Part shown: positions 1 to 64,000 of the stretch, piece by piece
How positions within the stretch are numbered: position 1 is the stretch's first letter
How the letters are laid out: each line of letters starts with the position of its first letter
NCBI RefSeq assembly: GCF_000092425.1
Contig: NC_014221.1
Location: 1,245,001 to 1,309,000, forward strand
DNA: 64,000 bases
Source of the DNA: Truepera radiovictrix DSM 17093
Lineage (GTDB): Bacteria > Deinococcota > Deinococci > Deinococcales > Trueperaceae
Direction of reading: 5' to 3'
Translations under genes and position numbers: made by a program
The notes under the pieces: generated by a model
What the model saw: only the letters and a program-made list of their open reading frames with translations
Told to the model about the DNA's origin: nothing
The model's database searches: none

Positions 1-92
1 AACGCCCGCACCTCACCGTCGCCGTAGGCGTCGCTGTAGCGCACCACCGCGAGCGGCCAGCGCCGCGTGTCGGTGAGCGTCGCCGGGGTCAC
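1..92 (-). CDS. Partial unknown protein, N-terminus only
   Basis: A GTG start at 92 overlaps the TGA stop of the nitroreductase gene (GTGA), the same coupling seen between the next two genes. The 30 codons that remain in the window stay open and begin MTPATLTDTRRWPLAVVRYS. The rest lies beyond the window edge, so no family can be assigned. The overlap suggests it is the third gene of the iron-related operon. Confidence 0.5.
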   Translation of the reverse strand, partial: MTPATLTDTRRWPLAVVRYSDAYGDGEVRA

Positions 93-697
93 GGCGCGCC
101 TCCCGTGCGGCGAAAGTCGACCAGCACCGCGCTCAGCCCCCGTCTGCGCCGCCCCTGGGGGACGCGCTCCGGCACGCCGTAGAAAAAGGTGCCGACGACC
201 TCGGTCGCTTCGGGGGGGGCGGCGTGGCCAAGGAGCGGCCAGAAGGCCTCGTGCTCCCACACGGCGGCCGTGCTCCACTTGCTCCCCAACCCCGCCGCCC
301 AGAGGTGCAGCATGAGGTTCTGCGCGGCGCAGCAGCACGCGGCGTAGTCCTCCTTGCGCGTCAGTGCGTCCGCGCCTGGGGCGCTCGAGCACGTCAGCAC
401 GAGCACGCCCTTGGCGCCCCCCCACTCCTGGCGTTTGCGCGCGACCCGCTCCGGTTTGGCCCCCTTGCGCGCCTGCAGCTCGGCCCACAGCTCGCCCAGA
501 CGCGCGATGCGCTCCCGGTCCAAGAGGTAAAAGCGCCACGGCTCGGTGAGGTGGTGGTTGGGCGCCCAGCGGGCGGACTCGACGGCCTCTACAACCGCGG
601 CGTGGTCGGGCTCGAGGTCCGCAAAGCTCCCCTGCGAGACCGTGCGCCGCTCCCGCAGGAGGTGGGCGAGGTCGGTCGCGTCGCGGGGCGTCGTCAC
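89..697 (-). CDS. Nitroreductase family protein
   Basis: Predicted FMN-dependent oxidoreductase of the nitroreductase fold, 202 aa, close to the usual size. The N-terminal RRTVSQGSF segment matches the RRSxRxF-like FMN-binding start of the family, followed by the helical WAPNHHLTEPWRFYLL region that lines the flavin pocket. A later stretch (KEDYAACCCAAQNLMLHLWAAGLGSKW) is the typical dimer helix. The substrate cannot be told from sequence. The start overlaps the stop of the siderophore-binding-protein gene by 4 bases, so the two are probably co-translated. With that neighbour, a role in reducing an iron chelate or a quinone is possible, but this is inference. Confidence 0.85.
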   Translation of the reverse strand: MTTPRDATDLAHLLRERRTVSQGSFADLEPDHAAVVEAVESARWAPNHHLTEPWRFYLLDRERIARLGELWAELQARKGAKPERVARKRQEWGGAKGVLVLTCSSAPGADALTRKEDYAACCCAAQNLMLHLWAAGLGSKWSTAAVWEHEAFWPLLGHAAPPEATEVVGTFFYGVPERVPQGRRRRGLSAVLVDFRRTGGAP

Positions 698-1695
698 CGG
701 CCCGCCTCCGCCGTCTCGCCGGCGGGCACCTGGGTGGTGGGGTCGCCGTCGATGGCGGCCGCCAACCTGGGTACGAGCCCGTCCAAGAGGTACGGCAGGC
801 TCAAGGGGGTGACGAACGACGTCGCGGCGCCCAGCGGGTCGGTGTAGGTCGCTAGAAACACCTCGCGCCCCTGCTGGTGCACCCTCAGGTTCCGGTAGAG
901 GGGGTTGGCGAGCGGCTCCGCGTCGGGGTCCGCGTCGAGCCAGAGGAGCACGTCGACGTCCAGCAGGTCGATGCGCTCCATGCTGAGGTTGCCGCCAAAC
1001 GACCCCTCGGCGATGGCGCCCAGGCCCTCCGGCAGCCTAAAACCGAGGTCGGTGAGCAGGCGGCCGCGCAGGTCCTCGGGGCCGTAGAGGTAGATGCCCT
1101 GGTAGGGGGTCGCCACCACGGCGGTTGCCCCGACGAACTCGGGGTGCGCCTCCTGCACCGCTTGAAAGCGCGCCTCGACCTCTGTAACGACCCGCTCGGC
1201 CTCCTCGGCCTTGCCGACCGCGCGCCCGACGGTGCGGGTGAGCTCCTGCCACGGCACCCCCCAGTCGACGTAGGCCGCGGGTTGCGCGACCGTCGGCGCG
1301 ATCTGCGAGAGCTGCGCGTACTGCTCGGGGGTCATGGCCGAGTAGAGCCCCAAGATGAGGTCGGGCTGCAGCGCCAGGACGCGCTCGAGGTCGACCCCGG
1401 TCTGGGTGTTGCCGACGACCTCGGGCAGCGCGCCGCCGAGCTCGTCCAAGCGGGGGCGGGCCCACGGCCAGATGCCGTTGTCGTGGTCGCCGCTGATCCA
1501 CTCGGTCACCCCCACCGGCGCGATCCCCAAAGCCAGCAGCGCGTCCTGCTCGACCGCGCCGACTGTCACGACGCGCTCGGGCGGGCGCTCGATGGTGGTA
1601 GCGCCGTAGCGGTGCTCGAGGGTGACGGGAAAGCCCGCTTGGGCGCTCCCCAGGGAGAGGGCGAGGAGGAGTGAGAGGGTCAAGAGGTGTCTCAT
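694..1695 (-). CDS. Iron-siderophore type ABC transporter substrate-binding protein
   Basis: Predicted periplasmic binding protein of the FecB/FhuD type, 333 aa. Residues 1-20 form a signal peptide ending SAQA. No lipobox cysteine is present, so it is probably free in the periplasm. The mature part has the family layout: a first lobe with PPERVVTVGAVEQDALLALG, the VDLERVLALQPDLILG motif, a long connecting helix (about 155-190), then a second lobe. No permease or ATPase gene lies beside it in the window, so it may use one encoded elsewhere. The downstream nitroreductase overlaps it by 4 bases. Iron-siderophore is the usual ligand class; the exact ligand is unknown. Confidence 0.85.
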   Translation of the reverse strand: MRHLLTLSLLLALSLGSAQAGFPVTLEHRYGATTIERPPERVVTVGAVEQDALLALGIAPVGVTEWISGDHDNGIWPWARPRLDELGGALPEVVGNTQTGVDLERVLALQPDLILGLYSAMTPEQYAQLSQIAPTVAQPAAYVDWGVPWQELTRTVGRAVGKAEEAERVVTEVEARFQAVQEAHPEFVGATAVVATPYQGIYLYGPEDLRGRLLTDLGFRLPEGLGAIAEGSFGGNLSMERIDLLDVDVLLWLDADPDAEPLANPLYRNLRVHQQGREVFLATYTDPLGAATSFVTPLSLPYLLDGLVPRLAAAIDGDPTTQVPAGETAEAGR

Positions 1696-1775
1696 GGAGG
1701 GTCCTTTCGTGAGGGGTAGGCGTGATGGGGTGATGGGGCCTGAGGGTCTACGGCTCTAAAGGGGAGGGGCCAGCT

Positions 1776-2834
1776 TCAGGGCGGCGCGGCGGCGCTAAGC
1801 TGCGCGACCCGGTACTGCGGGTACGCATAATCCTCCTTGCTGGTCGTGCTGTGGGGGGTCGTGACGCTCGGCGCGAGCTCGACGTGCGCTTCAAACGCGC
1901 CCGCCGTACCGTCCGGGCGCCAGAACTCGAGCCGCACCCGCTCCCACGCGCTTTCGCCGGCCTCAAGCAGCGCGCCGCCGCGAGCGAGCGTCAGGCCGCG
2001 CTTTTTGACGTCCAGCCACCCCCACCCCTCGCGCCGCCACACCTCGCGCTCGGCCGCCTGCAGAAAGCTCGAGTCGAGCCCCGCCCACCCGCGGTAGTGG
2101 CCGCAGAGCCTTTCGACGTCGCCCGTCAAGCTGAGGAGCTGCGCGGCCGCGTCCCCCTCCAGGTACCCCCAGGCGCGAGCGCTGGGGAGCTCCAGAAGGG
2201 TCGGCGCGAAGACGTGACCGCCGAAGTGCGTCACCCGCCAGACGCGCACCCCGTCGGGCGCCGCGGCGCGCAACCGGCGAAAGAGCGGAAAGCCGAACTT
2301 GGCGCACGCCGCGTCGACCGCGCCGTGGGTGCAGACGAGCAGGTCGCGCGTGCTCTGCTCGGGTTCGCGGTAGCGCTTAAAGGCGCCCAGCGTCTCGGGC
2401 TCTAGCAGGAGCGCCCAGATAAGCGGCCCGAGGCGCGCTTCGGGGAGCCGGTAGCGCTCCCCGACAAAGTGCGCGAACGGCCCCTCGGGCCGGCGGTGAA
2501 CCATCACGAGGCGCTCGCCGGGCACCGAGTACGCGGGGTCGGGGGCGACGGCCAGGGGGCGCAAACGGGGGCGCGGGGTGTGGGGGTCGCCGTACCAAAG
2601 TTCGATGAGCCGCCGCACCTCCGCGGGCACCCCCGGGCTGCGCCAGAGGTCATACGGCCACGGCAGGGGCAGCTCGAAGGTGACGAAGAGGTCGCACGCC
2701 CCCGCGGAGCCCACGGGGTCGAGCCCGCGTTGGCGGGCGAGGAGGTTGCAGAAGGGGGTGGCGTTCACGGGCGTGAGGTGCCCTCCGGGGGTGGGTCTGG
2801 GGGAAGCCGACTGCACCGAGCTTAAATCCGACAA
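1776..2834 (-). CDS. Sucrase/ferredoxin-like (thioredoxin-like 2Fe-2S) family protein
   Basis: About 350 aa, matching the Suc_Fer-like family, whose members carry a thioredoxin-like ferredoxin domain. Visible cysteines include one in NATPFCNLL near residue 29, one in GACDLF, and the pair in LVCTHGAVDAACAKFG (about 167-178), followed by the characteristic THFGGHVFAPTLLELP segment. The reaction is unknown; family members are annotated only as electron-transfer-like. The start is uncertain: TTG at 2834 is used here, and GTG at 2816 is an alternative. A TATGAT -10 box lies on the minus strand at 2863-2858. The gene diverges from an amidase across a 31-bp inverted repeat. A low-G+C regulator site plus a nearby iron-uptake gene hint at metal control, but this is not shown. 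Confidence 0.75.
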   Translation of the reverse strand: MSDLSSVQSASPRPTPGGHLTPVNATPFCNLLARQRGLDPVGSAGACDLFVTFELPLPWPYDLWRSPGVPAEVRRLIELWYGDPHTPRPRLRPLAVAPDPAYSVPGERLVMVHRRPEGPFAHFVGERYRLPEARLGPLIWALLLEPETLGAFKRYREPEQSTRDLLVCTHGAVDAACAKFGFPLFRRLRAAAPDGVRVWRVTHFGGHVFAPTLLELPSARAWGYLEGDAAAQLLSLTGDVERLCGHYRGWAGLDSSFLQAAEREVWRREGWGWLDVKKRGLTLARGGALLEAGESAWERVRLEFWRPDGTAGAFEAHVELAPSVTTPHSTTSKEDYAYPQYRVAQLSAAAPP

Positions 2835-2868
2835 GGCTGGTCGGTTTTTCCGCCGCCATCATACGGGG

Positions 2869-2899
2869 CTTAATCCCGAGTGTCAAGCTCGGGATTAAG
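2869..2899. promoter_or_regulatory. Inverted repeat between two divergent promoters, probable operator
   Basis: CTTAATCCCGAG (2869-2880) is repeated as its exact inverse complement at 2888-2899, with a 7-base spacer. It sits between the minus-strand TATGAT box (2863-2858) and the plus-strand TATACT box (2903-2908), so it covers the -35 zone of both promoters. A dimeric repressor or activator could control both genes. The regulator is not identified. Confidence 0.6.
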
Positions 2900-2902
2900 G
2901 GG

Positions 2903-2908
2903 GTATAC
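2903..2908 (+). promoter_or_regulatory. TATACT -10 box, leaderless start of the amidase gene
   Basis: TATACT ends 7 bases before the ATG at 2916, so transcription should begin at or next to the start codon. There is no ribosome-binding site. This is the leaderless promoter layout known from Deinococcus. Confidence 0.6.
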
Positions 2909-2915
2909 TCGCGCC

Positions 2916-4229
2916 ATGGACGTCACCGCGCTCCCTTTAAGCGCGCTCGCCCGCGCCTACCGCGCGGGTGCGCTGCGCCCCACGGAGGTCACTAGAGCCT
3001 ACTTGCGCCGCCTCGAGCCCGGGGCGGTCTACCGCGCTGTGAGCGCGGAGCGGGCGCTAGAGGGGGCGCGCCGCGCCGAGGCGCTCTTCGCTCAAGGGGT
3101 CGACCTGGGGCCGCTGCAGGGGGTGCCGCTGGCGCTCAAAGACCTGATGGACACCCGCGGCGAGGTCACGGCGGCGGGGGCCAAGGTGCTCCTGGAGCGG
3201 CCGCCGGCGGCGCAAGACTGCCCCGCCGCCGAGCGTCTGGCGGCGGCGGGCGCGGTATTTTTGGGCAAGACCACGATGACCGAGCTTGCTTTTTCGGGCC
3301 TCGGGTTAAATCCGCACTTCGGGACGCCGCCTAACGCCCGCGACCCGTCGCGCATCCCCGGCGGCTCCTCGTCGGGGTCGGCGGTCGCCGTGGCCTCGGG
3401 GCTCGCGTGCGCGGCCATCGGTTCGGACACGGGCGGCTCGGTGCGCATCCCGGCGGCTTTTAACAACCTCGTGGGGCTTAAAACGACCGACGGCGCGGTG
3501 CCGATGGCGGGGTGCGTGCCGCTCTCGACGACGCTCGACACCTTAGGGCCCATCACCAAGACGGTCGAGGACGCGTGGCACCTCCTGCGCGCCCTCACCG
3601 GGCGCCCCCCCGCGCCCTTTGCGCCCCGGAGCGTGCGCGGCCTGAAGCTGCTCGCGCCCACGACCGTCTTGCAAGAGGACCTCGACGAGGCGGTGCGGGG
3701 GGCGTTCGCGGGGGCGTGCGAGCGCCTGCAAGCGGCCGGGGCGCGCGTGACGGTGCTCGAGCTCCCCGTTCTCGCCGAACTGAATGGGCTCTACGGGCGC
3801 TTCGGGAGCTACGCGGCGATGGAGGCTTTGGCGCTCTACGAGGACCTCTTGCGGGAGCGCGCAGGGGACTTCGACCCGCGGGTCGCGGCGCGTATCCTGG
3901 CGAGCCGCGGGCGCCTAGCGACCGACTACATCCGCCTCGGTTACGAGCGTTCGCGGCTCCAGCGCGCCTTCTGGAGAGCGTGTGAGGGCTTTGACGCGGT
4001 GCTCGCGCCGACGGTCGCCGCCCTGCCGCCCAAGCTAGCCGACCTCGCGGAGGACGACGCCTACTTCGCCGCGAACGCCCGCGTGCTGCGCAACACCACG
4101 CTCTTTAACCTCCTCGGTGTGCCCGCCGTGAGCGTGCCGTGCGGCGAGATGGTGGGGCTGATGATCGCGGCGCGGCCTCACCAGGAGGCGCTGGTGCTGG
4201 CGGTGGCTAAGGGGCTCGAGCCTTCTTGA
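2916..4229 (+). CDS. Amidase (amidase-signature family)
   Basis: Predicted amide hydrolase of the amidase-signature family, 437 aa. The Ser-cisSer-Lys triad is visible: Lys75 in LALKDLMD, cis-Ser near 151 in GGSSSGSA, and the nucleophile Ser175 in DTGGSVRIP. These sit at the spacing known for the family. Related enzymes include GatA, but no gatB or gatC is adjacent, so a free amidase is more likely than a tRNA amidotransferase subunit. The ATG at 2916 is chosen over an upstream in-frame GTG because the -10 box TATACT lies directly before it. The natural substrate is unknown. Confidence 0.88.
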   Translation: MDVTALPLSALARAYRAGALRPTEVTRAYLRRLEPGAVYRAVSAERALEGARRAEALFAQGVDLGPLQGVPLALKDLMDTRGEVTAAGAKVLLERPPAAQDCPAAERLAAAGAVFLGKTTMTELAFSGLGLNPHFGTPPNARDPSRIPGGSSSGSAVAVASGLACAAIGSDTGGSVRIPAAFNNLVGLKTTDGAVPMAGCVPLSTTLDTLGPITKTVEDAWHLLRALTGRPPAPFAPRSVRGLKLLAPTTVLQEDLDEAVRGAFAGACERLQAAGARVTVLELPVLAELNGLYGRFGSYAAMEALALYEDLLRERAGDFDPRVAARILASRGRLATDYIRLGYERSRLQRAFWRACEGFDAVLAPTVAALPPKLADLAEDDAYFAANARVLRNTTLFNLLGVPAVSVPCGEMVGLMIAARPHQEALVLAVAKGLEPS

Positions 4230-4374
4230 CAGGGAAACCCCATGACGCAACCTCACGTGGCAACCCCCAAACACTGCTCCGCACCCGTGGGCTTGGCTGA
4301 AGATAGGCTTGAAGTTGGGTGCTGCCGGGAACGTAGCGTGACGACCCAGAGCGGCGGGTGACGCGACGGCGCCA

Positions 4375-4406
4375 GAAAAAACCCCTCGTCCACCTGAGAC
4401 GAGGGG
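4375..4406 (-). terminator. Rho-independent terminator of the TspO-related gene
   Basis: CCCCTCGT (4382-4389) pairs with ACGAGGGG (4399-4406). On the minus strand the stem is followed by seven T residues (complement of 4375-4381). It lies just past the stop of the minus-strand gene ending at 4426. Confidence 0.8.
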
Positions 4407-4425
4407 CCTCGCTGGCGCTTCGCCG

Positions 4426-5214
4426 CTAGACGTGCACCGCACCCCCGCGCCGCGCCCGCTGCAGAGCGGCTGCGGCGAGCACCCCGGCGGCGACGAGGGC
4501 GATGAGGGCGACCAGCGTCGCGGCGCCCCAACGCGCGACGGCGATGCCGATAAGCGCCCACACCAACACCCCGACGAAGGCGACGTCGCCGCGGCGGCGG
4601 AGCACGGCGAGCCCGATGAGCGTCGCGGCGGCGATAGCCACCGCGGCCCAGAAGGGGGCCAGCGCGCCGCCCGTGACCCCGAGAGCGACGAGCGTGACGC
4701 TGACGTTGGCGACCGTGGCGACGGTGAGCCACCCCAAGTAGATGCTAAAGGGCAGCCGCACCGCGAGGCTCTCGGCTTTGTGAACCCTCGTCCGGCCGAC
4801 CTCGAGGCGCTCGTAGATGAGCACGAGGCTGAGGAGAAGCCCGACGATCATGATCGTCGAGAGCGCGATCTGCAGGTAGTGCCAGGAGAAGATCCAGGCG
4901 ATGTTAAAGGCGCACGAGAGGACGAAGAGGGGGCCTGGGCGCCCCAAGCGCGGGTTGTCGCGCTGCTTGGGGAGGATCTGATACACGACGAACACCGCCA
5001 GCAGGAGGTAGATAAGCCCCCAGATGGAGAAAACGTACCCCGCCGGGGTAAAAAGGGTGGGGTAGCGGTCCGAGATGTCACCGGTGGTGAGGTTGTTGAG
5101 CGGCAAGGTGTTGGCGAGCGCGTTGACGACGACCACCGCAGCGAGCGCGACGATGTTCAGTACGCGCCAGAAGAGGTCGCCGCGACCCGTCGAAGGGACG
5201 ACCGTTACAGCCAT
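4426..5214 (-). CDS. TspO/MBR-related tryptophan-rich membrane protein
   Basis: Integral membrane protein of 262 aa with roughly seven to eight hydrophobic segments. The family signature is seen as LFTPAGYVFSIWGLIY (about 55-70) and the SCAFNIAWIFSWHY segment (about 105-118), both typical of the longer TspO-related proteins usually annotated as tryptophan-rich sensory proteins. Classical TspO is about 160 aa; the extra C-terminal helices here put it in the longer branch. Ligands of the family include porphyrins and sterols, but the ligand of this branch is not known. The start ATG at 5214 has the ribosome-binding site AAAGGAG. A 25-bp inverted repeat sits 23 bases upstream. Confidence 0.75.
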   Translation of the reverse strand: MAVTVVPSTGRGDLFWRVLNIVALAAVVVVNALANTLPLNNLTTGDISDRYPTLFTPAGYVFSIWGLIYLLLAVFVVYQILPKQRDNPRLGRPGPLFVLSCAFNIAWIFSWHYLQIALSTIMIVGLLLSLVLIYERLEVGRTRVHKAESLAVRLPFSIYLGWLTVATVANVSVTLVALGVTGGALAPFWAAVAIAAATLIGLAVLRRRGDVAFVGVLVWALIGIAVARWGAATLVALIALVAAGVLAAAALQRARRGGAVHV

Positions 5215-5236
5215 GGGTGCTCCTTTGCGTTCGTAA

Positions 5237-5261
5237 CGCGTACCGAAGCGGCCGGTACGCG
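5237..5261. promoter_or_regulatory. 25-bp inverted repeat upstream of the TspO-related gene
   Basis: CGCGTACCG (5237-5245) and CGGTACGCG (5253-5261) are exact inverse complements around a 7-base spacer. It lies between a possible CATACT -10 box (5280-5275, minus strand) and the ribosome-binding site. A bound protein would block the start of transcription. Alternatively it forms a hairpin in the leader. Confidence 0.5.
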
Positions 5262-5335
5262 AGGACGTGCCTCCAGTATGGCGGAGCTGCGCGCGGTTGC
5301 CATCGGGCGGCTTACAATCGGCTCCGGCGCCCCCG

Positions 5336-6355
5336 TCAGAAAAAGCTCCGCACCCCCACCGACACGTTGAGGGCGCGGACCCGTTCGCCCCAGCTGCCGC
5401 CGGCGCTGAGGGTGAGCTCTTCGTCGCCGCTTAGGGCGCTGTAGGTGAGCGCCGGTTGCAGCTCGGGGGTGTCGGCCACAAGGAGCCGCACGGTCCCGGT
5501 CAGCGCGTCCGCCTCGCGCTGCAGCAGCGTGAGCTGCCCGGCGAGCTGCGGCGCGGGCGCGGTGCTCGGGGGGGGCGCGGCGTAGGCGGCCTCGAGCGTC
5601 CAGAGCCGCGCGCCCAGGTAGCCGCTCGCCCCGAGCGCGCCGCGCGCCTCCAGGGGCTGGGTGAGCAGCCACGCCTCGCCGTAGAGCACCGTGGCCCCGA
5701 AAAGGCCGCTGCCGCCGAGCCCCACGACGAGGCTGGAGGTGCCGTGCGCGCTGGGGTAGAGGGCGGTGGCCTCGAGCTCGAACCCCCCGAAGCTCCCCCG
5801 GACGCCGAGCAGGGGGGTGGGGGCGCTAAAAGCCGCCCCGTGGGTCGCGGGGTAGAGGAGCGCCCCGCGGACGCGCCACGAAGCGCCGAACGCTTGCGGG
5901 TACCACGCCGCCCGCACCCCCAAGACCCCCCGGGGGAGGCCGCGCGCGTTGCGCGCCTCCACGCTAAAGGGCGCGCTGAGGCGCGCGACCTCCAGAGGGA
6001 GCCGCTCGAGCCCCGCGCTCAGGTCCACCTCCCCCCGCCGCACGAGGGCGTAGGCCTCGGTGAGGCCAGCGTCGAAGGCCACGCCGCCGAAAGTTCCAGC
6101 ATCGAACGCCGCAGCGCCAAACGCCGCGGCGCGCCCGACGCGCACGCTGGGGTCCAAGGCGAGGGTGAGGGTGGCCTCCAAGGGCGCGCCGAGGGTGTGC
6201 GCCGCCTCCAGGTGGCCCGCGAGCGTCCAGGAGGGCGCCGCCCGCACCCCCTCCGCGAGGTCGGCGCCGAGCGCGACCTCGAGCGCGCCTTGGGTCCTGA
6301 GCTGCGCGTGCGCCATTCCCATGAAAAGGAGCGCAAGAGACACCGCCCACCTCAT
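5336..6355 (-). CDS. Predicted outer-membrane beta-barrel-like protein
   Basis: Unrecognised secreted protein of 339 aa. Residues 1-17 form a signal peptide ending MAHA. The mature chain alternates small, aromatic and charged residues in short strands, with many Ala/Gly/Leu turns, and ends in VGVRSFF. A terminal aromatic residue on a last strand is the usual assembly signal of outer-membrane barrels. The start overlaps the stop of the ABC ATPase gene by 4 bases, making it the last gene of the envelope-export operon that begins at 12719. This suggests it is the outer-membrane partner of the transporter, which is inference. No named family is recognised. Confidence 0.6.
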   Translation of the reverse strand: MRWAVSLALLFMGMAHAQLRTQGALEVALGADLAEGVRAAPSWTLAGHLEAAHTLGAPLEATLTLALDPSVRVGRAAAFGAAAFDAGTFGGVAFDAGLTEAYALVRRGEVDLSAGLERLPLEVARLSAPFSVEARNARGLPRGVLGVRAAWYPQAFGASWRVRGALLYPATHGAAFSAPTPLLGVRGSFGGFELEATALYPSAHGTSSLVVGLGGSGLFGATVLYGEAWLLTQPLEARGALGASGYLGARLWTLEAAYAAPPPSTAPAPQLAGQLTLLQREADALTGTVRLLVADTPELQPALTYSALSGDEELTLSAGGSWGERVRALNVSVGVRSFF

Positions 6356-7044
6356 GCCGCCTGCGCCTCCTCGCCGACCACGCGTCCGTCCTGCAACCAG
6401 ACGGTCCGCCGCACGTGTGACAGGAGGCGGGGGTCGTGGGTGCTAAAGAGGAACGTCACCCCCTCCTCGCGGTTGAGCCGCTGCATGTGCGCGATGAGCG
6501 CCTCGCCGGTCGCGCTGTCTAGGTTGGCGGTCGGTTCGTCCGCCAGGATGAGCTTGGGCCGCGCCGCGAGCGCCCGCGCCACCGCCACGCGCTGCTGCTG
6601 CCCGCCGGAGAGTTGGTTGGGGCGGCGCTCGCCAAGGTCGGCGATGCCCAGGACCTTAAGCGCCGCGAGCGCGCGCGCCTCGCGCTCGCGTTTGGGGACG
6701 CCCTGCAGCTCGAGCACGAAGGCGGCGTTTTCAAGGGCGCTCAAGACGGGGATGAGGTTGTACGCCTGAAAGACGAAGCCGAAGTGCGTGAGCCTTAAAG
6801 CGGCGAGCGCCGAGGCGCTCAGGCCGTCGATACGCTCGTCTCCTAGCCACACCTCCCCCGCGCTCGGGTGATCGAGGCCGCCCAAGAGGTGCAGCAGCGT
6901 GCTCTTGCCCGAACCCGAGGGGCCGGCGATCGCGGTGAACTCCTGCGGGTAGATCTCGAGGTCGACCCCGCGCAGGGCGTGCGTCTCGACCTCGCCGGTG
7001 CGGTAGCTTTTGCGGAGGTTGCGGGTGCGTAAAAGGGGGGGCAT
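6352..7044 (-). CDS. ABC transporter ATP-binding protein, LolD/MacB type
   Basis: Cytoplasmic ATPase of 231 aa that should power the two FtsX-type permeases of this operon. Walker A is GPSGSGKST (about residue 40), the Q-loop segment is FVFQAYNLIP, the signature is LSGGQQQRVAVARAL, and Walker B is LILADEPTANLDS, all typical of the LolD/MacB/FtsE branch. The ATG at 7044 is chosen because AAAGGA lies 5-6 bases before it; the reading frame continues upstream only through a heptamer repeat array. It is separated from its permease by that array and a four-helix-bundle gene on the other strand, which may lower its expression. Confidence 0.92.
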   Translation of the reverse strand: MPPLLRTRNLRKSYRTGEVETHALRGVDLEIYPQEFTAIAGPSGSGKSTLLHLLGGLDHPSAGEVWLGDERIDGLSASALAALRLTHFGFVFQAYNLIPVLSALENAAFVLELQGVPKREREARALAALKVLGIADLGERRPNQLSGGQQQRVAVARALAARPKLILADEPTANLDSATGEALIAHMQRLNREEGVTFLFSTHDPRLLSHVRRTVWLQDGRVVGEEAQAA

Positions 7045-7065
7045 GGGGTCCTTTCGGAGGGTGGG

Positions 7066-7148
7066 GAGTCCGTAGTCAGAAGGCAGTAGCCAGTAGTCAG
7101 TAGGCAAGTCAGTAGCCAGTAGTCAGGGGGTGGTAGTCAGAAGTTCAC
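7066..7148. repeat. Heptanucleotide tandem array A (GTAGYCA units)
   Basis: About ten degenerate 7-base units such as GTAGTCA, GTAGCCA and GAAGGCA. The array lies just upstream of the four-helix-bundle gene. The opposite orientation of the same units occurs downstream of that gene at 7531-7593. Confidence 0.8.
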
Positions 7149-7182
7149 TGCTCGGCAGGGGGCAGTTGGGTAGGGTTGGGGG

Positions 7183-7548
7183 GTGAGGCAGCCTGCGAAG
7201 GTGTTTACGGACCTGCTCGTTTGGCAGAAAGCGCACCGGTCTGTCCTAGAGGTGTACGCCTATACGCGCGGCTTTCCCAGGCACGAGCGTAGCGGGCTTG
7301 CGGGGCAGTTTCGCCGCGCAGCCGTCTCGGTGCCCGCAAATATCGCGGAGGGGTTTCGGAGGCGCGGCAAGGCGGACAAAGCTCGCTTTTACAACATCGC
7401 GCAAGGCTCGCTCGAGGAGTGCCGCTACTACCTCATTCTGGCGCACGACCTCGGCTACGGTGAAACGCACGAACTCATGTCCCTCCTTAGCGAGGTCAGC
7501 CGTTTACTGGACAGCTTCACGAGAACCCTGCTGACCCCTGACTCCTGA
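7183..7548 (+). CDS. Four-helix bundle protein (23S rRNA intervening-sequence type)
   Basis: Protein of 121 aa that matches the four-helix bundle family first found in 23S rRNA intervening sequences and related to the Avd protein of diversity-generating retroelements. The conserved pattern is visible: DLLVWQKAHRSVLEVYAYTRGFP, QFRRAAVSVPANIAEGF, then ARFYNIAQGSLEECRYYLILAHDLGY. Its biochemical role in this setting is unknown; family members bind nucleic acid or form pentamers. The start is GTG at 7183. The gene lies on the plus strand inside a minus-strand operon, between two inverted heptamer arrays, and array B encodes its last residues (LLTPDS). It looks like an inserted cassette. Confidence 0.85.
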   Translation: MRQPAKVFTDLLVWQKAHRSVLEVYAYTRGFPRHERSGLAGQFRRAAVSVPANIAEGFRRRGKADKARFYNIAQGSLEECRYYLILAHDLGYGETHELMSLLSEVSRLLDSFTRTLLTPDS

Positions 7549-7593
7549 TTTCTGACTCTGACTACTGACTCCTGTCTACTGACGACTGACTTC
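7531..7593. repeat. Heptanucleotide tandem array B (TGACYMC units)
   Basis: About nine degenerate units such as TGACTAC, TGACTCC and TGACCCC, the inverse complement of array A. It overlaps the 3' end of the four-helix-bundle gene and supplies its stop codon. It ends 7 bases before the stop of the next minus-strand gene. Confidence 0.8.
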
Positions 7594-7599
7594 ATATCT

Positions 7600-8829
7600 T
7601 CACGCCGAAAACCTCATCGCCTCGACCGGCTCGAGCCTGAGCGCGGTGAAAGCGGGTAAGAGCGCGGCGCAGACGCCCGTGAGGACGGTAAAGAGCGTGG
7701 CGACGGCGACCTGGGTGGGCGTGAGGGTGGCGTAGAGCACTTCGGGCAAACCGGCGTCCCCCAAGAGCTCGGTGTAGGCCGGCGGGAACGAAAAGCCCTG
7801 CGCCATGACCCCGACCACCCCGAGCCCGAGCGCAGCCCCGGCGAGCGCGCCGAAGCCGCACAGGATGAGGCTCTCGGCGAGCACCATGCCGAGCACCCGG
7901 CCTCGGGGGGCGCCGAGCGCTTTGATGACGCCGAACTCGCGCACCCGCTCGATGACGCTCAGGTAGACGGTGTTGGTGACGAGCAGCCCCGCGAGGACGA
8001 AAAAGACGAGCGTCACGACGGAGGTCGTCGCGGGGATGATGTCTAGGTACGCCGCGACGCCCGGGTTGAGCTCGCGCCAGGTGGGGAGGCTCACCCCGTC
8101 GCCGAGGCGCTCCCCGAGCGCCGCTTGCAGGGCGGGGAGGGTGGGGTCGTCGGAGCGCCCGAAGTCGGCGAGGTGCAGCTCCATGCGGGTCACGGCGTCC
8201 GGTGCGGCCAGCTCCTGGGCCGCCGCGAGCGACACCTCCGCGACGGGCGCGCCCCCCGGGATCTCCAGAAGCCCCACGACGGTGTAGGCCGCCGCGCCGT
8301 ACCCCTCGGTGCCGGGGGCGTAGACGTACACCGTGCCGCCTAGCCCCACCGCGAGCGCGCGCGCGAGGCTCTGGCTGAGCGCGACGCCCGTCAGGTCATC
8401 CTCCGCGGGGAGGCGCCCCGCGGCGAGCGCGCGTGCGGTGTAGCGCGCCTGGAGACCGGGCGCGCGCGACACCCCCTCGAGCACCACCCCGCGGCTCCGG
8501 CCGTCGCCCTCCACCAGCCCGGGGACGCTCAGCGCGGCGACCAGTTGGGCGTTCTCGGGCGCCTCCGCCTCGAGCCGCGCCCGCAGCGCGCCTGCGTCCC
8601 GCAGCAGCAGGTCGCTAAACGCGCGCAGCTCGCGGTAGTTTGCGGCGCGCACCTGAAGGTGCCCGGTGCTCGCGGTCAGGTTGTCGTACATGCCGTTTTG
8701 GAGCGCGCCCGCGAGGCCGAAATAGATGAGCGTCAAAAAGACCACCACCGCGACCGCGCCCGCGCTCACCGCGCTGCGCCCGCGTTTACGCAGCAGGTTG
8801 CGCCACGCGAGCTCTAAGGTCCCGCGCAC
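7600..8829 (-). CDS. ABC transporter permease, MacB/FtsX family
   Basis: Inner-membrane permease of 409 aa with the MacB/FtsX layout: one N-terminal membrane helix (about 18-40, SAVSAGAVAVVVFLTLIYFG), a large periplasmic domain (about 45-270), and three C-terminal helices (from about 275). The cytoplasmic coupling segment VIERVREFGVIKALGA is the family mark, and FTALRLEPVEAMRFSA is the usual tail. It should pair with the second permease at 9771-11033 and with the ATPase at 6352. The start is GTG at 8829, one base after the stop of the LolA-like gene, so the two are tightly coupled. The substrate is not known; lipoprotein or lipid release is suggested by the LolA-like neighbour. Confidence 0.88.
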   Translation of the reverse strand: MRGTLELAWRNLLRKRGRSAVSAGAVAVVVFLTLIYFGLAGALQNGMYDNLTASTGHLQVRAANYRELRAFSDLLLRDAGALRARLEAEAPENAQLVAALSVPGLVEGDGRSRGVVLEGVSRAPGLQARYTARALAAGRLPAEDDLTGVALSQSLARALAVGLGGTVYVYAPGTEGYGAAAYTVVGLLEIPGGAPVAEVSLAAAQELAAPDAVTRMELHLADFGRSDDPTLPALQAALGERLGDGVSLPTWRELNPGVAAYLDIIPATTSVVTLVFFVLAGLLVTNTVYLSVIERVREFGVIKALGAPRGRVLGMVLAESLILCGFGALAGAALGLGVVGVMAQGFSFPPAYTELLGDAGLPEVLYATLTPTQVAVATLFTVLTGVCAALLPAFTALRLEPVEAMRFSA

Positions 8830-8830
8830 C

Positions 8831-9580
8831 TCAGCACCCCCGCTCGAGCGCGGCTTCCGTAAAGCAGCCCGAGACCTCGGCGCCGAACTCGGGGTCGCGG
8901 ATCACGAGCACCGTGCGCTCCCCCTCGCGCAGCAGGTTCGTGACCTCGAGCCGCGTCGGAAACGCCACCTCCGCGACCTGCACGACCTCGGAGAAGGTGA
9001 CGCGCCGCACCGCCGCGCCGCGCTGGTCGTAAAAGGTGTATTCGAGCGGCGTGAGGTCGCCCTCCTCGCTCACGCCGGCTACGATGACGACCCGCCCGTA
9101 GGGGGTCGGGGCGGTCGGGGTGGGGGTGAGGGTGAGCTCAATGGCGTCCGCCGTTTCACCGGTGATCTCGGCGGTGTAGTCGGTCTCGAGGTCGCGCCCC
9201 GAGAGGTCGCCGTAGGCGAGGTCAGAGCCCAAAAAGGCGTCGCTCTGGGCGCTCGGCGGCAGGCGCAGGGTGCGGCGCAGGCGTGGGTTGTAGAGAAAGA
9301 GCTCGTCGCCGCGCCGCAAAAACGCCTGCCCCGCGTCGCGGGGTGGCGCGGTGACCCGGATGAGGCTGCGCGCCTCCCCGTCGGTGACGAGTTCCAGCTC
9401 GAAGACCTCCTCTCGGCCCGGTCGGGAGATGCGCATCGTGACCCCTCCGCGCATCGTCTGCGCCCCGCGCTGCGCGTCCAAAAGGGCGCTTAGAATCGCG
9501 TCCGCGCCTTGCTGGGCGAAGCCGAGGGGGGTGAGGCTGAGGAGGGCTAGGGTGAGAAACTTAAGGGTGGGGCGTTTCAT
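8831..9580 (-). CDS. LolA-like outer-membrane lipoprotein-sorting protein
   Basis: Secreted protein of 249 aa in the LolA/LppX-like fold. Residues 1-20 form a signal peptide (FLTLALLSLTPLGFAQQ). The body has the half-barrel pattern of the family: GGVTMRISRPGREEVFELELVT, FLRRGDELFLYNPRLRRTLRLP, then the GSDLAYGDLSGRDLETDY motif that I know from COG2834 members found beside FtsX or RND permeases. Such proteins carry a lipid or lipoprotein across the periplasm. The ATG at 9580 is used because AGGTCCCC precedes it and further upstream there is only repeat array C. It sits directly before its permease gene. Confidence 0.82.
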   Translation of the reverse strand: MKRPTLKFLTLALLSLTPLGFAQQGADAILSALLDAQRGAQTMRGGVTMRISRPGREEVFELELVTDGEARSLIRVTAPPRDAGQAFLRRGDELFLYNPRLRRTLRLPPSAQSDAFLGSDLAYGDLSGRDLETDYTAEITGETADAIELTLTPTPTAPTPYGRVVIVAGVSEEGDLTPLEYTFYDQRGAAVRRVTFSEVVQVAEVAFPTRLEVTNLLREGERTVLVIRDPEFGAEVSGCFTEAALERGC

Positions 9581-9603
9581 AGGGGACCTCTTTGGGGGGC
9601 GAG

Positions 9604-9666
9604 CGATGAGCCATGAGGAGATGAGTGATGAGTCATGAGCAACGAGCCATGAGCAATGAGTCATGC
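9604..9666. repeat. Heptanucleotide tandem array C (ATGAGYM units)
   Basis: Degenerate units ATGAGCC, ATGAGTC, ATGAGCA and ACGAGCC repeated about nine times. The unit differs from arrays A, B, D and E, but the 7-base period is the same. It lies inside the ABC operon between LolA and the first permease. Confidence 0.75.
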
Positions 9667-9680
9667 GCGACGTGTGGTGT

Positions 9681-9766
9681 TGACCGACTTCTGACCCCTG
9701 GCTTCTGACTACTGACCCCTGACTACTGACCCTGGCTGCTGACTACTGACCCCTGACTGCTTCTGC
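9681..9766. repeat. Heptanucleotide tandem array D (TGACYMC units)
   Basis: About twelve degenerate units (TGACCCC, TGACTAC, TGGCTGC) in the same orientation as array B. It starts 14 bases after array C and ends 4 bases before the stop of the permease gene at 9771. Confidence 0.8.
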
Positions 9767-9770
9767 GTCC

Positions 9771-11033
9771 CTACTCCGCCCGCATCGCTTGGGCGGGCCT
9801 TAGCCGCGCGACCCGCCGCGCCGGCACGAGCAGCGCAAAGGCCGCGGCGAAGGCGACGGGGGCGGCGGCGTAGAGGGCGTAGCGCGGCGACGAGGTGGTG
9901 TAGAGTTCGTCGCCGATGCCGTAGGCGGCAAAGCCGTCGAAGATGCCGGCGAAGGCCGCGCCCAGGAGGTTCCAGGTGCCAAGCGTCCAGGTGAGCGCGT
10001 AACCGAGGGCGAGCCCCGTGAGCCAGCCGAGCGCCGTGGCGAACACCGCCTCCAGGACCACCATGCGGGCGAGCTTGGGCGGCGCGAGGCCGATGGCGGC
10101 CATCACGCCGAACTCGCGTTGGCGCTCCAAGACGCTCACGACCACCGTGCTGGTCACGGCGAGGGCGGCGAGCACGGCAAAGAGCAGACCGATAGGGATG
10201 CCCGAGAGGCGGCTCGCGTCCACCTGCGCTGCGAGCGGCCCCAAGAGGTCGCGTAGGGAGTAGGCGCGCACGCCGCCCGGCAGGGCGCCCTGCACGCGCG
10301 CCGCCACCGCCTCCTCCTGGCCGCGCGGCACGTCCAGAGCGACGCCGGTTGCGGTGTCGACGCCCGTGAGCGCGCGGGCGTCCTCTAGGTGCACGAGCAC
10401 CGCGGCGTCGTCGACGGCGGCGACGCCCGTCTCCAGCAGGCCGACGACCTCCAGCCCGGTCGCCTGCGGCCCGGCCAGCGCCGCCGCGTCGAGCGCCAGG
10501 CGCTCGCCGACGCGCACGTCGAGGCGCGCCGCCAGCTCCGTGCCGAGCACCGTCTCCCCGGGCGCCTCGAGCATCCGCCCCGCGGTGACGCTCCCCGGAA
10601 GGTCGCTCACGGCGGGCTCGAGCGCCGGGTCGACCCCGCGCACCTGAGCGCCAAGAGCGGTGTAGGGGGAGCGCAAGAGCGCGTAGAACTCGAGCCGCGG
10701 CGCCGCCGCGCGCACCCCCGGCACCCCCCGCAGGGTTTCCAGGAAAGCGAGCGTCGGCAGCGCGTTCTCGGGGTCGGGGTCGTCCCCGTACGCGGGGGTC
10801 GCGACGAGGGTCGGGGCGCTCAGCAGCCGCGCCTGACTCGCCAGCATCGACTCGGTGACGCCCTCGGTGTAGCCCCAGTAGAAGACGGTGGTGAGGGTGG
10901 CGTAGGCGACGACCACGATAAGTAGCAGCGTGCGCCGCCGCTGCCGCCAGAGGTTGCGCCACGCGAGGCGCACCAAGGGGCCCAGGCGCGCGCCCCCCCC
11001 GCGCTGGGTGGGTAGCGGGGTGCGCGTGTTCAT
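9771..11033 (-). CDS. ABC transporter permease, MacB/FtsX family (second)
   Basis: Inner-membrane permease of 420 aa with the same plan as the protein at 7600-8829: an N-terminal helix after LAWRNLWRQRRRTLLLIVVVAYATL (about 30-55), a periplasmic domain, and three C-terminal helices. The coupling segment SVLERQREFGVMAAIGLAP is clear, and the chain ends VARLRPAQAMRAE. Two unequal permeases with one ATPase would give a LolCDE-like assembly. The start overlaps the stop of the serine hydrolase gene by 4 bases. The frame that runs across it at 9709-11076 is an Arg-rich shadow and is not used. Confidence 0.88.
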   Translation of the reverse strand: MNTRTPLPTQRGGGARLGPLVRLAWRNLWRQRRRTLLLIVVVAYATLTTVFYWGYTEGVTESMLASQARLLSAPTLVATPAYGDDPDPENALPTLAFLETLRGVPGVRAAAPRLEFYALLRSPYTALGAQVRGVDPALEPAVSDLPGSVTAGRMLEAPGETVLGTELAARLDVRVGERLALDAAALAGPQATGLEVVGLLETGVAAVDDAAVLVHLEDARALTGVDTATGVALDVPRGQEEAVAARVQGALPGGVRAYSLRDLLGPLAAQVDASRLSGIPIGLLFAVLAALAVTSTVVVSVLERQREFGVMAAIGLAPPKLARMVVLEAVFATALGWLTGLALGYALTWTLGTWNLLGAAFAGIFDGFAAYGIGDELYTTSSPRYALYAAAPVAFAAAFALLVPARRVARLRPAQAMRAE

Positions 11034-12220
11034 CGCCCCTCCTGCGCGCCCTCGCCGAGCGCGGCCAGGAGCCCACCGTAGAGCCCCAACAGGCGCGCCT
11101 CCTCCAGGGGGGCGTCCTCGCGGTTTTGGGTGACGCTGACGCAGTAGGTGCTCGCGTCCCCCTCGAGATAGGTCGTCAGGTTCATCACCCCCGGCTCCGA
11201 ACCGCCCTTAAAGGCCACGCGCGTCCACCTATCCGGGTCGGCGACCCCGGGGTTGACGCTCATGAGGGGCAGCTCTGACACCTCCGCGATGAGCGCGCAC
11301 AGCTCGCGGGCGCTGACAAACCACTCCACGTCGAGCGCGGTCGGTTCGGTGGGGAAACTCAAGGGGTCTGGCAGGTCGCGCGCCGCGGCCTCCTCCAAGA
11401 CCCTGCGCCGCGCCGCCTCGTCCCCCTCGCGGTAGCGCGCCAAGAGGTCGGCGTGGGCGGGGGTTTTGAGCACGAACGCCTCGCGGGTCGTGAGGAGGGG
11501 GCGGTTGCGTTCGCCGAGCTGCGCCTCGACGGCTTCGCGCCCGAGCGTGTGCATCAGCGCGTCGGTGGCGGTGTTGTCGCTGACGGAGATCATCAGCGTG
11601 GCGAGCGTCTCGAGCGTCAGCGCGCTCCCCTCCGGCCAGTCTTGGAGGAGACCGCTCGGCAGGCTCTTCCAAGCCGCCTCTAGCGTCACGACCTCGTCCC
11701 AGGCGCGCTCGCCCGCCTCGACGCGCTCTTGCAGGGCCGCCAGCACGGCGAGCTTGAAGCTCGAGCCCACCGCGAGCGGCGCGTCGGGGGCCATTGCCGC
11801 GCGCTCCTCGCCCCCCTCGAGCACCAGCACGCTCACCTCGCCGGGGAGCGCCTCGAAGCCCGCGAGCGCCGCCTCTAGGTCCGCGACCGCCGGGATGGGG
11901 GCCAGAAACTGCAACCCCGTGATCCGCCCCTCGGCGTTGAGGATGATGCGCGCGGGGAGCGCCCCGTTTTCAAAGAGCACGGTGTACTCGCCGGCGTCGC
12001 CCTCGACGCTCCGGTAGGCGCCGAGGTCGGCGGTGAGCTGCGCGATGATCGGCGCGATCTGCTCGGCGGGCACCTGCTCCAGAAAGCTCTGCGCGAACCA
12101 GGCGGGGTCGACCTCGGGGGCGGTGAAAAAGCGCTCCAGAGCCGCCTCGGGGGTGAGCGTCTGGGCCCAGCTCCAGGGGAGCAGCGCGGCCACGGCGAGC
12201 GCGAACAGGGTACGTTTCAT
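11030..12220 (-). CDS. Class A beta-lactamase-fold serine hydrolase
   Basis: Secreted serine hydrolase of 396 aa. Residues 1-19 form a signal peptide (LPWSWAQ). A small N-terminal domain (about 22-110) precedes the catalytic domain. The active-site motifs are present: S153-S-F-K156 (SxxK), S214-D-N216 (SDN), and K338-G-G340 (KTG box). No clear omega-loop ExxLN glutamate is seen, so it may be a penicillin-binding or peptidoglycan-linked hydrolase rather than a drug-degrading lactamase. It is the first structural gene after the GbsR-type regulator and overlaps the permease gene by 4 bases, so it probably acts with the envelope-export system. Confidence 0.8.
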   Translation of the reverse strand: MKRTLFALAVAALLPWSWAQTLTPEAALERFFTAPEVDPAWFAQSFLEQVPAEQIAPIIAQLTADLGAYRSVEGDAGEYTVLFENGALPARIILNAEGRITGLQFLAPIPAVADLEAALAGFEALPGEVSVLVLEGGEERAAMAPDAPLAVGSSFKLAVLAALQERVEAGERAWDEVVTLEAAWKSLPSGLLQDWPEGSALTLETLATLMISVSDNTATDALMHTLGREAVEAQLGERNRPLLTTREAFVLKTPAHADLLARYREGDEAARRRVLEEAAARDLPDPLSFPTEPTALDVEWFVSARELCALIAEVSELPLMSVNPGVADPDRWTRVAFKGGSEPGVMNLTTYLEGDASTYCVSVTQNREDAPLEEARLLGLYGGLLAALGEGAQEGR

Positions 12221-12245
12221 GGTCAGCCTCCTTGCGGCGCGCGGC

Positions 12246-12719
12246 TCAGTCTTCGCGCGCTGACGCGTCCCAGCGTTGTAGCAGCGCGGGGAGCTCCCTT
12301 TCCCAGTGCGCGAAGTAGTCGCGCATCTCGACTAGGCCCCGCCGCACCTCGGGGTCATCGGTCTCGAGCAGCGCGAGCCCCCGTTCGGCCATCGCCTTAA
12401 AGGTGCCGATGATGGCGAGGCGGGTTTTGAGCGTCTCGTTCCAGGCGTTGGGGCGGTTGCGGTAGCGGTCGCGGCGCTCGCCCGGACGCCGCACCCGGTC
12501 GATGATGCCGGCGCGCTCGAGCATCCGGGTGGCGGCGCTGATCGACCCGCGGCTCGCCCTTAGCGCCCCCGCGAGCTCCTCGGCGCTCATCTCGGGCGGG
12601 TCGGCCAAGAGAAGCGCCCCGAAGACGCGCCCGGCCATGCGCGGCAGCCCGAGCCCGGCCATGAGGAGCCCCATCTCCTCGATAAACGCCGCTTTGTCGT
12701 CGGCCATCTTGGGTGCCAA
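12246..12719 (-). CDS. GbsR/MarR family transcriptional regulator
   Basis: DNA-binding regulator of about 158 aa. The winged-helix part is visible as MSAEELAGALRASRGSISAATRMLERAGIIDRVRRPGERRDRY, a pattern typical of the GbsR branch, followed by a C-terminal helical dimerisation region. It heads the operon that ends at 5336. TTG at 12719 is chosen because GGAGG lies 5 bases before it; ATG at 12707 is too far from that site, and GTG at 12725 overlaps it. A 26-bp palindrome covers the -35 box of its own promoter, so it probably represses its own operon. The inducer is unknown. Confidence 0.85.
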   Translation of the reverse strand: MAPKMADDKAAFIEEMGLLMAGLGLPRMAGRVFGALLLADPPEMSAEELAGALRASRGSISAATRMLERAGIIDRVRRPGERRDRYRNRPNAWNETLKTRLAIIGTFKAMAERGLALLETDDPEVRRGLVEMRDYFAHWERELPALLQRWDASARED

Positions 12720-12741
12720 GGTCACCTCCTCCGGTCAATCG

Positions 12742-12782
12742 AGTTTAAGAGTTTTTGAATTTTCAGTCAAGACTGAAAATTC
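12742..12782 (-). promoter_or_regulatory. Promoter and palindromic operator of the GbsR-ABC operon
   Basis: On the minus strand TTGACT (12770-12765) and TAAACT (12747-12742) stand 17 bases apart, a near-consensus promoter. GAATTTTCAGTC (12757-12768) and GACTGAAAATTC (12771-12782) form a perfect palindrome around a central AA, covering the -35 box and part of the spacer. The likely binder is the regulator encoded directly downstream. Confidence 0.75.
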
Positions 12783-12805
12783 TGAACGCTAGCGGGGGTG
12801 AGAAA

Positions 12806-12828
12806 CCCCCTCGAGCGCCTCGAGGGGG
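12806..12828. terminator. Hairpin after the RND permease gene
   Basis: CCCCCTCGAG (12806-12815) pairs with CTCGAGGGGG (12819-12828) around CGC. It lies just past the stop of the minus-strand RND gene, with only TTTCTC following, so it may end transcription weakly or insulate the two operons. Confidence 0.6.
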
Positions 12829-12833
12829 TGGGC

Positions 12834-15800
12834 TTACGGGAGCTCGTTGAGCGCCGGTTGCGTGGTGGGGTCCTTGGCCGGGTGCGGCGCCGGCGCGACC
12901 ACCACGGCGCCGCCGGAACCCGCCTGCGGCCGGTCGTGGGCGCCGCGGTCGTAGGCTCGGCGCTCGAACTGGTAGAACGCGGCCGGCACCACGTAAAACG
13001 TCAGCAGCGCCGAGGTCATCACCCCGCCCAGGATGACGAGCCCCAAGGGGTAGCGGAACTCGGCCCCCTCGCCGAGCCCCAAAAGGAGCGGTACGGAGAT
13101 GACCACCACCGTCGAGGTGGTCATCAAGATGGGGCGAAAGCGGACGCTGGCGGCCTCTAGGAGGGCGTCTTTAAGCGTCATGCCGCTGCCGGCGCGGGCG
13201 AGCGCGACGTCAAGGAGCAAAATCGCGTTTTTGGTGACCAGGCCGACGAGCATGATCACCCCCAAGACGCTGATGACGTCGAGCGAGGTGCCGCTCAGGT
13301 AAAAGAGCCAGATCGCCCCGACGAGCGCCAAGGGGACCGTCAGGAGGAGGTAGAGCGGGTACTTAAACGAGTTGAACTGGCTGCCGATGGCGAGGTAGTT
13401 GAGGAGCAGCGCGAGGGCGAAGGCGATGGGGGCGTAAAAGAGAAGGTCGCCTAAGAGGTCGAAGTTGGCCCCCTGCTGCTGCACCACGCGGTTGTCGAGG
13501 ATGCCCTCGGCGGTGAGGCGCGCCTCGACGCGCGCTTGGACCTGCGACAAGCTCGCCCCCGGCAGCAGTTCGGCGCTGAGCGTGGCGTTATACGCCTGGT
13601 TGACGCGGCTGATGGTCGCGGGGGCGGCGCGGGTCTCGAAGCCGCCGAGCTGCCCCAAGGGCAGCGCGCGCCCCAGGGCGGGGGCGAGGATGGGCAGCCC
13701 CAAAAGGCTCCCCTCGTCGCCCAAGGCGAGCGGGTCGGCGCGCACCCGGATGGGCACCTCGTCGCCGAGGGCGCGCAGCCGCCCCGCCTCGCTGCCGACG
13801 TTATAGGCCGAGAGCGTGTTGAAAACGTCGCTCACCGTGAGCCCCGTGCCGTCGAGCGCCGCCGGGTCGACCACGAAGACGCGCTCGGTGGTGGTGTCGG
13901 CGAGGTCCGCAGCGGCCCCCCGCAGCCCCTCGGTGTCGCGGAGCACCTCGAGGGCCGCTTCGGTGCGCTCGCGCAGCAGCTCGAGGTCATTCGACGCCAA
14001 GTTGAGGGTGTAGCCGCTGCTGCCGGGGGGGCCGCCCGCGCCGGCGTTGGCGACCGAGACCTCGGCTTCGGGCACCCCCCGCAACAGCTCCCCGAGGGTG
14101 CGCTCGAGCGCCACGATGTAGTCGGTGGTGCTCAGGGCGCGTTCGCGTTTGGGGACGAGCTGCAAGACGAAGCTCGCGCGTTCGGCGTTCGAACCGCCCA
14201 GGATCCCCCCCGACCCGACCGTGACCTGCACCGTCGCGATGGTCGGGTCGGCCAAAAGGGCGCGCTCGAGCGCGCTCGCTACAGCGTTCGTGCGCTCCAA
14301 GCTGGTGCCGGCGGGGAGCTCGAGGGTCACGCCCACGAGCCCCGAGTCGTCGGGCGGCTGAAAGTTAAAGCCGATCTGCGGAAAGATGACGAACAAGCTG
14401 CCAAAGAGCGCCGCCGCGACGAGCAGCACCGCCCAGGCGTGGCCGAGCACGGCCCGCAGCGAGCGCACGTAGGCGCGGCGCCCCCAGCCGACGAGCGCGT
14501 TCGTCGCGCGGTGGAGGCTGAGGAGGAGCGCGCCTAGGAGCAGGAGCAGAAGCCGCCCGAGGTAGCGCAGGAGAAAGAGCGACGGGGGCACCGCGAGGAG
14601 CAGGGCGAGCGCCACCGGGCCCCACCGCCAGAAGAGCAGGGCGCCGGCGGCGGTTAGGAGCACCCAGAAGGGCGCGCAGCGCAGGAGGCCAGCGCTCCAC
14701 GCCGCGTCCGCCTGAAAGCGCCGCGTCGCCCCCCCCAGCGCCTGCCACCCCGCGGGGAGCGGGTCGGGGGCGAGCGCGAGGCGCACGGTCAGGAAAAACA
14801 TCGCCTCGAGGTATGAAAACGCGATCGCCGCGGCTAAGGTGATGCCGAACTGGCTGAAAAACTGCCCCACGACCCCCGGGAGAAACGAGATCGGCAGAAA
14901 GACGGCGAGCAGCGAGAGCGTCGCCGCGAGCACCGCGGTCGCCACCTCCCCCGTACCCTTGAGCACCGCCTCGCGCTGCGACAGCCCGGCGGCGCGGTAG
15001 CGGTCCATGTTCTCGGCCACCACGATCGAGTCGTCGACGACGAGCCCGATCGCCACCGTGATGGCGAGCAGGGTGATGAGGTTAAAGGAGAAGCCGAGCA
15101 GCCCGAAGACGACAAAGGCCCCCGCGGCCGAGATGGGGATCGCCAAGACCACCCCGAAGACCGAGCCGAGGCGGCCGGTAAAGAGCAGCACGATAAGCGA
15201 CACCGCGAAGGCGGCGATGAGGAGCTCGCGCAGGGTGTCGCGGACGCTCGAGGCGATGTAGACGGAGGTGTCGCCGACGACCGAGACCTCGTAGCCGGGG
15301 GGGAGGGCGAAGGCCTCGAGCGTCTCGCGGAGGTTCTCGGCGGTCGCGACGGTGTTGCTCCCCGCGAGCTTGCGCACCTCTAAAAGCACCACCGGTTCGC
15401 CGTTGAGCCGCGCGTAGGTGGTGACCTCGCGGGTGCCGTCGCGCACCGTCGCGACGTCGCCGACGCGCACCCCCTGCGCCGAGTCGACCCGGATGGCGGC
15501 GACCGCCGCGAGGTCTTCGGGGGTCGCTCGCCCCGCGAGCAGGAGCCGGTTGTCGCCCACGGTCAGCGTCCCCGCCGAGACGTCGACGGCCGAGGCGGCG
15601 ACTGCGCCCGCGACCGCCTGCGGGGTGAGCCCGTAGGCGGCGAGCTGCGCGGGGTTGAGCAGGACCTGGACCTCGCGCGCGGCGGGGCCCACGACCGTGA
15701 CGTCGGCGACCCCCTGCACGCGCCGCAAGGCGGGTTGCAGCTCGTCTTCGGCAAACGCCTGCACGGCGCTCAGCGCCTCGCCGGGGGCGGCGACGGCGAC

Positions 15801-16223
15801 GCTCAAGATGGGTTCGTCGGCGGGGTCGAACTTCTGCACCGCCGGGGTGCCCGCGCCCTCGGGGAGCAGCGGCGCGATGGCGTTGACGCGCCCGCTCACG
15901 TCGATGGCGGCCTCGTTGACGTTGACGCCGGCGTTAAACTGCGCGATCACGACGCCGAAGCCCTCGGAGGCGATGGAGGTGACCGCGTTAATACCGGGCA
16001 GGGTGCTGAGCTGCCCCTCGATGGGTTCGGCGATCCCCCGCGAGACCTCCTCGGGGCCCGCCCCCGGGTAGGTGGTGCTCACCGCCACCACGGGGATCTC
16101 GATTTCGGGCAGCAGATCGACGCCGAGCCCGAGCGCGCTGATCACGCCAAAGAGCGTGAGCGCGCCGAAGAGCGAAATCGTCAGGACGTAGTTGTCGACG
16201 AAAAAGCGGATGAGGCGCGTCAC
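12834..16223 (-). CDS. Efflux RND transporter permease subunit
   Basis: Inner-membrane proton-driven efflux pump of 1129 aa, HAE1/AcrB-like but longer than the usual 1030-1050 aa. The N-terminus (DNYVLTISLFGALTLFGVISALGL) starts with the first membrane helix. VVDDSIVVAENMDRYRAAGLSQREAVLKG is the conserved TM4 region, which in AcrB carries the proton-relay aspartates. An extra hydrophobic stretch of about 60 residues near 500-570 (ALLFWRWGPVALALLLAVPP) accounts for the added length. The C-terminal half contains ILLLDVALARAGSGMTLKDAL. The start overlaps the adaptor gene by 4 bases. The substrates cannot be predicted. Confidence 0.93.
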   Translation of the reverse strand: MTRLIRFFVDNYVLTISLFGALTLFGVISALGLGVDLLPEIEIPVVAVSTTYPGAGPEEVSRGIAEPIEGQLSTLPGINAVTSIASEGFGVVIAQFNAGVNVNEAAIDVSGRVNAIAPLLPEGAGTPAVQKFDPADEPILSVAVAAPGEALSAVQAFAEDELQPALRRVQGVADVTVVGPAAREVQVLLNPAQLAAYGLTPQAVAGAVAASAVDVSAGTLTVGDNRLLLAGRATPEDLAAVAAIRVDSAQGVRVGDVATVRDGTREVTTYARLNGEPVVLLEVRKLAGSNTVATAENLRETLEAFALPPGYEVSVVGDTSVYIASSVRDTLRELLIAAFAVSLIVLLFTGRLGSVFGVVLAIPISAAGAFVVFGLLGFSFNLITLLAITVAIGLVVDDSIVVAENMDRYRAAGLSQREAVLKGTGEVATAVLAATLSLLAVFLPISFLPGVVGQFFSQFGITLAAAIAFSYLEAMFFLTVRLALAPDPLPAGWQALGGATRRFQADAAWSAGLLRCAPFWVLLTAAGALLFWRWGPVALALLLAVPPSLFLLRYLGRLLLLLLGALLLSLHRATNALVGWGRRAYVRSLRAVLGHAWAVLLVAAALFGSLFVIFPQIGFNFQPPDDSGLVGVTLELPAGTSLERTNAVASALERALLADPTIATVQVTVGSGGILGGSNAERASFVLQLVPKRERALSTTDYIVALERTLGELLRGVPEAEVSVANAGAGGPPGSSGYTLNLASNDLELLRERTEAALEVLRDTEGLRGAAADLADTTTERVFVVDPAALDGTGLTVSDVFNTLSAYNVGSEAGRLRALGDEVPIRVRADPLALGDEGSLLGLPILAPALGRALPLGQLGGFETRAAPATISRVNQAYNATLSAELLPGASLSQVQARVEARLTAEGILDNRVVQQQGANFDLLGDLLFYAPIAFALALLLNYLAIGSQFNSFKYPLYLLLTVPLALVGAIWLFYLSGTSLDVISVLGVIMLVGLVTKNAILLLDVALARAGSGMTLKDALLEAASVRFRPILMTTSTVVVISVPLLLGLGEGAEFRYPLGLVILGGVMTSALLTFYVVPAAFYQFERRAYDRGAHDRPQAGSGGAVVVAPAPHPAKDPTTQPALNELP

Positions 16224-17440
16224 GGCGCGCCCTCCTCGATGACCTGGACGGGGGTCCCGGGCGGGAGGTCGGCGGGGACGGGGAAGACGACCTCGGTGCC
16301 GGGCGCGAGCCCCGTCACGGCGACCTGCGCGCCCGCTTCGCCCACGACCTGGACCGTGCGCGCCTGCACGACGCCCCCCTCGACGACGAGCACCTGCGCC
16401 TCGCCGCCGCTCGCTCTCAGCGCGGCGCTCGGCAGCAGCGTCCCTTCGGCGAGCGTCAGCTCGTACGAAAACTGCGTCACGGTCCCCGTCGGGATGGGCG
16501 TTTCCGAGGGGTAGATCTCGGCGACCAGGGTGACGAGGCGCCCCCCTTGGGTCTGCGAGGCGCGCAGGGGGCGCGCCGCGTAGTCGAGGCCGCCGTAGGG
16601 GAGCCAGATGAGCCCCGCTTCCAAAAGCCGCGGCGCGTCCGCGGGGGGGACGTCGAAGCGGGCGAGCCGCCCCTCGGTGCCGACGACGCGAAACGCCGGG
16701 GAGCCCGCGCCGATAAACTCCCCCTCTTCGACGAGCAGCTCGGCGATCTCGCCGGAAAAGGGCGCGCGCAGCTCGGCGTCGCGCAGGGCCGCTTCGGCTT
16801 GCCTCAGCTGGGTCTGCGCCTGCTCGAGCTGCAGCCGCAGCAGCTCGAGGTCCTCGCTGGGGGCGAGGCGGCTCGCCTCGGCCGTCCCTTTAGCCTGCAG
16901 GTACGAGGCCTCGGCCTGCTCGAGCTGCACGCGCAGCTGCGTCAGCTCGCTGCGCGCGAGGCCGCCCGCCTCGAAGAGCGCCGCGCCCGCCTCGTACGCC
17001 TCGCGCGCCGCCTCGAGCCCCGCGCGCGCCGCCTGCAGGGCCGCTTGCGCCTGGGCGTCGCCGGAGGCGCTGGCGCGCTCCGCGCTCTGCAGGTTGATGC
17101 GGGCGCTCTCGACGGCCAGGGCGGCGTTGTCGCGGTTTAACCGCAGCGCTTCGTCATCGAGGTACACGACCACCTCCCCGGCCGCGACGCGGCTCCCCTC
17201 ACGCGCCGCGATGCGCGCGACCTGCCCGGTGGTCGCGGCCGAGACGCGGCTCTCGCGGGCGGGTTCGATGGTGGCGGTGGCGCTGCGCGTCACCGTCAAG
17301 GTGCCCGTCTCGGCGCGCACCGTGCGGACGCTGCGGACGAAGAGCTCGCCGCCCGTCTGCGGCGCGGCGCTCGCCACGCCGGGTAGCAGCGCGAGAAGGG
17401 CGAGCGCGGCGCACAGAAGCGGGTGCAGGGGCGCTCTCAC
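16220..17440 (-). CDS. Efflux RND transporter periplasmic adaptor subunit
   Basis: Membrane-fusion protein of 406 aa that links the RND pump to the outer-membrane channel. Residues 1-25 form a signal peptide (LLPGVASAAPQ). VARIAAREGSRVAAGEVVVYLD is the first half of the lipoyl domain, followed by a long alpha-helical hairpin (about 95-215, rich in Ala, Glu and Gln) and the second lipoyl half LRAPFSGEIAELLVEEGEFIGAG. A beta-barrel and membrane-proximal domain complete it. It overlaps the genes on both sides by 4 bases. Confidence 0.92.
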   Translation of the reverse strand: MRAPLHPLLCAALALLALLPGVASAAPQTGGELFVRSVRTVRAETGTLTVTRSATATIEPARESRVSAATTGQVARIAAREGSRVAAGEVVVYLDDEALRLNRDNAALAVESARINLQSAERASASGDAQAQAALQAARAGLEAAREAYEAGAALFEAGGLARSELTQLRVQLEQAEASYLQAKGTAEASRLAPSEDLELLRLQLEQAQTQLRQAEAALRDAELRAPFSGEIAELLVEEGEFIGAGSPAFRVVGTEGRLARFDVPPADAPRLLEAGLIWLPYGGLDYAARPLRASQTQGGRLVTLVAEIYPSETPIPTGTVTQFSYELTLAEGTLLPSAALRASGGEAQVLVVEGGVVQARTVQVVGEAGAQVAVTGLAPGTEVVFPVPADLPPGTPVQVIEEGAP

Positions 17441-18543
17441 GGCCGCTCCTGGGCGCGGGTCTCGTCGCTCTCTGGCGCCGAGGCGTCTGGCGCAAGGGCG
17501 GCGAACGGCCCGCCCAAATTCACGAGCGTCCCCGCCTGCAGCTCGAGGAGCGCGGTGAGCAGACCCTGGCGCGCGCTCTGGAGCTCGGTGCGGGCCCCTT
17601 GCGCCTGCAGCTCGGTCTGCTGCAGCTCGATCTCGGCGATCAGCCCCGCCTCGAAGCGTTGGCGCTGGGTCTTAAGGCGCGCCTCGGCGCCCGCCAGGGT
17701 CTGCTCGGCCACCTCGAGGGTGCTGCGCGCCGCCTCGAGCTGGTTGTAGAGCCCGCGAATCTGCAGCTCGAAGCCGCGGCGCGCCTCGGCGAGGCCGCTC
17801 CGCGCCCCCTGCAGCTGCAGCTCGGCGCTCGCGATCTGCGCCCGCGGCGCGTAGAGCGGGTCGAGCACCGCCCGGCTCAGCTCGGCGAGCTCGAGCTGCT
17901 GGCGCACGGCCAAGAGGTCGGGGTGGCGCGCGGCGGCCTCCTGGGCGCGCCCCAGGGGGGGCGGCGCGACGAGGTAGCGCTCGGGGATCCCCGCGAGCGC
18001 CGCCGCCGTCACCCCCTCCCCGGCCTCGCCCAGCAGCCCGCGGAGGCTGGCGAGGGCGAGCTCGAGCCCCTCCTCGGCGGCGCGCAGACCGCTGCGCGCC
18101 TCCTCGAGGGCGACCTCGGCGTCGGCGAGGTCGAGGCGGGTAGCCGAACCGTTCTGCAGCCGGATGTGGGCGATGCGCAGCCCCGCTTCGCTCACCGCGA
18201 CGCTCATGCGGGCGAGATCGCGCTGCGCGCGCGCCCCCAGCACCCCCGTGTAGGCGCTGCCGAGCTCCTGCAGGGCGGTGTAGCGCGCGCTCTCGAGCGC
18301 CGCCTCGGCGAGCGCCACGCGCTGCTCGGCCTGTACGAGGTCGGCGCGCACCGCGAGCGGGTCGCGCGCCGTGCGTTCGGCGGCCGCGCGGGCGTCCTCG
18401 AGCTCGCGCCGCGCGCTCTGCACGTTGGGCCGCGCCTCGGCGTAGCCGAAAGTCTCTTCCAGGGTGAGCGCGTGGGCGAGGGCGAGGGCGCCGAGAAGGG
18501 CGAGCGCCAGCAGGAGGCGGGGGACGGTTCTCAAGGGGGTCAT
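17437..18543 (-). CDS. TolC family outer-membrane efflux protein (first)
   Basis: Predicted outer-membrane factor of 368 aa with a signal peptide (LLLALALLGALALAHA, cleaved near 25). The chain is mostly long helices with heptad patterns (ARRELEDARAAAERTARDP; ELQLQGARSGLAEARRGFEL) like the TolC periplasmic tunnel. It is shorter than the usual 420-470 aa, so beta-barrel parts may be reduced. It overlaps both the adaptor gene and the second TolC-like gene by 4 bases. Confidence 0.85.
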   Translation of the reverse strand: MTPLRTVPRLLLALALLGALALAHALTLEETFGYAEARPNVQSARRELEDARAAAERTARDPLAVRADLVQAEQRVALAEAALESARYTALQELGSAYTGVLGARAQRDLARMSVAVSEAGLRIAHIRLQNGSATRLDLADAEVALEEARSGLRAAEEGLELALASLRGLLGEAGEGVTAAALAGIPERYLVAPPPLGRAQEAAARHPDLLAVRQQLELAELSRAVLDPLYAPRAQIASAELQLQGARSGLAEARRGFELQIRGLYNQLEAARSTLEVAEQTLAGAEARLKTQRQRFEAGLIAEIELQQTELQAQGARTELQSARQGLLTALLELQAGTLVNLGGPFAALAPDASAPESDETRAQERP

Positions 18544-20117
18544 GGCTGGGTCTCCGGCAGGGGTTCTGAAAGCGTCTCCGAGGGGGGTAGGGCGTAGAGG
18601 GTGTAGAGCTCCAGAAGGGCGCTCAAGGTGCCCAGCTCGGCGCTGCGGCGCGCGAGGTCGGCCTGGAGCAGCTCGAGGAGCGCCCCTTGGGTCTCGAGCG
18701 CGGAGGCGAGCCCGAGCTCCTCGCGCGTCCTCGCCTCCGCGTAGGTGACCTCGGCGTCTTCGAAGGCGCGGCGGGCGCCCGCGAGGTCGCGCGCGGCGTT
18801 GCCGTAAGCGGCGCGCAGCGCGACCTCCTGGAGCGCCGCCCCCTCGCGCGCCGCCTCGAGCCCCGCGCGCGCCGCCTCGGCCTGGCGCGCGCTCGCCTCG
18901 AGGGCGCTAAGCGCGCCGACCGACAGGTTCGCCGACACCCCGACGGTCAACGACGAGCGCACGGCGCTCTCGGGGAGGGTGCGGCCGGGGTCGCGGTAGC
19001 TCACCCCGAGGCTCGGTTGCAGCGTGCGGCTCTCCAGCGAAGCGGTGAGCGCGGTTTCGTCCGAGAGGTTCCAGGCGTAGCTCACCTGGGCGACGGGCCA
19101 GAGGGCGCGCTCGGCAGCGGCGACGCCGAGTTCGGCCTGCAGCGCGGGCACCTCCGCCCGTTGCAGGGTGGCCGGAACGCCCCCGTCGGGGGGCGCCAAC
19201 GCGGCGAGCGCCGCCGCGGAGGGCGCGGGGGTGTCGCCGACGAGCGCCCGCAGGTTGCGGCGCGCGGTCTCGGCGTCCGTGCGGGCGTTGTGCAGGAGCG
19301 TCTCGGCCTCGCGGAGGGCTGAGCGCGCCTCGCGCAGCTCGCGCGCGGTCGCCCCGCCGCGCTCAAAGCGCCTCTGGGTCGCCTCAAGGCCGCGCTGCGC
19401 CGCCGCCTGCCCCGTTTCGGCGAGCGCCACCGAGCGCTCCGCGAGCTGGAGGTTGAGCGCCGCTACCAGGGCGCGGGCCTCGAGCCCCGCGCGCGCCTCG
19501 CGCAGCTCCAGGTGGCGGCTGCGCACCTCCAGCTCGCGCCCGCGCACGGCGTCGGCGACGTCGCCGAAGGGGTAGGGGCGGAAGACGAGGGTGGCCGAGA
19601 GCTGCGTTTGGGTCTCCGGCAGCGCCACCCCGCCGGGGGGGGGGAGCTGCGTGACCGTGAGCGCCTCGTCGAGCCCGAGGCGGGTGTAGGCGCCGCTCGC
19701 CTCGAGGGCGACCGGGTCATAAGCGGCGCGCAGCTGCAGCTCGGCGGCCTCGAGCGCCGCTTCGGCCGCGCGCAGCTCGGGGTGCGCGGCCAATGCCGCT
19801 AGAAAACGCCGCAGCGCGGCCGTGTCCGGAGTCGCGTCAGGCGCTGTGTCGGGGACTGTGTCAGCGGATAAGCCAGGGAGACGGCTTTCACCGACCGGCG
19901 AGGGGGCGCTCAGCGCAAAGGCGGCGAGCGCTAGCGCGACGGTTGCGCCTAGGCGCGGCGTCCCACCACGGGCGCGCGGGGTCGGAGCGTCGGGCGCCGA
20001 ACGTGCGGGGGGTGGGGGGGCGGCGTCATCGGGGGGGTAAGACGGTGTAGGGGAGGGCGTCTCATCGTTCTCCAGTCGGTTGCGGCGGGGCCAGCGCCCC
20101 TGGACGGACGGTTGCAA
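18540..20117 (-). CDS. TolC family outer-membrane efflux protein (second)
   Basis: About 525 aa as read from TTG at 20117. The domain from about residue 100 shows TolC-type helices (LRAAYDPVALEASGAYTRLG; ELEVRSRHLELREARAGLEA; RFERGGATARELREARSALR). The start is doubtful: the first 60 residues are Pro- and Arg-rich and precede a hydrophobic segment (ATVALALAAFALSAPSP) that looks like a signal peptide core, so export would need a later start, yet no in-frame ATG, GTG or TTG lies closer. An ATG at about 20073 with GGAGA before it opens a different frame. A frameshift, a CTG start, or a sequence error should be considered. It is the first gene of the RND operon. Confidence 0.75.
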   Translation of the reverse strand: MQPSVQGRWPRRNRLENDETPSPTPSYPPDDAAPPPPARSAPDAPTPRARGGTPRLGATVALALAAFALSAPSPVGESRLPGLSADTVPDTAPDATPDTAALRRFLAALAAHPELRAAEAALEAAELQLRAAYDPVALEASGAYTRLGLDEALTVTQLPPPGGVALPETQTQLSATLVFRPYPFGDVADAVRGRELEVRSRHLELREARAGLEARALVAALNLQLAERSVALAETGQAAAQRGLEATQRRFERGGATARELREARSALREAETLLHNARTDAETARRNLRALVGDTPAPSAAALAALAPPDGGVPATLQRAEVPALQAELGVAAAERALWPVAQVSYAWNLSDETALTASLESRTLQPSLGVSYRDPGRTLPESAVRSSLTVGVSANLSVGALSALEASARQAEAARAGLEAAREGAALQEVALRAAYGNAARDLAGARRAFEDAEVTYAEARTREELGLASALETQGALLELLQADLARRSAELGTLSALLELYTLYALPPSETLSEPLPETQP

Positions 20118-20587
20118 AGGGGGCAGTTGGGGCCCGTGAAAGCGCCGAGGGTGTCGCCCCTACCCGTCACGAAGCGGTGGCGTACGCTTTTAGATTGTAG
20201 GGGTTTGCGCGTCCACCAAGAACGCGCTGTCCTACCTTGTCCTACCTTCGCGTGTCTCACTCGTCGCACGCTCGTCACAACCATGCGTGCTGCGGGGCTC
20301 GTCACGCGTATTATCGCGTATCATCGCGGTGCACTGTGAGGCGTTCGGTAGGGTTTCCTTAAGCGCCGATGAAGGTGGGGTGCAACCGACGCGCTTTTGC
20401 CCCACCTGCGACCGATGAGCTGGCCGACGTGCCGCTGACCGACCCGTGTCCAACTGACCCATGCCCAACCGTCCGCCTCGGAGCGCGCCGCGCGCTGTAA
20501 CGCGCCCCCTGAGGTGCCCGCGCATGTTGGGCGAGAGCGCGGTTTCGGGGCCCCTTTTTCAGTAGGGTGGCCTGGAAGGGAGACGCG
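20118..20587. other. Intergenic region with the RND operon leader
   Basis: About 470 bases with no supported gene. It holds the RND operon promoter and about 70-110 bases of leader. Short direct repeats occur (TCCTACCTTG/TCCTACCTTC near 20230; CGCGTATTAT/CGCGTATCAT near 20306-20326). The promoter of the plus-strand esterase must also lie here, but I see no convincing -35 and -10 pair for it. Confidence 0.5.
20194..20222 (-). promoter_or_regulatory. Probable promoter of the RND efflux operon
   Basis: On the minus strand TACAAT (20199-20194) is a good -10 box, and TTCTTG (20222-20217) stands 17 bases upstream as a weak -35. Transcription should start near 20187. Confidence 0.5.
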
Positions 20588-21796
20588 ATGTTTGGATTAG
20601 CCCCTCGAGGCGCCCACGGCCTCCTCGCCCTCGTCCTCCTCCTCGGCGCCTGCGTGCAGCCGCCGGTGGATCCCAGCCCCGACCCCGAGCCGCCCGCTGC
20701 GGCGCCGACGCTGCCCGACCTGACGCCCGGCGTCTGGACCGCCCTCTCGCCGGGGGGGGAGACGACCTGCTCAGACGGTTCGCCCTACACCTTTTTCGTC
20801 CGCCCCGGGACGGTCAACAAGGTGGTGGTGGACTTCGAGGGGGGTGGCGCCTGCTGGAACGACGGCACGTGCGGTCCCAACGGGCCCTATCAACCCAACC
20901 TCGCCGCCTCGATGAGCGCGCGCTACCGCGAGGAGAACCCCACCGGGTTGTACGACAAGAGCAACCCCGAGAACCCCGTGCGCGACTGGTACCACGTGTT
21001 CGTGAGCTACTGCACCGCCGACGTGCATCTGGGTGACAGCGTCGAGACCTACACCACGCCGCAGGGCGAGCGCACGGTCTACCACAAGGGACAGGCGAAC
21101 GTCCGCGCGGTGCTCGCCTGGATGGCGGAGCACTTCAGCGCCCCCGAAGCGGTGTTCGTCACGGGGTGCAGCGCTGGCGCCTACGGCGCGGCGCTCTACA
21201 CCGCTGAGCTCGCCGCGATGTACCCCGAAGCCGACGTCAGCCAGATGGGTGACTGCGGGGCCGGCATCATTCCCGAGAGCTTCGTTCAGGAGGGCCTGAA
21301 CCGCTGGAATATCGAGGGGGCGTTGCCCGCAGGGGTCGACCTCGAGGAGGGCGTCCCCGCGACCTTTTTGGCCGACGCGTACGTCGTGATCGGCCAGCAG
21401 TTCCCCGAGGCGCGCCTGTCGCAGTACAACAGCGCCTTCGACGGGGTGCAGATCGCCTTTTACGCGCGGATGCTGGAGCGCAACCTGCAAGACCCCGAGG
21501 CGCTGCAGGAGGTGGCCGAAGCGTGGTTTACGGGGCTCGTCACCTCGTTGCAGGGCATTCAGGTGGAGCTGCCGAGCTTTTCGAGCTACACCAGCTTGCT
21601 CGACGACAACGACGACCTGCAAGACGGCACCGCGCACTGCCTGCTCTTCCGACCCGAGTTCTACACCTTGGTGACGTCGGAGGTGCGTTTCGTCGACTGG
21701 CTGGGGGACCTCATCGCGGGGGAGTCGGGGCAGACGGTCTTTACGCCGCTCCCCGAAGCGCTCGAGCCGCCGGTAGCGGTAGGGGCCAGCAGGTAG
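20588..21796 (+). CDS. Pectin-acetylesterase-family lipoprotein
   Basis: Predicted serine esterase of 402 aa in the pectin acetylesterase/NOTUM family. The signal sequence ends in the lipobox LLGAC, so it should be a lipid-anchored envelope protein. Family motifs are VVVDFEGGGACWN (about 78-90, oxyanion loop), VFVSYCTADVHLGD, and the nucleophile elbow VFVTGCSAGAYGA with Ser near 200; the acid is probably in the GDCGAGI region and a C-terminal histidine in GTAHCLLF. The true substrate is uncertain; deacetylation of a polysaccharide or removal of an acyl group is typical. ATG at 20588 is chosen because AAGGGAGA lies before it and the signal peptide starts there. Confidence 0.85.
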   Translation: MFGLAPRGAHGLLALVLLLGACVQPPVDPSPDPEPPAAAPTLPDLTPGVWTALSPGGETTCSDGSPYTFFVRPGTVNKVVVDFEGGGACWNDGTCGPNGPYQPNLAASMSARYREENPTGLYDKSNPENPVRDWYHVFVSYCTADVHLGDSVETYTTPQGERTVYHKGQANVRAVLAWMAEHFSAPEAVFVTGCSAGAYGAALYTAELAAMYPEADVSQMGDCGAGIIPESFVQEGLNRWNIEGALPAGVDLEEGVPATFLADAYVVIGQQFPEARLSQYNSAFDGVQIAFYARMLERNLQDPEALQEVAEAWFTGLVTSLQGIQVELPSFSSYTSLLDDNDDLQDGTAHCLLFRPEFYTLVTSEVRFVDWLGDLIAGESGQTVFTPLPEALEPPVAVGASR

Positions 21797-21914
21797 TAGG
21801 CCGTAGCCAGTAGTCAGTAGCCAGTAGTCAGTAGCCAGTAGTCAGGGGTCGGTAGTCCGTAGTTAGGGAACGGTAAAAGTCCTGCCGGCTTCTGACCCCT
21901 GACGTCTGGCTTCT
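21797..21914. repeat. Heptanucleotide array E with an internal inversion
   Basis: Units GTAGCCA and GTAGTCA alternate six times (21810-21845), followed by degenerate units and a short stretch in the opposite orientation (TGACCCC, TGACGTC). GTCAGGGGTC (21841-21850) and GACCCCTGAC (21894-21903) are inverse complements. It fills the gap between the esterase stop and the promoter of the HD-domain gene and resembles arrays A and B without a gene between them. Confidence 0.8.
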
Positions 21915-21917
21915 TGC

Positions 21918-21923
21918 TAAAGT
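21918..21923 (+). promoter_or_regulatory. TAAAGT -10 box, leaderless start of the HD gene
   Basis: TAAAGT ends 6 bases before the ATG at 21929, and no ribosome-binding site is present. The -35 zone falls inside repeat array E. Confidence 0.5.
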
Positions 21924-21928
21924 GCCCT

Positions 21929-22531
21929 ATGGCAGACACGCCTGTTTCTCACCCCGCGCTGTCGCGCGAAGGGGCGCTGGAACTCATGCGCGCCTGGACC
22001 GCTTCGGAGAGCCTGCGGAGCCACATGCTCGCCGTTGAGAGCGCCGTGGCCGCCTACGCCCGCCACTACGGCGAGGACGAGACGCTGTGGCGCGTCACGG
22101 CGCTGTTGCACGACTTCGACTACGAGCGCTACCCGGAGCCGAGCGAAAGCGGCCACCCGTTCGTCGGGGTGGCCTACTTGCGCGAGCAGGGCTTTCCCGA
22201 GGAGGTCCTGGAGGCCATCCTCGGTCACGCCGACTACTCGGGGGTGCCGCGCAGGTCGCGGCTCGCGAAGGTGCTCTACGCGTGCGACGAGCTCACGGGT
22301 CTCATCACCGCCGCGGTGCTCGTGCGCCCCGACAAAGACATCGGCAACCTCGAGCTAAAAAGCCTCAAAAAGAAATTCAAGGACAAGGCCTTTGCCCGCG
22401 GCGTCAGTCGCGACGACGTCGTGCGCGGCGCACAGGAGCTGGGTGTAGAGCTGTGGGAGCACGCCGCGTTCGTGTTGCGGGCGATGCAAGAGGACGCGGA
22501 GGTGCTCGGCCTGGGCGGCGACCGCGCCTAA
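21929..22531 (+). CDS. HD domain-containing protein
   Basis: Predicted metal-dependent phosphohydrolase of 200 aa. The HD motif is ALLHDFDYERYP (about 54-65), with preceding His in SHMLAVESAV (about 32) and a later conserved HADYSG (about 95) that completes the metal site. The C-terminal part (KDIGNLELKSLKKKFKDKAFARGVSR) is typical of small hydrolases annotated as HDIG proteins. The natural phosphate ester is unknown. It ends 20 bases before a 22-bp palindromic terminator shared with the convergent signal peptidase gene. Confidence 0.82.
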   Translation: MADTPVSHPALSREGALELMRAWTASESLRSHMLAVESAVAAYARHYGEDETLWRVTALLHDFDYERYPEPSESGHPFVGVAYLREQGFPEEVLEAILGHADYSGVPRRSRLAKVLYACDELTGLITAAVLVRPDKDIGNLELKSLKKKFKDKAFARGVSRDDVVRGAQELGVELWEHAAFVLRAMQEDAEVLGLGGDRA

Positions 22532-22550
22532 GGCGAGCGGAACATAACAA

Positions 22551-22572
22551 GCGGGACGCTTAAGCGTCCCGC
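22551..22572. terminator. Bidirectional terminator between convergent genes
   Basis: GCGGGACGCT (22551-22560) and AGCGTCCCGC (22563-22572) with TA between them form a perfect 22-base palindrome. It separates the convergent HD and signal peptidase genes. U-tracts are poor on both sides. Confidence 0.7.
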
Positions 22573-22603
22573 TGCTTCGCCTGTTTGCTTCGTCTCGCAG
22601 GCC

Positions 22604-23566
22604 TTACGGCGTCAGCGCCAGGGCGGTCGCCGCCCCTTCGGGTTGCCGCTCCGTTTGGTCCGTTTGGCCGTCGGGGTCGGGGATCGCCCCAAACGCCGCT
22701 GGCGGGGTGAGGCGGCGCCAGTTCCACGCGCCATCTCGGCGCGGGGGCCAGATGACGGCGGTGGCCCGTCCGGCGATCGCGATGCTGTCGATGGGACCGA
22801 AGTAGCGCGAGTCCTCGCTGCCGCCGCGGCTCGCCTGCCGGTTGTCGCCCATGACGAAGTAGTGCCCTTCGGGGACGATGAGCTCGTGCAAAAAGGGCTC
22901 CCCTTCGGGCGCACCCTCGGGGATGGGGGCGAGCGCGGCGATGGTGTCGCCGTAAAAAAAGGTCATCGCCTCACCGCCCACGGGTGCGGGGCCGCCCGTT
23001 AGCGGGTCGAACGTGCCGCGCACCAGCCCCTGAAAGCCCACGACCTGACCGTTTTGCACGACCACCACGGGAAAATCGATGGGGTCGGGGGTGATCTCGC
23101 CGGAGTCGGTGATAAAGCTCTGATCGACCGCGACCCCGTTGATAAAGACCTGGCCGTTGTCGATGCGCAGCCGGTCGCCGGGGCGTCCCATCACGCGTTT
23201 GATAAAGAAGGCGCGGCGCGCGCCCTGGCGCAACGAGGGGGCGTTTTCGGGTTCACGGACGACGACGATGTCGCCGAGCGGGTAGGGTCCGAGGAGGCCC
23301 ATACGGCGCAGCCACGTGTCGTACTTGGGGATAAAGACGCGGTCGCCGGTAAAGAGCGACTGCGGGAGCCGGCCGCTGCCGCCATCGAGGGTGGGTTGCA
23401 TCGACGAACCGACGACGCCCACGGTGGTAAAGACGAAGGTGACGATCAAAAACGCGATGATAAGCGCTTCGGCGTAGCCCCTCACTTCGCGCCAGAAGCG
23501 GCTGCCCGATCCTTTGGCGGCGCGTTTTCCCGCCTTGGGATCGCCCTTGTGGGTGTCGGTAGTCAT
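22604..23566 (-). CDS. lepB: Signal peptidase I
   Basis: Membrane-bound Ser/Lys protease of 320 aa that removes signal peptides from secreted preproteins. One membrane helix at about 32-52 (AEALIIAFLIVTFVFTTVG) is followed by the catalytic Ser55 in GSSMQPTL. The catalytic Lys123 lies in FFIKRVMGRPGD, and the substrate-binding box VMGDNRQASRGGSEDSRYFG is near 245-265. It is longer than many homologues because of two inserts. The ATG at 23566 is used since a TAGACT -10 box lies 7 bases upstream, implying a leaderless transcript. Confidence 0.95.
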   Translation of the reverse strand: MTTDTHKGDPKAGKRAAKGSGSRFWREVRGYAEALIIAFLIVTFVFTTVGVVGSSMQPTLDGGSGRLPQSLFTGDRVFIPKYDTWLRRMGLLGPYPLGDIVVVREPENAPSLRQGARRAFFIKRVMGRPGDRLRIDNGQVFINGVAVDQSFITDSGEITPDPIDFPVVVVQNGQVVGFQGLVRGTFDPLTGGPAPVGGEAMTFFYGDTIAALAPIPEGAPEGEPFLHELIVPEGHYFVMGDNRQASRGGSEDSRYFGPIDSIAIAGRATAVIWPPRRDGAWNWRRLTPPAAFGAIPDPDGQTDQTERQPEGAATALALTP

Positions 23567-23573
23567 AGGGTGC

Positions 23574-23579
23574 AGTCTA
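23574..23579 (-). promoter_or_regulatory. TAGACT -10 box, leaderless start of lepB
   Basis: TAGACT on the minus strand ends 8 bases before the ATG at 23566, with no ribosome-binding site between them. Confidence 0.5.
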
Positions 23580-23641
23580 CCCCGTTCCGCTCCCCGGGCT
23601 TGCAATCTGGCGGCGGGCGCCGCCGGTGAGGGTGGGGCGCG

Positions 23642-24643
23642 CTAGCCTCTGGTTTTAAAGGGTGCGCGCGGTTTGGCTTTGAGCGCCTTGGGGAGCGCAG
23701 GGTGCGTCGGTTCCGCCGCTTCGCCCTGGTGTGGGGGGTGGGTGCTCTCGCTGAACGCTTTGACGGCCGGGGGGGGTGCGACCTCCCCCAAGGCCTCCTC
23801 GGGGAGGAGCCCCGCGCGCACAAAGACCTGCAGCGCGCTCCACTCGCCGATCGCCACGATCTCGTCGAGCGCCCAGAACGACTCGATGTTGAGGTGCGGC
23901 ATGGGGTACTGCACGCGCAGATCAGCGGGGTGCATGGTGTACTGCAGCTCGGTGAGGATACTCCCCATGATGTCGGTGGCGCGCAGCAGGGTCTGCGCCA
24001 TCGGGTTGCGGCGCTCGAGCCGAAAGGTGGCCATCATCCGCTCCCACCACCGCCCCTCGTCGCTCGGGTTGCTGAGGGTGGCGCGGCGCGGTACGGTGGC
24101 GTCGCCGGCGATGGTGAAGTTGGCGTGTAAAAACGACACGGCGTTGATCGGCAGGTTGTTGACGATGCCGCCGTCGGCGAGCGTGCGGCCGTTAAAGGTG
24201 ACCGGCTCGAAAGCCCCCGGAAAGCAGCTCGAGGCCCGCACCGCCGTGATCAGGTCGCCCTCGAAGATAAACACCTCTTCGCCGCTCTCGAGGTCGGTGG
24301 TGGCGACGACCAAGGGGGTTTGCAGTTCGCCGAAGGTCTCGGGTAGGTGCGACGCCAAAAACGCGTGCAGCTTGAGCCCTTTAAGGAGCCCGTTGTGGAG
24401 CGACAGGTCGATGAGGTCGCGCCAGGTGACGCTTTTGGCGATCCTGTAGATGTCGTCGGCAGTGTGGCCGCTCGCGTAAAAGGCGCCTAGAATCGCCCCC
24501 ATCGAGGTGCCCGCGATCACGTCCACGGTGATGCCGGCGCGCTCCAAGACCCGCAAGAGCCCGATATGCGCAAAGCCGCGCGCCGCCCCGCCGCTGAGAA
24601 TCAGGCCGACGCGCTTTTTGGGTGGCGCGTTCCCCGTCTCCAT
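23642..24643 (-). CDS. Patatin-like phospholipase family protein
   Basis: Predicted Ser-Asp acyl hydrolase of 333 aa. The patatin signs are the oxyanion loop GGAARGFAHIG (about 18-28), the nucleophile elbow GTSMG with Ser near 46, and the DGG dyad in LADGGIVNNLP (Asp near 172). No signal peptide is present, so it should act in the cytoplasm or at the membrane. The C-terminus (about 285-333) is a low-complexity Pro/Lys tail. A TAAGCT box (24657-24652, minus strand) stands 8 bases before the ATG. The IS5-type element lies just upstream and could cut the gene off from further regulatory DNA. Confidence 0.9.
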   Translation of the reverse strand: METGNAPPKKRVGLILSGGAARGFAHIGLLRVLERAGITVDVIAGTSMGAILGAFYASGHTADDIYRIAKSVTWRDLIDLSLHNGLLKGLKLHAFLASHLPETFGELQTPLVVATTDLESGEEVFIFEGDLITAVRASSCFPGAFEPVTFNGRTLADGGIVNNLPINAVSFLHANFTIAGDATVPRRATLSNPSDEGRWWERMMATFRLERRNPMAQTLLRATDIMGSILTELQYTMHPADLRVQYPMPHLNIESFWALDEIVAIGEWSALQVFVRAGLLPEEALGEVAPPPAVKAFSESTHPPHQGEAAEPTHPALPKALKAKPRAPFKTRG

Positions 24644-24651
24644 CTCCCGCT

Positions 24652-24657
24652 AGCTTA
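24652..24657 (-). promoter_or_regulatory. TAAGCT -10 box before the patatin gene
   Basis: TAAGCT on the minus strand lies 8 bases upstream of the ATG at 24643. GGGAG falls in the gap, so a leaderless or very short leader transcript is possible. Confidence 0.4.
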
Positions 24658-24754
24658 GCACCGCTCGCGCGGCCCCTACGTTCAAGGTTCGGGTGGACCT
24701 CAGGTGTCACCCTACGTGGCCGTGAGCTGCTCTCGTTCGGCCACAAAGCGCTAG

Positions 24755-25570
24755 GTTCTGTTGACACTTTAACGAGCGTAGATGCTAGAAATAGGTATGA
24801 GCACGGTAGAACTCAGGCAAGACCAGTGCGAAAAATCCTCAAGTTTCTACGCGAGCACCCTCGGGTACATGTGGGCAAAGCGCGTAAGTGCAAACGCTTT
24901 ATCGAGGCTGTGATGTGGATGGACCGCAGCGGCGCACAGTGGCGCTTGTTGCCAGAGAAGTATGGCAGTTGGAACAGCGTCTACAAACGCTTTGACCGCT
25001 GGAGCGAGCGGGGAGTCTGGCATGAGATGTTCGAGCATTTTGCCGCCGACCCCGATATGGAAAGCGTAATGATTGACAGCTCAGTGATTCGCGCACATGC
25101 TTGTGCTGCGGGCGCACCCAAAGTAAAAGGGGGCAAGAAGCGCAAGCCCTCGGTTACAGCAGAGGTGGGTTCAGCAGCAAGATTCACGTAACCGTCGATG
25201 CTTTGGGCAATCCTTTGCGTCTCTTGCTCACGGCAGGTCAAGCGCACGAGGCACCTCACGCTGAGGCCTTGCTGACGGGGTACGAAGCCGACTTCGTTCT
25301 TGGCGACAGAGGCTACGACGCCGAACACATCCGCACCACTATCGCCGAGAACGGAGCACAAGCGGTTATTCCACCCAGGTCAAATCGCAAAGACCCCAGC
25401 GCGTATGACCCGGAGCTTTACAAAGAACGCCACCTCATCGAATGTTTCATTGGCAAGCTGAAACACTACAGACGTTGCTTCTCGCGCTTCGACAAGCTCG
25501 CTCGCAATTACCTCAGTTTCCTCCATTTTGCCTCTACCCTCATCTGGCTACGGTGAAACGTCAACAGAAC
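24755..25570 (+). mobile_element. IS5-family insertion sequence
   Basis: About 816 bp. GGTTCTGTTGAC at the left end (24755-24766 region) is matched by GTCAACAGAACC at the right end (to 25570). CTAG flanks both ends (24751-24754 and 25571-25574), consistent with a short target duplication. It carries one transposase gene in broken frames. It lies between the patatin gene and the htrA terminator and harms no gene visibly. Confidence 0.88.
24797..25556 (+). CDS. IS5-family transposase, frame broken twice
   Basis: DDE transposase read in three frames. ATG at 24797 opens MSTVELRQDQCEK, then at the AAAAA run (24830-24834) the homologous reading continues in the -1 frame (ILKFLREHPRVHVGKARKC), where a GTG at 24826 could also start. 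At AAAAGGGGG (25125-25133) it shifts -1 again to continue EAQALGYSRGGFSSKIHV. Catalytic residues are present: Asp in MIDSSVIRAH, Asp in VLGDRGYDAEHI, Glu in HLIECFIGKLKHYRR. One -1 shift is known as programmed in the IS427 group of IS5; two shifts at homopolymers suggest decay or sequence error as well. Confidence 0.78.
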
Positions 25571-25600
25571 CTAGCCTTTGCGCTGACCTGAACCCGGCAA

Positions 25601-25632
25601 AAAAACGCAAAAGAGGCGCCTAGGCGCCTCTT
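25601..25632 (-). terminator. Terminator of the htrA-type gene
   Basis: AAGAGGCGCC followed by its inverse complement with TA at the centre gives a perfect 22-base palindrome (25611-25632). On the minus strand GCG and seven T residues follow. It lies 25 bases past the protease stop. Confidence 0.85.
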
Positions 25633-25656
25633 GCTTAAGACGTAGCGCCCTGGACG

Positions 25657-27003
25657 CTACTCCTCCTGTCCCGAAGGGGTCAGCTCACGCGCCGCGACCA
25701 AGGTGACTTCGACTTGGCGCTCCTGGCCGTCGCGCCAGAGGGTCAGCTCGACCGTGTCGCCGGGTTGACGCTCGAAGACGATGTTTTGAAGGTCGCGGAT
25801 GGTGCTGATCGCTTGGCCGTCGACGGCGGTGATGATGTCGCCCCCGACCGGCCACGTCCGGCCGGCGGCGGTGACGGCGAACTGCGCCGCTTGCAACCCC
25901 GCTTCGGCTGCTGGGGAGCCCGGCGCTACCGAGGTGATGACCGCGCCGTCGTCGGGCAGGTTGATCGAACCGCGCAGCTCCTCGGGGTACTCGCTGACGC
26001 TCACCTGCGAGGTAATGCCGATCACGGGGCGGTTGGGGTTTTCTAGCTGCCCGATAAAGCCGCCGAGGCCCCCCTCCTCGAGCGCCGCCAAGCTTTCGCT
26101 GAGCAGGTTGCTCGGCACCGCCAGGCCGATGCCGGCAAAGGCTCCGGAGGGGGTGATGATGGCGTTGTTGACGCCGATCAGCTCGCCGCTCGAGTTGAGC
26201 AGAGGCCCCCCCGAATTGCCGCGGTTAATCGCGGCGTCGGTTTGGATGTAGGGGATGTCGATGCCGCCAAAGCCGGTGACTTCGCGCTCGATGGCTGAAA
26301 CGATCCCCGTCGTGACGGTAAACGAAAACCCGAGCGGGTTGCCGATGGCGATCACCTTTTGGCCGACCTGCACCGCGTCGGAGTCGGCGATGGGGATGGG
26401 TTGCACACCCTCGGGGAGGTCGTCTGGGTTTTCGAGCTCTAAAAGGGCGAGGTCGTAGTCGGTGTTGATGCCGACGACGCGCACGGGCAGCTCGGCTTCG
26501 GGGTCGTCTTGGAACGACACCGTGATGCTGCCCCCTTCGACGAGCCCGATGCCCTGCTCGTCGGAGGTGCTCGCGAGGTCGACCGCACCCTCGATCACGT
26601 GATAGTTGGTAACGATGCGGCCCGCTTCGGTCACGACGAAGCCGCTACCGCTCCCCTCACGGACGCGCGGTTCTTGGTCGGGGAAGCGGAACTGCTCGAA
26701 AAAGCGGCGGAACTCGGGTGGCAGCTGGCGCGGGTCGAAGGGGAGGTCGGAAAAGGGGTCAAAGGGTTGACCGCGCACCGCGACGTTGACCGCGACGACG
26801 CTGGGACCGTAGTTCTGCACCACCTCGATGGTGTTGCGTTCGTCTTCGATAAGAGCGCCGTTTGGGGCGACCTCGAGCGCCTGCTGGCTGACCTGGGTAC
26901 CCTCTTGCGCCGCGTCCTCTTGCGCGTTTGCCCAGAGGCCGAGCGCACCGGCGCCCAAGACGGCGCTCAGGCTAAGGGTTAAAGCTACCTGTCGTGTTTT
27001 CAT
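25657..27003 (-). CDS. HtrA/DegP-type serine protease (S1C) with PDZ domain
   Basis: Envelope quality-control protease of 448 aa. Residues 1-28 form a signal peptide (ALGLWANAQ). The trypsin-like triad is clear: His135 in IVTNYHVIEGA, Asp184 in TDYDLALLEL, and Ser264 in INRGNSGGPLLN. One PDZ domain follows at about 330-440 (DDGAVITSVAPGSPAAEAGLQ). It therefore looks like DegS or the short HtrA of Gram-positives in having one PDZ. The ribosome-binding site TAGGAG lies 5 bases before the ATG. It stands alone with its own terminator. Confidence 0.92.
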   Translation of the reverse strand: MKTRQVALTLSLSAVLGAGALGLWANAQEDAAQEGTQVSQQALEVAPNGALIEDERNTIEVVQNYGPSVVAVNVAVRGQPFDPFSDLPFDPRQLPPEFRRFFEQFRFPDQEPRVREGSGSGFVVTEAGRIVTNYHVIEGAVDLASTSDEQGIGLVEGGSITVSFQDDPEAELPVRVVGINTDYDLALLELENPDDLPEGVQPIPIADSDAVQVGQKVIAIGNPLGFSFTVTTGIVSAIEREVTGFGGIDIPYIQTDAAINRGNSGGPLLNSSGELIGVNNAIITPSGAFAGIGLAVPSNLLSESLAALEEGGLGGFIGQLENPNRPVIGITSQVSVSEYPEELRGSINLPDDGAVITSVAPGSPAAEAGLQAAQFAVTAAGRTWPVGGDIITAVDGQAISTIRDLQNIVFERQPGDTVELTLWRDGQERQVEVTLVAARELTPSGQEE

Positions 27004-27179
27004 GTTGCTCCTAAAACGTGAAGGTTACAGGGCGCAGCCCACCCCTTAGGCTACCCCTTTGAGATGAGTCTGCCGCCTTTGCGCTATGAAGTATGTGAGC
27101 TGGGCTCAACGAGATGAACGCGTCGTAGCCGAGGTTTGGGTGCCTTTGGTGAAAGCGAGGTGGCCGCAAGATGAAAAAT

Positions 27180-28142
27180 TTAAGGGCGCGGCGCGGCGCG
27201 GCGGGGGTGGTCGAAGGTGTAGACGAGGGCGAAGCCGAGCGCCATGAGGCCGAGCGCCACGAAAAGCTCCGCGTTCACCGTGGGCCAGACGTTGACCCCC
27301 AGAGCCCCCGCTTCGGACGCCGCTTTCCACGGCCACACGCTCCGCAGCGCGCCCAACATAAAGCCGCAGAGCAGCGCCACGGTGAGGTCGTGAAAGCGCC
27401 GGAACATCCACCCCAAGACCTGCGTAAAGAGCAGGATGCCGACGACCATCCCCGACATCAGCGTGAGGAGGGTCGCGACGTCGCCGCGGTTTAGGGCCGC
27501 CAAGATGTACTGGTATTTACCCAGCAGCACGAGGATAAAGGCGCCGGAGATGCCGGGCAGGATGAGGGCGCACACCGCGATCGCCCCGCTTAAAAAGAGA
27601 AACCAGGCGGTCTCGGGCGTCTGAGTGGGTCTGAGGCCGACGAGCACGAAGGCGAAGAGGGCGCCAAAAGCAAATGCCGCTAGGGTGGCCGGCGTCCAGC
27701 GGGCGACGCGCGCGCCGACGGTAAGTACGGAAGCGGCGATGAGCCCGAAGAAAAAGCTCCACACCAAGACGGGCTGCTGTGCGAGAAAGTGCTCGAGCAC
27801 CCGCGCGAGCGTCAGGACGGCGAGCACGATCCCCCCGCCGACGGCGAGCAAAAAGCTCAGGTTGCCGACCCGAAAGGCCTCGAGCAGCCGCCCGCGCACG
27901 AGCGCGCGCCAGAAGGGGGGGCGGGCGAGGCCGCGGATGCTGCCGATGAGCTCTTCGTAAATGCCCAGGATGAGCGCCATGGTGCCCCCCGAAACCCCCG
28001 GCACGATGTCGCAGCTGCCCATGGCAAAGCCCTTGAGTACCAGGGCGCCGTAGTCCTTGGGGGTGCGCTCGGGGGCGGCGTCGGTGGCCGCGGGGAGCGG
28101 GTGACGAGCGGGTTGGCTATAGGAGGCGTCAACGTCGCGCAT
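27180..28142 (-). CDS. DUF368 family membrane protein (undecaprenyl phosphate translocase type)
   Basis: Multi-pass membrane protein of 320 aa with about nine hydrophobic segments. The family mark GFAMGSCDIVPGVSGGTMALILGIYEELI (about 35-63) and a second copy-like motif VCALILPGISGAFILVLLGKYQYIL (about 190-215) show the inverted-repeat GxSGG pattern of DUF368. Members of this family have been shown to recycle undecaprenyl phosphate across the membrane for cell-wall and surface-polymer synthesis (PopT). A TAGCGT box lies 7 bases before the ATG, so the message is probably leaderless. Confidence 0.88.
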   Translation of the reverse strand: MRDVDASYSQPARHPLPAATDAAPERTPKDYGALVLKGFAMGSCDIVPGVSGGTMALILGIYEELIGSIRGLARPPFWRALVRGRLLEAFRVGNLSFLLAVGGGIVLAVLTLARVLEHFLAQQPVLVWSFFFGLIAASVLTVGARVARWTPATLAAFAFGALFAFVLVGLRPTQTPETAWFLFLSGAIAVCALILPGISGAFILVLLGKYQYILAALNRGDVATLLTLMSGMVVGILLFTQVLGWMFRRFHDLTVALLCGFMLGALRSVWPWKAASEAGALGVNVWPTVNAELFVALGLMALGFALVYTFDHPRRAAPRP

Positions 28143-28149
28143 GGTGCTT

Positions 28150-28155
28150 ACGCTA
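28150..28155 (-). promoter_or_regulatory. TAGCGT -10 box, leaderless start of the DUF368 gene
   Basis: TAGCGT (28155-28150, minus strand) is 7 bases from the ATG at 28142. The intervening bases AAGCACC contain no ribosome-binding site. Confidence 0.5.
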
Positions 28156-28241
28156 TCACCTGCGGCGTGAGAGGGGCGTGCGCTTAGGGGGAGCGGCGCG
28201 CCCCCGTCCGCTGCGTAAGGGCGTGCCCTGCGGCAGCGTGC

Positions 28242-28247
28242 TAGGGT
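28242..28247 (+). promoter_or_regulatory. TAGGGT -10 box before the RlmI-like gene
   Basis: TAGGGT ends 8 bases before ATG 28256 (5 before the alternative GTG 28253), consistent with a leaderless message. Confidence 0.4.
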
Positions 28248-28255
28248 GAGGGGTG

Positions 28256-29464
28256 ATGAAAGCGCTCGAGCGAGCGGTCAGTGGGAGCGTGGGGGTCAGC
28301 CCCAAGGGGTTGCGGCGCCTCGCCGGGGGGCACCGGTGGGTGTTTCTGGACGATTTGCGGCGGCGCCCCGACACACCCGCGGCGCCCGCCGCCGTGGAGG
28401 TGATCGGCCCAGGGGGCGAGCGGCTCGGCGAGGGGTGGTTCAACCCCAAAACGAAGCTCGCCCTGCGGCTCGTGACCCGCGGCGAAAGGCGTCTCGGCGA
28501 CGACCTCATCGAGGCGCGGTTGCGCGCCGCCGCGCGCTACCGCGAACGCGTAACGGCGGGGTTCGAGGGCTTTCGGGTGGTGCATAGCGACGCCGACGGG
28601 CTACCCGGCTTGACGGTCGACCGCTACGGCGAGGTGTTGGTGCTGCAGCAGCACGCGGCCGCCCTCGAGCCGTGGGTGCCCCTCGTCGTCGAGACCCTAA
28701 GGGCGCTCTACCGGCCGCGCGGCATCCTGGCGCGCAACACAAGCCCCGTGCGCGCGCTTGAGGGCCTGCCGCAGGAGACGCGGGTGCTCTTTGGCAGCGT
28801 GCCTGAAAGGGTCCCCTTTCGCGAGGGGGAGGTGACGCTCTTCGCCGCGCCCTACACCGGGCAGAAGACGGGGGCGTTTTTGGACCAGCGCGAAAACCAC
28901 GTCTACGCGGGCGAGCACGCGCGGGGCCGGGCGCTCGACGTCTTCTGCTACCACGGCGGCTTCGCTCTGCAGCTCGCGCGGCGCGCCGACGAGGTCGTAG
29001 CGGTCGACTCGAGCGCGGCGGCGCTCGCCGAACTCGAGCGCGGCGCCGCCGAGAATGGCCCCGAGGTGGCGCGGCGCGTCTCGACCCGGCGCGGCGACGC
29101 CTTCGAGCTGCTGCGCGCGGCCGTGCGCGCGGGCGAACGCTTCGACACGGTGGTGCTCGACCCACCCGCTTTCGCCAAGGCGCGCGCGCACAAAGAGCGG
29201 GCGCTCGCCGGCTACCGCGAGCTCAACGTGCAGGCGCTCAAGCTCCTCAATGAGGGCGGGCGCCTCTTTACGGCGAGCTGCAGCCACTTCGTCGACGACG
29301 TGGCGTTTGGGGAGATGCTCGAGGGGGCGGCGCGGGACGCGGGGCGGCTTCTGCGCGTGCTCGCGCGGCGCGGGGCGGCGGCCTGCCATCCGGAGCTTTT
29401 GGGGCTGCCGGAGAGCCGCTACCTGAGTTTCGTGGGGCTCGAGGTGATGGAGGTCTATGCGTAA
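28256..29464 (+). CDS. Class I SAM-dependent rRNA methyltransferase, RlmI-like
   Basis: Predicted RNA cytosine-5 methyltransferase of 402 aa, like RlmI, which modifies 23S rRNA. An N-terminal PUA domain (about 10-80, including GEGWFNPKTKLALRLV) binds RNA. The middle part has FRVVHSDADGLPGLTVDRYGEVLVLQ and TGQKTGAFLDQRENH, both typical of the family. The SAM site is ALDVFCYHGGFALQLA (about 225-240), and VVLDPPAFAKA carries the catalytic DPPxF motif; the cysteine in FTASCSHFV near 340 fits the methyl-transfer nucleophile. The precise target base is not shown by sequence. Confidence 0.9.
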   Translation: MKALERAVSGSVGVSPKGLRRLAGGHRWVFLDDLRRRPDTPAAPAAVEVIGPGGERLGEGWFNPKTKLALRLVTRGERRLGDDLIEARLRAAARYRERVTAGFEGFRVVHSDADGLPGLTVDRYGEVLVLQQHAAALEPWVPLVVETLRALYRPRGILARNTSPVRALEGLPQETRVLFGSVPERVPFREGEVTLFAAPYTGQKTGAFLDQRENHVYAGEHARGRALDVFCYHGGFALQLARRADEVVAVDSSAAALAELERGAAENGPEVARRVSTRRGDAFELLRAAVRAGERFDTVVLDPPAFAKARAHKERALAGYRELNVQALKLLNEGGRLFTASCSHFVDDVAFGEMLEGAARDAGRLLRVLARRGAAACHPELLGLPESRYLSFVGLEVMEVYA

Positions 29465-29502
29465 AGGGTCTACGGCAAGGGGTTGGGCAACGAGGGGTGG
29501 CG

Positions 29503-29778
29503 ATGGCTGAGGAGACCCTGTCGCGCCTTCTGCGCGAGGCGCTCGCAGCGCACGAACTCTCCGAAGAGACGCTGAGCGCGCTTGCCTCGAGCCTGCTGTG
29601 GCGTTTCGGCCGCGCCGCTAGCGAGGGGGAGGCGGGTCCCGTCGTCGTACGCGTCGGTTTTGCCAAAAGCGCTCGGCGCTTTGCCGAACTGCCCCGGCTC
29701 AAAAGCGTTTCCGACGCCGAAGTCGAGGCAGCTGCGCAAGAGGGCTCGTTGCGCGTAGAATGGGTGGGAGAACGCTAA
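29503..29778 (+). CDS. Small hypothetical protein
   Basis: Unrecognised protein of 91 aa, acidic in its first half (EETLSRLLREALAAHELSEETLSALASSLL) and with a basic central strand (VVRVGFAKSARRFAELPRLK). No membrane segment or signal is seen. ATG at 29503 follows GAGGGG. It begins 38 bases after the RlmI-like gene and 54 bases before the DUF3809 gene, in the same direction, so it may belong to their transcript. Confidence 0.55.
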   Translation: MAEETLSRLLREALAAHELSEETLSALASSLLWRFGRAASEGEAGPVVVRVGFAKSARRFAELPRLKSVSDAEVEAAAQEGSLRVEWVGER

Positions 29779-29832
29779 GAGGATCCCACGGAGCGTACGC
29801 GGCGCTCGTGCAGGGTTCGTGAAAGGCCACCT

Positions 29833-30348
29833 ATGAAGATCGCCCACGCCGTCCACTTCACCTTCGACCTCGCGCTGAGGTTGCCGGACGCCGTGGCGTT
29901 CGTCCAGGACGTTCGGACGAGCCTCTGTAAAGCCTCGTTTTTGCACGACATGCAGGTGACGCAGGTCGGCGAGCTGCAGCACGTGCGCGCGAGCATCCCG
30001 ATCAACGCTGCGCTCTTCGGCCAGCGCGAGCTCTCTTTTGAGAGCGTCGCCAAACCCGAACCGCGCGGCGCTACCCTCTCGCCGCTCCCCTTTAGCGAGC
30101 CGCGCCTCGGTTGGGCCGAGGTCGCCGGTCGCGCTGCGGTGAGCCCCTTGCCGAGCGGCAGCCGGGTCACCTATGACTTCGACATCACCATCCACCTCGA
30201 CCTCCCCGAACCCGAGAAGTGGGGCGGGCGGGCCCTTTTAAAGATGATCCACTTCACCGCGCAGCGCGTGTTGGAGAGTATCGCCGCCGAGTTCCCGCGG
30301 GCGGTGCAGATGGCCGCCGCCGAGCGCGTGGCAGCCGGTTCGACCTAA
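29833..30348 (+). CDS. DUF3809 domain-containing protein
   Basis: Protein of 171 aa that matches DUF3809, a family I know from Deinococcus and relatives. The sequence has the polyketide-cyclase-like strand pattern: an N-terminal strand MKIAHAVHFTFDLALRLP, the FVQDVRTSLCKASFLHDMQVTQV segment, and a C-terminal helix HFTAQRVLESIAAEFPRAVQ. No catalytic residues can be pointed out. The function is unknown. It stands between two small uncharacterised genes in the same direction. Confidence 0.72.
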   Translation: MKIAHAVHFTFDLALRLPDAVAFVQDVRTSLCKASFLHDMQVTQVGELQHVRASIPINAALFGQRELSFESVAKPEPRGATLSPLPFSEPRLGWAEVAGRAAVSPLPSGSRVTYDFDITIHLDLPEPEKWGGRALLKMIHFTAQRVLESIAAEFPRAVQMAAAERVAAGST

Positions 30349-30396
30349 GGCTCCACCTGTGCGCCCACAAAGGTCTGCTGGGTTCAAGGGGCCGAG

Positions 30397-30603
30397 ATGA
30401 GCCAAAAGCTCTGGAACCGGCCAAGCGACCCGTACTACTTGCTGTTCATAGGCGCCATGATCTTTCTCTTGGAGGTGTTCAACGGCGGCTCCGGCTGGCT
30501 CGAGGCGGCGCTGCTGGCGCTCGTAGCCATCACCCTCGCCCTGCCGGTCGTAGGGGTGACCCGCTGGCTAGTGCGAAAGATGGTGGATCAAGGATCCTCG
30601 TAA
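30397..30603 (+). CDS. Small membrane protein of unknown function
   Basis: Protein of 68 aa with two membrane helices: YYLLFIGAMIFLLEVF (about 13-28) and LEAALLALVAITLALPVVGV (about 35-54). The tail is basic (RWLVRKMVDQ), placing both ends in the cytoplasm. Nothing else is recognised. It follows the DUF3809 gene by 48 bases and converges with mnmE, whose stop is 49 bases away. Confidence 0.6.
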   Translation: MSQKLWNRPSDPYYLLFIGAMIFLLEVFNGGSGWLEAALLALVAITLALPVVGVTRWLVRKMVDQGSS

Positions 30604-30651
30604 AGCACTCAAAACCCCGCTTGAGGAGCACGTCTCGAGCAGGTCTTCAGC

Positions 30652-32019
30652 TCACTTCCCCACGCAGAAGTTCGCAAAGATGTGCGCCAGCGTCTCCTCG
30701 GCGACCTCCCCGCGCCCCGTGAGTTCGCCCAGCGTTTTCAGGGCGTCCTCGAGGTCCAAGGCGGCGAGGTCGTCGGGGGCCGCCTTGGCGCGCTCCAAAT
30801 GCTCCCGCACCGCCTCCAGAGCGGCGATGTGGCGCTCGTTGGTGAGCCACAGGGCGCTCCCCCCCGCGTCACCGACGAGGCGCTCGCGGATGGCCTCTTT
30901 GAGCGCCCCTAGCCCCTCGCCGGTCGCCGCCGACACGCGCAGCACGGGCCCGACCCCCAGCTCGCGCTGCGCCGCGCAGGGGTCCCAGGCGGGCGGCAGG
31001 TCGCTCTTGCTCGCCACCACGAGCAGCCGCGCGGGGGAGAGCTCGCCCACGAGCGCGCGGTCGTCGGGCGCGAGCGGGGTGCTCGAGTCGAGCAGCAGGA
31101 GGCCGAGGTCAGCGTGCTCGGCGATCTCCTTGGCCGCTTCGACCCCGGAGGCCTCGACCGCGTCGCCCGTATCGCGGATGCCGGCGGTGTCCACCGCCGT
31201 CACGGGGACGCCCAGGATGTCGACGGGCGCCTCGAGGTAGTCGCGCGTGGTGCCCGGCGTGCTCGAGACGATCGAGCGCCGATACCCCAGAAGCGCGTTA
31301 AGTAGGCTTGACTTGCCCGCGTTGGGCCGGCCGATGAGCGCGAGCCGCGCCCCCCGCTGCGCCACCCGGCCCGCCCTGGCCGTGCTCAAAAGGCCGCGGA
31401 CCCGCCCCAGAGCGCGCTCCAAGGGCGCCTGAAAGGCGGCCTCCGGTACCCCCTCGTCGGGGTAGTCGAAGACCGCCTGGATGTCGCCGTAGACGCGCGT
31501 GATGTCGTCTTGGATGAGGCCTAGCTGCTCGGTGAGCGCTTTGGAGAGCCCCAGCGCGGCGTTGCGGCGGGCGCTGTCGCTCTGGGCGTTGACCAGGTCC
31601 AAGACCGCTTCGGCCTGCACCAGGTCGAGGCGGCCGGAGAGAAAGGCGCGCAGCGTAAACTCGCCGGGGCCCGCGAGGCGCGCGCCGTGCGCCGTGCAGA
31701 GGTCTAAGACCCGCCGGAGCACGGCCGGGCCGCCGTGGGTCTGCAGCTCGAGCACGTCCTCGCCCGTGTACGAGTGGGGGGCGCGGAAGGTTAGGAGCAG
31801 CGCCTCATCGACGGTCTCATCCGTCGCTGCGTCGACGATGCGCCCGTAGACGACCCGCCCCGGGGGCAGCGCCGCGACGGGGGCGCCGCTGCGCGGGGCG
31901 AAGAGCCTCTCCGCGACCGCGTAGCTCTCCGGCCCCGAGAGCCGGACGATGCCGACCGCGCCGACGCCCGGGGCGGTGGCGATGGCGGCGATCGTGTCCC
32001 CGAGGGGTGGCAGCGGCAC
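30652..32019 (-). CDS. mnmE: tRNA modification GTPase MnmE
   Basis: Enzyme of 455 aa that, with MnmG, installs the carboxymethylaminomethyl group at wobble uridine of certain tRNAs. The N-terminal folate-binding domain starts at GDTIAAIATAPGVGAVGIVRLSGP. The G domain (about 220-375) has GRPNAGKSSLLN, the effector segment STTPGTTRDYLEAP, DTAGIRDTGDAVE and SKSDL. The chain ends FANFCVGK, the CxGK motif essential for the modification. GTG at 32019 is chosen because it abuts the hemL stop and gives the usual length; upstream codons lie within hemL. MnmG itself is not in the window. Confidence 0.93.
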   Translation of the reverse strand: MPLPPLGDTIAAIATAPGVGAVGIVRLSGPESYAVAERLFAPRSGAPVAALPPGRVVYGRIVDAATDETVDEALLLTFRAPHSYTGEDVLELQTHGGPAVLRRVLDLCTAHGARLAGPGEFTLRAFLSGRLDLVQAEAVLDLVNAQSDSARRNAALGLSKALTEQLGLIQDDITRVYGDIQAVFDYPDEGVPEAAFQAPLERALGRVRGLLSTARAGRVAQRGARLALIGRPNAGKSSLLNALLGYRRSIVSSTPGTTRDYLEAPVDILGVPVTAVDTAGIRDTGDAVEASGVEAAKEIAEHADLGLLLLDSSTPLAPDDRALVGELSPARLLVVASKSDLPPAWDPCAAQRELGVGPVLRVSAATGEGLGALKEAIRERLVGDAGGSALWLTNERHIAALEAVREHLERAKAAPDDLAALDLEDALKTLGELTGRGEVAEETLAHIFANFCVGK

Positions 32020-32021
32020 GT

Positions 32022-33371
32022 CTAGACGCCGACCCCGAGTTCGGCTTCGGGGTCGCTGTCCGGGGTAGGGGCGTTCTGATGCTCGGCAAGGGCGAAAAAG
32101 GCCTCGCGCGCCGCCGCCACCATCGCCTGGATGTCGGCTTCGGTGTGCGCGTAGGACAAGAAGGCTGCCTCGAAAGCGCTCGCCGGCCAGTAGACGCCGC
32201 GCGCGAGGAGGTGGTGGAACCACCTCCCGAAGGCGGCCGTGTCGGTGCGGCTGGCGCTCTCAAAGTCCACCACCGGCTCGTCCGTAAAGAAGACGGTGAG
32301 CATCGAACCCACGCGGTTGAGCGTGACGGGGACGCCAGCGTCTTGCGCGGCGCGCCTGAGCCCCTGCTCCAGCTGCGCGGTCCTGGCCTCCAGCACCTCG
32401 TAGAGGTCGGGCGTCTCGTCGATGACCTCCAAGGTGGCAATCCCCGCCGCCATCGCCAGCGGGTTGCCGGAGAGCGTCCCCGCCTGGTAGACCTTGCCGA
32501 GCGGCGAGACGTGGTCCATGAGGTGCGCGGGGCCGCCGTACGCGCCCACGGGCAACCCGCCGCCGATGACCTTGCCCCAGCACACGAGGTCGGCGTCTAG
32601 GCCGAAGCGCTCGACCGCCCCGCCGCGCGCGAGGCGAAACCCGGTCATCACCTCGTCGACAATAAGCAGCGCGCCGTACTCGCGGGTGAGCGCGCGCAGG
32701 CCCGCCAAAAACTCGGGTGTCGGGACCACCACGCCCATGTTGCCGACGACGGGCTCGAGGATCACCGCCGCGATGTCGCGCGGCCGCGCCTCGAAAAGCG
32801 CCCGCACCGAGGGGAGGTCGTTGTAGCGCGCGACCAAGGTCGTCTCGGCGGTGCTCTTCGGCACCCCCGCCGACGAAGGGACCCCCGTGGTCATCGCGCC
32901 CGACCCTGCGGCGACCAGCAGCGCGTCGGCGTGGCCGTGGTAGTTGCCCGCGAACTTGACGATCACGTCGCGCCCCGTCGCCCCCCGCGCGACCCGCAGG
33001 GCGCTCATCGTCGCCTCGGTGCCGGAGTTGACGAAGCGCACGCGCTCGCAGCCGGGGTAACGCTCGAGAACCCGTTCGGCCAGCCGGACCTCGCGCTCAG
33101 TGGGCGCGCCGAACGAGGTGCCCCCCTGCAAGGCCGCCTCGACCGCCGCCAGCACGCGCGGGTGGGCGTGACCCAGGATCATCGGCCCCCACGAGCCGAC
33201 CGCGTCGAGGTATTCGTTGCCGTCGGCGTCCCAGAGCCGCGCGCCTCTGGCGCGGGCGATAAAGCGGGGCGTGCCGCCGACCGAGCCGAAGGCGCGCACG
33301 GGTGAGTTGACGCCGCCCGGGATGAGCCGCTGCGCGCGCGCGAAAAGGGCCGCTGAGGTGCGTGTCTCCAT
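32022..33371 (-). CDS. hemL: Glutamate-1-semialdehyde 2,1-aminomutase
   Basis: PLP enzyme of 449 aa that converts glutamate-1-semialdehyde to 5-aminolevulinate, the C5 route to haem and related tetrapyrroles. The N-terminal RLIPGGVNSPVRAFGSVGGTP segment is diagnostic. The PLP lysine is Lys267 in CWGKVIGGGLPVGAYGG, and Asp239 in LLIVDEVMTGFR binds the pyridine nitrogen. FVNSGTEATMSALRVARG (about 113-130) is the phosphate-binding region. It overlaps the mnmE start (TAG stop at 32024-32022, GTG at 32019) so the two are translationally close. Confidence 0.95.
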   Translation of the reverse strand: METRTSAALFARAQRLIPGGVNSPVRAFGSVGGTPRFIARARGARLWDADGNEYLDAVGSWGPMILGHAHPRVLAAVEAALQGGTSFGAPTEREVRLAERVLERYPGCERVRFVNSGTEATMSALRVARGATGRDVIVKFAGNYHGHADALLVAAGSGAMTTGVPSSAGVPKSTAETTLVARYNDLPSVRALFEARPRDIAAVILEPVVGNMGVVVPTPEFLAGLRALTREYGALLIVDEVMTGFRLARGGAVERFGLDADLVCWGKVIGGGLPVGAYGGPAHLMDHVSPLGKVYQAGTLSGNPLAMAAGIATLEVIDETPDLYEVLEARTAQLEQGLRRAAQDAGVPVTLNRVGSMLTVFFTDEPVVDFESASRTDTAAFGRWFHHLLARGVYWPASAFEAAFLSYAHTEADIQAMVAAAREAFFALAEHQNAPTPDSDPEAELGVGV

Positions 33372-33600
33372 AACGCTATGCTCTCACGCGCCCCGCGCCG
33401 CTGCAAGGCGCTGGCTTACGCGCCCTACGCCCCTGCGAGACCCATGCGCCTCCAAACGCGCCCAAGGGGAGAGCGCGCTTAGACCGACCTCGCGCTGCCC
33501 GTCAACCCCCGCATGAGGCCTGACGCGCCTTGTCAGTGTGCCCTCGCGTTGCCGAGTCCGGTTGTGGATGCTCCCCTCGAACGCGCACCTCGGACGTCGC

Positions 33601-36926
<3,326 letters not shown>

Positions 36927-36927
<1 letters not shown>

Positions 36928-37952
36928 CAGTTCCCCCCGAAGGCACTGGGTTGCGTCACCGTGGATGGTTGCGGCAGGTTGGCCGCCAGTTTCGTCAGCT
37001 CCGGCCACACGCTCACCAGCGCGTTATACGCCAGGGCCTCCTGCGCCCACTTTTTGCGCTCACAGAGGCTGTAGAGCCGGTACGCCAGGTCGCGCGCCAC
37101 CTCGGCGGTGCTGCCGAGTGCCGCCAGGAGCGCCGCCGCCTTCTCCTCGCCGCCCTCCTCGAGCCGCTTGACCAGGTGCTGCGTCGCCTCCCAGACGGGC
37201 ACCTCCTCGCCCGCTCGCGGCTGCCAGTCACTCGGCAGTTCGCTGCGCGCCAGCAGCCGCACCTTGCCCGCCCGCGCCGAGATGATACCCGCCTCGACCA
37301 TCCCCGCGACCGCCGTGTTCTTGGCCTTGGAGAGCGTCTCCGCGTCGCCGTAGGCCCCGTCGTTCATGCCGAACTGCTCGAACCAGGCGAGCGCCCAGCG
37401 CGTGTCCGCGTCGAACTCGCCCTCCTGCTCGGCCAAGACTTCATCCAACATCCCATTGATGATAGCGAGCGCGGCCCGCACCGGCATGGGTCTGCCGTCG
37501 GACTCCAAGACCCGAGCGTAGCGGCTGAAGACCGCCATGCCGGGACCGATGGCGGCTTGGGCCAAGTCCACCGGTGCGATAGAGCCCTGCTGCAAGTTGC
37601 GCAGCGCGTCCGGCAGCTCGCGCCGCAGGGCGGTGAGAAACTCGCGCCTCGTGGCGGTGGGGGCGGTCTCACTGCGGGGGCGGCAGACGAGGACGATGGA
37701 GGAGGCGAGGGCGTTAGCGCTATTAGCGTTACTACGCCCCTTCCGTTCTGTACGCATAGGCCAAGTGCCGGTTATCTGAAAGTTTGCATCTAATAAGCCT
37801 GTAAGCATCGTTTCCCAGCCAGTAGAGGCAACTGATATTCCTACGGCGTTCTCGTCCGCATCTTCGGTTTCAGATTGTTTGAAGGCGTAGTAAACAGTCA
37901 GAGGAAACTCTGGGTGTGTGGCTTCGCGAATTTGTGTAAAAGCGTGTTTCAA
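36927..37952 (-). CDS. C-terminal fragment of the split DNA methylase
   Basis: The open frame begins at TTG 37952 and covers 341 residues, starting LKHAFTQIREATHPEFPLTV. It contains the family tail TGWETMLTGLLDANFQITGTWPMRTE and ALASSIVLVCRPR, then a helical region to the end. It has no methyl-transfer motif of its own. It would be made only if translation restarts inside the interrupted message. Its last codons overlap the DUF499 start. Confidence 0.75.
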
Positions 37953-37987
37953 GCCGTTTTCGAAGAACTTCCGAGCTTCATTATTCC

Positions 37988-38557
37988 AAGCGTAAGGTTG
38001 AAACCACCGCCTTTAGGCGGTCAGATTTCATCTGCTAGCCTTGGCGGATGGAGTATCGCTATGGCAGCCATACCGTCTTCAACATCGAGTACCACTTTGT
38101 GTGGGTCACGAAGTACCGCTACAAGGTGCTGAAAGGGGACATAGCCGAGCGTGTTAGGGAGTTGGTGCGGCAAACCTGCGAGGCGTTCGAGATACGGATT
38201 CTGAGCGGAGTGGTGAGTAGCGACCACGTGCATATTCTGGTGAGTGCGCCGCCGACAATGGCGCCGAGTGAGATCATGCGGCGGATCAAAGGGCGAAGTG
38301 CGAGCAAGCTATTCGAGGAGTATCCGAAGCTAAAAGCACGTTATTGGGGGCGGCACTTTTGGGCTAGAGGGTACTTCTGTGCGACGGTGGGGCAAGTCAC
38401 GGAAGAGATGATCAAGAGCTACCTGGAGCATCACTTCGAGCCGACCCGAGAGGACAACTTCAGGACAGAGGACTGACGGGTCTATGACCCGTATCCCGAC
38501 TTTCAGTCGCTCTTTCAAACCCTCCGACTTTAGTCGGTGGTTGTTTAGTCTTATTCC
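37988..38557 (+). mobile_element. IS200/IS605-type insertion sequence (tnpA only)
   Basis: A 570-bp element with a single HUH transposase gene. The left end has the hairpin CCGCC-TTTA-GGCGG (38007-38020), and the right end has CCGAC-TTTA-GTCGG (38524-38537), the subterminal hairpins TnpA recognises. TTATTCC occurs immediately outside the left end (37981-37987) and at the right boundary (38551-38557). This family inserts without target duplication, so one copy is probably the target and the other the element's own cleavage site. It interrupts the methylase gene. Confidence 0.88.
38048..38476 (+). CDS. tnpA: IS200/IS605 family transposase TnpA
   Basis: Y1 HUH single-strand transposase of 142 aa, full length for the family. 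The N-terminus (HTVFNIEYHFVWVTKYRYKVL) is typical. The metal site is H60-V-H62 in SSDHVHILVS, and the catalytic Tyr125 lies in EEMIKSYLEHHF. The frame is intact, so the element should be able to move or excise. It is read opposite to the methylase it interrupts. No tnpB is present. Confidence 0.95.
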   Translation: MEYRYGSHTVFNIEYHFVWVTKYRYKVLKGDIAERVRELVRQTCEAFEIRILSGVVSSDHVHILVSAPPTMAPSEIMRRIKGRSASKLFEEYPKLKARYWGRHFWARGYFCATVGQVTEEMIKSYLEHHFEPTREDNFRTED

Positions 38558-40313
38558 CATCGAAACGATACGGTGTAGCCACAAGCTCTTGTGATTTTGG
38601 GACAAGTAATGTTCCAAAAATACTCGGATATGTATTGGCGAGCGAGCGCCGCAACCAAATATAAAAGTAGTCGGAAAGGTCTGCGTAACCAATATTGTCG
38701 TAGTAGGGTGGGTCTGTCGAAATAATGGGTGTTTCATCCCTGTGTAGCGTTGCAGCGTTATCTTGCTGAGCCATGCCCTTCGCTTGAGAATTTAGTCTAT
38801 TAAGTACCTTTTCTATCCATCCAAGCAAAATATCGACACTACCCGTAGAACTTGCAAACATGTTTGCTTCTGCATAGTCCCACATCATTGGAAGAGCTTG
38901 ACGGGCGAACGTGCCTCGCACAATTTCCATCTGAGGGTTGTTTGCCCAAGTACAGACTGTTGAGCAGTATTCAGACATTCGGTCTACCGCACATGCCAAG
39001 TAAACCGCCACCGCATCCGCATACGCCCTCGCCCCGCTGCCACCACCCTCGAGCCCCTCGCCTTCGGGCATGTGGGCCTCGAGGGCGTCTTGCAACACTT
39101 TGTCCCTTGCCTCTTGCACCAAATCGCTAAAGGTTGTCAGGGCGACGAGTTGGCGGGGGGTGAAGAGGTCGGCAAAGGTGCGCATTCCGTAGTTCGGCGT
39201 TTTGAAGTCTCTTGGGTTGTGCGGTAGGTCAGCTTCGGGTTTCCATTCAGGTTTGGCTTCTGCTGCTGTATATACGTGCTCTTGTGTCGGTGCAAGATAG
39301 TTGCGGCCTCGGTCGCCCTCCGCTACTACCGCCATAAGCTGCGCACCCATCCTTCCAGCACGTCCTTCTGAACGGATGTGGTCGAGCGAAACAGGCGAAC
39401 CACAGGCGACGCAATACGCTCCTTTCCGTCCGACCGTCCCCTCTTTTGGCGCACCTGCCCCGCTCTTGACCTCAAAGCGAATCCGCGGCGGCTGCTGCTC
39501 CCTGTCGATCACCGGCTCGGCGTAGGCTTCCTTACCCTTCTTGGAGGACAACACAAACGAGCGCACCAGCGGCATCTGCGCCCCGCACGCGGGGTTCGGG
39601 CACGTCACCGTGCGCGCCCACAACCACGCGATCACCGTCGCCTCACCGCCATCCGGCAGCTTGGCCTTGGGGTAGAGGTGCCCGATGCGCTTCTCGGCCT
39701 CGTCCCGCATCCACTTGCCGTAGTAGCGCACGTCTTCGGCCAACCCCTGCGCCCCCCGCCAGTCCTGCCGTTTGATGGTATGCCGCTGCGCCTCCGGGTT
39801 GATGGGCGCGCGTCCGGCGAACTTTGGCGGGATTTCGATGAGGGCTTTGTTGATCAAGACCGCCACCGGGTTGAGGTCGCTGGCGTGCGCCTCCAGACCG
39901 AGCCGCTGCGCCTCCAGGGGGATGCTGCCGCCGCCCGCGAAGGGGTCCAGGACGGGCGGTGGGTTGCCGCCTGTGGACTTGAGGATTTCGGCGCGGGCCG
40001 CGTTTAAGACCTTTTCGTTCGTCGTGTTTTCCCACTTCACCAGCTCTTCGATAAGCCTAAATAAGCGCTGCCGCTCCTCGTCCTGGGCCTCCTCGGTCGG
40101 GAACTTATCGGGGTGACTGCTGGGGTCATCGACGAGGCTGGCGAAGAGCACGGCGCGGCAGGCGGCGAGCGGGCGGCGTGCCCACCACAGGTGCAGGGTG
40201 TTGGGGTGGCCGTGGCGGATGCTCTTCTCGCGGGCGGACTCCTTGTTGATGGCTTCTAGCGGCAGCGCCACTTCGATGAGTTTGCGTTTGGGCATTGTAG
40301 TGGGTATGGTCAT
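38460..40313 (-). CDS. N-terminal fragment of the split DNA methylase
   Basis: This half keeps the SAM motif, the Zn ribbon and the DPPY catalytic motif. It then runs into the inserted element and ends with about 29 foreign residues (TKQPPTKVGGFERATESRD and so on) encoded by the element's right end. It lacks the C-terminal part needed for the complete fold, so activity is doubtful. The DNA from about 38560 to 39000 is visibly richer in A+T than the flanks. Confidence 0.8.
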   Translation of the reverse strand: MTIPTTMPKRKLIEVALPLEAINKESAREKSIRHGHPNTLHLWWARRPLAACRAVLFASLVDDPSSHPDKFPTEEAQDEERQRLFRLIEELVKWENTTNEKVLNAARAEILKSTGGNPPPVLDPFAGGGSIPLEAQRLGLEAHASDLNPVAVLINKALIEIPPKFAGRAPINPEAQRHTIKRQDWRGAQGLAEDVRYYGKWMRDEAEKRIGHLYPKAKLPDGGEATVIAWLWARTVTCPNPACGAQMPLVRSFVLSSKKGKEAYAEPVIDREQQPPRIRFEVKSGAGAPKEGTVGRKGAYCVACGSPVSLDHIRSEGRAGRMGAQLMAVVAEGDRGRNYLAPTQEHVYTAAEAKPEWKPEADLPHNPRDFKTPNYGMRTFADLFTPRQLVALTTFSDLVQEARDKVLQDALEAHMPEGEGLEGGGSGARAYADAVAVYLACAVDRMSEYCSTVCTWANNPQMEIVRGTFARQALPMMWDYAEANMFASSTGSVDILLGWIEKVLNRLNSQAKGMAQQDNAATLHRDETPIISTDPPYYDNIGYADLSDYFYIWLRRSLANTYPSIFGTLLVPKSQELVATPYRFDGNKTKQPPTKVGGFERATESRDTGHRPVSPLS

Positions 40314-40449
40314 ACAAACCTCGATTGAATTGCACATAGATTGCGGCGATTGCTTTTTAGGCTATGCCGTTCCAGACGGGAGAGAAGCCAATCTATTGCA
40401 CAATGATTACACGGTAATTGCGCGTGGCGTAGCACAGATAGGCTTATCT

Positions 40450-40899
40450 TCATGGCGTCTCTGTGAGGTGGTGATGCACGTGATGTTGCAAGACCTGGGT
40501 GCGCCAAGTGGGCAGGCCACAGCCAAAAAAGTCTCGGTCTTCGGTCCAAATACCCGCGTCTAGCGCGAGTGCCAGGGCAACCGTGGGCCAGTCGTTGGGG
40601 TCTTGGGGGACGCGGGCGCGGGCAGCGAGTTCGAGATCGGCGTAAAACGTATGCACAATCACATCCAAGTTGCGCCTAGCGAGCAAGAGCGCCTCAGTCA
40701 GGAGCTCCTTGGCAATAGCGTCGGGCAGCCCGCGGCGTTCGGCGATGGTCCGCAGGCGTTTGGGCAACTCATAGGTCGCCTCGTCCCAAGCCGCCGAAGC
40801 GATATAGAGCTGCACGCGCGCGTCGCTCAGCAAGCGGCGCCCCCTCGCGCGCAGCACCTCGGCGACCAAAATGTTCGCGTCCACAACGAGTCTAAGCAA
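40450..40899 (-). CDS. PIN domain toxin-like protein
   Basis: Predicted PIN-fold ribonuclease of 149 aa, the toxin part of a type II toxin-antitoxin pair. The first acidic residue is in RLVVDANILVAEVL, the second region is EATYELPKRL, and the C-terminal acidic cluster is PNDWPTVALALALDAGIWTEDRDFFG. It overlaps the upstream antitoxin gene by 8 bases. The target RNA is unknown. It lies between the helicase and methylase genes of the defence island. Confidence 0.82.
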   Translation of the reverse strand: MLRLVVDANILVAEVLRARGRRLLSDARVQLYIASAAWDEATYELPKRLRTIAERRGLPDAIAKELLTEALLLARRNLDVIVHTFYADLELAARARVPQDPNDWPTVALALALDAGIWTEDRDFFGCGLPTWRTQVLQHHVHHHLTETP

Positions 40900-41212
40900 C
40901 CTTATGTTCCTGGCTACCGTCTTCGTGGCTCTTGTGTCCCTGACTATCGGCAGTGCCCTCTTGGCGCCCCCAGTTTTCGGTCAGTTCGGCCACGAATTCG
41001 TCTTCACTCATACCCGTTCGTGCCAGCACCTCTGCCATGAGTGCGTCCAGCCGCTCCACCGACGCCTTGATCTCGGAGCTGCTCTTGTCTTTGGGTCTGA
41101 TGGGCATGTAGAACCCGACTGGTCTGCCGTGCTTTTCAATCACGAGCGGCTCAGCGTCCGAGATATACGTTGTGGCCTTGTCCTTAAATTCGCGTACACC
41201 CACACGTTTCAT
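40892..41212 (-). CDS. Phd/YefM-type antitoxin
   Basis: Protein of 106 aa. The N-terminus KRVGVREFKDKATTYISDAEPLVIEKHGRPVGFYMPI is the Phd-type DNA-binding fold. The rest is a charged tail expected to bind the toxin and to be degraded easily. It overlaps the PIN toxin gene by 8 bases. The first 40 residues resemble the second antitoxin at 41383-41637, so the two arose by duplication or related acquisitions. Confidence 0.82.
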   Translation of the reverse strand: MKRVGVREFKDKATTYISDAEPLVIEKHGRPVGFYMPIRPKDKSSSEIKASVERLDALMAEVLARTGMSEDEFVAELTENWGRQEGTADSQGHKSHEDGSQEHKVA

Positions 41213-41297
41213 GATTTTTCCCTCTCACATTCGTTCCGGTAGTCACCGCTTCAACGCCTGGAAGATGCTGGACCTAGAGGGTGTTCAGCTAGCCTCG

Positions 41298-41387
41298 CTA
41301 GCCCAAAACCCTCATACAGAGCGCCAAACCCCATGTGCGCAGCGCCTTCCCGACGGCGGTGCTGGCGTCCAACACGAGCAGCTCACA
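41298..41387 (-). pseudogene. Remnant of a PIN toxin gene
   Basis: Overlapping the stop of the second antitoxin is a short open stretch that reads CELLVLDASTAVGKALRTWG and ends at TAG 41298. LLVLDAS is the first strand and acidic residue of a PIN domain, at the place where a toxin gene should begin. About 30 codons remain; the rest is missing. The antitoxin is therefore solitary. Confidence 0.5.
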
Positions 41388-41637
41388 CGGAATCGGCTTT
41401 ACCTGCCTCTTCCCGAGCCGCCTCGAACGCCTCGCGGGTCATACCGGTGTGCCCCAGCATGTCCGCGATGACACGCTCGAGCCTTTCGGTCTCCTCTCTC
41501 GATTTGGCGCCGTCTTTTCTGGCGAGGGGGATGTAGAGGCCTATCGCCCTACCGCGCTCCTCGATCACCAAGGCCTTCTCTTCGGCTATAAGCGTCGTCG
41601 CCTTGTCTTTGAACTCACTCACACCTACACGCTTCAT
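41383..41637 (-). CDS. Phd/YefM-type antitoxin without an intact toxin
   Basis: Protein of 84 aa, starting at ATG 41637. KRVGVSEFKDKATTLIAEEKALVIEERGRAIGLYIPL matches the other antitoxin closely. The tail is EETERLERVIADMLGHTGMTREAFEAAREE. Only a stub of a PIN gene follows. It may be a leftover or an anti-addiction module. It begins 74 bases after the helicase stop. Confidence 0.8.
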   Translation of the reverse strand: MKRVGVSEFKDKATTLIAEEKALVIEERGRAIGLYIPLARKDGAKSREETERLERVIADMLGHTGMTREAFEAAREEAGKADSV

Positions 41638-41710
41638 GTCCCTCGCCTCCTCTCGATGCCCTTCGTTGCTACCAGTGTAGCCCGTGTGAGACCAAAGGTC
41701 ATCCATAGCG

Positions 41711-44700
41711 TTATGCGGGGACGGAGGCGCCCGCTAGAAGCTCACGCAGGGTGTAGTTCACGCTGGCCGCGCCAAAGTCGGGCTCGCGCACGAAGGGGGT
41801 CCGGACATAGCGCGGCGTTGCGCTGTCGCCATCGACCTCGACCAACGCCAAGATGAACGACTCGGGTTTGTTGAGAGCCGTCAAGATCTCGTTTTTGGTG
41901 ACCGTGACGGTCTCCGTACCCTTCACCCGCCCCTTGACCTCGATAAAGCGCAGGGTGCCGCTCTTTGGGTCGCGCGATTCGATGTCGTAGCCGAGCTTCT
42001 GAGCACCTACGTCTCTGGGTTCAAACCCCAACGCTCGCTCAGCGGCCATCACGGCGTCCATCGCTAGGCGCTCGACCCGTGCGGTCTCCCTGGCTGCCAC
42101 TGCATCCTGCACGGCGTCCTCGGGGAGCAGGAGCCCCGCGGGCACCACCAGCACCGACCCGACGATGACCGGCGGCTTCTGGGAGAGCTGCGCCTCCTCA
42201 TCGAGTTCGCGCATCCGCCTGTCCAGACGCCCTTGCAGGTCGTCCGCGCGCCGCCGAGCCAGCTGCGGGTTCATCCGCGGCTGCTTCCCCGCCTGCTCCT
42301 GCAAGTAAAGCTCGTTCGCGCGGTGGTCCCAGTAGGCGATCTCTTTGGTCAGGCGGTCGCGCACCGCCGCGCGCGTCTTGGCGATCAGCGCCTCCTTGCG
42401 CTTTTTGACCTCTGCAAAGTGCGGCGGCATGAGCTCGAGCACCGCGTGGTTGAGCGCGCGCTCCTCGAGCTGCGCTTTGGTCAGCGGGTAGCTTTGCAGC
42501 GCCTCCTTGATGGCGGCCTGCTCATGAGGCGCCAGCGGTCGGTAGTCCAGGTAGGGTGCATATCCGGCGCTCCGGGTAGACCCATCCGCAGCGATCTCGA
42601 CGAAGTGCAGCTGCCGCGAGACGATCACCTCGCGTCCGCTGCGGTCGCGGCGCGCGTCTTGGATGGTGTGCTCGAGGTAGAAAAGCGCACGCACCTCGGT
42701 GCCGGGGTCGTTCTCATCCACCAGCACCGCCCCTTGCGTGAGCAGCGGTTTGTAGCGCTCGAGGATCAGGTCGGTGACCGCGGCCAGCAGCGGGTGACCC
42801 GGCGCCAAAAACTCCGCCGAGGCCCGCCCGCGCACGTTGATCAGTCCCTTGTCGAAGGTCACACGCTCGTACCGCTCCAACACGGGCGTGCGCAAGCCGA
42901 TCTGCCGGTCCCGGTTGCGGACGGCGGTGGGCACGTGGGTGATCTCGAAGCGGCCCGGCTCGCGCTCGTAGATGCTGCCGCCGAGCTGTTTAAAGGCCGT
43001 CAAGAAAAACCCGGCGACGAAGTGCGGCTGCAGCCGCCGCGCCTCGGCGCGCTCCATCGCCTCGCGGATGCGCTGCACCCGGCTCACGTCCATCGTGTCG
43101 TGGGCCAGGGCGTGGTCGCTCAGCAGGTCCTGCAGGTGAGCGCGGTCGAGGGCTGCGTCCAACACCTGATCGAGGCGCGCGCGCACCTCGGGGCGGTCGC
43201 CGTAGCGGACGGCCTCGAGCAGCAGGTCGCGCAGCGGTTTGTTCTCAAAAGTCAGCTTGCCGAGCACGTCGAAGACGCTACCCCCGAGGGCTTCGCGTTC
43301 GCGCTCGAGCTTGTCGAAGAGCCTCTTGAACACGTCCCCCTCGCGGGTTTCTTGGGCCACGAGGTTCCAGAGGTGGCAGACCTCCGTCTGCCCGATGCGG
43401 TGGATGCGGCCGAAACGTTGCTCCAGGCGGTTGGGGTTCCACGGCAGGTCATAGTTGACCATCAGGTGCGCGCGCTGCAGATTGATCCCCTCACCCGCCG
43501 CGTCGGTGGCTAAAAGCACCAGCACGTCCTTGTTCTGGGTAAAGGTGGCCTGAACCTTGCCCCGCTCCTCGCGCCCCGTCCCACCGTGAATCGCTACGAC
43601 CGCTTCAGGGCGGCCCAGCAAGCGGGTGACGCGTTCCTGCAGGTAAAGAAGCGTGTCGCGGTGTTCGGTGAAGATGACGAGCTTGCGCCTGCTCCCCTCC
43701 GGGCTGAGCATCTCGCTGCTTTCCTGCAGCAGCCGGGAGAGCTCCTCCCACTTGCGGTCGGTCCCGCTTTGCTTGACCCGCGCGGCGAGCGCCTCCAGCC
43801 GTTTGAGAATGGCGATCTCCGCCTCCAACTCGGAGATGGTGCGGGCCGCCGACGCCTGATCGACCACCCAGTCGGCTAACTCTTCGGCCTCGGTCCCCGG
43901 AACGTCCTCGAGGTCGTCGAGGTCGGGCAGGGGGACGTCTAAACTAGGTTCCAAGGGGGCCCCGCGTCTTAGCAGCTTCTCCTCCCGCAGCCGCGTTTCG
44001 AGCCGCGTTCGGCGGCGCACGAGGCTCTGATAGATGGCCTCAGGGCTCGAGGCGAGGCGCCGCTGCAAGATGGTGAGCGCAAAGCCGACCGTACCCTTGC
44101 GCCCGCCCTCCTCCAACGCGTCGGCGCGGTTAAACTCCTCGCGCACGTAGTTCGTGACCGCGGCGTAGAGCTCGGCCTCGAGGTCGCTCAGCGTGTAGGG
44201 CACGGTGTACGCCCGCCGCTCCGGGAAGAGCGGTTTGCCGTCAAAGGTGACGAGCTGCTCTTTGACAAGCCGCCGCATGAGGTCCGCGGTGTCCACCTGA
44301 TGCACCCCGTCGCGGAACCGGCCCTCGAACCGGTCGCCGTTTAGAAGCGCCATGAAGAGCTGAAAGTCCGCCTCCTTACCGTTATGCGGGGTGGCGGTCA
44401 TCAGGCAGAAGTGGCGCGTGAGCTTCGAAAGGAGCTGCCCCAACTTGTAGCGTTTGGTGTACTTGACCTCGCCGCCAAAGAACGTGGCTGACAGCTTGTG
44501 CGCCTCGTCGCAGACGATGAGGTCCCAGTCGGTCAGCTCGAGCTTGGCCTGGAGGTCGTCGCTGCGCGCGAGCTTGTCCAGCCGGGCGATCACCAAAGGC
44601 TCCTCGGCCAACCAGTTACCGGTGCGGGCGGCTTCCAAGCGGTCGCTTGTCATGATCTCGAAGGGGAGCCCGAAGCGCCCGTAAAGCTCATCTTGCCACT

Positions 44701-45199
44701 GCTCGACCAGGCTGCCGGGGCAGACGATGAGGCAGCGGCTCAGGTCGCCGCGCGCGAGCAGCTCCTTGATGAGGAGCCCCGCCATGATGGTCTTGCCTGC
44801 ACCGGGGTCGTCCGCCAGGAGAAAGCGCAGCGGCTGCTTGGGGAGCATCGCCTCGTACACGGCGGTGATCTGGTGCGGGAGCGGCTCCACCAAGGAGGTG
44901 TGCACGGCCAAGTGCGGGTCGAACAGGTGAGCTAGCCGGATACGGTGCGCTTCCGAGACGAGTCGCAGCAGCTGACCGTCGGCCTCTGGGTTCCAGGAGG
45001 CGTCTATTTGAGCCAGCTCGAGCGTCGCCTCCCGGCTGCGGTAGAGCATCTCGCTGCCGGTATGGCCGCTTCGCGTCTTGTAGGTGAGTTCGACGGCGGC
45101 TGAGCCGTACCACTGGGTTGCTAAAACTGTAACGGTCTCGCCGGGAACGATCCCTCGGACCTCGGTGCCAACGCTTAAATCTTCAAGACGCACGGGCAA
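41711..45199 (-). CDS. SNF2-type DEAD/DEAH helicase with C-terminal DUF3883
   Basis: Superfamily II helicase-like protein of 1162 aa. Walker A is LADDPGAGKTIMAGLLIKEL (about 128-147), DEAH is VCDEAHKLSA (near 230), motif III is LMTATPHNGKEAD, and motif VI is QRFGRIHRIGQTEVC, all SNF2-like. The C-terminal DUF3883 domain has FIEVKGRVKGTETVTVTKNEI, an EVK pattern like the restriction-endonuclease fold, which might cut or bind DNA. It is the first gene of the helicase-methylase-ATPase island. TTG 45199 is used (GGAG lies 4-5 bases before); GTG 45193 is an alternative. Confidence 0.88.
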   Translation of the reverse strand: MPVRLEDLSVGTEVRGIVPGETVTVLATQWYGSAAVELTYKTRSGHTGSEMLYRSREATLELAQIDASWNPEADGQLLRLVSEAHRIRLAHLFDPHLAVHTSLVEPLPHQITAVYEAMLPKQPLRFLLADDPGAGKTIMAGLLIKELLARGDLSRCLIVCPGSLVEQWQDELYGRFGLPFEIMTSDRLEAARTGNWLAEEPLVIARLDKLARSDDLQAKLELTDWDLIVCDEAHKLSATFFGGEVKYTKRYKLGQLLSKLTRHFCLMTATPHNGKEADFQLFMALLNGDRFEGRFRDGVHQVDTADLMRRLVKEQLVTFDGKPLFPERRAYTVPYTLSDLEAELYAAVTNYVREEFNRADALEEGGRKGTVGFALTILQRRLASSPEAIYQSLVRRRTRLETRLREEKLLRRGAPLEPSLDVPLPDLDDLEDVPGTEAEELADWVVDQASAARTISELEAEIAILKRLEALAARVKQSGTDRKWEELSRLLQESSEMLSPEGSRRKLVIFTEHRDTLLYLQERVTRLLGRPEAVVAIHGGTGREERGKVQATFTQNKDVLVLLATDAAGEGINLQRAHLMVNYDLPWNPNRLEQRFGRIHRIGQTEVCHLWNLVAQETREGDVFKRLFDKLEREREALGGSVFDVLGKLTFENKPLRDLLLEAVRYGDRPEVRARLDQVLDAALDRAHLQDLLSDHALAHDTMDVSRVQRIREAMERAEARRLQPHFVAGFFLTAFKQLGGSIYEREPGRFEITHVPTAVRNRDRQIGLRTPVLERYERVTFDKGLINVRGRASAEFLAPGHPLLAAVTDLILERYKPLLTQGAVLVDENDPGTEVRALFYLEHTIQDARRDRSGREVIVSRQLHFVEIAADGSTRSAGYAPYLDYRPLAPHEQAAIKEALQSYPLTKAQLEERALNHAVLELMPPHFAEVKKRKEALIAKTRAAVRDRLTKEIAYWDHRANELYLQEQAGKQPRMNPQLARRRADDLQGRLDRRMRELDEEAQLSQKPPVIVGSVLVVPAGLLLPEDAVQDAVAARETARVERLAMDAVMAAERALGFEPRDVGAQKLGYDIESRDPKSGTLRFIEVKGRVKGTETVTVTKNEILTALNKPESFILALVEVDGDSATPRYVRTPFVREPDFGAASVNYTLRELLAGASVPA

Positions 45200-45547
45200 A
45201 GCTCTCCATTTCCCTCTTCCTGACGCCTCCTAAGCACGTCGCTTCAGCCGTGGGGTCCAAGTGCTCAGGGTTGACCTCAGTCACCTTAAGGCTTCTTCCT
45301 CAAGCGTAGCAAAAAGAATTTTACGCCTCTTCGCGGATCCAGAGTCTCGCAGCCAAAGCTTCGTACTCGGTTCGTCTCAAGGCAGCAGCGGTTACGCGCT
45401 GGCGTCAGTTGCCCACCTGTGAGCGGGAGCGGAACGCGTCACCAGCCCGCAGTTGCGCGTTGCGCTCGAACCCGCCAACCCTAAAAAAGCACCTCGCTTA
45501 GGAGGTGCCATTTTTCTAGAAATTTTATAGAAATGCCGTCTAGAACG
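45200..45547. other. Intergenic region between the helicase and tRNA-Leu
   Basis: No gene is seen in about 350 bases apart from the tRNA terminator at 45483-45508. The helicase promoter must be here, but no strong -35/-10 pair is visible. TAAAAT and TACGCT occur on the minus strand near 45320-45305. Confidence 0.45.
45483..45508 (-). terminator. Terminator of the tRNA-Leu gene
   Basis: GCACCTC (45489-45495) pairs with GAGGTGC (45502-45508) around a 6-base loop. On the minus strand the stem is followed by six T residues (45488-45483). It lies 40 bases after the tRNA 3' end. Confidence 0.85.
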
Positions 45548-45634
45548 TGGTGCCGAGAGCGGGACTTGAACCCGCACGCCCCTAGGGGCAACAGATTTTA
45601 AGTCTGCAGCGTCTACCGATTCCGCCATCCCGGC
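45548..45634 (-). tRNA. tRNA-Leu (UAA anticodon)
   Basis: An 87-base tRNA on the minus strand with CCA encoded. The 7-bp acceptor stem pairs GCCGGGA with TCTCGGC (one G-T pair), the anticodon arm is CAGAC-TTAAAAT-CTG around anticodon TAA, a long variable arm (GTTGCCCCTAGGGGCGT) marks it as class II, and GGTTCAAGTCC is the T loop. The peptide read through this gene in another frame (MAESVDAADLKSV) is the familiar spurious product of tRNA-Leu genes. Confidence 0.95.
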
Positions 45635-45710
45635 GTGCACGTTAGTATACGCGCCCCCAAAGGGGGCGTCAACGCCGCAGGTTGCGCGCCCTGGCGGCTT
45701 CGCAAGCAGG

Positions 45711-46154
45711 CTAGTAGGCGAGCAGCGTATCGTCGAGGCGTAAGTCGGCGTAGGTGCGTTCGCCGAGCAAAAAGGTGCGGGCGCGCTCCTCGTCGTGGGG
45801 CAAGACCACGCTGCGGCTGTCGAGGTGGCTCTCGAGCCGCCCGAGGCCGAAACGGACCCTCAAAAGCTCCAGGACCTCGCCGAGCGCGAGCGTCTGGCGG
45901 CTAAAGATCCCTAGCGACAGGCGCTGCGCTGGCTGAAAGGTGTGCAGCGTCAGGTGCGACTCGGGGAGGGCGACGCCCACGGAGAGGCCGTCTCGAGCGC
46001 GGTGGGTGAGCGTGAGCGTGGGCGTGCTCCCTAAGCCGAGCGCCTCTAAAAGCTCGCGTGCAACCCCTAGCGCGTGCGCTTCGTCGACGAGCGGGGCCTC
46101 TTTCGCCCCGTACCCGTCGACGATGAGGTGGGCGCCGTAAGCTAGCGTGTCCAT
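45711..46154 (-). CDS. S-adenosylmethionine decarboxylase-like protein lacking the catalytic cysteine
   Basis: Protein of 147 aa in the SpeH-type AdoMet decarboxylase family. The self-processing site is present as PE65-S66-HLTLH71TF, where Ser66 would become the pyruvoyl group and His71 matches the His that aids cleavage. In the bacterial enzyme a cysteine lies 20 residues after the Ser (VYTCG); here that position is Arg86 in IFSRQ. The protein may have a different amino-acid substrate, since AdoMetDC homologues with arginine or ornithine activity are known, or may be inactive. TAGCCT lies 5 bases before the ATG, indicating a leaderless message. Confidence 0.72.
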   Translation of the reverse strand: MDTLAYGAHLIVDGYGAKEAPLVDEAHALGVARELLEALGLGSTPTLTLTHRARDGLSVGVALPESHLTLHTFQPAQRLSLGIFSRQTLALGEVLELLRVRFGLGRLESHLDSRSVVLPHDEERARTFLLGERTYADLRLDDTLLAY

Positions 46155-46159
46155 GGCTC

Positions 46160-46165
46160 AGGCTA
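46160..46165 (-). promoter_or_regulatory. TAGCCT -10 box, leaderless start of the AdoMetDC-like gene
   Basis: TAGCCT (46165-46160, minus strand) is 5 bases from the ATG at 46154. GAGCC in between is not a ribosome-binding site. Confidence 0.45.
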
Positions 46166-46204
46166 CCACAGCCACCCTGGCGCCAAGGGGTGAGGAGGGA
46201 CCCC

Positions 46205-47527
46205 CTAGCCCTTGACCCCACCCGCTTGATACTGGCCGGTGAGCGCGTTTTGAAACGAGTAGAAGATGATGAGAATCGGCAAGCTGCCCAAGACGGCGCT
46301 CGCGGTGAGCGTCCCCCACTGGGTCGCGAACTGGCCCGAGGTAAAGGCGCGCAGCCCGATGCCGATCGTCCAGCGGTCGTCACCTGTTAGGAGCGTGTTG
46401 GCGAGGATGAACTCGCTATAGGTGCCGATAAACTGCAGCAAAAAGATAAAGAGCAGCATCGGCACGCTGATGGGGAGGATGATCCGCCAAAACGCCCCCC
46501 AGCGGGTGGCGCCGTCGACCATGGCGGCCTCCTCGAGGCTCGGGCTGATCGACTCTAGGTACCCTTTAAAGATCCACGAGGCGAACGCGATAGCGCCCCC
46601 CGAGTAGGCCAGGATAAGCCCGGTAAAGGTGTTCAGCAGCCCGAGGTAGCTCATGAGGTAAAAGATCGCCACGAGCGCCATGAAGCCGGGGAACATCTGC
46701 ACGAAGATGAACGCGAGCAGCACCCCGTAGCGCCCCTCAAAACGCATGCGGGCAAAGGCGTAACCGGCCGTGGTCGAGATGAGCACCGCGAAGAGCCCCG
46801 TGATCCCCGACACCAGGAGCGTGTTGCGGATGTAGAGCACGACCTTGCGGTTGCTCCCCGAAGGGACGCGCTGGCCCTGTTCGTTGATGCTGTAGAACTG
46901 GTCGTTGGTGATGCTGATGACGAGCGCGACCGCGCCCAGGATAAGCGCCCAACCGGCGATTTTGGAGGCGCGCTCGAGCGCCCGCCCCTCGAAGCTAAAG
47001 CGGCGCGCGAGGTTAAGCGCGATCAGCACGAGGCCCGCGACCAGCAGAAGTCCCAAGAGCACCCACTGAATGGGGAGCAGGTGCGTTTCCGAGAGCACGG
47101 TGCGGTACTGAACGAGCGAGAAGTTGTTCGGGTCGGGCAAGATACCCGCGCGGACCAAGAGCCAGCCCTCGCGCGGCGGCGGTTGGTTAAGGTTGTTGAC
47201 GCGGTTAAACGACACCGCGAGCAGGTTGATCACCGGGTAGAGCGTCAGGATGATGACCACCCAGATAAACAGGTGGGTCACGGCGGTCACGGCGTAGTTG
47301 CCGGCTTTGCCGGGTTTGGTCGCGCGGCCGTAGAGGTAGCTGGCGAGCGCGACGCCCCCGGCGATGAGCACGAAGCCGATCAAAAAGCGCAGCCAGCCGT
47401 AGGGGATGATGAGGAAGCGGTTGCGGTCGACCTGCGCGAAAGCGTGCGACAGGCACGTGAGCGCGAGCAGCGCGCCCGGAAGGGCGCCCAGACGGCGGGG
47501 GTGCAAACGGTTGAGTGAGCAGCTCAT
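46205..47527 (-). CDS. Sugar ABC transporter permease, MalG type, with long N-terminal part
   Basis: Inner-membrane permease of 440 aa, against about 280-300 in most MalG proteins. The C-terminal half carries the EAA loop EEAAMVDGATRWGAFWRIILPIS for ATPase contact. The N-terminal 40 residues look like a signal peptide (ALPGALLALTCLSHAFAQ) before a further helix (FLIGFVLIAGGVALASYLYG). A periplasmic insert of about 130 residues (NNLNQPPPREGWLL to DQFYSINEQG) lies after the first core helix. ATG 47527 overlaps the MalF stop (ATGA). No ATPase gene is nearby, so a shared MsmX-like ATPase is likely. Confidence 0.88.
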   Translation of the reverse strand: MSCSLNRLHPRRLGALPGALLALTCLSHAFAQVDRNRFLIIPYGWLRFLIGFVLIAGGVALASYLYGRATKPGKAGNYAVTAVTHLFIWVVIILTLYPVINLLAVSFNRVNNLNQPPPREGWLLVRAGILPDPNNFSLVQYRTVLSETHLLPIQWVLLGLLLVAGLVLIALNLARRFSFEGRALERASKIAGWALILGAVALVISITNDQFYSINEQGQRVPSGSNRKVVLYIRNTLLVSGITGLFAVLISTTAGYAFARMRFEGRYGVLLAFIFVQMFPGFMALVAIFYLMSYLGLLNTFTGLILAYSGGAIAFASWIFKGYLESISPSLEEAAMVDGATRWGAFWRIILPISVPMLLFIFLLQFIGTYSEFILANTLLTGDDRWTIGIGLRAFTSGQFATQWGTLTASAVLGSLPILIIFYSFQNALTGQYQAGGVKG

Positions 47528-49134
47528 GTGTTCGACGTCTCCTTCAAAGCACCGGTGACGCGGAAGTTGATCAGGCTGATCGCGATGGTGATAAAGAAGA
47601 TGAGGAGCGAGATGGCCGAGCCGAGCCCGTAGGCGTAGCCGCCCTGCGAGCGGAAAGCTTCGTTGTACGCCCACGAGATGAGGATGTCGGTGCCGCGCGC
47701 CGTCGAGATACCCCCCTCGTAGGCGGGCCCCCCGTCGGTGAGCAGGTAGATGATGTTAAAGTTGTTGAAGTTAAAGGCGAAGCTCGTCAAGGTGATCGGG
47801 ACGAGCGCGGTGCGCAGCAAGGGGAGGGTCACGCCGGAAAAGCGCTGCAAGGGCCCCGCGCCGTCGATTTTGGCGGCCTCGTAGAGGTCACCCGGGATCG
47901 CGGAGAGCGCGCCCAAGGTCGCCGTCATCATAAAGGGCAGCCCGAGCCAGAGGTTGACGAGCAGCACCGCCGCGCGCGCCGCCCACACCTCGTTGAGCCA
48001 GTCGAGGACGGGGAGATCGAGAAGGGCCAGAGCGCGGTTGATGGCGCCGAAGTTCGAGTTCAAAAACCCCTGCCACACCTGAATGGTGACGATGTTGGGG
48101 AGCGCCCAGGGGATAATCAGCAGCGTCCGGTAGAGGTTGCGAAACTTCAGGTCGGGGTTGTTCAGCAAGACCGCGATAAAGACGCCAAAGGCCGTGTTGA
48201 TGAGCACCGTGCTGACCGCGAAGAGGATGTTCCAGACGAACACTGGCCAGAGCGACGAGGTCGCCCGCCGCAAGATCGTCTGGAAGTTCGCCCAACCGAC
48301 GAAGCCGAAGTCGTTGTAGCGCAGGATGCTGGTCGGCTCTACCCCTTCGGGGAGCGCTTCGTTGAGGGTCACGGTGTTGCCGTCGATGGCGGTGATCTGC
48401 CGTTCGAAGACCTCGCTGGCGACCTGCACCTCGATGGTCTCGAGGTTGACCTCGCCGGGGGGGGTGCGGGCCAGGACGAGGGTGTTGCCGACCACTTCGG
48501 TCACGGGAAACTGGGCGCGAAAGCCGATGTCGATGAGTTCTAGCGACACCTCAGTGACGCCGACGGCGTCCGAGAGGTCCTCGGCGACGGTGAGGACGTT
48601 CTCTTCAAGCGCGACGCCGGTGACCTCGAGGCTCGCTGCCGCCTCGACGCGGGCGCGGATGCCCAAGCAGTTGTTGCGCGCCGCCTGGCAGTTGAGCGAA
48701 GCGATGTCGGAGAGCTCGAGGCGTGCCCCCTGGGGGTCGACGGCGACGATATCGGTGCGGCTGCCCGGGTTGAGCTGACCGTTGCGGATGCCCGCGTAGT
48801 CGGTGAAAGCGAGCACGACGGTGAGGACCACGGGGAATAGGGTAAAGGTCGCCAAAAAGAGAATAGCGGGCAGAAGGTAGTACCAGGGCATGATCCACGA
48901 AAAGCGCTGCGAGATCCACCGGAGCACGGCGATAAGCGCGATCAGCCCGACGATGACGCCGACATAGGGTTCGAGGGTGGGGACGAGCTGGCTGAGCCCC
49001 AAAAATCCGAGGGTGCCGATGGCGGCGGCGGCGAAGATCGCCAGGAGCAGGAGCACGAGGGCTTTCCACAGCCGCGCTCCGGTACCGCCCGAACCCTTGG
49101 GGAGGTAGTCCGAGGAGGGTCTTGAAAGGTCCAT
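47524..49134 (-). CDS. Sugar ABC transporter permease, MalF type
   Basis: Inner-membrane permease of 536 aa, close to the 514 aa of enteric MalF. Several N-terminal helices precede a large periplasmic domain (about 130-270), like the P2 loop of MalF that contacts the maltose-binding protein. The core has the EAA loop YEAAKIDGAGPLQRFSGVTLPLL. The ATG 49134 has GAAAGGGAA before it. Upstream lie two direct repeats and a hairpin. Together with the MalE-type and MalG-type proteins it forms an alpha-glucoside importer, which is known for this arrangement but not shown here. Confidence 0.9.
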   Translation of the reverse strand: MDLSRPSSDYLPKGSGGTGARLWKALVLLLLAIFAAAAIGTLGFLGLSQLVPTLEPYVGVIVGLIALIAVLRWISQRFSWIMPWYYLLPAILFLATFTLFPVVLTVVLAFTDYAGIRNGQLNPGSRTDIVAVDPQGARLELSDIASLNCQAARNNCLGIRARVEAAASLEVTGVALEENVLTVAEDLSDAVGVTEVSLELIDIGFRAQFPVTEVVGNTLVLARTPPGEVNLETIEVQVASEVFERQITAIDGNTVTLNEALPEGVEPTSILRYNDFGFVGWANFQTILRRATSSLWPVFVWNILFAVSTVLINTAFGVFIAVLLNNPDLKFRNLYRTLLIIPWALPNIVTIQVWQGFLNSNFGAINRALALLDLPVLDWLNEVWAARAAVLLVNLWLGLPFMMTATLGALSAIPGDLYEAAKIDGAGPLQRFSGVTLPLLRTALVPITLTSFAFNFNNFNIIYLLTDGGPAYEGGISTARGTDILISWAYNEAFRSQGGYAYGLGSAISLLIFFITIAISLINFRVTGALKETSNT

Positions 49135-49151
49135 GATTCCCTTTCGACACG

Positions 49152-49179
49152 TAAACTTTAGGGTCTTAAACTTTAGGGT
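49152..49179 (-). repeat. Two direct repeats upstream of the malF-type gene
   Basis: TAAACTTTAGGGT is found at 49152-49164 and again at 49167-49179, a 15-base period. The repeats lie 18-45 bases before the ATG of the MalF-type gene and could bind a regulator on one face of the helix. Confidence 0.5.
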
Positions 49180-49239
49180 TTAGAGGTCTAGCAGCCGCTC
49201 CGAGGGGGAGGATAAGGGTGTCGACTCGGAGCGTAGGTG

Positions 49240-49257
49240 CTTGAGTCGGTACTCAAG
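49240..49257. promoter_or_regulatory. Short inverted repeat in the malE-malF gap
   Basis: CTTGAGT (49240-49246) and ACTCAAG (49251-49257) are inverse complements around CGGT. It may be an operator or part of RNA structure in the 232-base gap. Confidence 0.35.
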
Positions 49258-49318
49258 GGGGGTGAGGTGTAGGTGGTGGCCAACCGGGTTGTGCTGCTGT
49301 AGGAGCTTGTGATGGGTG

Positions 49319-49345
49319 AAAAGGCCAGGGTACCCCCTGGCCTTT
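49319..49345 (-). terminator. Hairpin after the malE-type gene
   Basis: AAAGGCCAGGG (49320-49330) pairs with CCCTGGCCTTT (49335-49345) around TACC, only 22 bases past the MalE-type stop. Few T residues follow on the minus strand. It could stabilise the binding-protein message or reduce read-through to the permeases. Confidence 0.6.
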
Positions 49346-49366
49346 GGTGGTCGCGTCGGTCTTGGG

Positions 49367-50557
49367 TCAGTTCCCCGTGATCTGCGCAACCGCGCGCTCG
49401 AGCGCCTGCGCAGCGTTCGTGTTGGGGCCCTCCAAGATGGTCGCGAGCGCGTCGCCCATGGGCGCCCAGACGTTACCCATCTGCGGAATGTTGGGCATGG
49501 GCTCGGCGATCGCCAGCGCTTCGGCGAAGCCCGCGATAACAGGGTCGTCGGCGACCTGTTCGGCGGCGCTCTGCGACGAGGGGATGCGGCCGCTGCGCTC
49601 GGCCAGAGCGACCTGCGCGGCGGGGCGGGTGAGCCACTTGGCGAAGTTTGCCGCGTCGGCTTTGTTCTGCGAGAACTCGTTCATCAAGACGCCCTGCACG
49701 CCCATAAAGCCGCTGAACTCGACGCCGTCTTCGGTCGGCGGTACCGGCATGACGGTAAAGGGGACACCGGCCGCTTCGATGTTGGCGACCGTCCAGGGGC
49801 CGTTATACATCATGGCGAGCGAGCCTTCGTTGAAGAGCCCCTCGGCGACGGCGCTGTCGGCGCCGGCGGGGATGAGGCCGCGCTCAAACTGCAGCGCGCG
49901 GATCTCCTCGGCGCCGCGAATGGCCCCCTCGTTGGCGAGACCGATGTCGTTGGGGTTGAGGTTACCGTTCTCGTCGCGCCCGAAGACGTACCCGCCGAAC
50001 GAGTGCAACCAGTTGTAGGCGAAGTAGAAGTTGCGCACATCGAAGATGAAGCCGTAGTTGTCACCTTCGGTGAGCTCTTCGGCGATCTGCAGCATCTCTT
50101 CGTAGGTCGCCGGGGGTTCGGGGACGAGGTCGGTGTTGACGATCAGGGCCGGCCCCTCGACGTACATCGGCAGGCCGAAAAGGCGGTTATTCAGCGTAAA
50201 CGCGAGGCGCGCCTGCTCGCCTAAGTCGGCGAGGTAGTCCTCGGTAGCGAACTGCGACATGTCGGCGAGCACCCCACCCTCGACCATCTCACCGATCTGG
50301 TCGTGCGGCACTGGCACCACGAGGTCGGCGGCTTCACCCTGCGGGGCCGAGAGCAGCATCTGCTGCTTGATCTCGTCCAAGACGACCGTCGTGATGGTCA
50401 CGGGGACGCCGAAGGCGGCCTCGAAAGCAGCGGCTTCGCTCTGAAGCCACTCGAGGTCGCTGTCGCCGAAGTGCGACCAGACGGTGATGCCCTGGCCCTG
50501 AGCGAGCGCGCCGCCAAGACCTACCATGAGACCGAGAGAGAGAAGAAGCTTTTTCAC
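49367..50557 (-). CDS. Maltose-type sugar ABC transporter substrate-binding protein
   Basis: Periplasmic binding protein of 396 aa, first gene of the importer. Residues 1-19 form a signal peptide (LLLSLGLMVGLGGALAQ). The mature N-terminus ITVWSHFGDSDLEWLQSEAAAFEAAFGVPV and the motif GPWTVANIEAAGVPFTVMPVPP are characteristic of the MalE cluster. There is no lipobox cysteine. The start is GTG 50557, with AAAGGAG 7 bases upstream. The exact sugar is unknown. Confidence 0.92.
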   Translation of the reverse strand: MKKLLLSLGLMVGLGGALAQGQGITVWSHFGDSDLEWLQSEAAAFEAAFGVPVTITTVVLDEIKQQMLLSAPQGEAADLVVPVPHDQIGEMVEGGVLADMSQFATEDYLADLGEQARLAFTLNNRLFGLPMYVEGPALIVNTDLVPEPPATYEEMLQIAEELTEGDNYGFIFDVRNFYFAYNWLHSFGGYVFGRDENGNLNPNDIGLANEGAIRGAEEIRALQFERGLIPAGADSAVAEGLFNEGSLAMMYNGPWTVANIEAAGVPFTVMPVPPTEDGVEFSGFMGVQGVLMNEFSQNKADAANFAKWLTRPAAQVALAERSGRIPSSQSAAEQVADDPVIAGFAEALAIAEPMPNIPQMGNVWAPMGDALATILEGPNTNAAQALERAVAQITGN

Positions 50558-50921
50558 CCAGAAACTCCTTTCGGGTCGTGCGCCCCCAGCGCACGTACCG
50601 TGCAACCCCGCCTAGGACCGCCCCGCCAGCGGGCAACCTAGGCTTATCACTATGGTTTGCACAGGTAGTTTACTGTGGCTTTAGAAGCGTGTCTAGTGAG
50701 TCGCGCCACTGCGCCCTTTACCCAAACCCCGTCTGCGCGGGGGGCGCTGCGAGGCGTGGCCGCTCTGCACTGAAGGGGGGCGTCAGCCATAAACCGAGCT
50801 CTCCAACCGAGCGGCGGCCGGAGTGGGGCGGGGCAGGCTCTCGGGTGCTGATTCCGCCACCCCTCACTGCCACCCCGTCCGCCGTATTAGCATCATGCCG
50901 CTCGCCGCGTACCGCCCGGGC
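50558..50921. other. Intergenic region with the importer promoter
   Basis: About 360 bases without a supported gene. It holds the MalE-type leader and promoter. TAAACT and CATAGTGAT occur near 50672 and 50650 on the minus strand, but no clear -35 partner or operator is seen. Confidence 0.45.
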
Positions 50922-51176
50922 CTAACGCGCCTCGATCAGCTCGACCGCCCACGTCTCCTGGCACCGCGCGCACCGTTTGGTCATCCTAAAGCGCCGCTGC
51001 ACGAGCGCAAAACGCTCGTGGTCGTGGAAAGTGACGCCGATGGGCTCTTTTGAGAGGACCTGCACCTGCGCGCTTTTACAGCGCGGGTAGCGCGCTTTGG
51101 GCCGCATCAGCCAGGGGAGCAGCAAAGCCGCGAGGCCGCCCGCGAGGACCAGCAGCCAGGCGAGCAGGTCGGGCAT
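50922..51176 (-). CDS. Small membrane-anchored protein of unknown function
   Basis: Protein of 84 aa. An N-terminal helix (LLAWLLVLAGGLAALLLPWLM) anchors a small soluble part with cysteines in YPRCKSAQ and RCARCQETW. The C-x2-C pair and the first cysteine could bind a metal, though a fourth ligand is not obvious. Its ATG follows the stop of the M20-type hydrolase gene without a gap, so they share a message. No family is recognised. Confidence 0.6.
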   Translation of the reverse strand: MPDLLAWLLVLAGGLAALLLPWLMRPKARYPRCKSAQVQVLSKEPIGVTFHDHERFALVQRRFRMTKRCARCQETWAVELIEAR

Positions 51177-52418
51177 CTAGCCCTGAGCCCCAAGGCGCGC
51201 CACGACCTTGTCGGCGAGCTTGGCGAGCGCTGCCACCGCCAGCTCGAGGTGCTCCTCTTGGGTGTCCTCGATCTTGTTGTGCGAGATCCCGTGAAGGCTC
51301 TGCACGAACATCATGACCGTCGGGACGCCCGCCCGCGCGACCTCGGCGGCGTCGTGCAAGGGGCCACTCGGCAGCCGGTGCGAGGTGCCGCAGACCTCGC
51401 GGATGGCCTCGTCGCAGAGGTCGATGAGCGCGCCGTCGAACAAGATGGGGTCGATGCGCCAGAGCCGGTCCCAGTTGACCGTCACCCGACCCTCCGCGGC
51501 GAAGCGCTCGCTGGCCCCCTTGGCGTCGGCGAGCATCATGGCGAGCGCGTCCGCGTCGAGGTGGCGCTGGTCCAAGGTGATGCGGCACTCCTCGACCACG
51601 CTCGTGACGATGCCCGGCTTTGTCGTGCAGCTGCCGATCGTGCAGACCCCGCCCCGCCGCGCGGCGATAGCGTAGCTTTCGGGGCTCATCTTGGCGGCGG
51701 CCAAAAAGGCGTCTTTGCGCCGCTCCATCGGGGTCGAGCCGGAGTGAGCGGCTTGGCCGTGAAAGGTGACCGCGTGGCGCTCGACGCCGAAGGTGCCTAA
51801 AACCGCGCCGAGCGGTTTGTCGAGGTCGAGCAGCACGGGGCCCTGCTCGATGTGCAGCTCGAGGTAAGCCGCCGCGTTCTGGAGTTCGGTCCCAGCCTCG
51901 TGCATCCGGTCTAGCTCCACGCCGCAGCGCCGCAGCGCGTCCGGCAGCGCCACGCCGTCCTTGTCGGTGCGGCCGCGTTCGTCATCCGGGTTGAGGGTGC
52001 CGCAGCAGGCCGACGAGCCGAGCAAGCTGCGCCCGAAGCGCGCGCCCTCCTCGTCCGCCCAATCGACCAAACGCACGGTCACGGGGGGGCGGCCGCCGTA
52101 GGTGTCGCAAAGGTGCCGCAGGACCTCGAGCCCGGCGAGCACGTTCAAGCACCCGTCCAGCCAGCCGCCATTGGGCACCGAGTCCAGGTGCCCACCGATG
52201 AGGAGCGCGCGCTCCGAGGCGCCCTCTAAGGTGGACCAGACGTTGCCCGCCGCGTCCATGTGGGTCTCTACGGGCAGGTCGTCCAGCTTCGTGCGGAGCC
52301 ACGCCCGCGCCTCGAGCCACGTGTCCGTCCAAGCGACGCGCTGCGCGCCCGCTTCGTTGCCGGTCAGCGCGCGCAGCTCTTTAAGTTCCGCCACCGTTCG
52401 TTGGGGTTGGAGCGCCAT
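51177..52418 (-). CDS. Zn-dependent hydrolase of the hydantoinase/carbamoylase (M20) family
   Basis: Metal-dependent amidohydrolase of 413 aa. The metal site is GGHLDSVPNGGWLDG (about 76-90, His and Asp), DEEGARF (about 122-128), LHIEQGPVL (about 192-200) and a late His in HGISHNKIEDTQ. FHGQAAHSGSTPMERRKD is the dimerisation segment typical of carbamoylases and allantoate amidohydrolases. The natural N-carbamoyl or amide substrate is unknown; no pathway partner is next to it. It is followed directly by a small membrane gene. Confidence 0.9.
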   Translation of the reverse strand: MALQPQRTVAELKELRALTGNEAGAQRVAWTDTWLEARAWLRTKLDDLPVETHMDAAGNVWSTLEGASERALLIGGHLDSVPNGGWLDGCLNVLAGLEVLRHLCDTYGGRPPVTVRLVDWADEEGARFGRSLLGSSACCGTLNPDDERGRTDKDGVALPDALRRCGVELDRMHEAGTELQNAAAYLELHIEQGPVLLDLDKPLGAVLGTFGVERHAVTFHGQAAHSGSTPMERRKDAFLAAAKMSPESYAIAARRGGVCTIGSCTTKPGIVTSVVEECRITLDQRHLDADALAMMLADAKGASERFAAEGRVTVNWDRLWRIDPILFDGALIDLCDEAIREVCGTSHRLPSGPLHDAAEVARAGVPTVMMFVQSLHGISHNKIEDTQEEHLELAVAALAKLADKVVARLGAQG

Positions 52419-52505
52419 AGACGATTCTAAGCGAAACGTCGTGCGGGTAACACCCCATGCCGAAAAGGGGCAGGGCGCGAGCAGCCCGAACGGGTAAAGC
52501 CAAAA

Positions 52506-52529
52506 GAGCGCCCCCGCAAGGGGGCGCTC
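52506..52529. terminator. Terminator after the fasciclin gene
   Basis: GAGCGCCCCC (52506-52515) pairs with GGGGGCGCTC (52520-52529) around GCAA. On the minus strand TTTTGG follows, so it probably ends the fasciclin message. Confidence 0.75.
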
Positions 52530-52550
52530 GTGGCGGGGGCGGGTCGGGGC

Positions 52551-53435
52551 TTAGGAGCCCACTTCGCCGCAGGCGACGACCGCGCCGCCCGGCGCCTCGA
52601 AGATGCGGAGCGCGTGGTCGCCCCCCGTGATGGTCTCGAAGGGGAGACCTACGACCGTCGTACCGAAACCGGTGCTGCCGGAAACGTCGCTCAGGTCGGC
52701 GAGCGCCTCGCCGGGGGCGTCGCAGCTGCCGGCGACCAGCTGCGCGGGGTAGGTCGCGTCCGCGGCGGTGCCGATGAGCGACACCGTCAGGACGCTGCGC
52801 GCCTCGTCGCCGTAAGCCGCGACCAGCACGGAGCCCGTTACGCCGCTCCCTTCAACTTCGTCCAAAAGGTAGCGGGCGCGCGCTTCGGCGGTGCTGACGT
52901 AGAGCGCGTCGTCCGCGTCCACCTCCGCTGCGACCTCCTCCGGCGGCGTAAGCACCGTGTCGATGGCGAAGACGACGCCGTTAGAGGCCTCGAGGTTGAC
53001 CGCTGTCACGGTCGCCGTACCGACGCCCTGCTGGGTAATGGGCAGCTCGCTCCCCTGGAGGGTGTCGAACGCGCGCATCTCCGGGCCGATGTCGGCGGTG
53101 GTGTAGCGCCCCGGCACCACGTGGTAGGTGAGCACGTTGCGGAGCGCTTCGCGGTCGGCCAAGAGGGCGTCGAGCTCGTCGTCCGAAAGGGCGGCGAAGG
53201 CGCTGTTGGTGGGGGCGAAGAGGGTAAAGGGGCCCTCGCCCCGCAGCTCTTGGGTCAGGCCGGCGACCTCGAGCGCGCTCAGCAGGGTGCTAAAGTCGGG
53301 GTTTTCGGCGGCGACGCCAATCACCGTCGTGTCTGCTTGCGCCCAGGCTGCGGGCAGTAGCGCCAGCAGGATGAGCGGGGGGAAGAGCCGTCTGGGGAGA
53401 GCTAGCCTCACGGGCGGGTTGCGGGTAGGGTGCAT
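52551..53435 (-). CDS. Secreted fasciclin-domain protein
   Basis: Secreted protein of 294 aa. Residues 1-32 form a signal peptide (PLILLALLPAAWAQ). The fasciclin domain runs about 36-165 and carries TLFAPTNSAFAAL, LRNVLTYHVVPGRY and the closing VVFAIDTVLTPP. The C-terminal 120 residues (SVLTVSLIGTAADATYPAQLVAGSC and HALRIFEAPGG) resemble the repeats of CHRD-like domains. Family members bind surfaces or other proteins; no enzyme activity is expected. The start has AGGAGG before the ATG. Confidence 0.88.
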   Translation of the reverse strand: MHPTRNPPVRLALPRRLFPPLILLALLPAAWAQADTTVIGVAAENPDFSTLLSALEVAGLTQELRGEGPFTLFAPTNSAFAALSDDELDALLADREALRNVLTYHVVPGRYTTADIGPEMRAFDTLQGSELPITQQGVGTATVTAVNLEASNGVVFAIDTVLTPPEEVAAEVDADDALYVSTAEARARYLLDEVEGSGVTGSVLVAAYGDEARSVLTVSLIGTAADATYPAQLVAGSCDAPGEALADLSDVSGSTGFGTTVVGLPFETITGGDHALRIFEAPGGAVVACGEVGS

Positions 53436-53874
53436 GAAGTCCTCCTCGGAGCGCCCCGGCTCGCCCGAGCGTCTGTCACCGAGCTCACCAACATGCGAGT
53501 TGCGTTCACAACGTGTCGGGCGCGCTAGGCCCCATTATGCCAGGGTTGTGTGGGGCGAATGCGCCCTTCTGTACGGTTTGCCAAAGGGCGCGCCCGTGAC
53601 GTGACCGTCGAACACGTGACCACCGAGCGCGCGACGACCGAACGCCCGACCAGCCTCTGGCGAGCGGTTGAGTGGCGGCGTAGGGCGGCTCTGGTTGTGG
53701 CCTCGGGGTTGTAGGGGCTCTAGGCTGGGTCTGCATGGTCTATCGGTGTCGCGCAAGGCTCGCAGGTCGGGCGTCGCGTGGCGACGCGCGTAAAAGGAGG
53801 CGCCCGGCATGTCAAGCAGCCGACACCACCACACAAAGGGCGTGTTACCTTGGGTGCTTGTTGGAGGCATGCCG
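53436..53874. other. Intergenic region before glutaredoxin
   Basis: About 440 bases without a supported gene. A 15-base imperfect repeat occurs around 53597-53656 (units starting GTGACCGTCGAACAC, GTGACCACCGAGCGC, GCGACGACCGAACGC). It may be a decayed coding stretch, but no start or family can be shown. The gene starting points on both sides point away from it. Confidence 0.45.
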
Positions 53875-54198
53875 ATGAGTGACACCCCCCAAAAGCTCGA
53901 CGAAGAGGGCCGCGAGGCGCCTATCTCGCCCATCACGATGTACACCACCTCCTGGTGCGGCGACTGCGTGGTGACCAAGAGCTACCTGCAAAAGTTCGCC
54001 ATCCCCTTTCGGGAGATCAACATCGAGGCCGACCCGGAAGCCGCCGAGTTCGTCATGAAGGTCAACGGCGGCCGCCGCAGCGTACCGACGCTCGTCTATA
54101 ACGGCGACGCGGCGAGCCTCTCGGGGTTTAGCCGGGCCAAGCTCGACGCCTTTTTGGCGCGCCACCAACTGCGACCACAGCGACCACAGTCCGTGTAG
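53875..54198 (+). CDS. Glutaredoxin family protein
   Basis: Small redox protein of 107 aa. The active site is C28-G-D-C31 in TTSWCGDCVVTKSYLQKF, followed by IPFREINIEADPEAAEFVMKVNGGRRSVPTLVYNG, where the cis-Pro (VPT) is conserved. It is longer at the N-terminus than NrdH or Grx by about 18 residues. ATG 53875 is chosen because GGAGG lies 7 bases before it; the ATG at 53869 is too close to that site. Its partner reductase is not nearby. Confidence 0.88.
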   Translation: MSDTPQKLDEEGREAPISPITMYTTSWCGDCVVTKSYLQKFAIPFREINIEADPEAAEFVMKVNGGRRSVPTLVYNGDAASLSGFSRAKLDAFLARHQLRPQRPQSV

Positions 54199-54273
54199 CC
54201 GCCTAGCTAGCACCGGGCGCAAGCGTGCGGTGGGTGTGGTGTAAGCGCTTTTTCAGAGCCCTGCCCTGCGTGA

Positions 54274-54279
54274 TACGCT
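54274..54279 (+). promoter_or_regulatory. TACGCT -10 box, leaderless start of ubiE
   Basis: TACGCT ends 7 bases before the ATG at 54287. The bases between (TTTGACT) hold no ribosome-binding site. Confidence 0.5.
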
Positions 54280-54286
54280 TTTGACT

Positions 54287-55099
54287 ATGAAGCCCGCGGC
54301 GCACTCCGACCTTCCCCCCGAGCGGGCGCAAAAAGCCGCGCAGGTGCAAGCGATGTTCGGTGCCATCGCGCGGCGTTACGACCTTCTCAACGGCCTCCTC
54401 AGCGCCGGTTTTGACCGGCGCTGGCGCGCGCAGGCGACCCGCGCAGCGTTTCGGGGGTTGCCCCAGGGGGTGCCCCTGCGCGTGCTCGACGTGGCGACGG
54501 GCACCGCCGACCTCGCGCTCGCTTTAAAGCGCGCGCGCCCACAGGCCGAGGTCGTAGGGGTCGACTTCGCTGAACCGATGCTGGCGATCGGCCGCCGCAA
54601 AGCGCGTGCGCGCGGCCTCTCGGTGCGCCTCGAGCTGGGCGACGGCCTCGCCCTACCGTACGGCGACGCGCAGTTCGACGTCGTGACGATCGCCTACGGA
54701 TTGCGCAACTTTGCCGACATCGACCGCGGGCTGCGCGAATTTTTGCGCGTCCTGCGCCCCGGCGGGCGGCTCGTGGTGCTCGAGTTTCCGCCGCCGCCAA
54801 AGGGGCTTTTTGGGCGCGCTTTTCGCTTCTACTTCCTGCGCGTCCTGCCGCGCCTCGGCGGCCTCGTGTCGGGGCGAGGAAGCGCCTACCGCTACCTGCC
54901 CGCGTCGGTGCTCGCGTTCCCCGACCCGCAGGCGCTCGCCGCGCGCATCGCCGCTGCGGGGTTTGTCGGGGTGCGCTTTCGCCTACAGACGCTGGGGGTC
55001 TCAGCCCTCCACACCGCGTTCAAACCGCCGCTACCGGCGCCTAGCGGCGACGCCGTCCAAGCCCCCCACGCCGCGACCGACCCAAAGGAGACGCCTTGA
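54287..55099 (+). CDS. ubiE: Menaquinone biosynthesis C-methyltransferase UbiE
   Basis: SAM-dependent methyltransferase of 270 aa that adds the final methyl group to demethylmenaquinone. The family segment MFGAIARRYDLLNGLLSAGFDRRWR is at about 23-47. The SAM loop is RVLDVATGTADLALAL, and VVGVDFAEPMLAIG and IAYGLRNFADIDRGLREFLRVLRPGG follow. The C-terminus has a short extension after PLPAPSGD. It matches the MqnD gene at 61713, showing menaquinone made by the futalosine route. It overlaps the next gene by 4 bases (TTGA). Confidence 0.92.
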   Translation: MKPAAHSDLPPERAQKAAQVQAMFGAIARRYDLLNGLLSAGFDRRWRAQATRAAFRGLPQGVPLRVLDVATGTADLALALKRARPQAEVVGVDFAEPMLAIGRRKARARGLSVRLELGDGLALPYGDAQFDVVTIAYGLRNFADIDRGLREFLRVLRPGGRLVVLEFPPPPKGLFGRAFRFYFLRVLPRLGGLVSGRGSAYRYLPASVLAFPDPQALAARIAAAGFVGVRFRLQTLGVSALHTAFKPPLPAPSGDAVQAPHAATDPKETP

Positions 55100-55680
55100 C
55101 CCAGCCGCCGCAATTTGAAGTGAACACCGATGTCGAGCTCCTCGGCCCCAACTGGGAGGACCTTACGGCTTTGCACGAGCACCGCTACGGGCTCGCGATC
55201 GCCTACGTCAAAGAGGCCATCAAGGGGACGTCGTACTCAAACGCCGTGATGAACCTCGTCGTCGGGCCGTCGGGGTTTTACGCGCAGTCGAAAAACTTCC
55301 CCGCCGCCTTCTATGGCGACCTAGGGGAGCTCGAGCTGCGCTGGCTGAGCCTCGAGGAGGCGCAGGCGCTCGCCTTTGAGGCTGTGGCGCTCTACCGCGC
55401 GGGTGAAGCGCAGTCCCTGACGGCGCTCTACAGCGAAGCGCCGGCGGACGTTTTCTTCGGCTACCGCGCCTCCGAAGGGGAGCGCTTCGAGCTCGGCCAC
55501 ATCCGGCCGGCGCTGCCTTTGCACCTACGCGTGATGGTCGACGCCCCCGAGGCGAGCGAGCTGCTAGGTGACCGCAAGGGCGCGCTGATCTACCAGCGCA
55601 CCGAGTCGGGCGCGCACCTGATGTTGCGCGCCCCCGGAAGGCGCCAGCCCTTCGCCCTGCTCGACGGCTTCGAGGAGTAA
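55096..55680 (+). CDS. Unknown protein coupled to ubiE
   Basis: Protein of 194 aa with no signal or membrane segment and no family that I recognise. It has acidic and aromatic content, for example NTDVELLGPNWEDLTALHEHRYG and DVFFGYRASEGERFELGHI. The start is TTG 55096 overlapping the ubiE stop, a coupling that argues for a real gene. It is followed after 3 bases by the MnmG-like flavoprotein gene. A link to quinone or flavin chemistry is possible from context only. Confidence 0.65.
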   Translation: MTQPPQFEVNTDVELLGPNWEDLTALHEHRYGLAIAYVKEAIKGTSYSNAVMNLVVGPSGFYAQSKNFPAAFYGDLGELELRWLSLEEAQALAFEAVALYRAGEAQSLTALYSEAPADVFFGYRASEGERFELGHIRPALPLHLRVMVDAPEASELLGDRKGALIYQRTESGAHLMLRAPGRRQPFALLDGFEE

Positions 55681-55683
55681 CCC

Positions 55684-56463
55684 TTGAGCGCCCCCGCCTC
55701 TACTCGTCCGCACGACCTGCTCGTCGTCGGTGCGGGCCTCGCGGGGAGCGAACTCGCGCTGACGTGCGCGCGCGCTGGCCTCGACGTGCTGCTCGTGACG
55801 ACGAGTTTGGACACGGTGTGTAACCTTTTCGGCGACGGCGCGAGCCTCCGGCCGCCGCCGGGGACCGTGTTGGCGGAGCTTGTAGCGGGGCTTTTGGAGG
55901 CGCAAGAAGCCCAGCTGCAACCCGACGGCAGCGTCTACGTCGGTGCGTGGGCGCTCCACCGGCGCGCCAAGTGGGCGCTCGAGACGCACCCTAAGCTGCA
56001 CCTGTTGCAGTCGAGCGTCTCGGCGCTCAAGCTCGAGGCGGGGCGGGTCGTCGGGGTCGCGACGTGGGAGGGGGTCGACCGCTTGGCGCGGTGTGTCGCC
56101 CTCTGCGCGGGGAGCTTTTTGGGCGCGCGCCTCAGGGTCGGCGAGCTGACCGAGGCCGCCGGCAGGCTCTCCGAGATGGCCTACGACGAGCTGTTTAGTG
56201 ACCTCCGCGCGCGCGGCGTGGCCTTCGAGCGCACCGAGCGCGCGGCCCCGGCGAGCAGCGGGGCGCTCCCCTACACGGTGTCGTTTCACCACCTGAGCGC
56301 GGCAGCCTGGGACCCGGAGACGTTCGCCGTGCCCGCCCTGCCCGGCCTCTACGCCGCCGGGGTCTGCGCCGTGGGCGAGCTCGGCTACGAGGCGGCGGCC
56401 GAACAGGGGCGGGCGCTTGCGGAACGGCTCGTGGTGAGGTTGCACCCAGCGGGGCCGCGCTAG
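55684..56463 (+). CDS. FAD-dependent oxidoreductase, MnmG (GidA)-like
   Basis: Flavoprotein of 259 aa related to the N-terminal FAD part of MnmG/TrmFO. The dinucleotide site is LLVVGAGLAGSELALTCARAG (about 12-32), followed by the GidA-like VLLVTTSLDTVCNLFG. Late motifs are VALCAGSFLGARLRVG and LYAAGVCAVGELGYEAAAEQGRALAE, the second FAD contact. It is less than half as long as MnmG (about 600 aa), and the tRNA-binding C-terminal domain is missing, so it is unlikely to replace MnmG. TTG 55684 starts 3 bases after the previous stop. The electron acceptor and substrate are unknown. Confidence 0.75.
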   Translation: MSAPASTRPHDLLVVGAGLAGSELALTCARAGLDVLLVTTSLDTVCNLFGDGASLRPPPGTVLAELVAGLLEAQEAQLQPDGSVYVGAWALHRRAKWALETHPKLHLLQSSVSALKLEAGRVVGVATWEGVDRLARCVALCAGSFLGARLRVGELTEAAGRLSEMAYDELFSDLRARGVAFERTERAAPASSGALPYTVSFHHLSAAAWDPETFAVPALPGLYAAGVCAVGELGYEAAAEQGRALAERLVVRLHPAGPR

Positions 56464-56500
56464 CCAAACGCAAGCGTCGGGCGAGGCGCCTGGGGCTTCG

Positions 56501-56531
56501 TTGACCTGCAGGGGGCTCGAGCAGCTAAACT
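56501..56531 (+). promoter_or_regulatory. Possible promoter of the BTAD regulator gene
   Basis: TTGACC (56501-56506) and TAAACT (56526-56531) match -35 and -10 boxes but are 19 bases apart, a little long. About 20 bases of leader would follow before GTG 56560. Confidence 0.45.
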
Positions 56532-56559
56532 AAGTTGATGTGAAAAGTCTGAGTGTGCG

Positions 56560-59289
56560 GTGTCGCGGCGGGTCTGGTTAGGCGTACCACCGGTGATCGA
56601 CGTTCGCCCAAGACCGAGCCCTCTCTTGCTCGAGCGTGCGCGGCTGCTGGCCGGGTTGCCCGAGGCGGCAGGTTACGTCGTCGTGCTGAGCGCCCCCTAC
56701 GGCTACGGCAAGAGCGTCCTGGCTGCGCAGTGGGCGGCGCGCCTCGAGGGGTCGGGGTGGCGCGTGCTGTGGGCGGCTCCCGCTGGGCGCGACCTCGTAA
56801 GCGCCCTTGGGCGCACCGTCGGCTTCCCCGATAAGACCCCGTGGACGTTCCTGCTAGAGGAGCTGTGGCGCCTGCCCACGCTCTTGGTGCTCGAGGACCT
56901 GACGGGTGAAGAGCACCTCGAGCCCCTGCTGCGCGGCCTCGGCGGCCTTCTGCTCTTGGCGAGCCGCAAACCGCTGGCGTGCGCCGGTCTGCTCGAGCTG
57001 CAGGCCAAGGGGGCGGTGCTCCGCTTCGGAGCGGCTGAACTCGCGTTCACCCGTGAGGAGGCGCGCGCCCTCATAGGGGACGCCACCTGGGCGGAGGAGG
57101 TGTGGCGGCAGAGCCAGGGGTGGCCGCTCCCGCTGCACCTCGCCGCGCTGACCGGCAAACTGCCGGAACCGCGTGCGCTCCTGGGGGGCGTCCGGGAGAG
57201 CGTACACGCGGGCGCGTGGGAGGAGCTTCTGTTCCTCTCGGCGCTCCCTTTGTTGCCGTACGCGGCGAGCGGTGAGGCGACGGCCTATCTTGCGGAGATG
57301 GGGTTCGTGCAGGCGCTCGGAGCGGGCTACCGGCTCCACCCCTTGATGGCAAAGGTGCTCTCGAAGGTGCATCCGCAAGGGGTGCGTGAGGCGGTGGCCG
57401 CGCACGCCCCCCGGTTGCCGCCCCTCGTGCGCGGCGCGGCGCTCGAGCACGCCGGGCTGCTTGCCGAGCTCGCCGCCCTCTTCGACGACCTCGACGAGGG
57501 GCTGGTGCGCGAGGACCCCGCGGCGGTGCTCCGCTGGGACGCGCGGTTGCCCCACCCCCGCACCCCGTTGCGGGCGCAACAGGTCGGCCGCGCCCTCTGT
57601 TTGGTCGGCCGCGCCGAGGAGGGGATAGCGCTCCTTACCGAGGCCGCCGAAGCGCCCGCCGCGAGCCCCGAGGCGCGCCTCGTCGCGTACGGGCAGCTCG
57701 TGTGGCAGCTCGCCGCTTCCGATCCCGAACGCGCGCGGGAGGTCGCCGCGCGCGCCGAACCGCTGCTCGCGCAGGCTGACCCCGAGTGCGCGGGTCGCTT
57801 TCTCAGCAACGCGCATAGGACGCCCTTTCGCGCCGGAGCGTGGGCGGCCGCCGAGGCGGTGTTGCGGCGCGCGCTCCGCTTCTACCCCCCGGCGAGCCCT
57901 TACCGAGCGATCACCGAGAGCAATCTGGCCGTCGTGCGCTGGCACCGACTAGGCGACCTCGAGGGCGTGCTGCGAGGGCGCGCCGCAGCCCTCAAGAGCA
58001 ACCTCGTGCATCGTCCCGGCAACGTCCCCGGCGACGCGTTGCAACTCGGTGAGTTAAAGCTCCTCTGCGGCGCACGCGAGGCGGCGCTGGAGCACTTTCG
58101 CGAAGCGCGGCGCACCCTGCACGCGGACCCGCAGTGGGGGCTTCTCGCGGACGCGCAGCGCGCCGCTCTCGAGGGGGAGCTGGGGGCGTTTGCGGGGCTC
58201 GCCGAGTGGGCGCGGCCGTGGCCACAGACGCGCGAGCGGATCGTGGCGCTGTGGGCGAGGGCGCTGCGCGAGCACGGCGACCGGGCGGGCGCCCAGGCAC
58301 TCCTGGCCGACGAAACGGGCTTTTGGAGCCGCCTCGAGCGCGCGCTTAACGCCTTGGGAGCCGGTGACCGCGCAGGTGCGCTCGCCGCCCTCCCCCCCGA
58401 ACCGGACGAGACGGCCCAGCGCGAACCTCGGCTCTACTATCAGGCCGCCCGCTACCGCATCACGCGCAAGCCCGCAGACCTCGCCAAGCTGCTTCACCTC
58501 ACGCTGGTGCGCGAGCGCGTCCTCCCCGGCTTGGTGCCCTTGGCGGAGCTTCCCAAAAGCCGCCCCGAGCTGGCCGCCACCTACCCCTTGCGCGAGGTGT
58601 TGGCTTCCGGCTGGAAGGCGGCCATAGCCCTCCGGCTGAGCGACCTGCCCCCCCTGAAGCTGCACACCTTGGGCGGCGTCGAGGTGTGGCGTTTCGACGA
58701 ACCCCTCCCGCTCACCCCCAAACTCAAAACGGTCCTCGCGCTTTTCGCGCTGCGCTGGTCCCGCGAGCGCGTCGCCGAAACCCTCTGGCCGGACCTTCCG
58801 CTCGAGCGGGCCAAAAACAACCTCTACGTGAGCTGCAGCCTGCTGCGTAAACTCCTCGAGCCCTGGGGCGTGCCGACCTACCTGGGCGACGGCGGGCTCC
58901 TGCGGACCGACGCCGACCTCTGGCGGCTCGAGCAAGCCTTTGCGGCAGGGGACGCCGAAGCGGTGCTAGCGCTCTACCGCGGCCCCTTCGCCCCCGAGGT
59001 AGACCTGCCCGCCGTGGACGAGGTGCGCCGGGGGTTGCACGACAAGGTGGTAGAAACCCTCTTCCGCGCCGCACGGGGCGCTGGGCCGCTCGCCGAGGAC
59101 CTCCTCAAGCGCGCGCTGGCGCTCGAGCCCCTGCACGAGCACGCCCTGCAGGAGCTTCTCAAGCGCCTGCTGCGCCGCGGCCGCCGCGTCGAGGCGCTCA
59201 GGCGCTACCACGAGTTCGCCAAGAGGTTGGCGGAGGAGACGGGGCTCGAGCCACTGCCGGAAACGCAGGAGATCGTGAAGTTGACGTGA
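56560..59289 (+). CDS. Large BTAD/SARP-type transcriptional regulator with ATPase domain
   Basis: Protein of 909 aa built like MalT/SARP regulators. An N-terminal NTPase has the P-loop VVLSAPYGYGKSVLAAQW (about 41-58; compare SPAGYGKT in MalT) and the Walker B-like LLVLEDLTGEEH. The middle (about 320-650) is TPR-like helical repeats. The C-terminus has a winged helix (LKLHTLGGVEVWRFDEPLPLTPKLKTVLALFAL) and then the BTAD domain (DAEAVLALYRGPFAPEVDLP to ALRRYHEFAKRLAEETGLEPL). Members activate distant or neighbouring genes on binding a ligand. The target is not evident. The start is GTG 56560. Confidence 0.82.
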   Translation: MSRRVWLGVPPVIDVRPRPSPLLLERARLLAGLPEAAGYVVVLSAPYGYGKSVLAAQWAARLEGSGWRVLWAAPAGRDLVSALGRTVGFPDKTPWTFLLEELWRLPTLLVLEDLTGEEHLEPLLRGLGGLLLLASRKPLACAGLLELQAKGAVLRFGAAELAFTREEARALIGDATWAEEVWRQSQGWPLPLHLAALTGKLPEPRALLGGVRESVHAGAWEELLFLSALPLLPYAASGEATAYLAEMGFVQALGAGYRLHPLMAKVLSKVHPQGVREAVAAHAPRLPPLVRGAALEHAGLLAELAALFDDLDEGLVREDPAAVLRWDARLPHPRTPLRAQQVGRALCLVGRAEEGIALLTEAAEAPAASPEARLVAYGQLVWQLAASDPERAREVAARAEPLLAQADPECAGRFLSNAHRTPFRAGAWAAAEAVLRRALRFYPPASPYRAITESNLAVVRWHRLGDLEGVLRGRAAALKSNLVHRPGNVPGDALQLGELKLLCGAREAALEHFREARRTLHADPQWGLLADAQRAALEGELGAFAGLAEWARPWPQTRERIVALWARALREHGDRAGAQALLADETGFWSRLERALNALGAGDRAGALAALPPEPDETAQREPRLYYQAARYRITRKPADLAKLLHLTLVRERVLPGLVPLAELPKSRPELAATYPLREVLASGWKAAIALRLSDLPPLKLHTLGGVEVWRFDEPLPLTPKLKTVLALFALRWSRERVAETLWPDLPLERAKNNLYVSCSLLRKLLEPWGVPTYLGDGGLLRTDADLWRLEQAFAAGDAEAVLALYRGPFAPEVDLPAVDEVRRGLHDKVVETLFRAARGAGPLAEDLLKRALALEPLHEHALQELLKRLLRRGRRVEALRRYHEFAKRLAEETGLEPLPETQEIVKLT

Positions 59290-59296
59290 TGAGGTT

Positions 59297-59334
59297 ACGG
59301 TCCTAAGCATCATATCGGTACCTCTATGGACCGT
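59297..59334. other. Inverted repeat after the BTAD regulator
   Basis: ACGGTCC (59297-59303) and GGACCGT (59328-59334) are inverse complements 24 bases apart. It lies just after the regulator stop. A stem-loop or binding site is possible; no T-run supports a classic terminator. Confidence 0.35.
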
Positions 59335-59425
59335 GAACGTGTGGCTGCGTTAGAGCCACCAACCCGACCAGATCCCTTGCGCCGCGGCGAGGTGGGTCTT
59401 AAGAGCAGGGGTGTGACGAGCGGTG

Positions 59426-59450
59426 CGCGCTGGCCTCTCTTGCCAGCGCG
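59426..59450. terminator. Hairpin between the convergent regulator and lipoprotein genes
   Basis: CGCGCTGGC (59426-59434) pairs with GCCAGCGCG (59442-59450) around CTCTCTT. It lies 48 bases past the stop of the minus-strand lipoprotein gene. T residues are scarce, so termination is possible but not sure. Confidence 0.4.
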
Positions 59451-59497
59451 TAAGCCGCCGCGTCGTGGCGCGGTTTGCCCGCTGGCCCCGTTTTGGC

Positions 59498-60535
59498 TCA
59501 GGGGACACACTGTATCTCCACCTTTTCCAGCTGCGTTCTGCGGTTGTCGCTGTCACTCAGCCTCACGTCGTAGGTGGCTAAAACTGGTCTCGTGCCTCCA
59601 CCCCTGCAAACGACGCTGTAGACGAGCGGGTTGGCCGCCTCTTCATACCTCTGGTCCGTCAGCCGACACTCGACTTCCGCCGGGCAGTCCGGGCGCCTAA
59701 GCTCCATCGTGACGGGAAAGGTGACGGGGTGACCCTCCCAATACACCTTGATCTCTCCGGGGGCTCCGTTAAAGGTGATCGGTGCAGGTGGCTCAACCCG
59801 CGTAATCCGAAAGTCGCTCTCTTGTGGGGGCTCAAACGTGAAGGTGTAATCGGTCGCTACCTCCTCGCGGTAGCGGTCCTCCTGATCGCGTCCCACCGTG
59901 AAGATAACGAGCCTCACCGCGTCTATCGTGACCGTCTCGTCGAACGCGCCGGGGGTAAGGCTTGGGTAGAAAGAGAGCGTCCTCGAGCCCTGCGCCTGCC
60001 TGGGCGTAAAGGACTGAAACACGATCTTGTTGTAATCCTTACCATCCAATGGGGTCGTGAGGACTCGGCCGCCGCTAAGGGGCACCGCGCTAATGGCGAC
60101 GGTACCGACATCGGCTTCGGCCAGGGCGTAGCTCAGGGTCACCTCAACCCTACCGTTTCTATCCAATGTCGCTGGCGAAGGCGGGGTCATGGTGTAGCCC
60201 GTGATCCTGCTCCCCGTCTGCGCTTCGAACGCCGCCTCGACCTGCTTCCTACCGTCCATCGTCACCGTGCAGGTGCCCGCGCCGCTACAGGCCCCGCTCC
60301 AACCCGAGAAGCTCGAGCCGGCCGCCGCCGCCGTCAAGGTGACTCGGGTGCCTGCCGGGTACGCCTCGGTGCAGTCGTCGCCGCATGAAATACCCTCCCC
60401 CGTGACGGCGCCGTTACCCACGACGGTGACGGTAAGCGTGTGTCTCGTCTCCGGTTCGGAGCTAGAGCCGCCGCACGCCGCGAGCAGCCAGACGAGGAGG
60501 GAGCCCAGGTAGAAAGGTCGCGTAACTGCCGACAT
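59498..60535 (-). CDS. Secreted lipoprotein with an InlB B-repeat-like domain
   Basis: Predicted lipoprotein of 345 aa. The signal ends in the lipobox LLAACGG, so it is anchored in the membrane. Residues about 28-100 form a bacterial repeat domain (VTGEGISCGDDCTEAYPAGTRVTLTAAAAGSSFSGW and the Cys pair in ACSGAGTC) often seen in surface proteins. The rest is beta-rich and unassigned. ATG 60535 is chosen because GGAGG lies 6 bases before it. Ligands are unknown. Confidence 0.78.
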   Translation of the reverse strand: MSAVTRPFYLGSLLVWLLAACGGSSSEPETRHTLTVTVVGNGAVTGEGISCGDDCTEAYPAGTRVTLTAAAAGSSFSGWSGACSGAGTCTVTMDGRKQVEAAFEAQTGSRITGYTMTPPSPATLDRNGRVEVTLSYALAEADVGTVAISAVPLSGGRVLTTPLDGKDYNKIVFQSFTPRQAQGSRTLSFYPSLTPGAFDETVTIDAVRLVIFTVGRDQEDRYREEVATDYTFTFEPPQESDFRITRVEPPAPITFNGAPGEIKVYWEGHPVTFPVTMELRRPDCPAEVECRLTDQRYEEAANPLVYSVVCRGGGTRPVLATYDVRLSDSDNRRTQLEKVEIQCVP

Positions 60536-60617
60536 CGTAACCTCCGTTTGTGCGCCTCGCCGCTTGCCGGTTGGCGCCACGAGAAGGGGTGGGGGCGGCC
60601 AGCGTCAGCGGAACGCG

Positions 60618-61079
60618 CTAGGGGATGCCGAACTGCCGCTTGATCTGCTCGAGGTAATCGTCTACCTCCCCGAGTACGCTGTAGGTTTGTGAGATGTAGC
60701 TCATGCGTTCCCACACGAAAGGGGCTTCGCTCACCTCTGCGCCGAGCAGCTGCATGACGAGGAGCAGGTTCTGCTCGGTGAGCGGTATGGGCGCGCCCGT
60801 CGCCCCGAAGTGCTGCGCCTGGAGCGCGCTGACCCCGCGTGACAGCTGTTGCTGCCGGGGCGTCAGCGAGTTCCACCAGCCATGCTGCGCTTCACCGGAA
60901 AGCTCCGCCATGCAGCTGTAGTACGGCCCGTAGTCGAAACCGCCGAGGCCACCCGGAGAGCTGCTGGGGAGTCGGCTGCAAGCGGAGCCCTGCGCTAACG
61001 CGCCAGCGGGTGCGAGCAGCGCCAGGAGCGCCAGGAGAAGCCCCCTGTGGGCGCGGACGTAGAGGGCAGACTCGTTCAT
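60618..61079 (-). CDS. Secreted protein of unknown function
   Basis: Protein of 153 aa with a signal peptide (LLLALLALLAPAGALAQ, about 15-31). The mature part is helical and has a few cysteines (SACSRLP, YYSCMAEL). No family is recognised. ATG 61079 is used because GGAGG stands 5 bases before it. It lies 82 bases upstream of the lipoprotein gene in the same direction and may be its co-transcribed partner. Confidence 0.6.
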   Translation of the reverse strand: MNESALYVRAHRGLLLALLALLAPAGALAQGSACSRLPSSSPGGLGGFDYGPYYSCMAELSGEAQHGWWNSLTPRQQQLSRGVSALQAQHFGATGAPIPLTEQNLLLVMQLLGAEVSEAPFVWERMSYISQTYSVLGEVDDYLEQIKRQFGIP

Positions 61080-61173
61080 CGCGACCTCCGCCAAAAGGCT
61101 AGCAAGGAGGCGCTTAAAAAAGTCTTAAAGCCGGCTGCTGCGTGCCAGTCGACCTTTTTGCTGCTAAAAGTGG

Positions 61174-61716
61174 CTAGAAGACGTAGCTAAAAGCGACGAG
61201 CAAGGCGGTGAGGATGAGGAGCGGAAACCCGTAGACGAAGAGCGCGTAGAGCACCACGACGCGCCACGCCGGACGCCCTAAAAAGACCGACAGCCCGACC
61301 CGCAGCACGCCCAGGTGCCAGAGGAGGGTGCCCGCTAGGAGCACCGCGAGCGCGGGGAGCGGAAAGACGAGGAGCGGGACGAGCAGCGAGAGGGCGGCGA
61401 AGAGCCCTACCGACCAGCTCCAACCCGAGACCTCCCACGCGCGCACGTCGAGCTCGCCGGGGCGCTGCACGAAGAGGCTCGAGAACCCCCAGGCGTAGCC
61501 GAAGCCCACCCCGCCGAAGAGCAGGGCGAAGAGCAGCACGGGCGCATAGGCGTCCGAGGCGGTCGCGCGCAGAAAACCGAGGCCGAGCGCGAGCGCGAGC
61601 GCGGCGAAGCCCAGGGCGGCGGCGAGGGCGGCGCGCGGGATGCGGGGGGGCTGGGGCTCGAGCGCTCCAAAAAAGGCCCGCGGCGCCGAGGCGGCGCGCC
61701 ACATCTCCTGAATCAC
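61174..61716 (-). CDS. YIP1-like membrane protein
   Basis: Protein of 180 aa with five hydrophobic segments. The N-terminus MIQEMWRAASAPRAFFGALEPQPP before the first helix resembles YIP1-domain proteins, which begin with a Pro/Phe cytoplasmic segment (aligned here by eye). The fold is otherwise weakly conserved, so the call is tentative. The start GTG 61716 overlaps the mqnD stop by 4 bases. Its role is unknown; being coupled to mqnD may simply be operon packing. Confidence 0.55.
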   Translation of the reverse strand: MIQEMWRAASAPRAFFGALEPQPPRIPRAALAAALGFAALALALGLGFLRATASDAYAPVLLFALLFGGVGFGYAWGFSSLFVQRPGELDVRAWEVSGWSWSVGLFAALSLLVPLLVFPLPALAVLLAGTLLWHLGVLRVGLSVFLGRPAWRVVVLYALFVYGFPLLILTALLVAFSYVF

Positions 61717-62537
61717 GCGCGCGCTTCCCGAAAGAGCGGCTCGCGCCCCGCGGGTACGAGGCCGCGCGCCTGAGCGCGCGCCTGCAATTCCCGCACCGCC
61801 CGCTCCCCCGTCTCGCCGAGGTCGTGTGAGAGCGCGTTGACGTAGAGGTCGATGTGCTGTTGGCGCACCCTGTCGCTCAGCTCCTGGGCGTGCGCGGCGA
61901 CGTACGGCTTCGTCTCCTCCGGGTGCGCGTAGGCGTAGCGCAGGCTCTCCTGGATCGCTTCGTCAAGTCTCGCTAGGCGCTCCTCGCCGAGGTCGCGCCG
62001 CGCCATGATGCCGCCCAAGGGCAGCGGTAACCCCGTCTGGGCCTCCCACCACGCCCCGAGGTCGAGGTGCGCGTGCAGGCCGTAGTCGGGGTAGGTAAAG
62101 CGCGACTCGTGGATGATAAGCCCCGCGTCGACCTCACCGGCGGCCACCGCCGGCATGATGCGGTCGTAGCGCAAGGCGACCTTGTCGACCTCGGGTTCGA
62201 AGAGGCTGAGCAGCAAGTTCGCCGTCGTGAGCCCGCCGGGGATCGCCACGCGGAGCCCTTTGAGGCTTCCCTGCGGCCGCTTGGTGACGACCAGCGGGCC
62301 GACCCCGTAGCCGAGCGCGCCGCCCGCGCGCAGCATGATGTAGCTCTCGGTCAGGTGAAAAAAGGCGTGGTAGCTGATCTTGGTGACCGCCAAAGCCCCC
62401 GTGCGGGCGCGCTGGTTGAGCGCCTCGACGTCCTCGAGGGTCACCTGCACGGCGAGCTCCGGCGCGACGCGCTCGTGCGCCAGCGCGTAGAAGATAAAGC
62501 AGTCGTTGGGGCAGGGGGAGAAGCCGAGGGTGAGCAT
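61713..62537 (-). CDS. mqnD: 1,4-dihydroxy-6-naphthoate synthase
   Basis: Enzyme of 274 aa in the futalosine route of menaquinone synthesis, making 1,4-dihydroxy-6-naphthoate from cyclic dehypoxanthine futalosine. The N-terminus TLGFSPCPNDCFIFYALAHE is diagnostic, and VEALNQRARTGALAVTKISYHAF and the RVAIPGGLTTANLLLSLF segment follow. A binding-protein-like fold is expected. TAGACT lies 6 bases before the ATG, indicating a leaderless message. Together with UbiE it shows menaquinone as the quinone. Confidence 0.92.
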   Translation of the reverse strand: MLTLGFSPCPNDCFIFYALAHERVAPELAVQVTLEDVEALNQRARTGALAVTKISYHAFFHLTESYIMLRAGGALGYGVGPLVVTKRPQGSLKGLRVAIPGGLTTANLLLSLFEPEVDKVALRYDRIMPAVAAGEVDAGLIIHESRFTYPDYGLHAHLDLGAWWEAQTGLPLPLGGIMARRDLGEERLARLDEAIQESLRYAYAHPEETKPYVAAHAQELSDRVRQQHIDLYVNALSHDLGETGERAVRELQARAQARGLVPAGREPLFREARA

Positions 62538-62543
62538 CCCCTT

Positions 62544-62549
62544 AGTCTA
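62544..62549 (-). promoter_or_regulatory. TAGACT -10 box, leaderless start of mqnD
   Basis: TAGACT (62549-62544, minus strand) is 6 bases from the ATG at 62537, with AAGGGG between. That stretch is short of a ribosome-binding distance, so a leaderless start is likely. Confidence 0.45.
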
Positions 62550-62640
62550 CGTTGTCGGTCTACCTCGCCCCTCGTCCACGCTGCCAAAAAGGGGGGGAGC
62601 CTTCGGGTTGGGCGGCGTACGCCCCGTGTCTCGGCACGCG

Positions 62641-62669
62641 TTGAAGCGCGCGCACATATTTGCTAAACT
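62641..62669 (+). promoter_or_regulatory. Promoter of infC-rpmI-rplT
   Basis: TTGAAG (62641-62646) and TAAACT (62664-62669) stand 17 bases apart, near consensus. The -10 lies inside GCTAAACTTTAGC, a 13-base palindrome. A leader of about 45 bases follows, ending in GGAGGTGA before the infC start. Confidence 0.72.
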
Positions 62670-62720
62670 TTAGCGCTGTGCGCTCCTCGTGAGCCACAAC
62701 ACTTCTTGGAGGTGAAGTTC

Positions 62721-63257
62721 ATAGCCAGAGAGTTGAAGGTCAACGAGCAGATTCGGGTGCGGCAGGTGCGGCTTATCGGCGCCGACGGGCAGCAGCAGGG
62801 CATCATGGAGACCCGCGACGCGCTGCGGCTCGCGCGCGAAGCCGAACTCGACCTCGCGCTCGTCGGTGAGGGCGCCCAGCCCCCAGTCGCCAAGCTGATG
62901 GACTACGGCAAGTACCGCTACGAGCTGCAGCAGCAGGAGAAAGAGGCGCGCCGCAAGTCCCGTCAGCAGGAGATGAAGGCCATCAAGTTCCGCGTCAAGA
63001 TCGACGACCACGACTATGAGACCAAGGTCAACCACGTCAGGCGGTTTCTAAAAGGTGGGCACAAGGTCAAGCTGACTATCATGTTTCGTGGACGCGAGCG
63101 CACCCATCCCGAACTCGGCCAAGAGATCCTCAACCGCGTCGCCAGCGACGTCTCGGATATCGCGGTCGTGGAATCTGCTCCCAGCCTCGCCGGTATGGAT
63201 ATGAACATGGTGTTGGGGCCGATCAAGTCCCCAGCCAAGGAGTCACCTCAACGTTAA
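62721..63257 (+). CDS. infC: Translation initiation factor IF-3, probable AUA start
   Basis: IF-3 of 178 aa, which checks start-codon pairing on the small ribosomal subunit. The body reads VNEQIRVRQVRLIGADGQQQGIM, VAKLMDYGKYRYELQQQEKEARRK and VKLTIMFRGRERTHPELGQEILNRV, all typical. The strong ribosome-binding site GGAGGTGA (62708-62715) is 5 bases before ATA 62721. In-frame TTG 62706 and GTG 62712 overlap that site, and the next TTG (62748 region) is too far, so ATA is the best start. Rare AUU/AUC/AUA starts allow IF-3 to repress its own translation in other bacteria. Confidence 0.9.
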   Translation: MARELKVNEQIRVRQVRLIGADGQQQGIMETRDALRLAREAELDLALVGEGAQPPVAKLMDYGKYRYELQQQEKEARRKSRQQEMKAIKFRVKIDDHDYETKVNHVRRFLKGGHKVKLTIMFRGRERTHPELGQEILNRVASDVSDIAVVESAPSLAGMDMNMVLGPIKSPAKESPQR

Positions 63258-63286
63258 CGCCGCAGAGCGGCCGAGAAAGGTTTGAG

Positions 63287-63484
63287 ATGCCGAAGTTAAA
63301 GACCCATAAGGGCACCAAAGCCCGTGTCAAAGTCACTGGGCGAGGTAAGGTCAAGGCCATGAGGAGCGGCAAACGCCACCTCAACTACAAAAAGAGCGGC
63401 AAGCGCATCCGCCAGGGCCGCACCGACCTCGTGATCGCCGCACCGGACGCGAAGCGCATCAAAGCGCTCCTGCCTTACGAGTAA
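63287..63484 (+). CDS. rpmI: 50S ribosomal protein L35
   Basis: Basic protein of 65 aa. MPKLKTHKGTKARVKVTGRGK and the RHLNYKKSGKRIRQ pattern are diagnostic. It lies 29 bases after infC and 3 bases before rplT, the usual infC-rpmI-rplT order. The ribosome-binding site is GAAAGG. It binds 23S rRNA in the large subunit. Confidence 0.97.
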   Translation: MPKLKTHKGTKARVKVTGRGKVKAMRSGKRHLNYKKSGKRIRQGRTDLVIAAPDAKRIKALLPYE

Positions 63485-63487
63485 ACG

Positions 63488-63838
63488 ATGCCGAGAGCTA
63501 AAACGGGAACCGTCCGCCGTCAGAAGCACAAAAAGGTCCTAAAGCGCGCCAAGGGCTTTTGGGGGTTGCGTTCGCGCAGCTTCCGCATCGCGCAGCAGAC
63601 CCTGCTGAACGCCGCCGACTACGAGTACCGCGACCGCCGTGACAAAAAGGGTGATTTTCGCCGCCTGTGGATCGCCCGGATCAACGCCGCCGCGCGCCAA
63701 GAGGGGCTCTCGTACTCGGTCTTCGTGAGCGGGCTGCGCAAAGCCGGCGTCGAGATCAACCGCAAGATCCTAGCGGACCTCGCCGTTCAGCACCCTGACG
63801 CTTTTAAACGCCTTGTGGAGATCGCCAAAGCGGCCTAG
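63488..63838 (+). CDS. rplT: 50S ribosomal protein L20
   Basis: Protein of 116 aa. [40 protein letters not shown] is the diagnostic long basic N-terminus that reaches into 23S rRNA, and the [23 protein letters not shown] end is the globular part. In other bacteria L20 represses this operon by binding its own leader; no matching leader fold was identified here. The last gene of the operon, followed by a strong terminator. Confidence 0.97.
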
Positions 63839-63871
63839 GACGCCGGGTGCCCACAAGGCAAAGCAACCGCG

Positions 63872-63893
63872 GCCCGCTTCGGCGGGCTTTTTT
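63872..63893 (+). terminator. Terminator of infC-rpmI-rplT
   Basis: GCCCGC (63872-63877) pairs with GCGGGC (63882-63887) around TTCG, followed by six T residues (63888-63893). It lies 33 bases past the rplT stop. Confidence 0.95.
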
Positions 63894-64000
63894 CGTGCGG
63901 TTGGGGCTCGTAGCGGTGCGCCCCCCGACGCGCGGCCCACGAGCCACAGGCCACGAACCCGTGTGGTCCATGCGAAGGCCGAAACAGAGGGGCGAGGCGG

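What the first reader, a model, noticed from the sequence alone, without database searches (positions are those of the whole stretch)
7066..7593. Four-helix-bundle gene enclosed by inverted heptamer arrays, placed inside an operon
Array A (GTAGYCA units) precedes and array B (the inverse complement) follows a plus-strand gene for a four-helix-bundle protein. The pair sits between an ABC permease and its ATPase on the minus strand, and array B even codes the last residues and stop of the protein. This is the structure of a mobile or domesticated cassette, but no known transposon fits. The family is related to the Avd protein of retroelements, which hints at nucleic-acid binding. Mobility is inference.
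Basis: partly seen in the sequence, partly recalled or inferred. Interest (0 to 1): 0.65.

Follow-up and report, generated by a model that had tools for sequence, protein, structure and literature searches.

The report
Hairpin-armed cassette around a helix-bundle gene
A small gene of unknown function sits in this operon inside two mirror-image arrays of seven-base repeats, and the same arrangement, with a different seven-base word at each site, surrounds this gene family in many bacterial phyla, pointing to an overlooked kind of selfish genetic element.

Summary
Window 7045-7599 is a PF05635 (23S rRNA-intervening-sequence protein, IVP) gene between inverted heptamer arrays. In relatives the same operon junction is empty (6-140 bp, 12 of 12). 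One relative carries the orthologous IVP in a different junction of the same operon. At that other junction the window genome has only a gene-less inverted array pair.

Across 49 Deinococcota and 76 cross-phylum IVP loci, the arrays before and after the gene are mirror images with a locus-specific unit. The match is at least 6/7 in 26/49 and 35/76 loci, against 2.5-3.5% in null pairings and 1/144 control sites.

The window genome also holds dozens of gene-less inverted pairs in two unit families, one per IVP gene. Window-type arrays occur in only 2 of 39 family genomes, the two with that IVP.

A prediction made in advance held: the one Gammaproteobacterium found with the published GGGAATC repeats has an IVP gene between inverted GGGAATC arrays.

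No transposase lies between the arrays here, so movement is inferred. I read this as a REPIN/IVS-like element whose arms pair and whose pentameric protein acts on them; how it moves is unknown.

The parts
7045..7599 (+). whole cassette, inserted between permease and ATPase genes of a minus-strand operon
   Evidence: the junction is 6-140 bp with no array or gene in 12 relatives
7067..7139 (+). upstream array A, units GTAGYCA (AGTCAGT)
   Evidence: TRF period 7/14
7183..7548 (+). IVP gene, PF05635 / TIGR02436, 121 aa, four-helix bundle
   Evidence: dN/dS about 0.09 against the G096 ortholog
7532..7593 (+). downstream array B, units CTGACTA, reverse complement of array A; supplies the last codons and stop
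   Evidence: the upstream and downstream consensus units match 7/7 after reverse complement
9601..9760 (.). gene-less inverted pair at the permease2>lolA junction: family-2 arm (GAGCAAT, 9601-9665) and family-1 arm (TGACTAC, 9685-9760); G096 has the orthologous IVP at this junction
21785..21913 (.). gene-less inverted pair, GTAGYCA arm then TGACCCC/TGRCTTC arm, between two genes
6352..7044 (-). ABC ATPase, host operon gene
   Evidence: PF00005
7600..8829 (-). FtsX-type permease, host operon gene; its stop codon abuts the cassette
   Evidence: PF02687
8831..9580 (-). LolA-like gene; true start near ATG 9578-9580, because the longer ORF call reads into a heptamer array
   Evidence: PF17131; conserved start in relatives
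9771..11033 (-). second FtsX-type permease of the same operon

Best explanation
The cassette is one copy of a widespread small genetic element. It consists of a tandem array of a 7-nt unit (8-10 nt at some loci), a PF05635 gene, and the reverse complement of that array. The two arms can pair into a stem around the gene in RNA or single-stranded DNA. The IVP protein, a pentameric helix bundle related to the nucleic-acid partner Avd, most likely binds the repeat arms and keeps or moves both its own cassette and the gene-less arm pairs in trans. It would thus act like the RAYT of a REPIN system, without being a transposase. Shown: anatomy, generality, mirrored locus-specific units, insertion relative to empty sites, gene-less copies with one fixed polarity, co-occurrence with the matching IVP, and purifying selection on the gene. 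Inferred: binding of IVP to the arms, the stem as the working form, and any route of movement.
For: Mirrored arrays: at least 6/7 match in 26/49 Deinococcota loci, 35/76 cross-phylum loci against 1/144 control sites, and 17/22 viral-contig loci, some of them near-duplicates. Empty sites in 12 relatives, and the ortholog one junction away in G096. Arrays of the window family occur in only the 2 of 39 family genomes that have this IVP type. Gene-less pairs with constant polarity. Two unit families for the two IVP genes; the second is shared with the G100 ortholog. Prediction met in G501. dN about 0.20 against dS about 2.3. Closest solved structures 2GSC and 2RLD, then Avd 4DWL/8UBE. RNA fold z = -2.2, with 46 of 73 bases of array A paired to array B.
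Against: No transposase or recombinase lies between the arrays here, and I found no target-site duplication. The only recent multi-copy case (Calothrix) rides inside an IS with its own transposase. The correlation of unit sequence with IVP sequence across phyla is weak (Spearman 0.13; p = 0.001 by global permutation, 0.098 when permuted within phylum). No binding data exist. The arms of a gene-less pair match each other better than other pairs only in family 2, not in family 1.
Confidence: 0.55

Rival explanations
1. RNA-processing insert: the arms are kept complementary because the stem lets RNase III cut the insert out of host transcripts, as in 23S rRNA intervening sequences. IVP is incidental or acts only on that RNA, and spread is by ordinary recombination and horizontal transfer.
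For: The Coxiella 23S IVS has tandem GACAGAT heptamers just before its S23p gene and a 28-bp terminal stem that RNase III cuts (PMC4990558). Both strands of the window cassette fold with the arms paired. Inserts sit inside operons without breaking genes.
Against: It does not explain gene-less pairs of the same unit that track IVP presence or purifying selection on the protein. Many gene-less pairs look intergenic, where excision would bring no benefit.
Confidence: 0.25
2. Passenger of insertion sequences: IVP cassettes move as cargo of ordinary transposons, and the solitary cassettes are remnants.
For: Calothrix PCC 7103: five copies over 99.5% identical of an ISL3-like element with 8-bp target duplications that carries an IVP gene, with heptamer arrays inside its 94-bp ends.
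Against: No transposase gene or IS ends lie in the 555-bp window cassette or the G096 cassette. The arrays differ at each locus, whereas an IS has fixed ends.
Confidence: 0.07
3. Self-made repeats: replication slippage creates 7-mer arrays at fragile sites, and IVP genes merely tolerate or land in them.
For: Arrays vary in unit and copy number; Coxiella strains differ by one unit (PMC4990558).
Against: Slippage gives no reason for the same unit, mirrored, on both sides of one gene family in many phyla, nor for one constant polarity of gene-less pairs.
Confidence: 0.04
4. Regulatory module: IVP is a repressor or RNA regulator, its own arrays are operators, and gene-less pairs are its regulon.
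For: Gene-less pairs lie near gene ends; published TAACTGA arrays were proposed to act in translation (PMC4679880).
Against: Hairpin polarity, local relocation within one operon and patchy distribution across phyla fit an element better than a regulon.
Confidence: 0.09

Closest known systems
23S rRNA intervening sequences with an S23p/IVP gene (Leptospira, Coxiella; PMC4990558)
   Same: same protein family; complementary ends; in Coxiella tandem heptamers directly before the gene
   Different: here the insert is in a protein-coding operon, not in 23S rRNA; the mirrored array rule, the per-locus unit and the gene-less relatives had not been described for them in the papers I could read
REPIN/RAYT systems (PMC3116915)
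   Same: one gene flanked by inverted repeats, plus many short gene-less inverted pairs forming hairpins near genes, matched to that gene
   Different: RAYT is a tyrosine transposase with fixed palindromes; IVP has no catalytic domain and its arms are tandem 7-mers whose sequence changes from locus to locus
Heptamer tandem repeats: GGGAATC of Xanthomonas and GGGGA(C/T)T of Nostoc (PMC4692102), TAACTGA (PMC4679880), cyanobacterial STRR
   Same: same period, intergenic, and in Xanthomonas about 70 convergent inverted pairs
   Different: those papers name no associated gene in the text I searched; here the repeats are tied to the PF05635 gene
Avd of diversity-generating retroelements
   Same: distant sequence and fold similarity; pentameric helix bundle in a nucleoprotein
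   Different: no reverse transcriptase or template repeat seen here; Avd model cut-off not reached

Membership tests
PF05635 / TIGR02436 four-helix-bundle (IVP, S23p) family | profile match above the curated cut-off | tested here: met
   119.9 bits (cut-off 33.8) and 113.7 (cut-off 24); nearest structure 2GSC
23S rRNA intervening sequence | located inside a 23S rRNA gene | tested here: not met
   located between ABC permease and ATPase genes
23S rRNA intervening sequence | complementary ends able to form a stem | tested here: met
   arms mirror 7/7; 46 of 73 array A bases pair with array B in the predicted fold
23S rRNA intervening sequence | excision by RNase III | not testable with these tools
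   needs RNA data
REPIN/RAYT | short inverted pairs dispersed in the genome and matching repeats beside the gene | tested here: met
REPIN/RAYT | gene encodes a Y1 tyrosine (HUH) transposase | tested here: not met
   only PF05635 matched
Insertion sequence / transposon | transposase between terminal inverted repeats | tested here: not met
   only the IVP gene lies between the arrays
Insertion sequence / transposon | target-site duplication | tested here: inconclusive
   relatives too diverged at the junction to align
Diversity-generating retroelement Avd | Avd equivalog score above cut-off and a neighbouring reverse transcriptase | tested here: not met
   24.2 bits against cut-off 80; the six operon-region proteins tested give no reverse transcriptase
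Heptamer tandem repeats (STRR, GGGAATC type) | intergenic arrays with period 7 above chance | tested here: met

The most novel reading that the evidence does not exclude
A class of selfish element spread over many bacterial phyla, made of two mirrored tandem arrays with near-constant period but free sequence around a non-enzymatic pentameric protein that sets the period, rewrites both arms in concert and mobilises gene-less hairpins in trans. The 23S rRNA intervening sequences and the Xanthomonas, Nostoc and cyanobacterial heptamer repeats would all be members.
Probability: 0.4. Interest if true: 0.93.

Novelty: new variant of a known kind. Interest (0 to 1): 0.82.

Why it matters
PF05635 proteins are common, conserved, solved structurally 20 years ago and still without a function. 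Heptamer arrays in cyanobacteria, Xanthomonas and sulfur bacteria have been reported with no gene attached to them. Tying the two together gives each a testable partner: purify the protein, test its own repeat arms. It also makes the origin of 23S rRNA intervening sequences a special case of a general element, and poses a clear question: what counts seven nucleotides when the sequence itself is free?

Tried and rejected
Chance repeats: rejected. Strict period of 7: rejected, since 8-10 nt units occur at some loci. 'The unit is dictated by the IVP sequence': only weakly supported across phyla, and not significant under within-phylum permutation; an ad hoc comparison of a window-like clade was partly hand-picked and is not used as evidence. 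'Arms of one pair are specific copies of each other': true for family 2 only. Calothrix multi-copy loci looked like proof of autonomous transposition but proved to be an IS carrying the gene. The backwards-pattern control for family 2 was uninformative because the pattern is nearly its own reverse. Paper searches found no earlier description of the link, but only open-access papers are held.

Full report
OBSERVATION. The sequence is as described. Array A (7067-7139, GTAGYCA units) and array B (7532-7593, CTGACTA units) are inverse complements. A two-unit pattern with one mismatch occurs 11 times in the window against 0.01 expected in shuffles. The gene between them starts at GTG 7183 (the start is supported by the G096 ortholog), ends at TGA 7548 and is a clear PF05635/TIGR02436 member. 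Array B supplies the last codons and the stop. Neighbours are an ABC ATPase and an FtsX-type permease on the minus strand.

The genome is one contig of 3,260,398 bp.

IT IS AN INSERTION. The operon permease2 > lolA > permease1 > ATPase > outer-membrane-like protein is conserved in the family. In 12 relatives the permease1 > ATPase junction is only about 6-140 bp and holds neither array nor gene.

One relative, G096, has the orthologous IVP (71.6% identical) in the same operon but in the permease2 > lolA junction and on the other strand relative to the operon. It is flanked there by AGTAGTCAGAATACA-type repeats upstream and TTGAATACT repeats downstream. In the window genome that junction has no gene but holds an inverted pair of arrays, 9601-9760. 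The other 11 relatives have neither. The simplest reading is a local move, or one arrival and one loss, that left arrays behind; the direction cannot be told. Between the two orthologs dN is about 0.20 and dS about 2.3, so the protein is under purifying selection.

IT IS GENERAL. I took all PF05635 loci of the phylum and 80 loci across many phyla. For each I found the best period-7 window before and after the gene and compared the upstream unit with the reverse complement of the downstream unit. In Deinococcota 26 of 49 loci match in at least 6 of 7 positions, against 3.5% for pairs drawn from different genomes; direct orientation gives 0. Across phyla it is 35 of 76, against 2.5% for mismatched pairs and 1 of 144 control sites on the same contigs. 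Period-7 windows of at least 20/28 occur in 69 of 156 flanks against 9 of 288 controls. Of 22 viral-contig loci, 17 match, several being near-duplicates.

The unit differs from locus to locus (for example AGTCAGT, AACGCAA, TTAGTGG, GGTGGGA, GCTTAAA) while both arms of a locus share it. In some loci the unit is 8, 9 or 10 nt, again on both sides in most cases. Upstream units are purine-rich and G-rich on the gene strand: in 68 of 84 loci purines exceed half, and G exceeds C in 63 against 8.

GENE-LESS COPIES. The window genome has 88 hits to a three-unit TGACTNC pattern, against 2 for the reversed pattern. They fall in about 30 arrays, many of them inverted pairs with short spacers. All 17 clear pairs that I counted in two unit families have the polarity of the gene cassette, upstream-type arm first.

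The two unit families correspond to the two IVP genes. TGACTAC goes with the window gene. GAGCAAT goes with the second gene between trpE and trpG, and also flanks that gene's ortholog in G100. Of 39 family genomes only the window genome (88 hits) and G096 (12) exceed the background of 0-2 hits for the TGACTNC arrays. These are the two with the window-type IVP; the chance of that pairing is 1 in 741.

In other phyla, own-unit arrays are likewise nearly private to the genome with that unit: GGTGAAT 14 hits in G121, GGTTAGT 13 hits in G115. They are absent from most of the other 22 genomes, though G134, G111 and G130 share 5-8 hits of the first and G127 two of the second.

A PREDICTION THAT HELD. 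A 2015 paper described 186 GGGAATC arrays in Xanthomonas campestris, 70 cases of convergent inverted pairs, close to gene ends. It found no general association with insertion sequences or transposable elements, and the passages I searched name no associated gene family (PMC4692102). X. campestris XCC0516 is an IVP of solved structure (2GSC). I wrote down beforehand that a genome with GGGAATC arrays should carry an IVP flanked by inverted GGGAATC arrays, G-rich arm upstream. Of 369 Gammaproteobacteria one, G501, had such arrays. It has exactly one PF05635 gene, apparently broken by a frameshift, between GGGAATCGGCAATGGGGAATCGGGAATC and GATTCCCTACTCCCCATTCCCGATTCCC. It lies after what reads as accB (biotin carboxyl carrier protein) and before accC. 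The base rate of PF05635 in the sampled class genomes was 5 of 25, so presence alone is modest evidence; the matching arms are the test. The Coxiella 23S rRNA insert also has tandem heptamers just before its S23p gene and complementary ends (PMC4990558).

HOW IT MAY WORK. Shown: the anatomy, the mirrored unit, the insertion, gene-less pairs, matching by IVP type within this family, and selection on the gene. Inferred: the arms pair. The window cassette folds with 46 of 73 bases of array A paired to array B, z = -2.2, which follows largely from complementarity. The predicted protein is a helix bundle (pLDDT 80.5 from a single sequence; one of five models is clearly better) whose nearest solved relatives are 2GSC and 2RLD, then Avd of diversity-generating retroelements at weak significance. 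X. campestris S23p is a homopentamer (PMC4990558). The most likely function is binding of the repeat arms, with maintenance or movement of cassette and gene-less pairs in trans, as RAYTs are thought to serve REPINs (PMC3116915). RNase III excision from transcripts is the main rival and may coexist.

LIMITS. I found no target duplication and no mobile intermediate. The only recent multi-copy IVP family I met rides in an ISL3-like IS. Unit and protein similarity correlate only weakly across phyla. The literature search covers open-access papers only.

VERDICT. It is filed as a new variant of a known kind because the 23S intervening sequences are probable members, while it fails defining tests of 23S inserts (location), RAYT systems (transposase), ISs (transposase) and DGRs (reverse transcriptase, Avd cut-off).

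Noticed in passing
L251-L255 (G126, Calothrix sp. PCC 7103): Five copies over 99.5% identical of a 2.6-kb ISL3-like IS with 94-bp terminal inverted repeats carry an IVP gene; heptamer arrays (GGCAGAG) lie inside the terminal repeats; 8-bp target duplications are visible (e.g. GGAAATTG).
   Followed up: partly
G111 (Sphaerospermopsis, genome of L112): Over 1000 hits to TGATTGG/TGACTGG heptamer triplets, found through a control pattern; its IVP locus L112 has GGTGACT/GGGGACT arrays. May be the classical cyanobacterial STRR repeats.
   Followed up: no
L002/L072 and Meiothermus/Thermus-like loci (e.g. L083, L085, L089): IVP cassettes of different protein clades and different units sit beside trpE in several genomes: a recurrent landing site.
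   Followed up: no
L122, L123, L124, L129, L161, L172, L185, L187: Array units of 8, 9 or 10 nt instead of 7, in most cases with the same length on both sides of the gene.
   Followed up: partly
window 9581-9664: The ORF call of the LolA-like protein starts 28 codons early, reading heptamer repeat as protein (MTHCSWLVAHDSSLISSWLIARPPKRSP).
   Followed up: yes
L134, L140: Exceptions: the same unit on both sides in direct, not inverted, orientation.
   Followed up: no
G122 (Flavobacteriaceae, genome of L157): 38 hits to TAAGTGG triplets on one strand in one genome, found through a control pattern.
   Followed up: no
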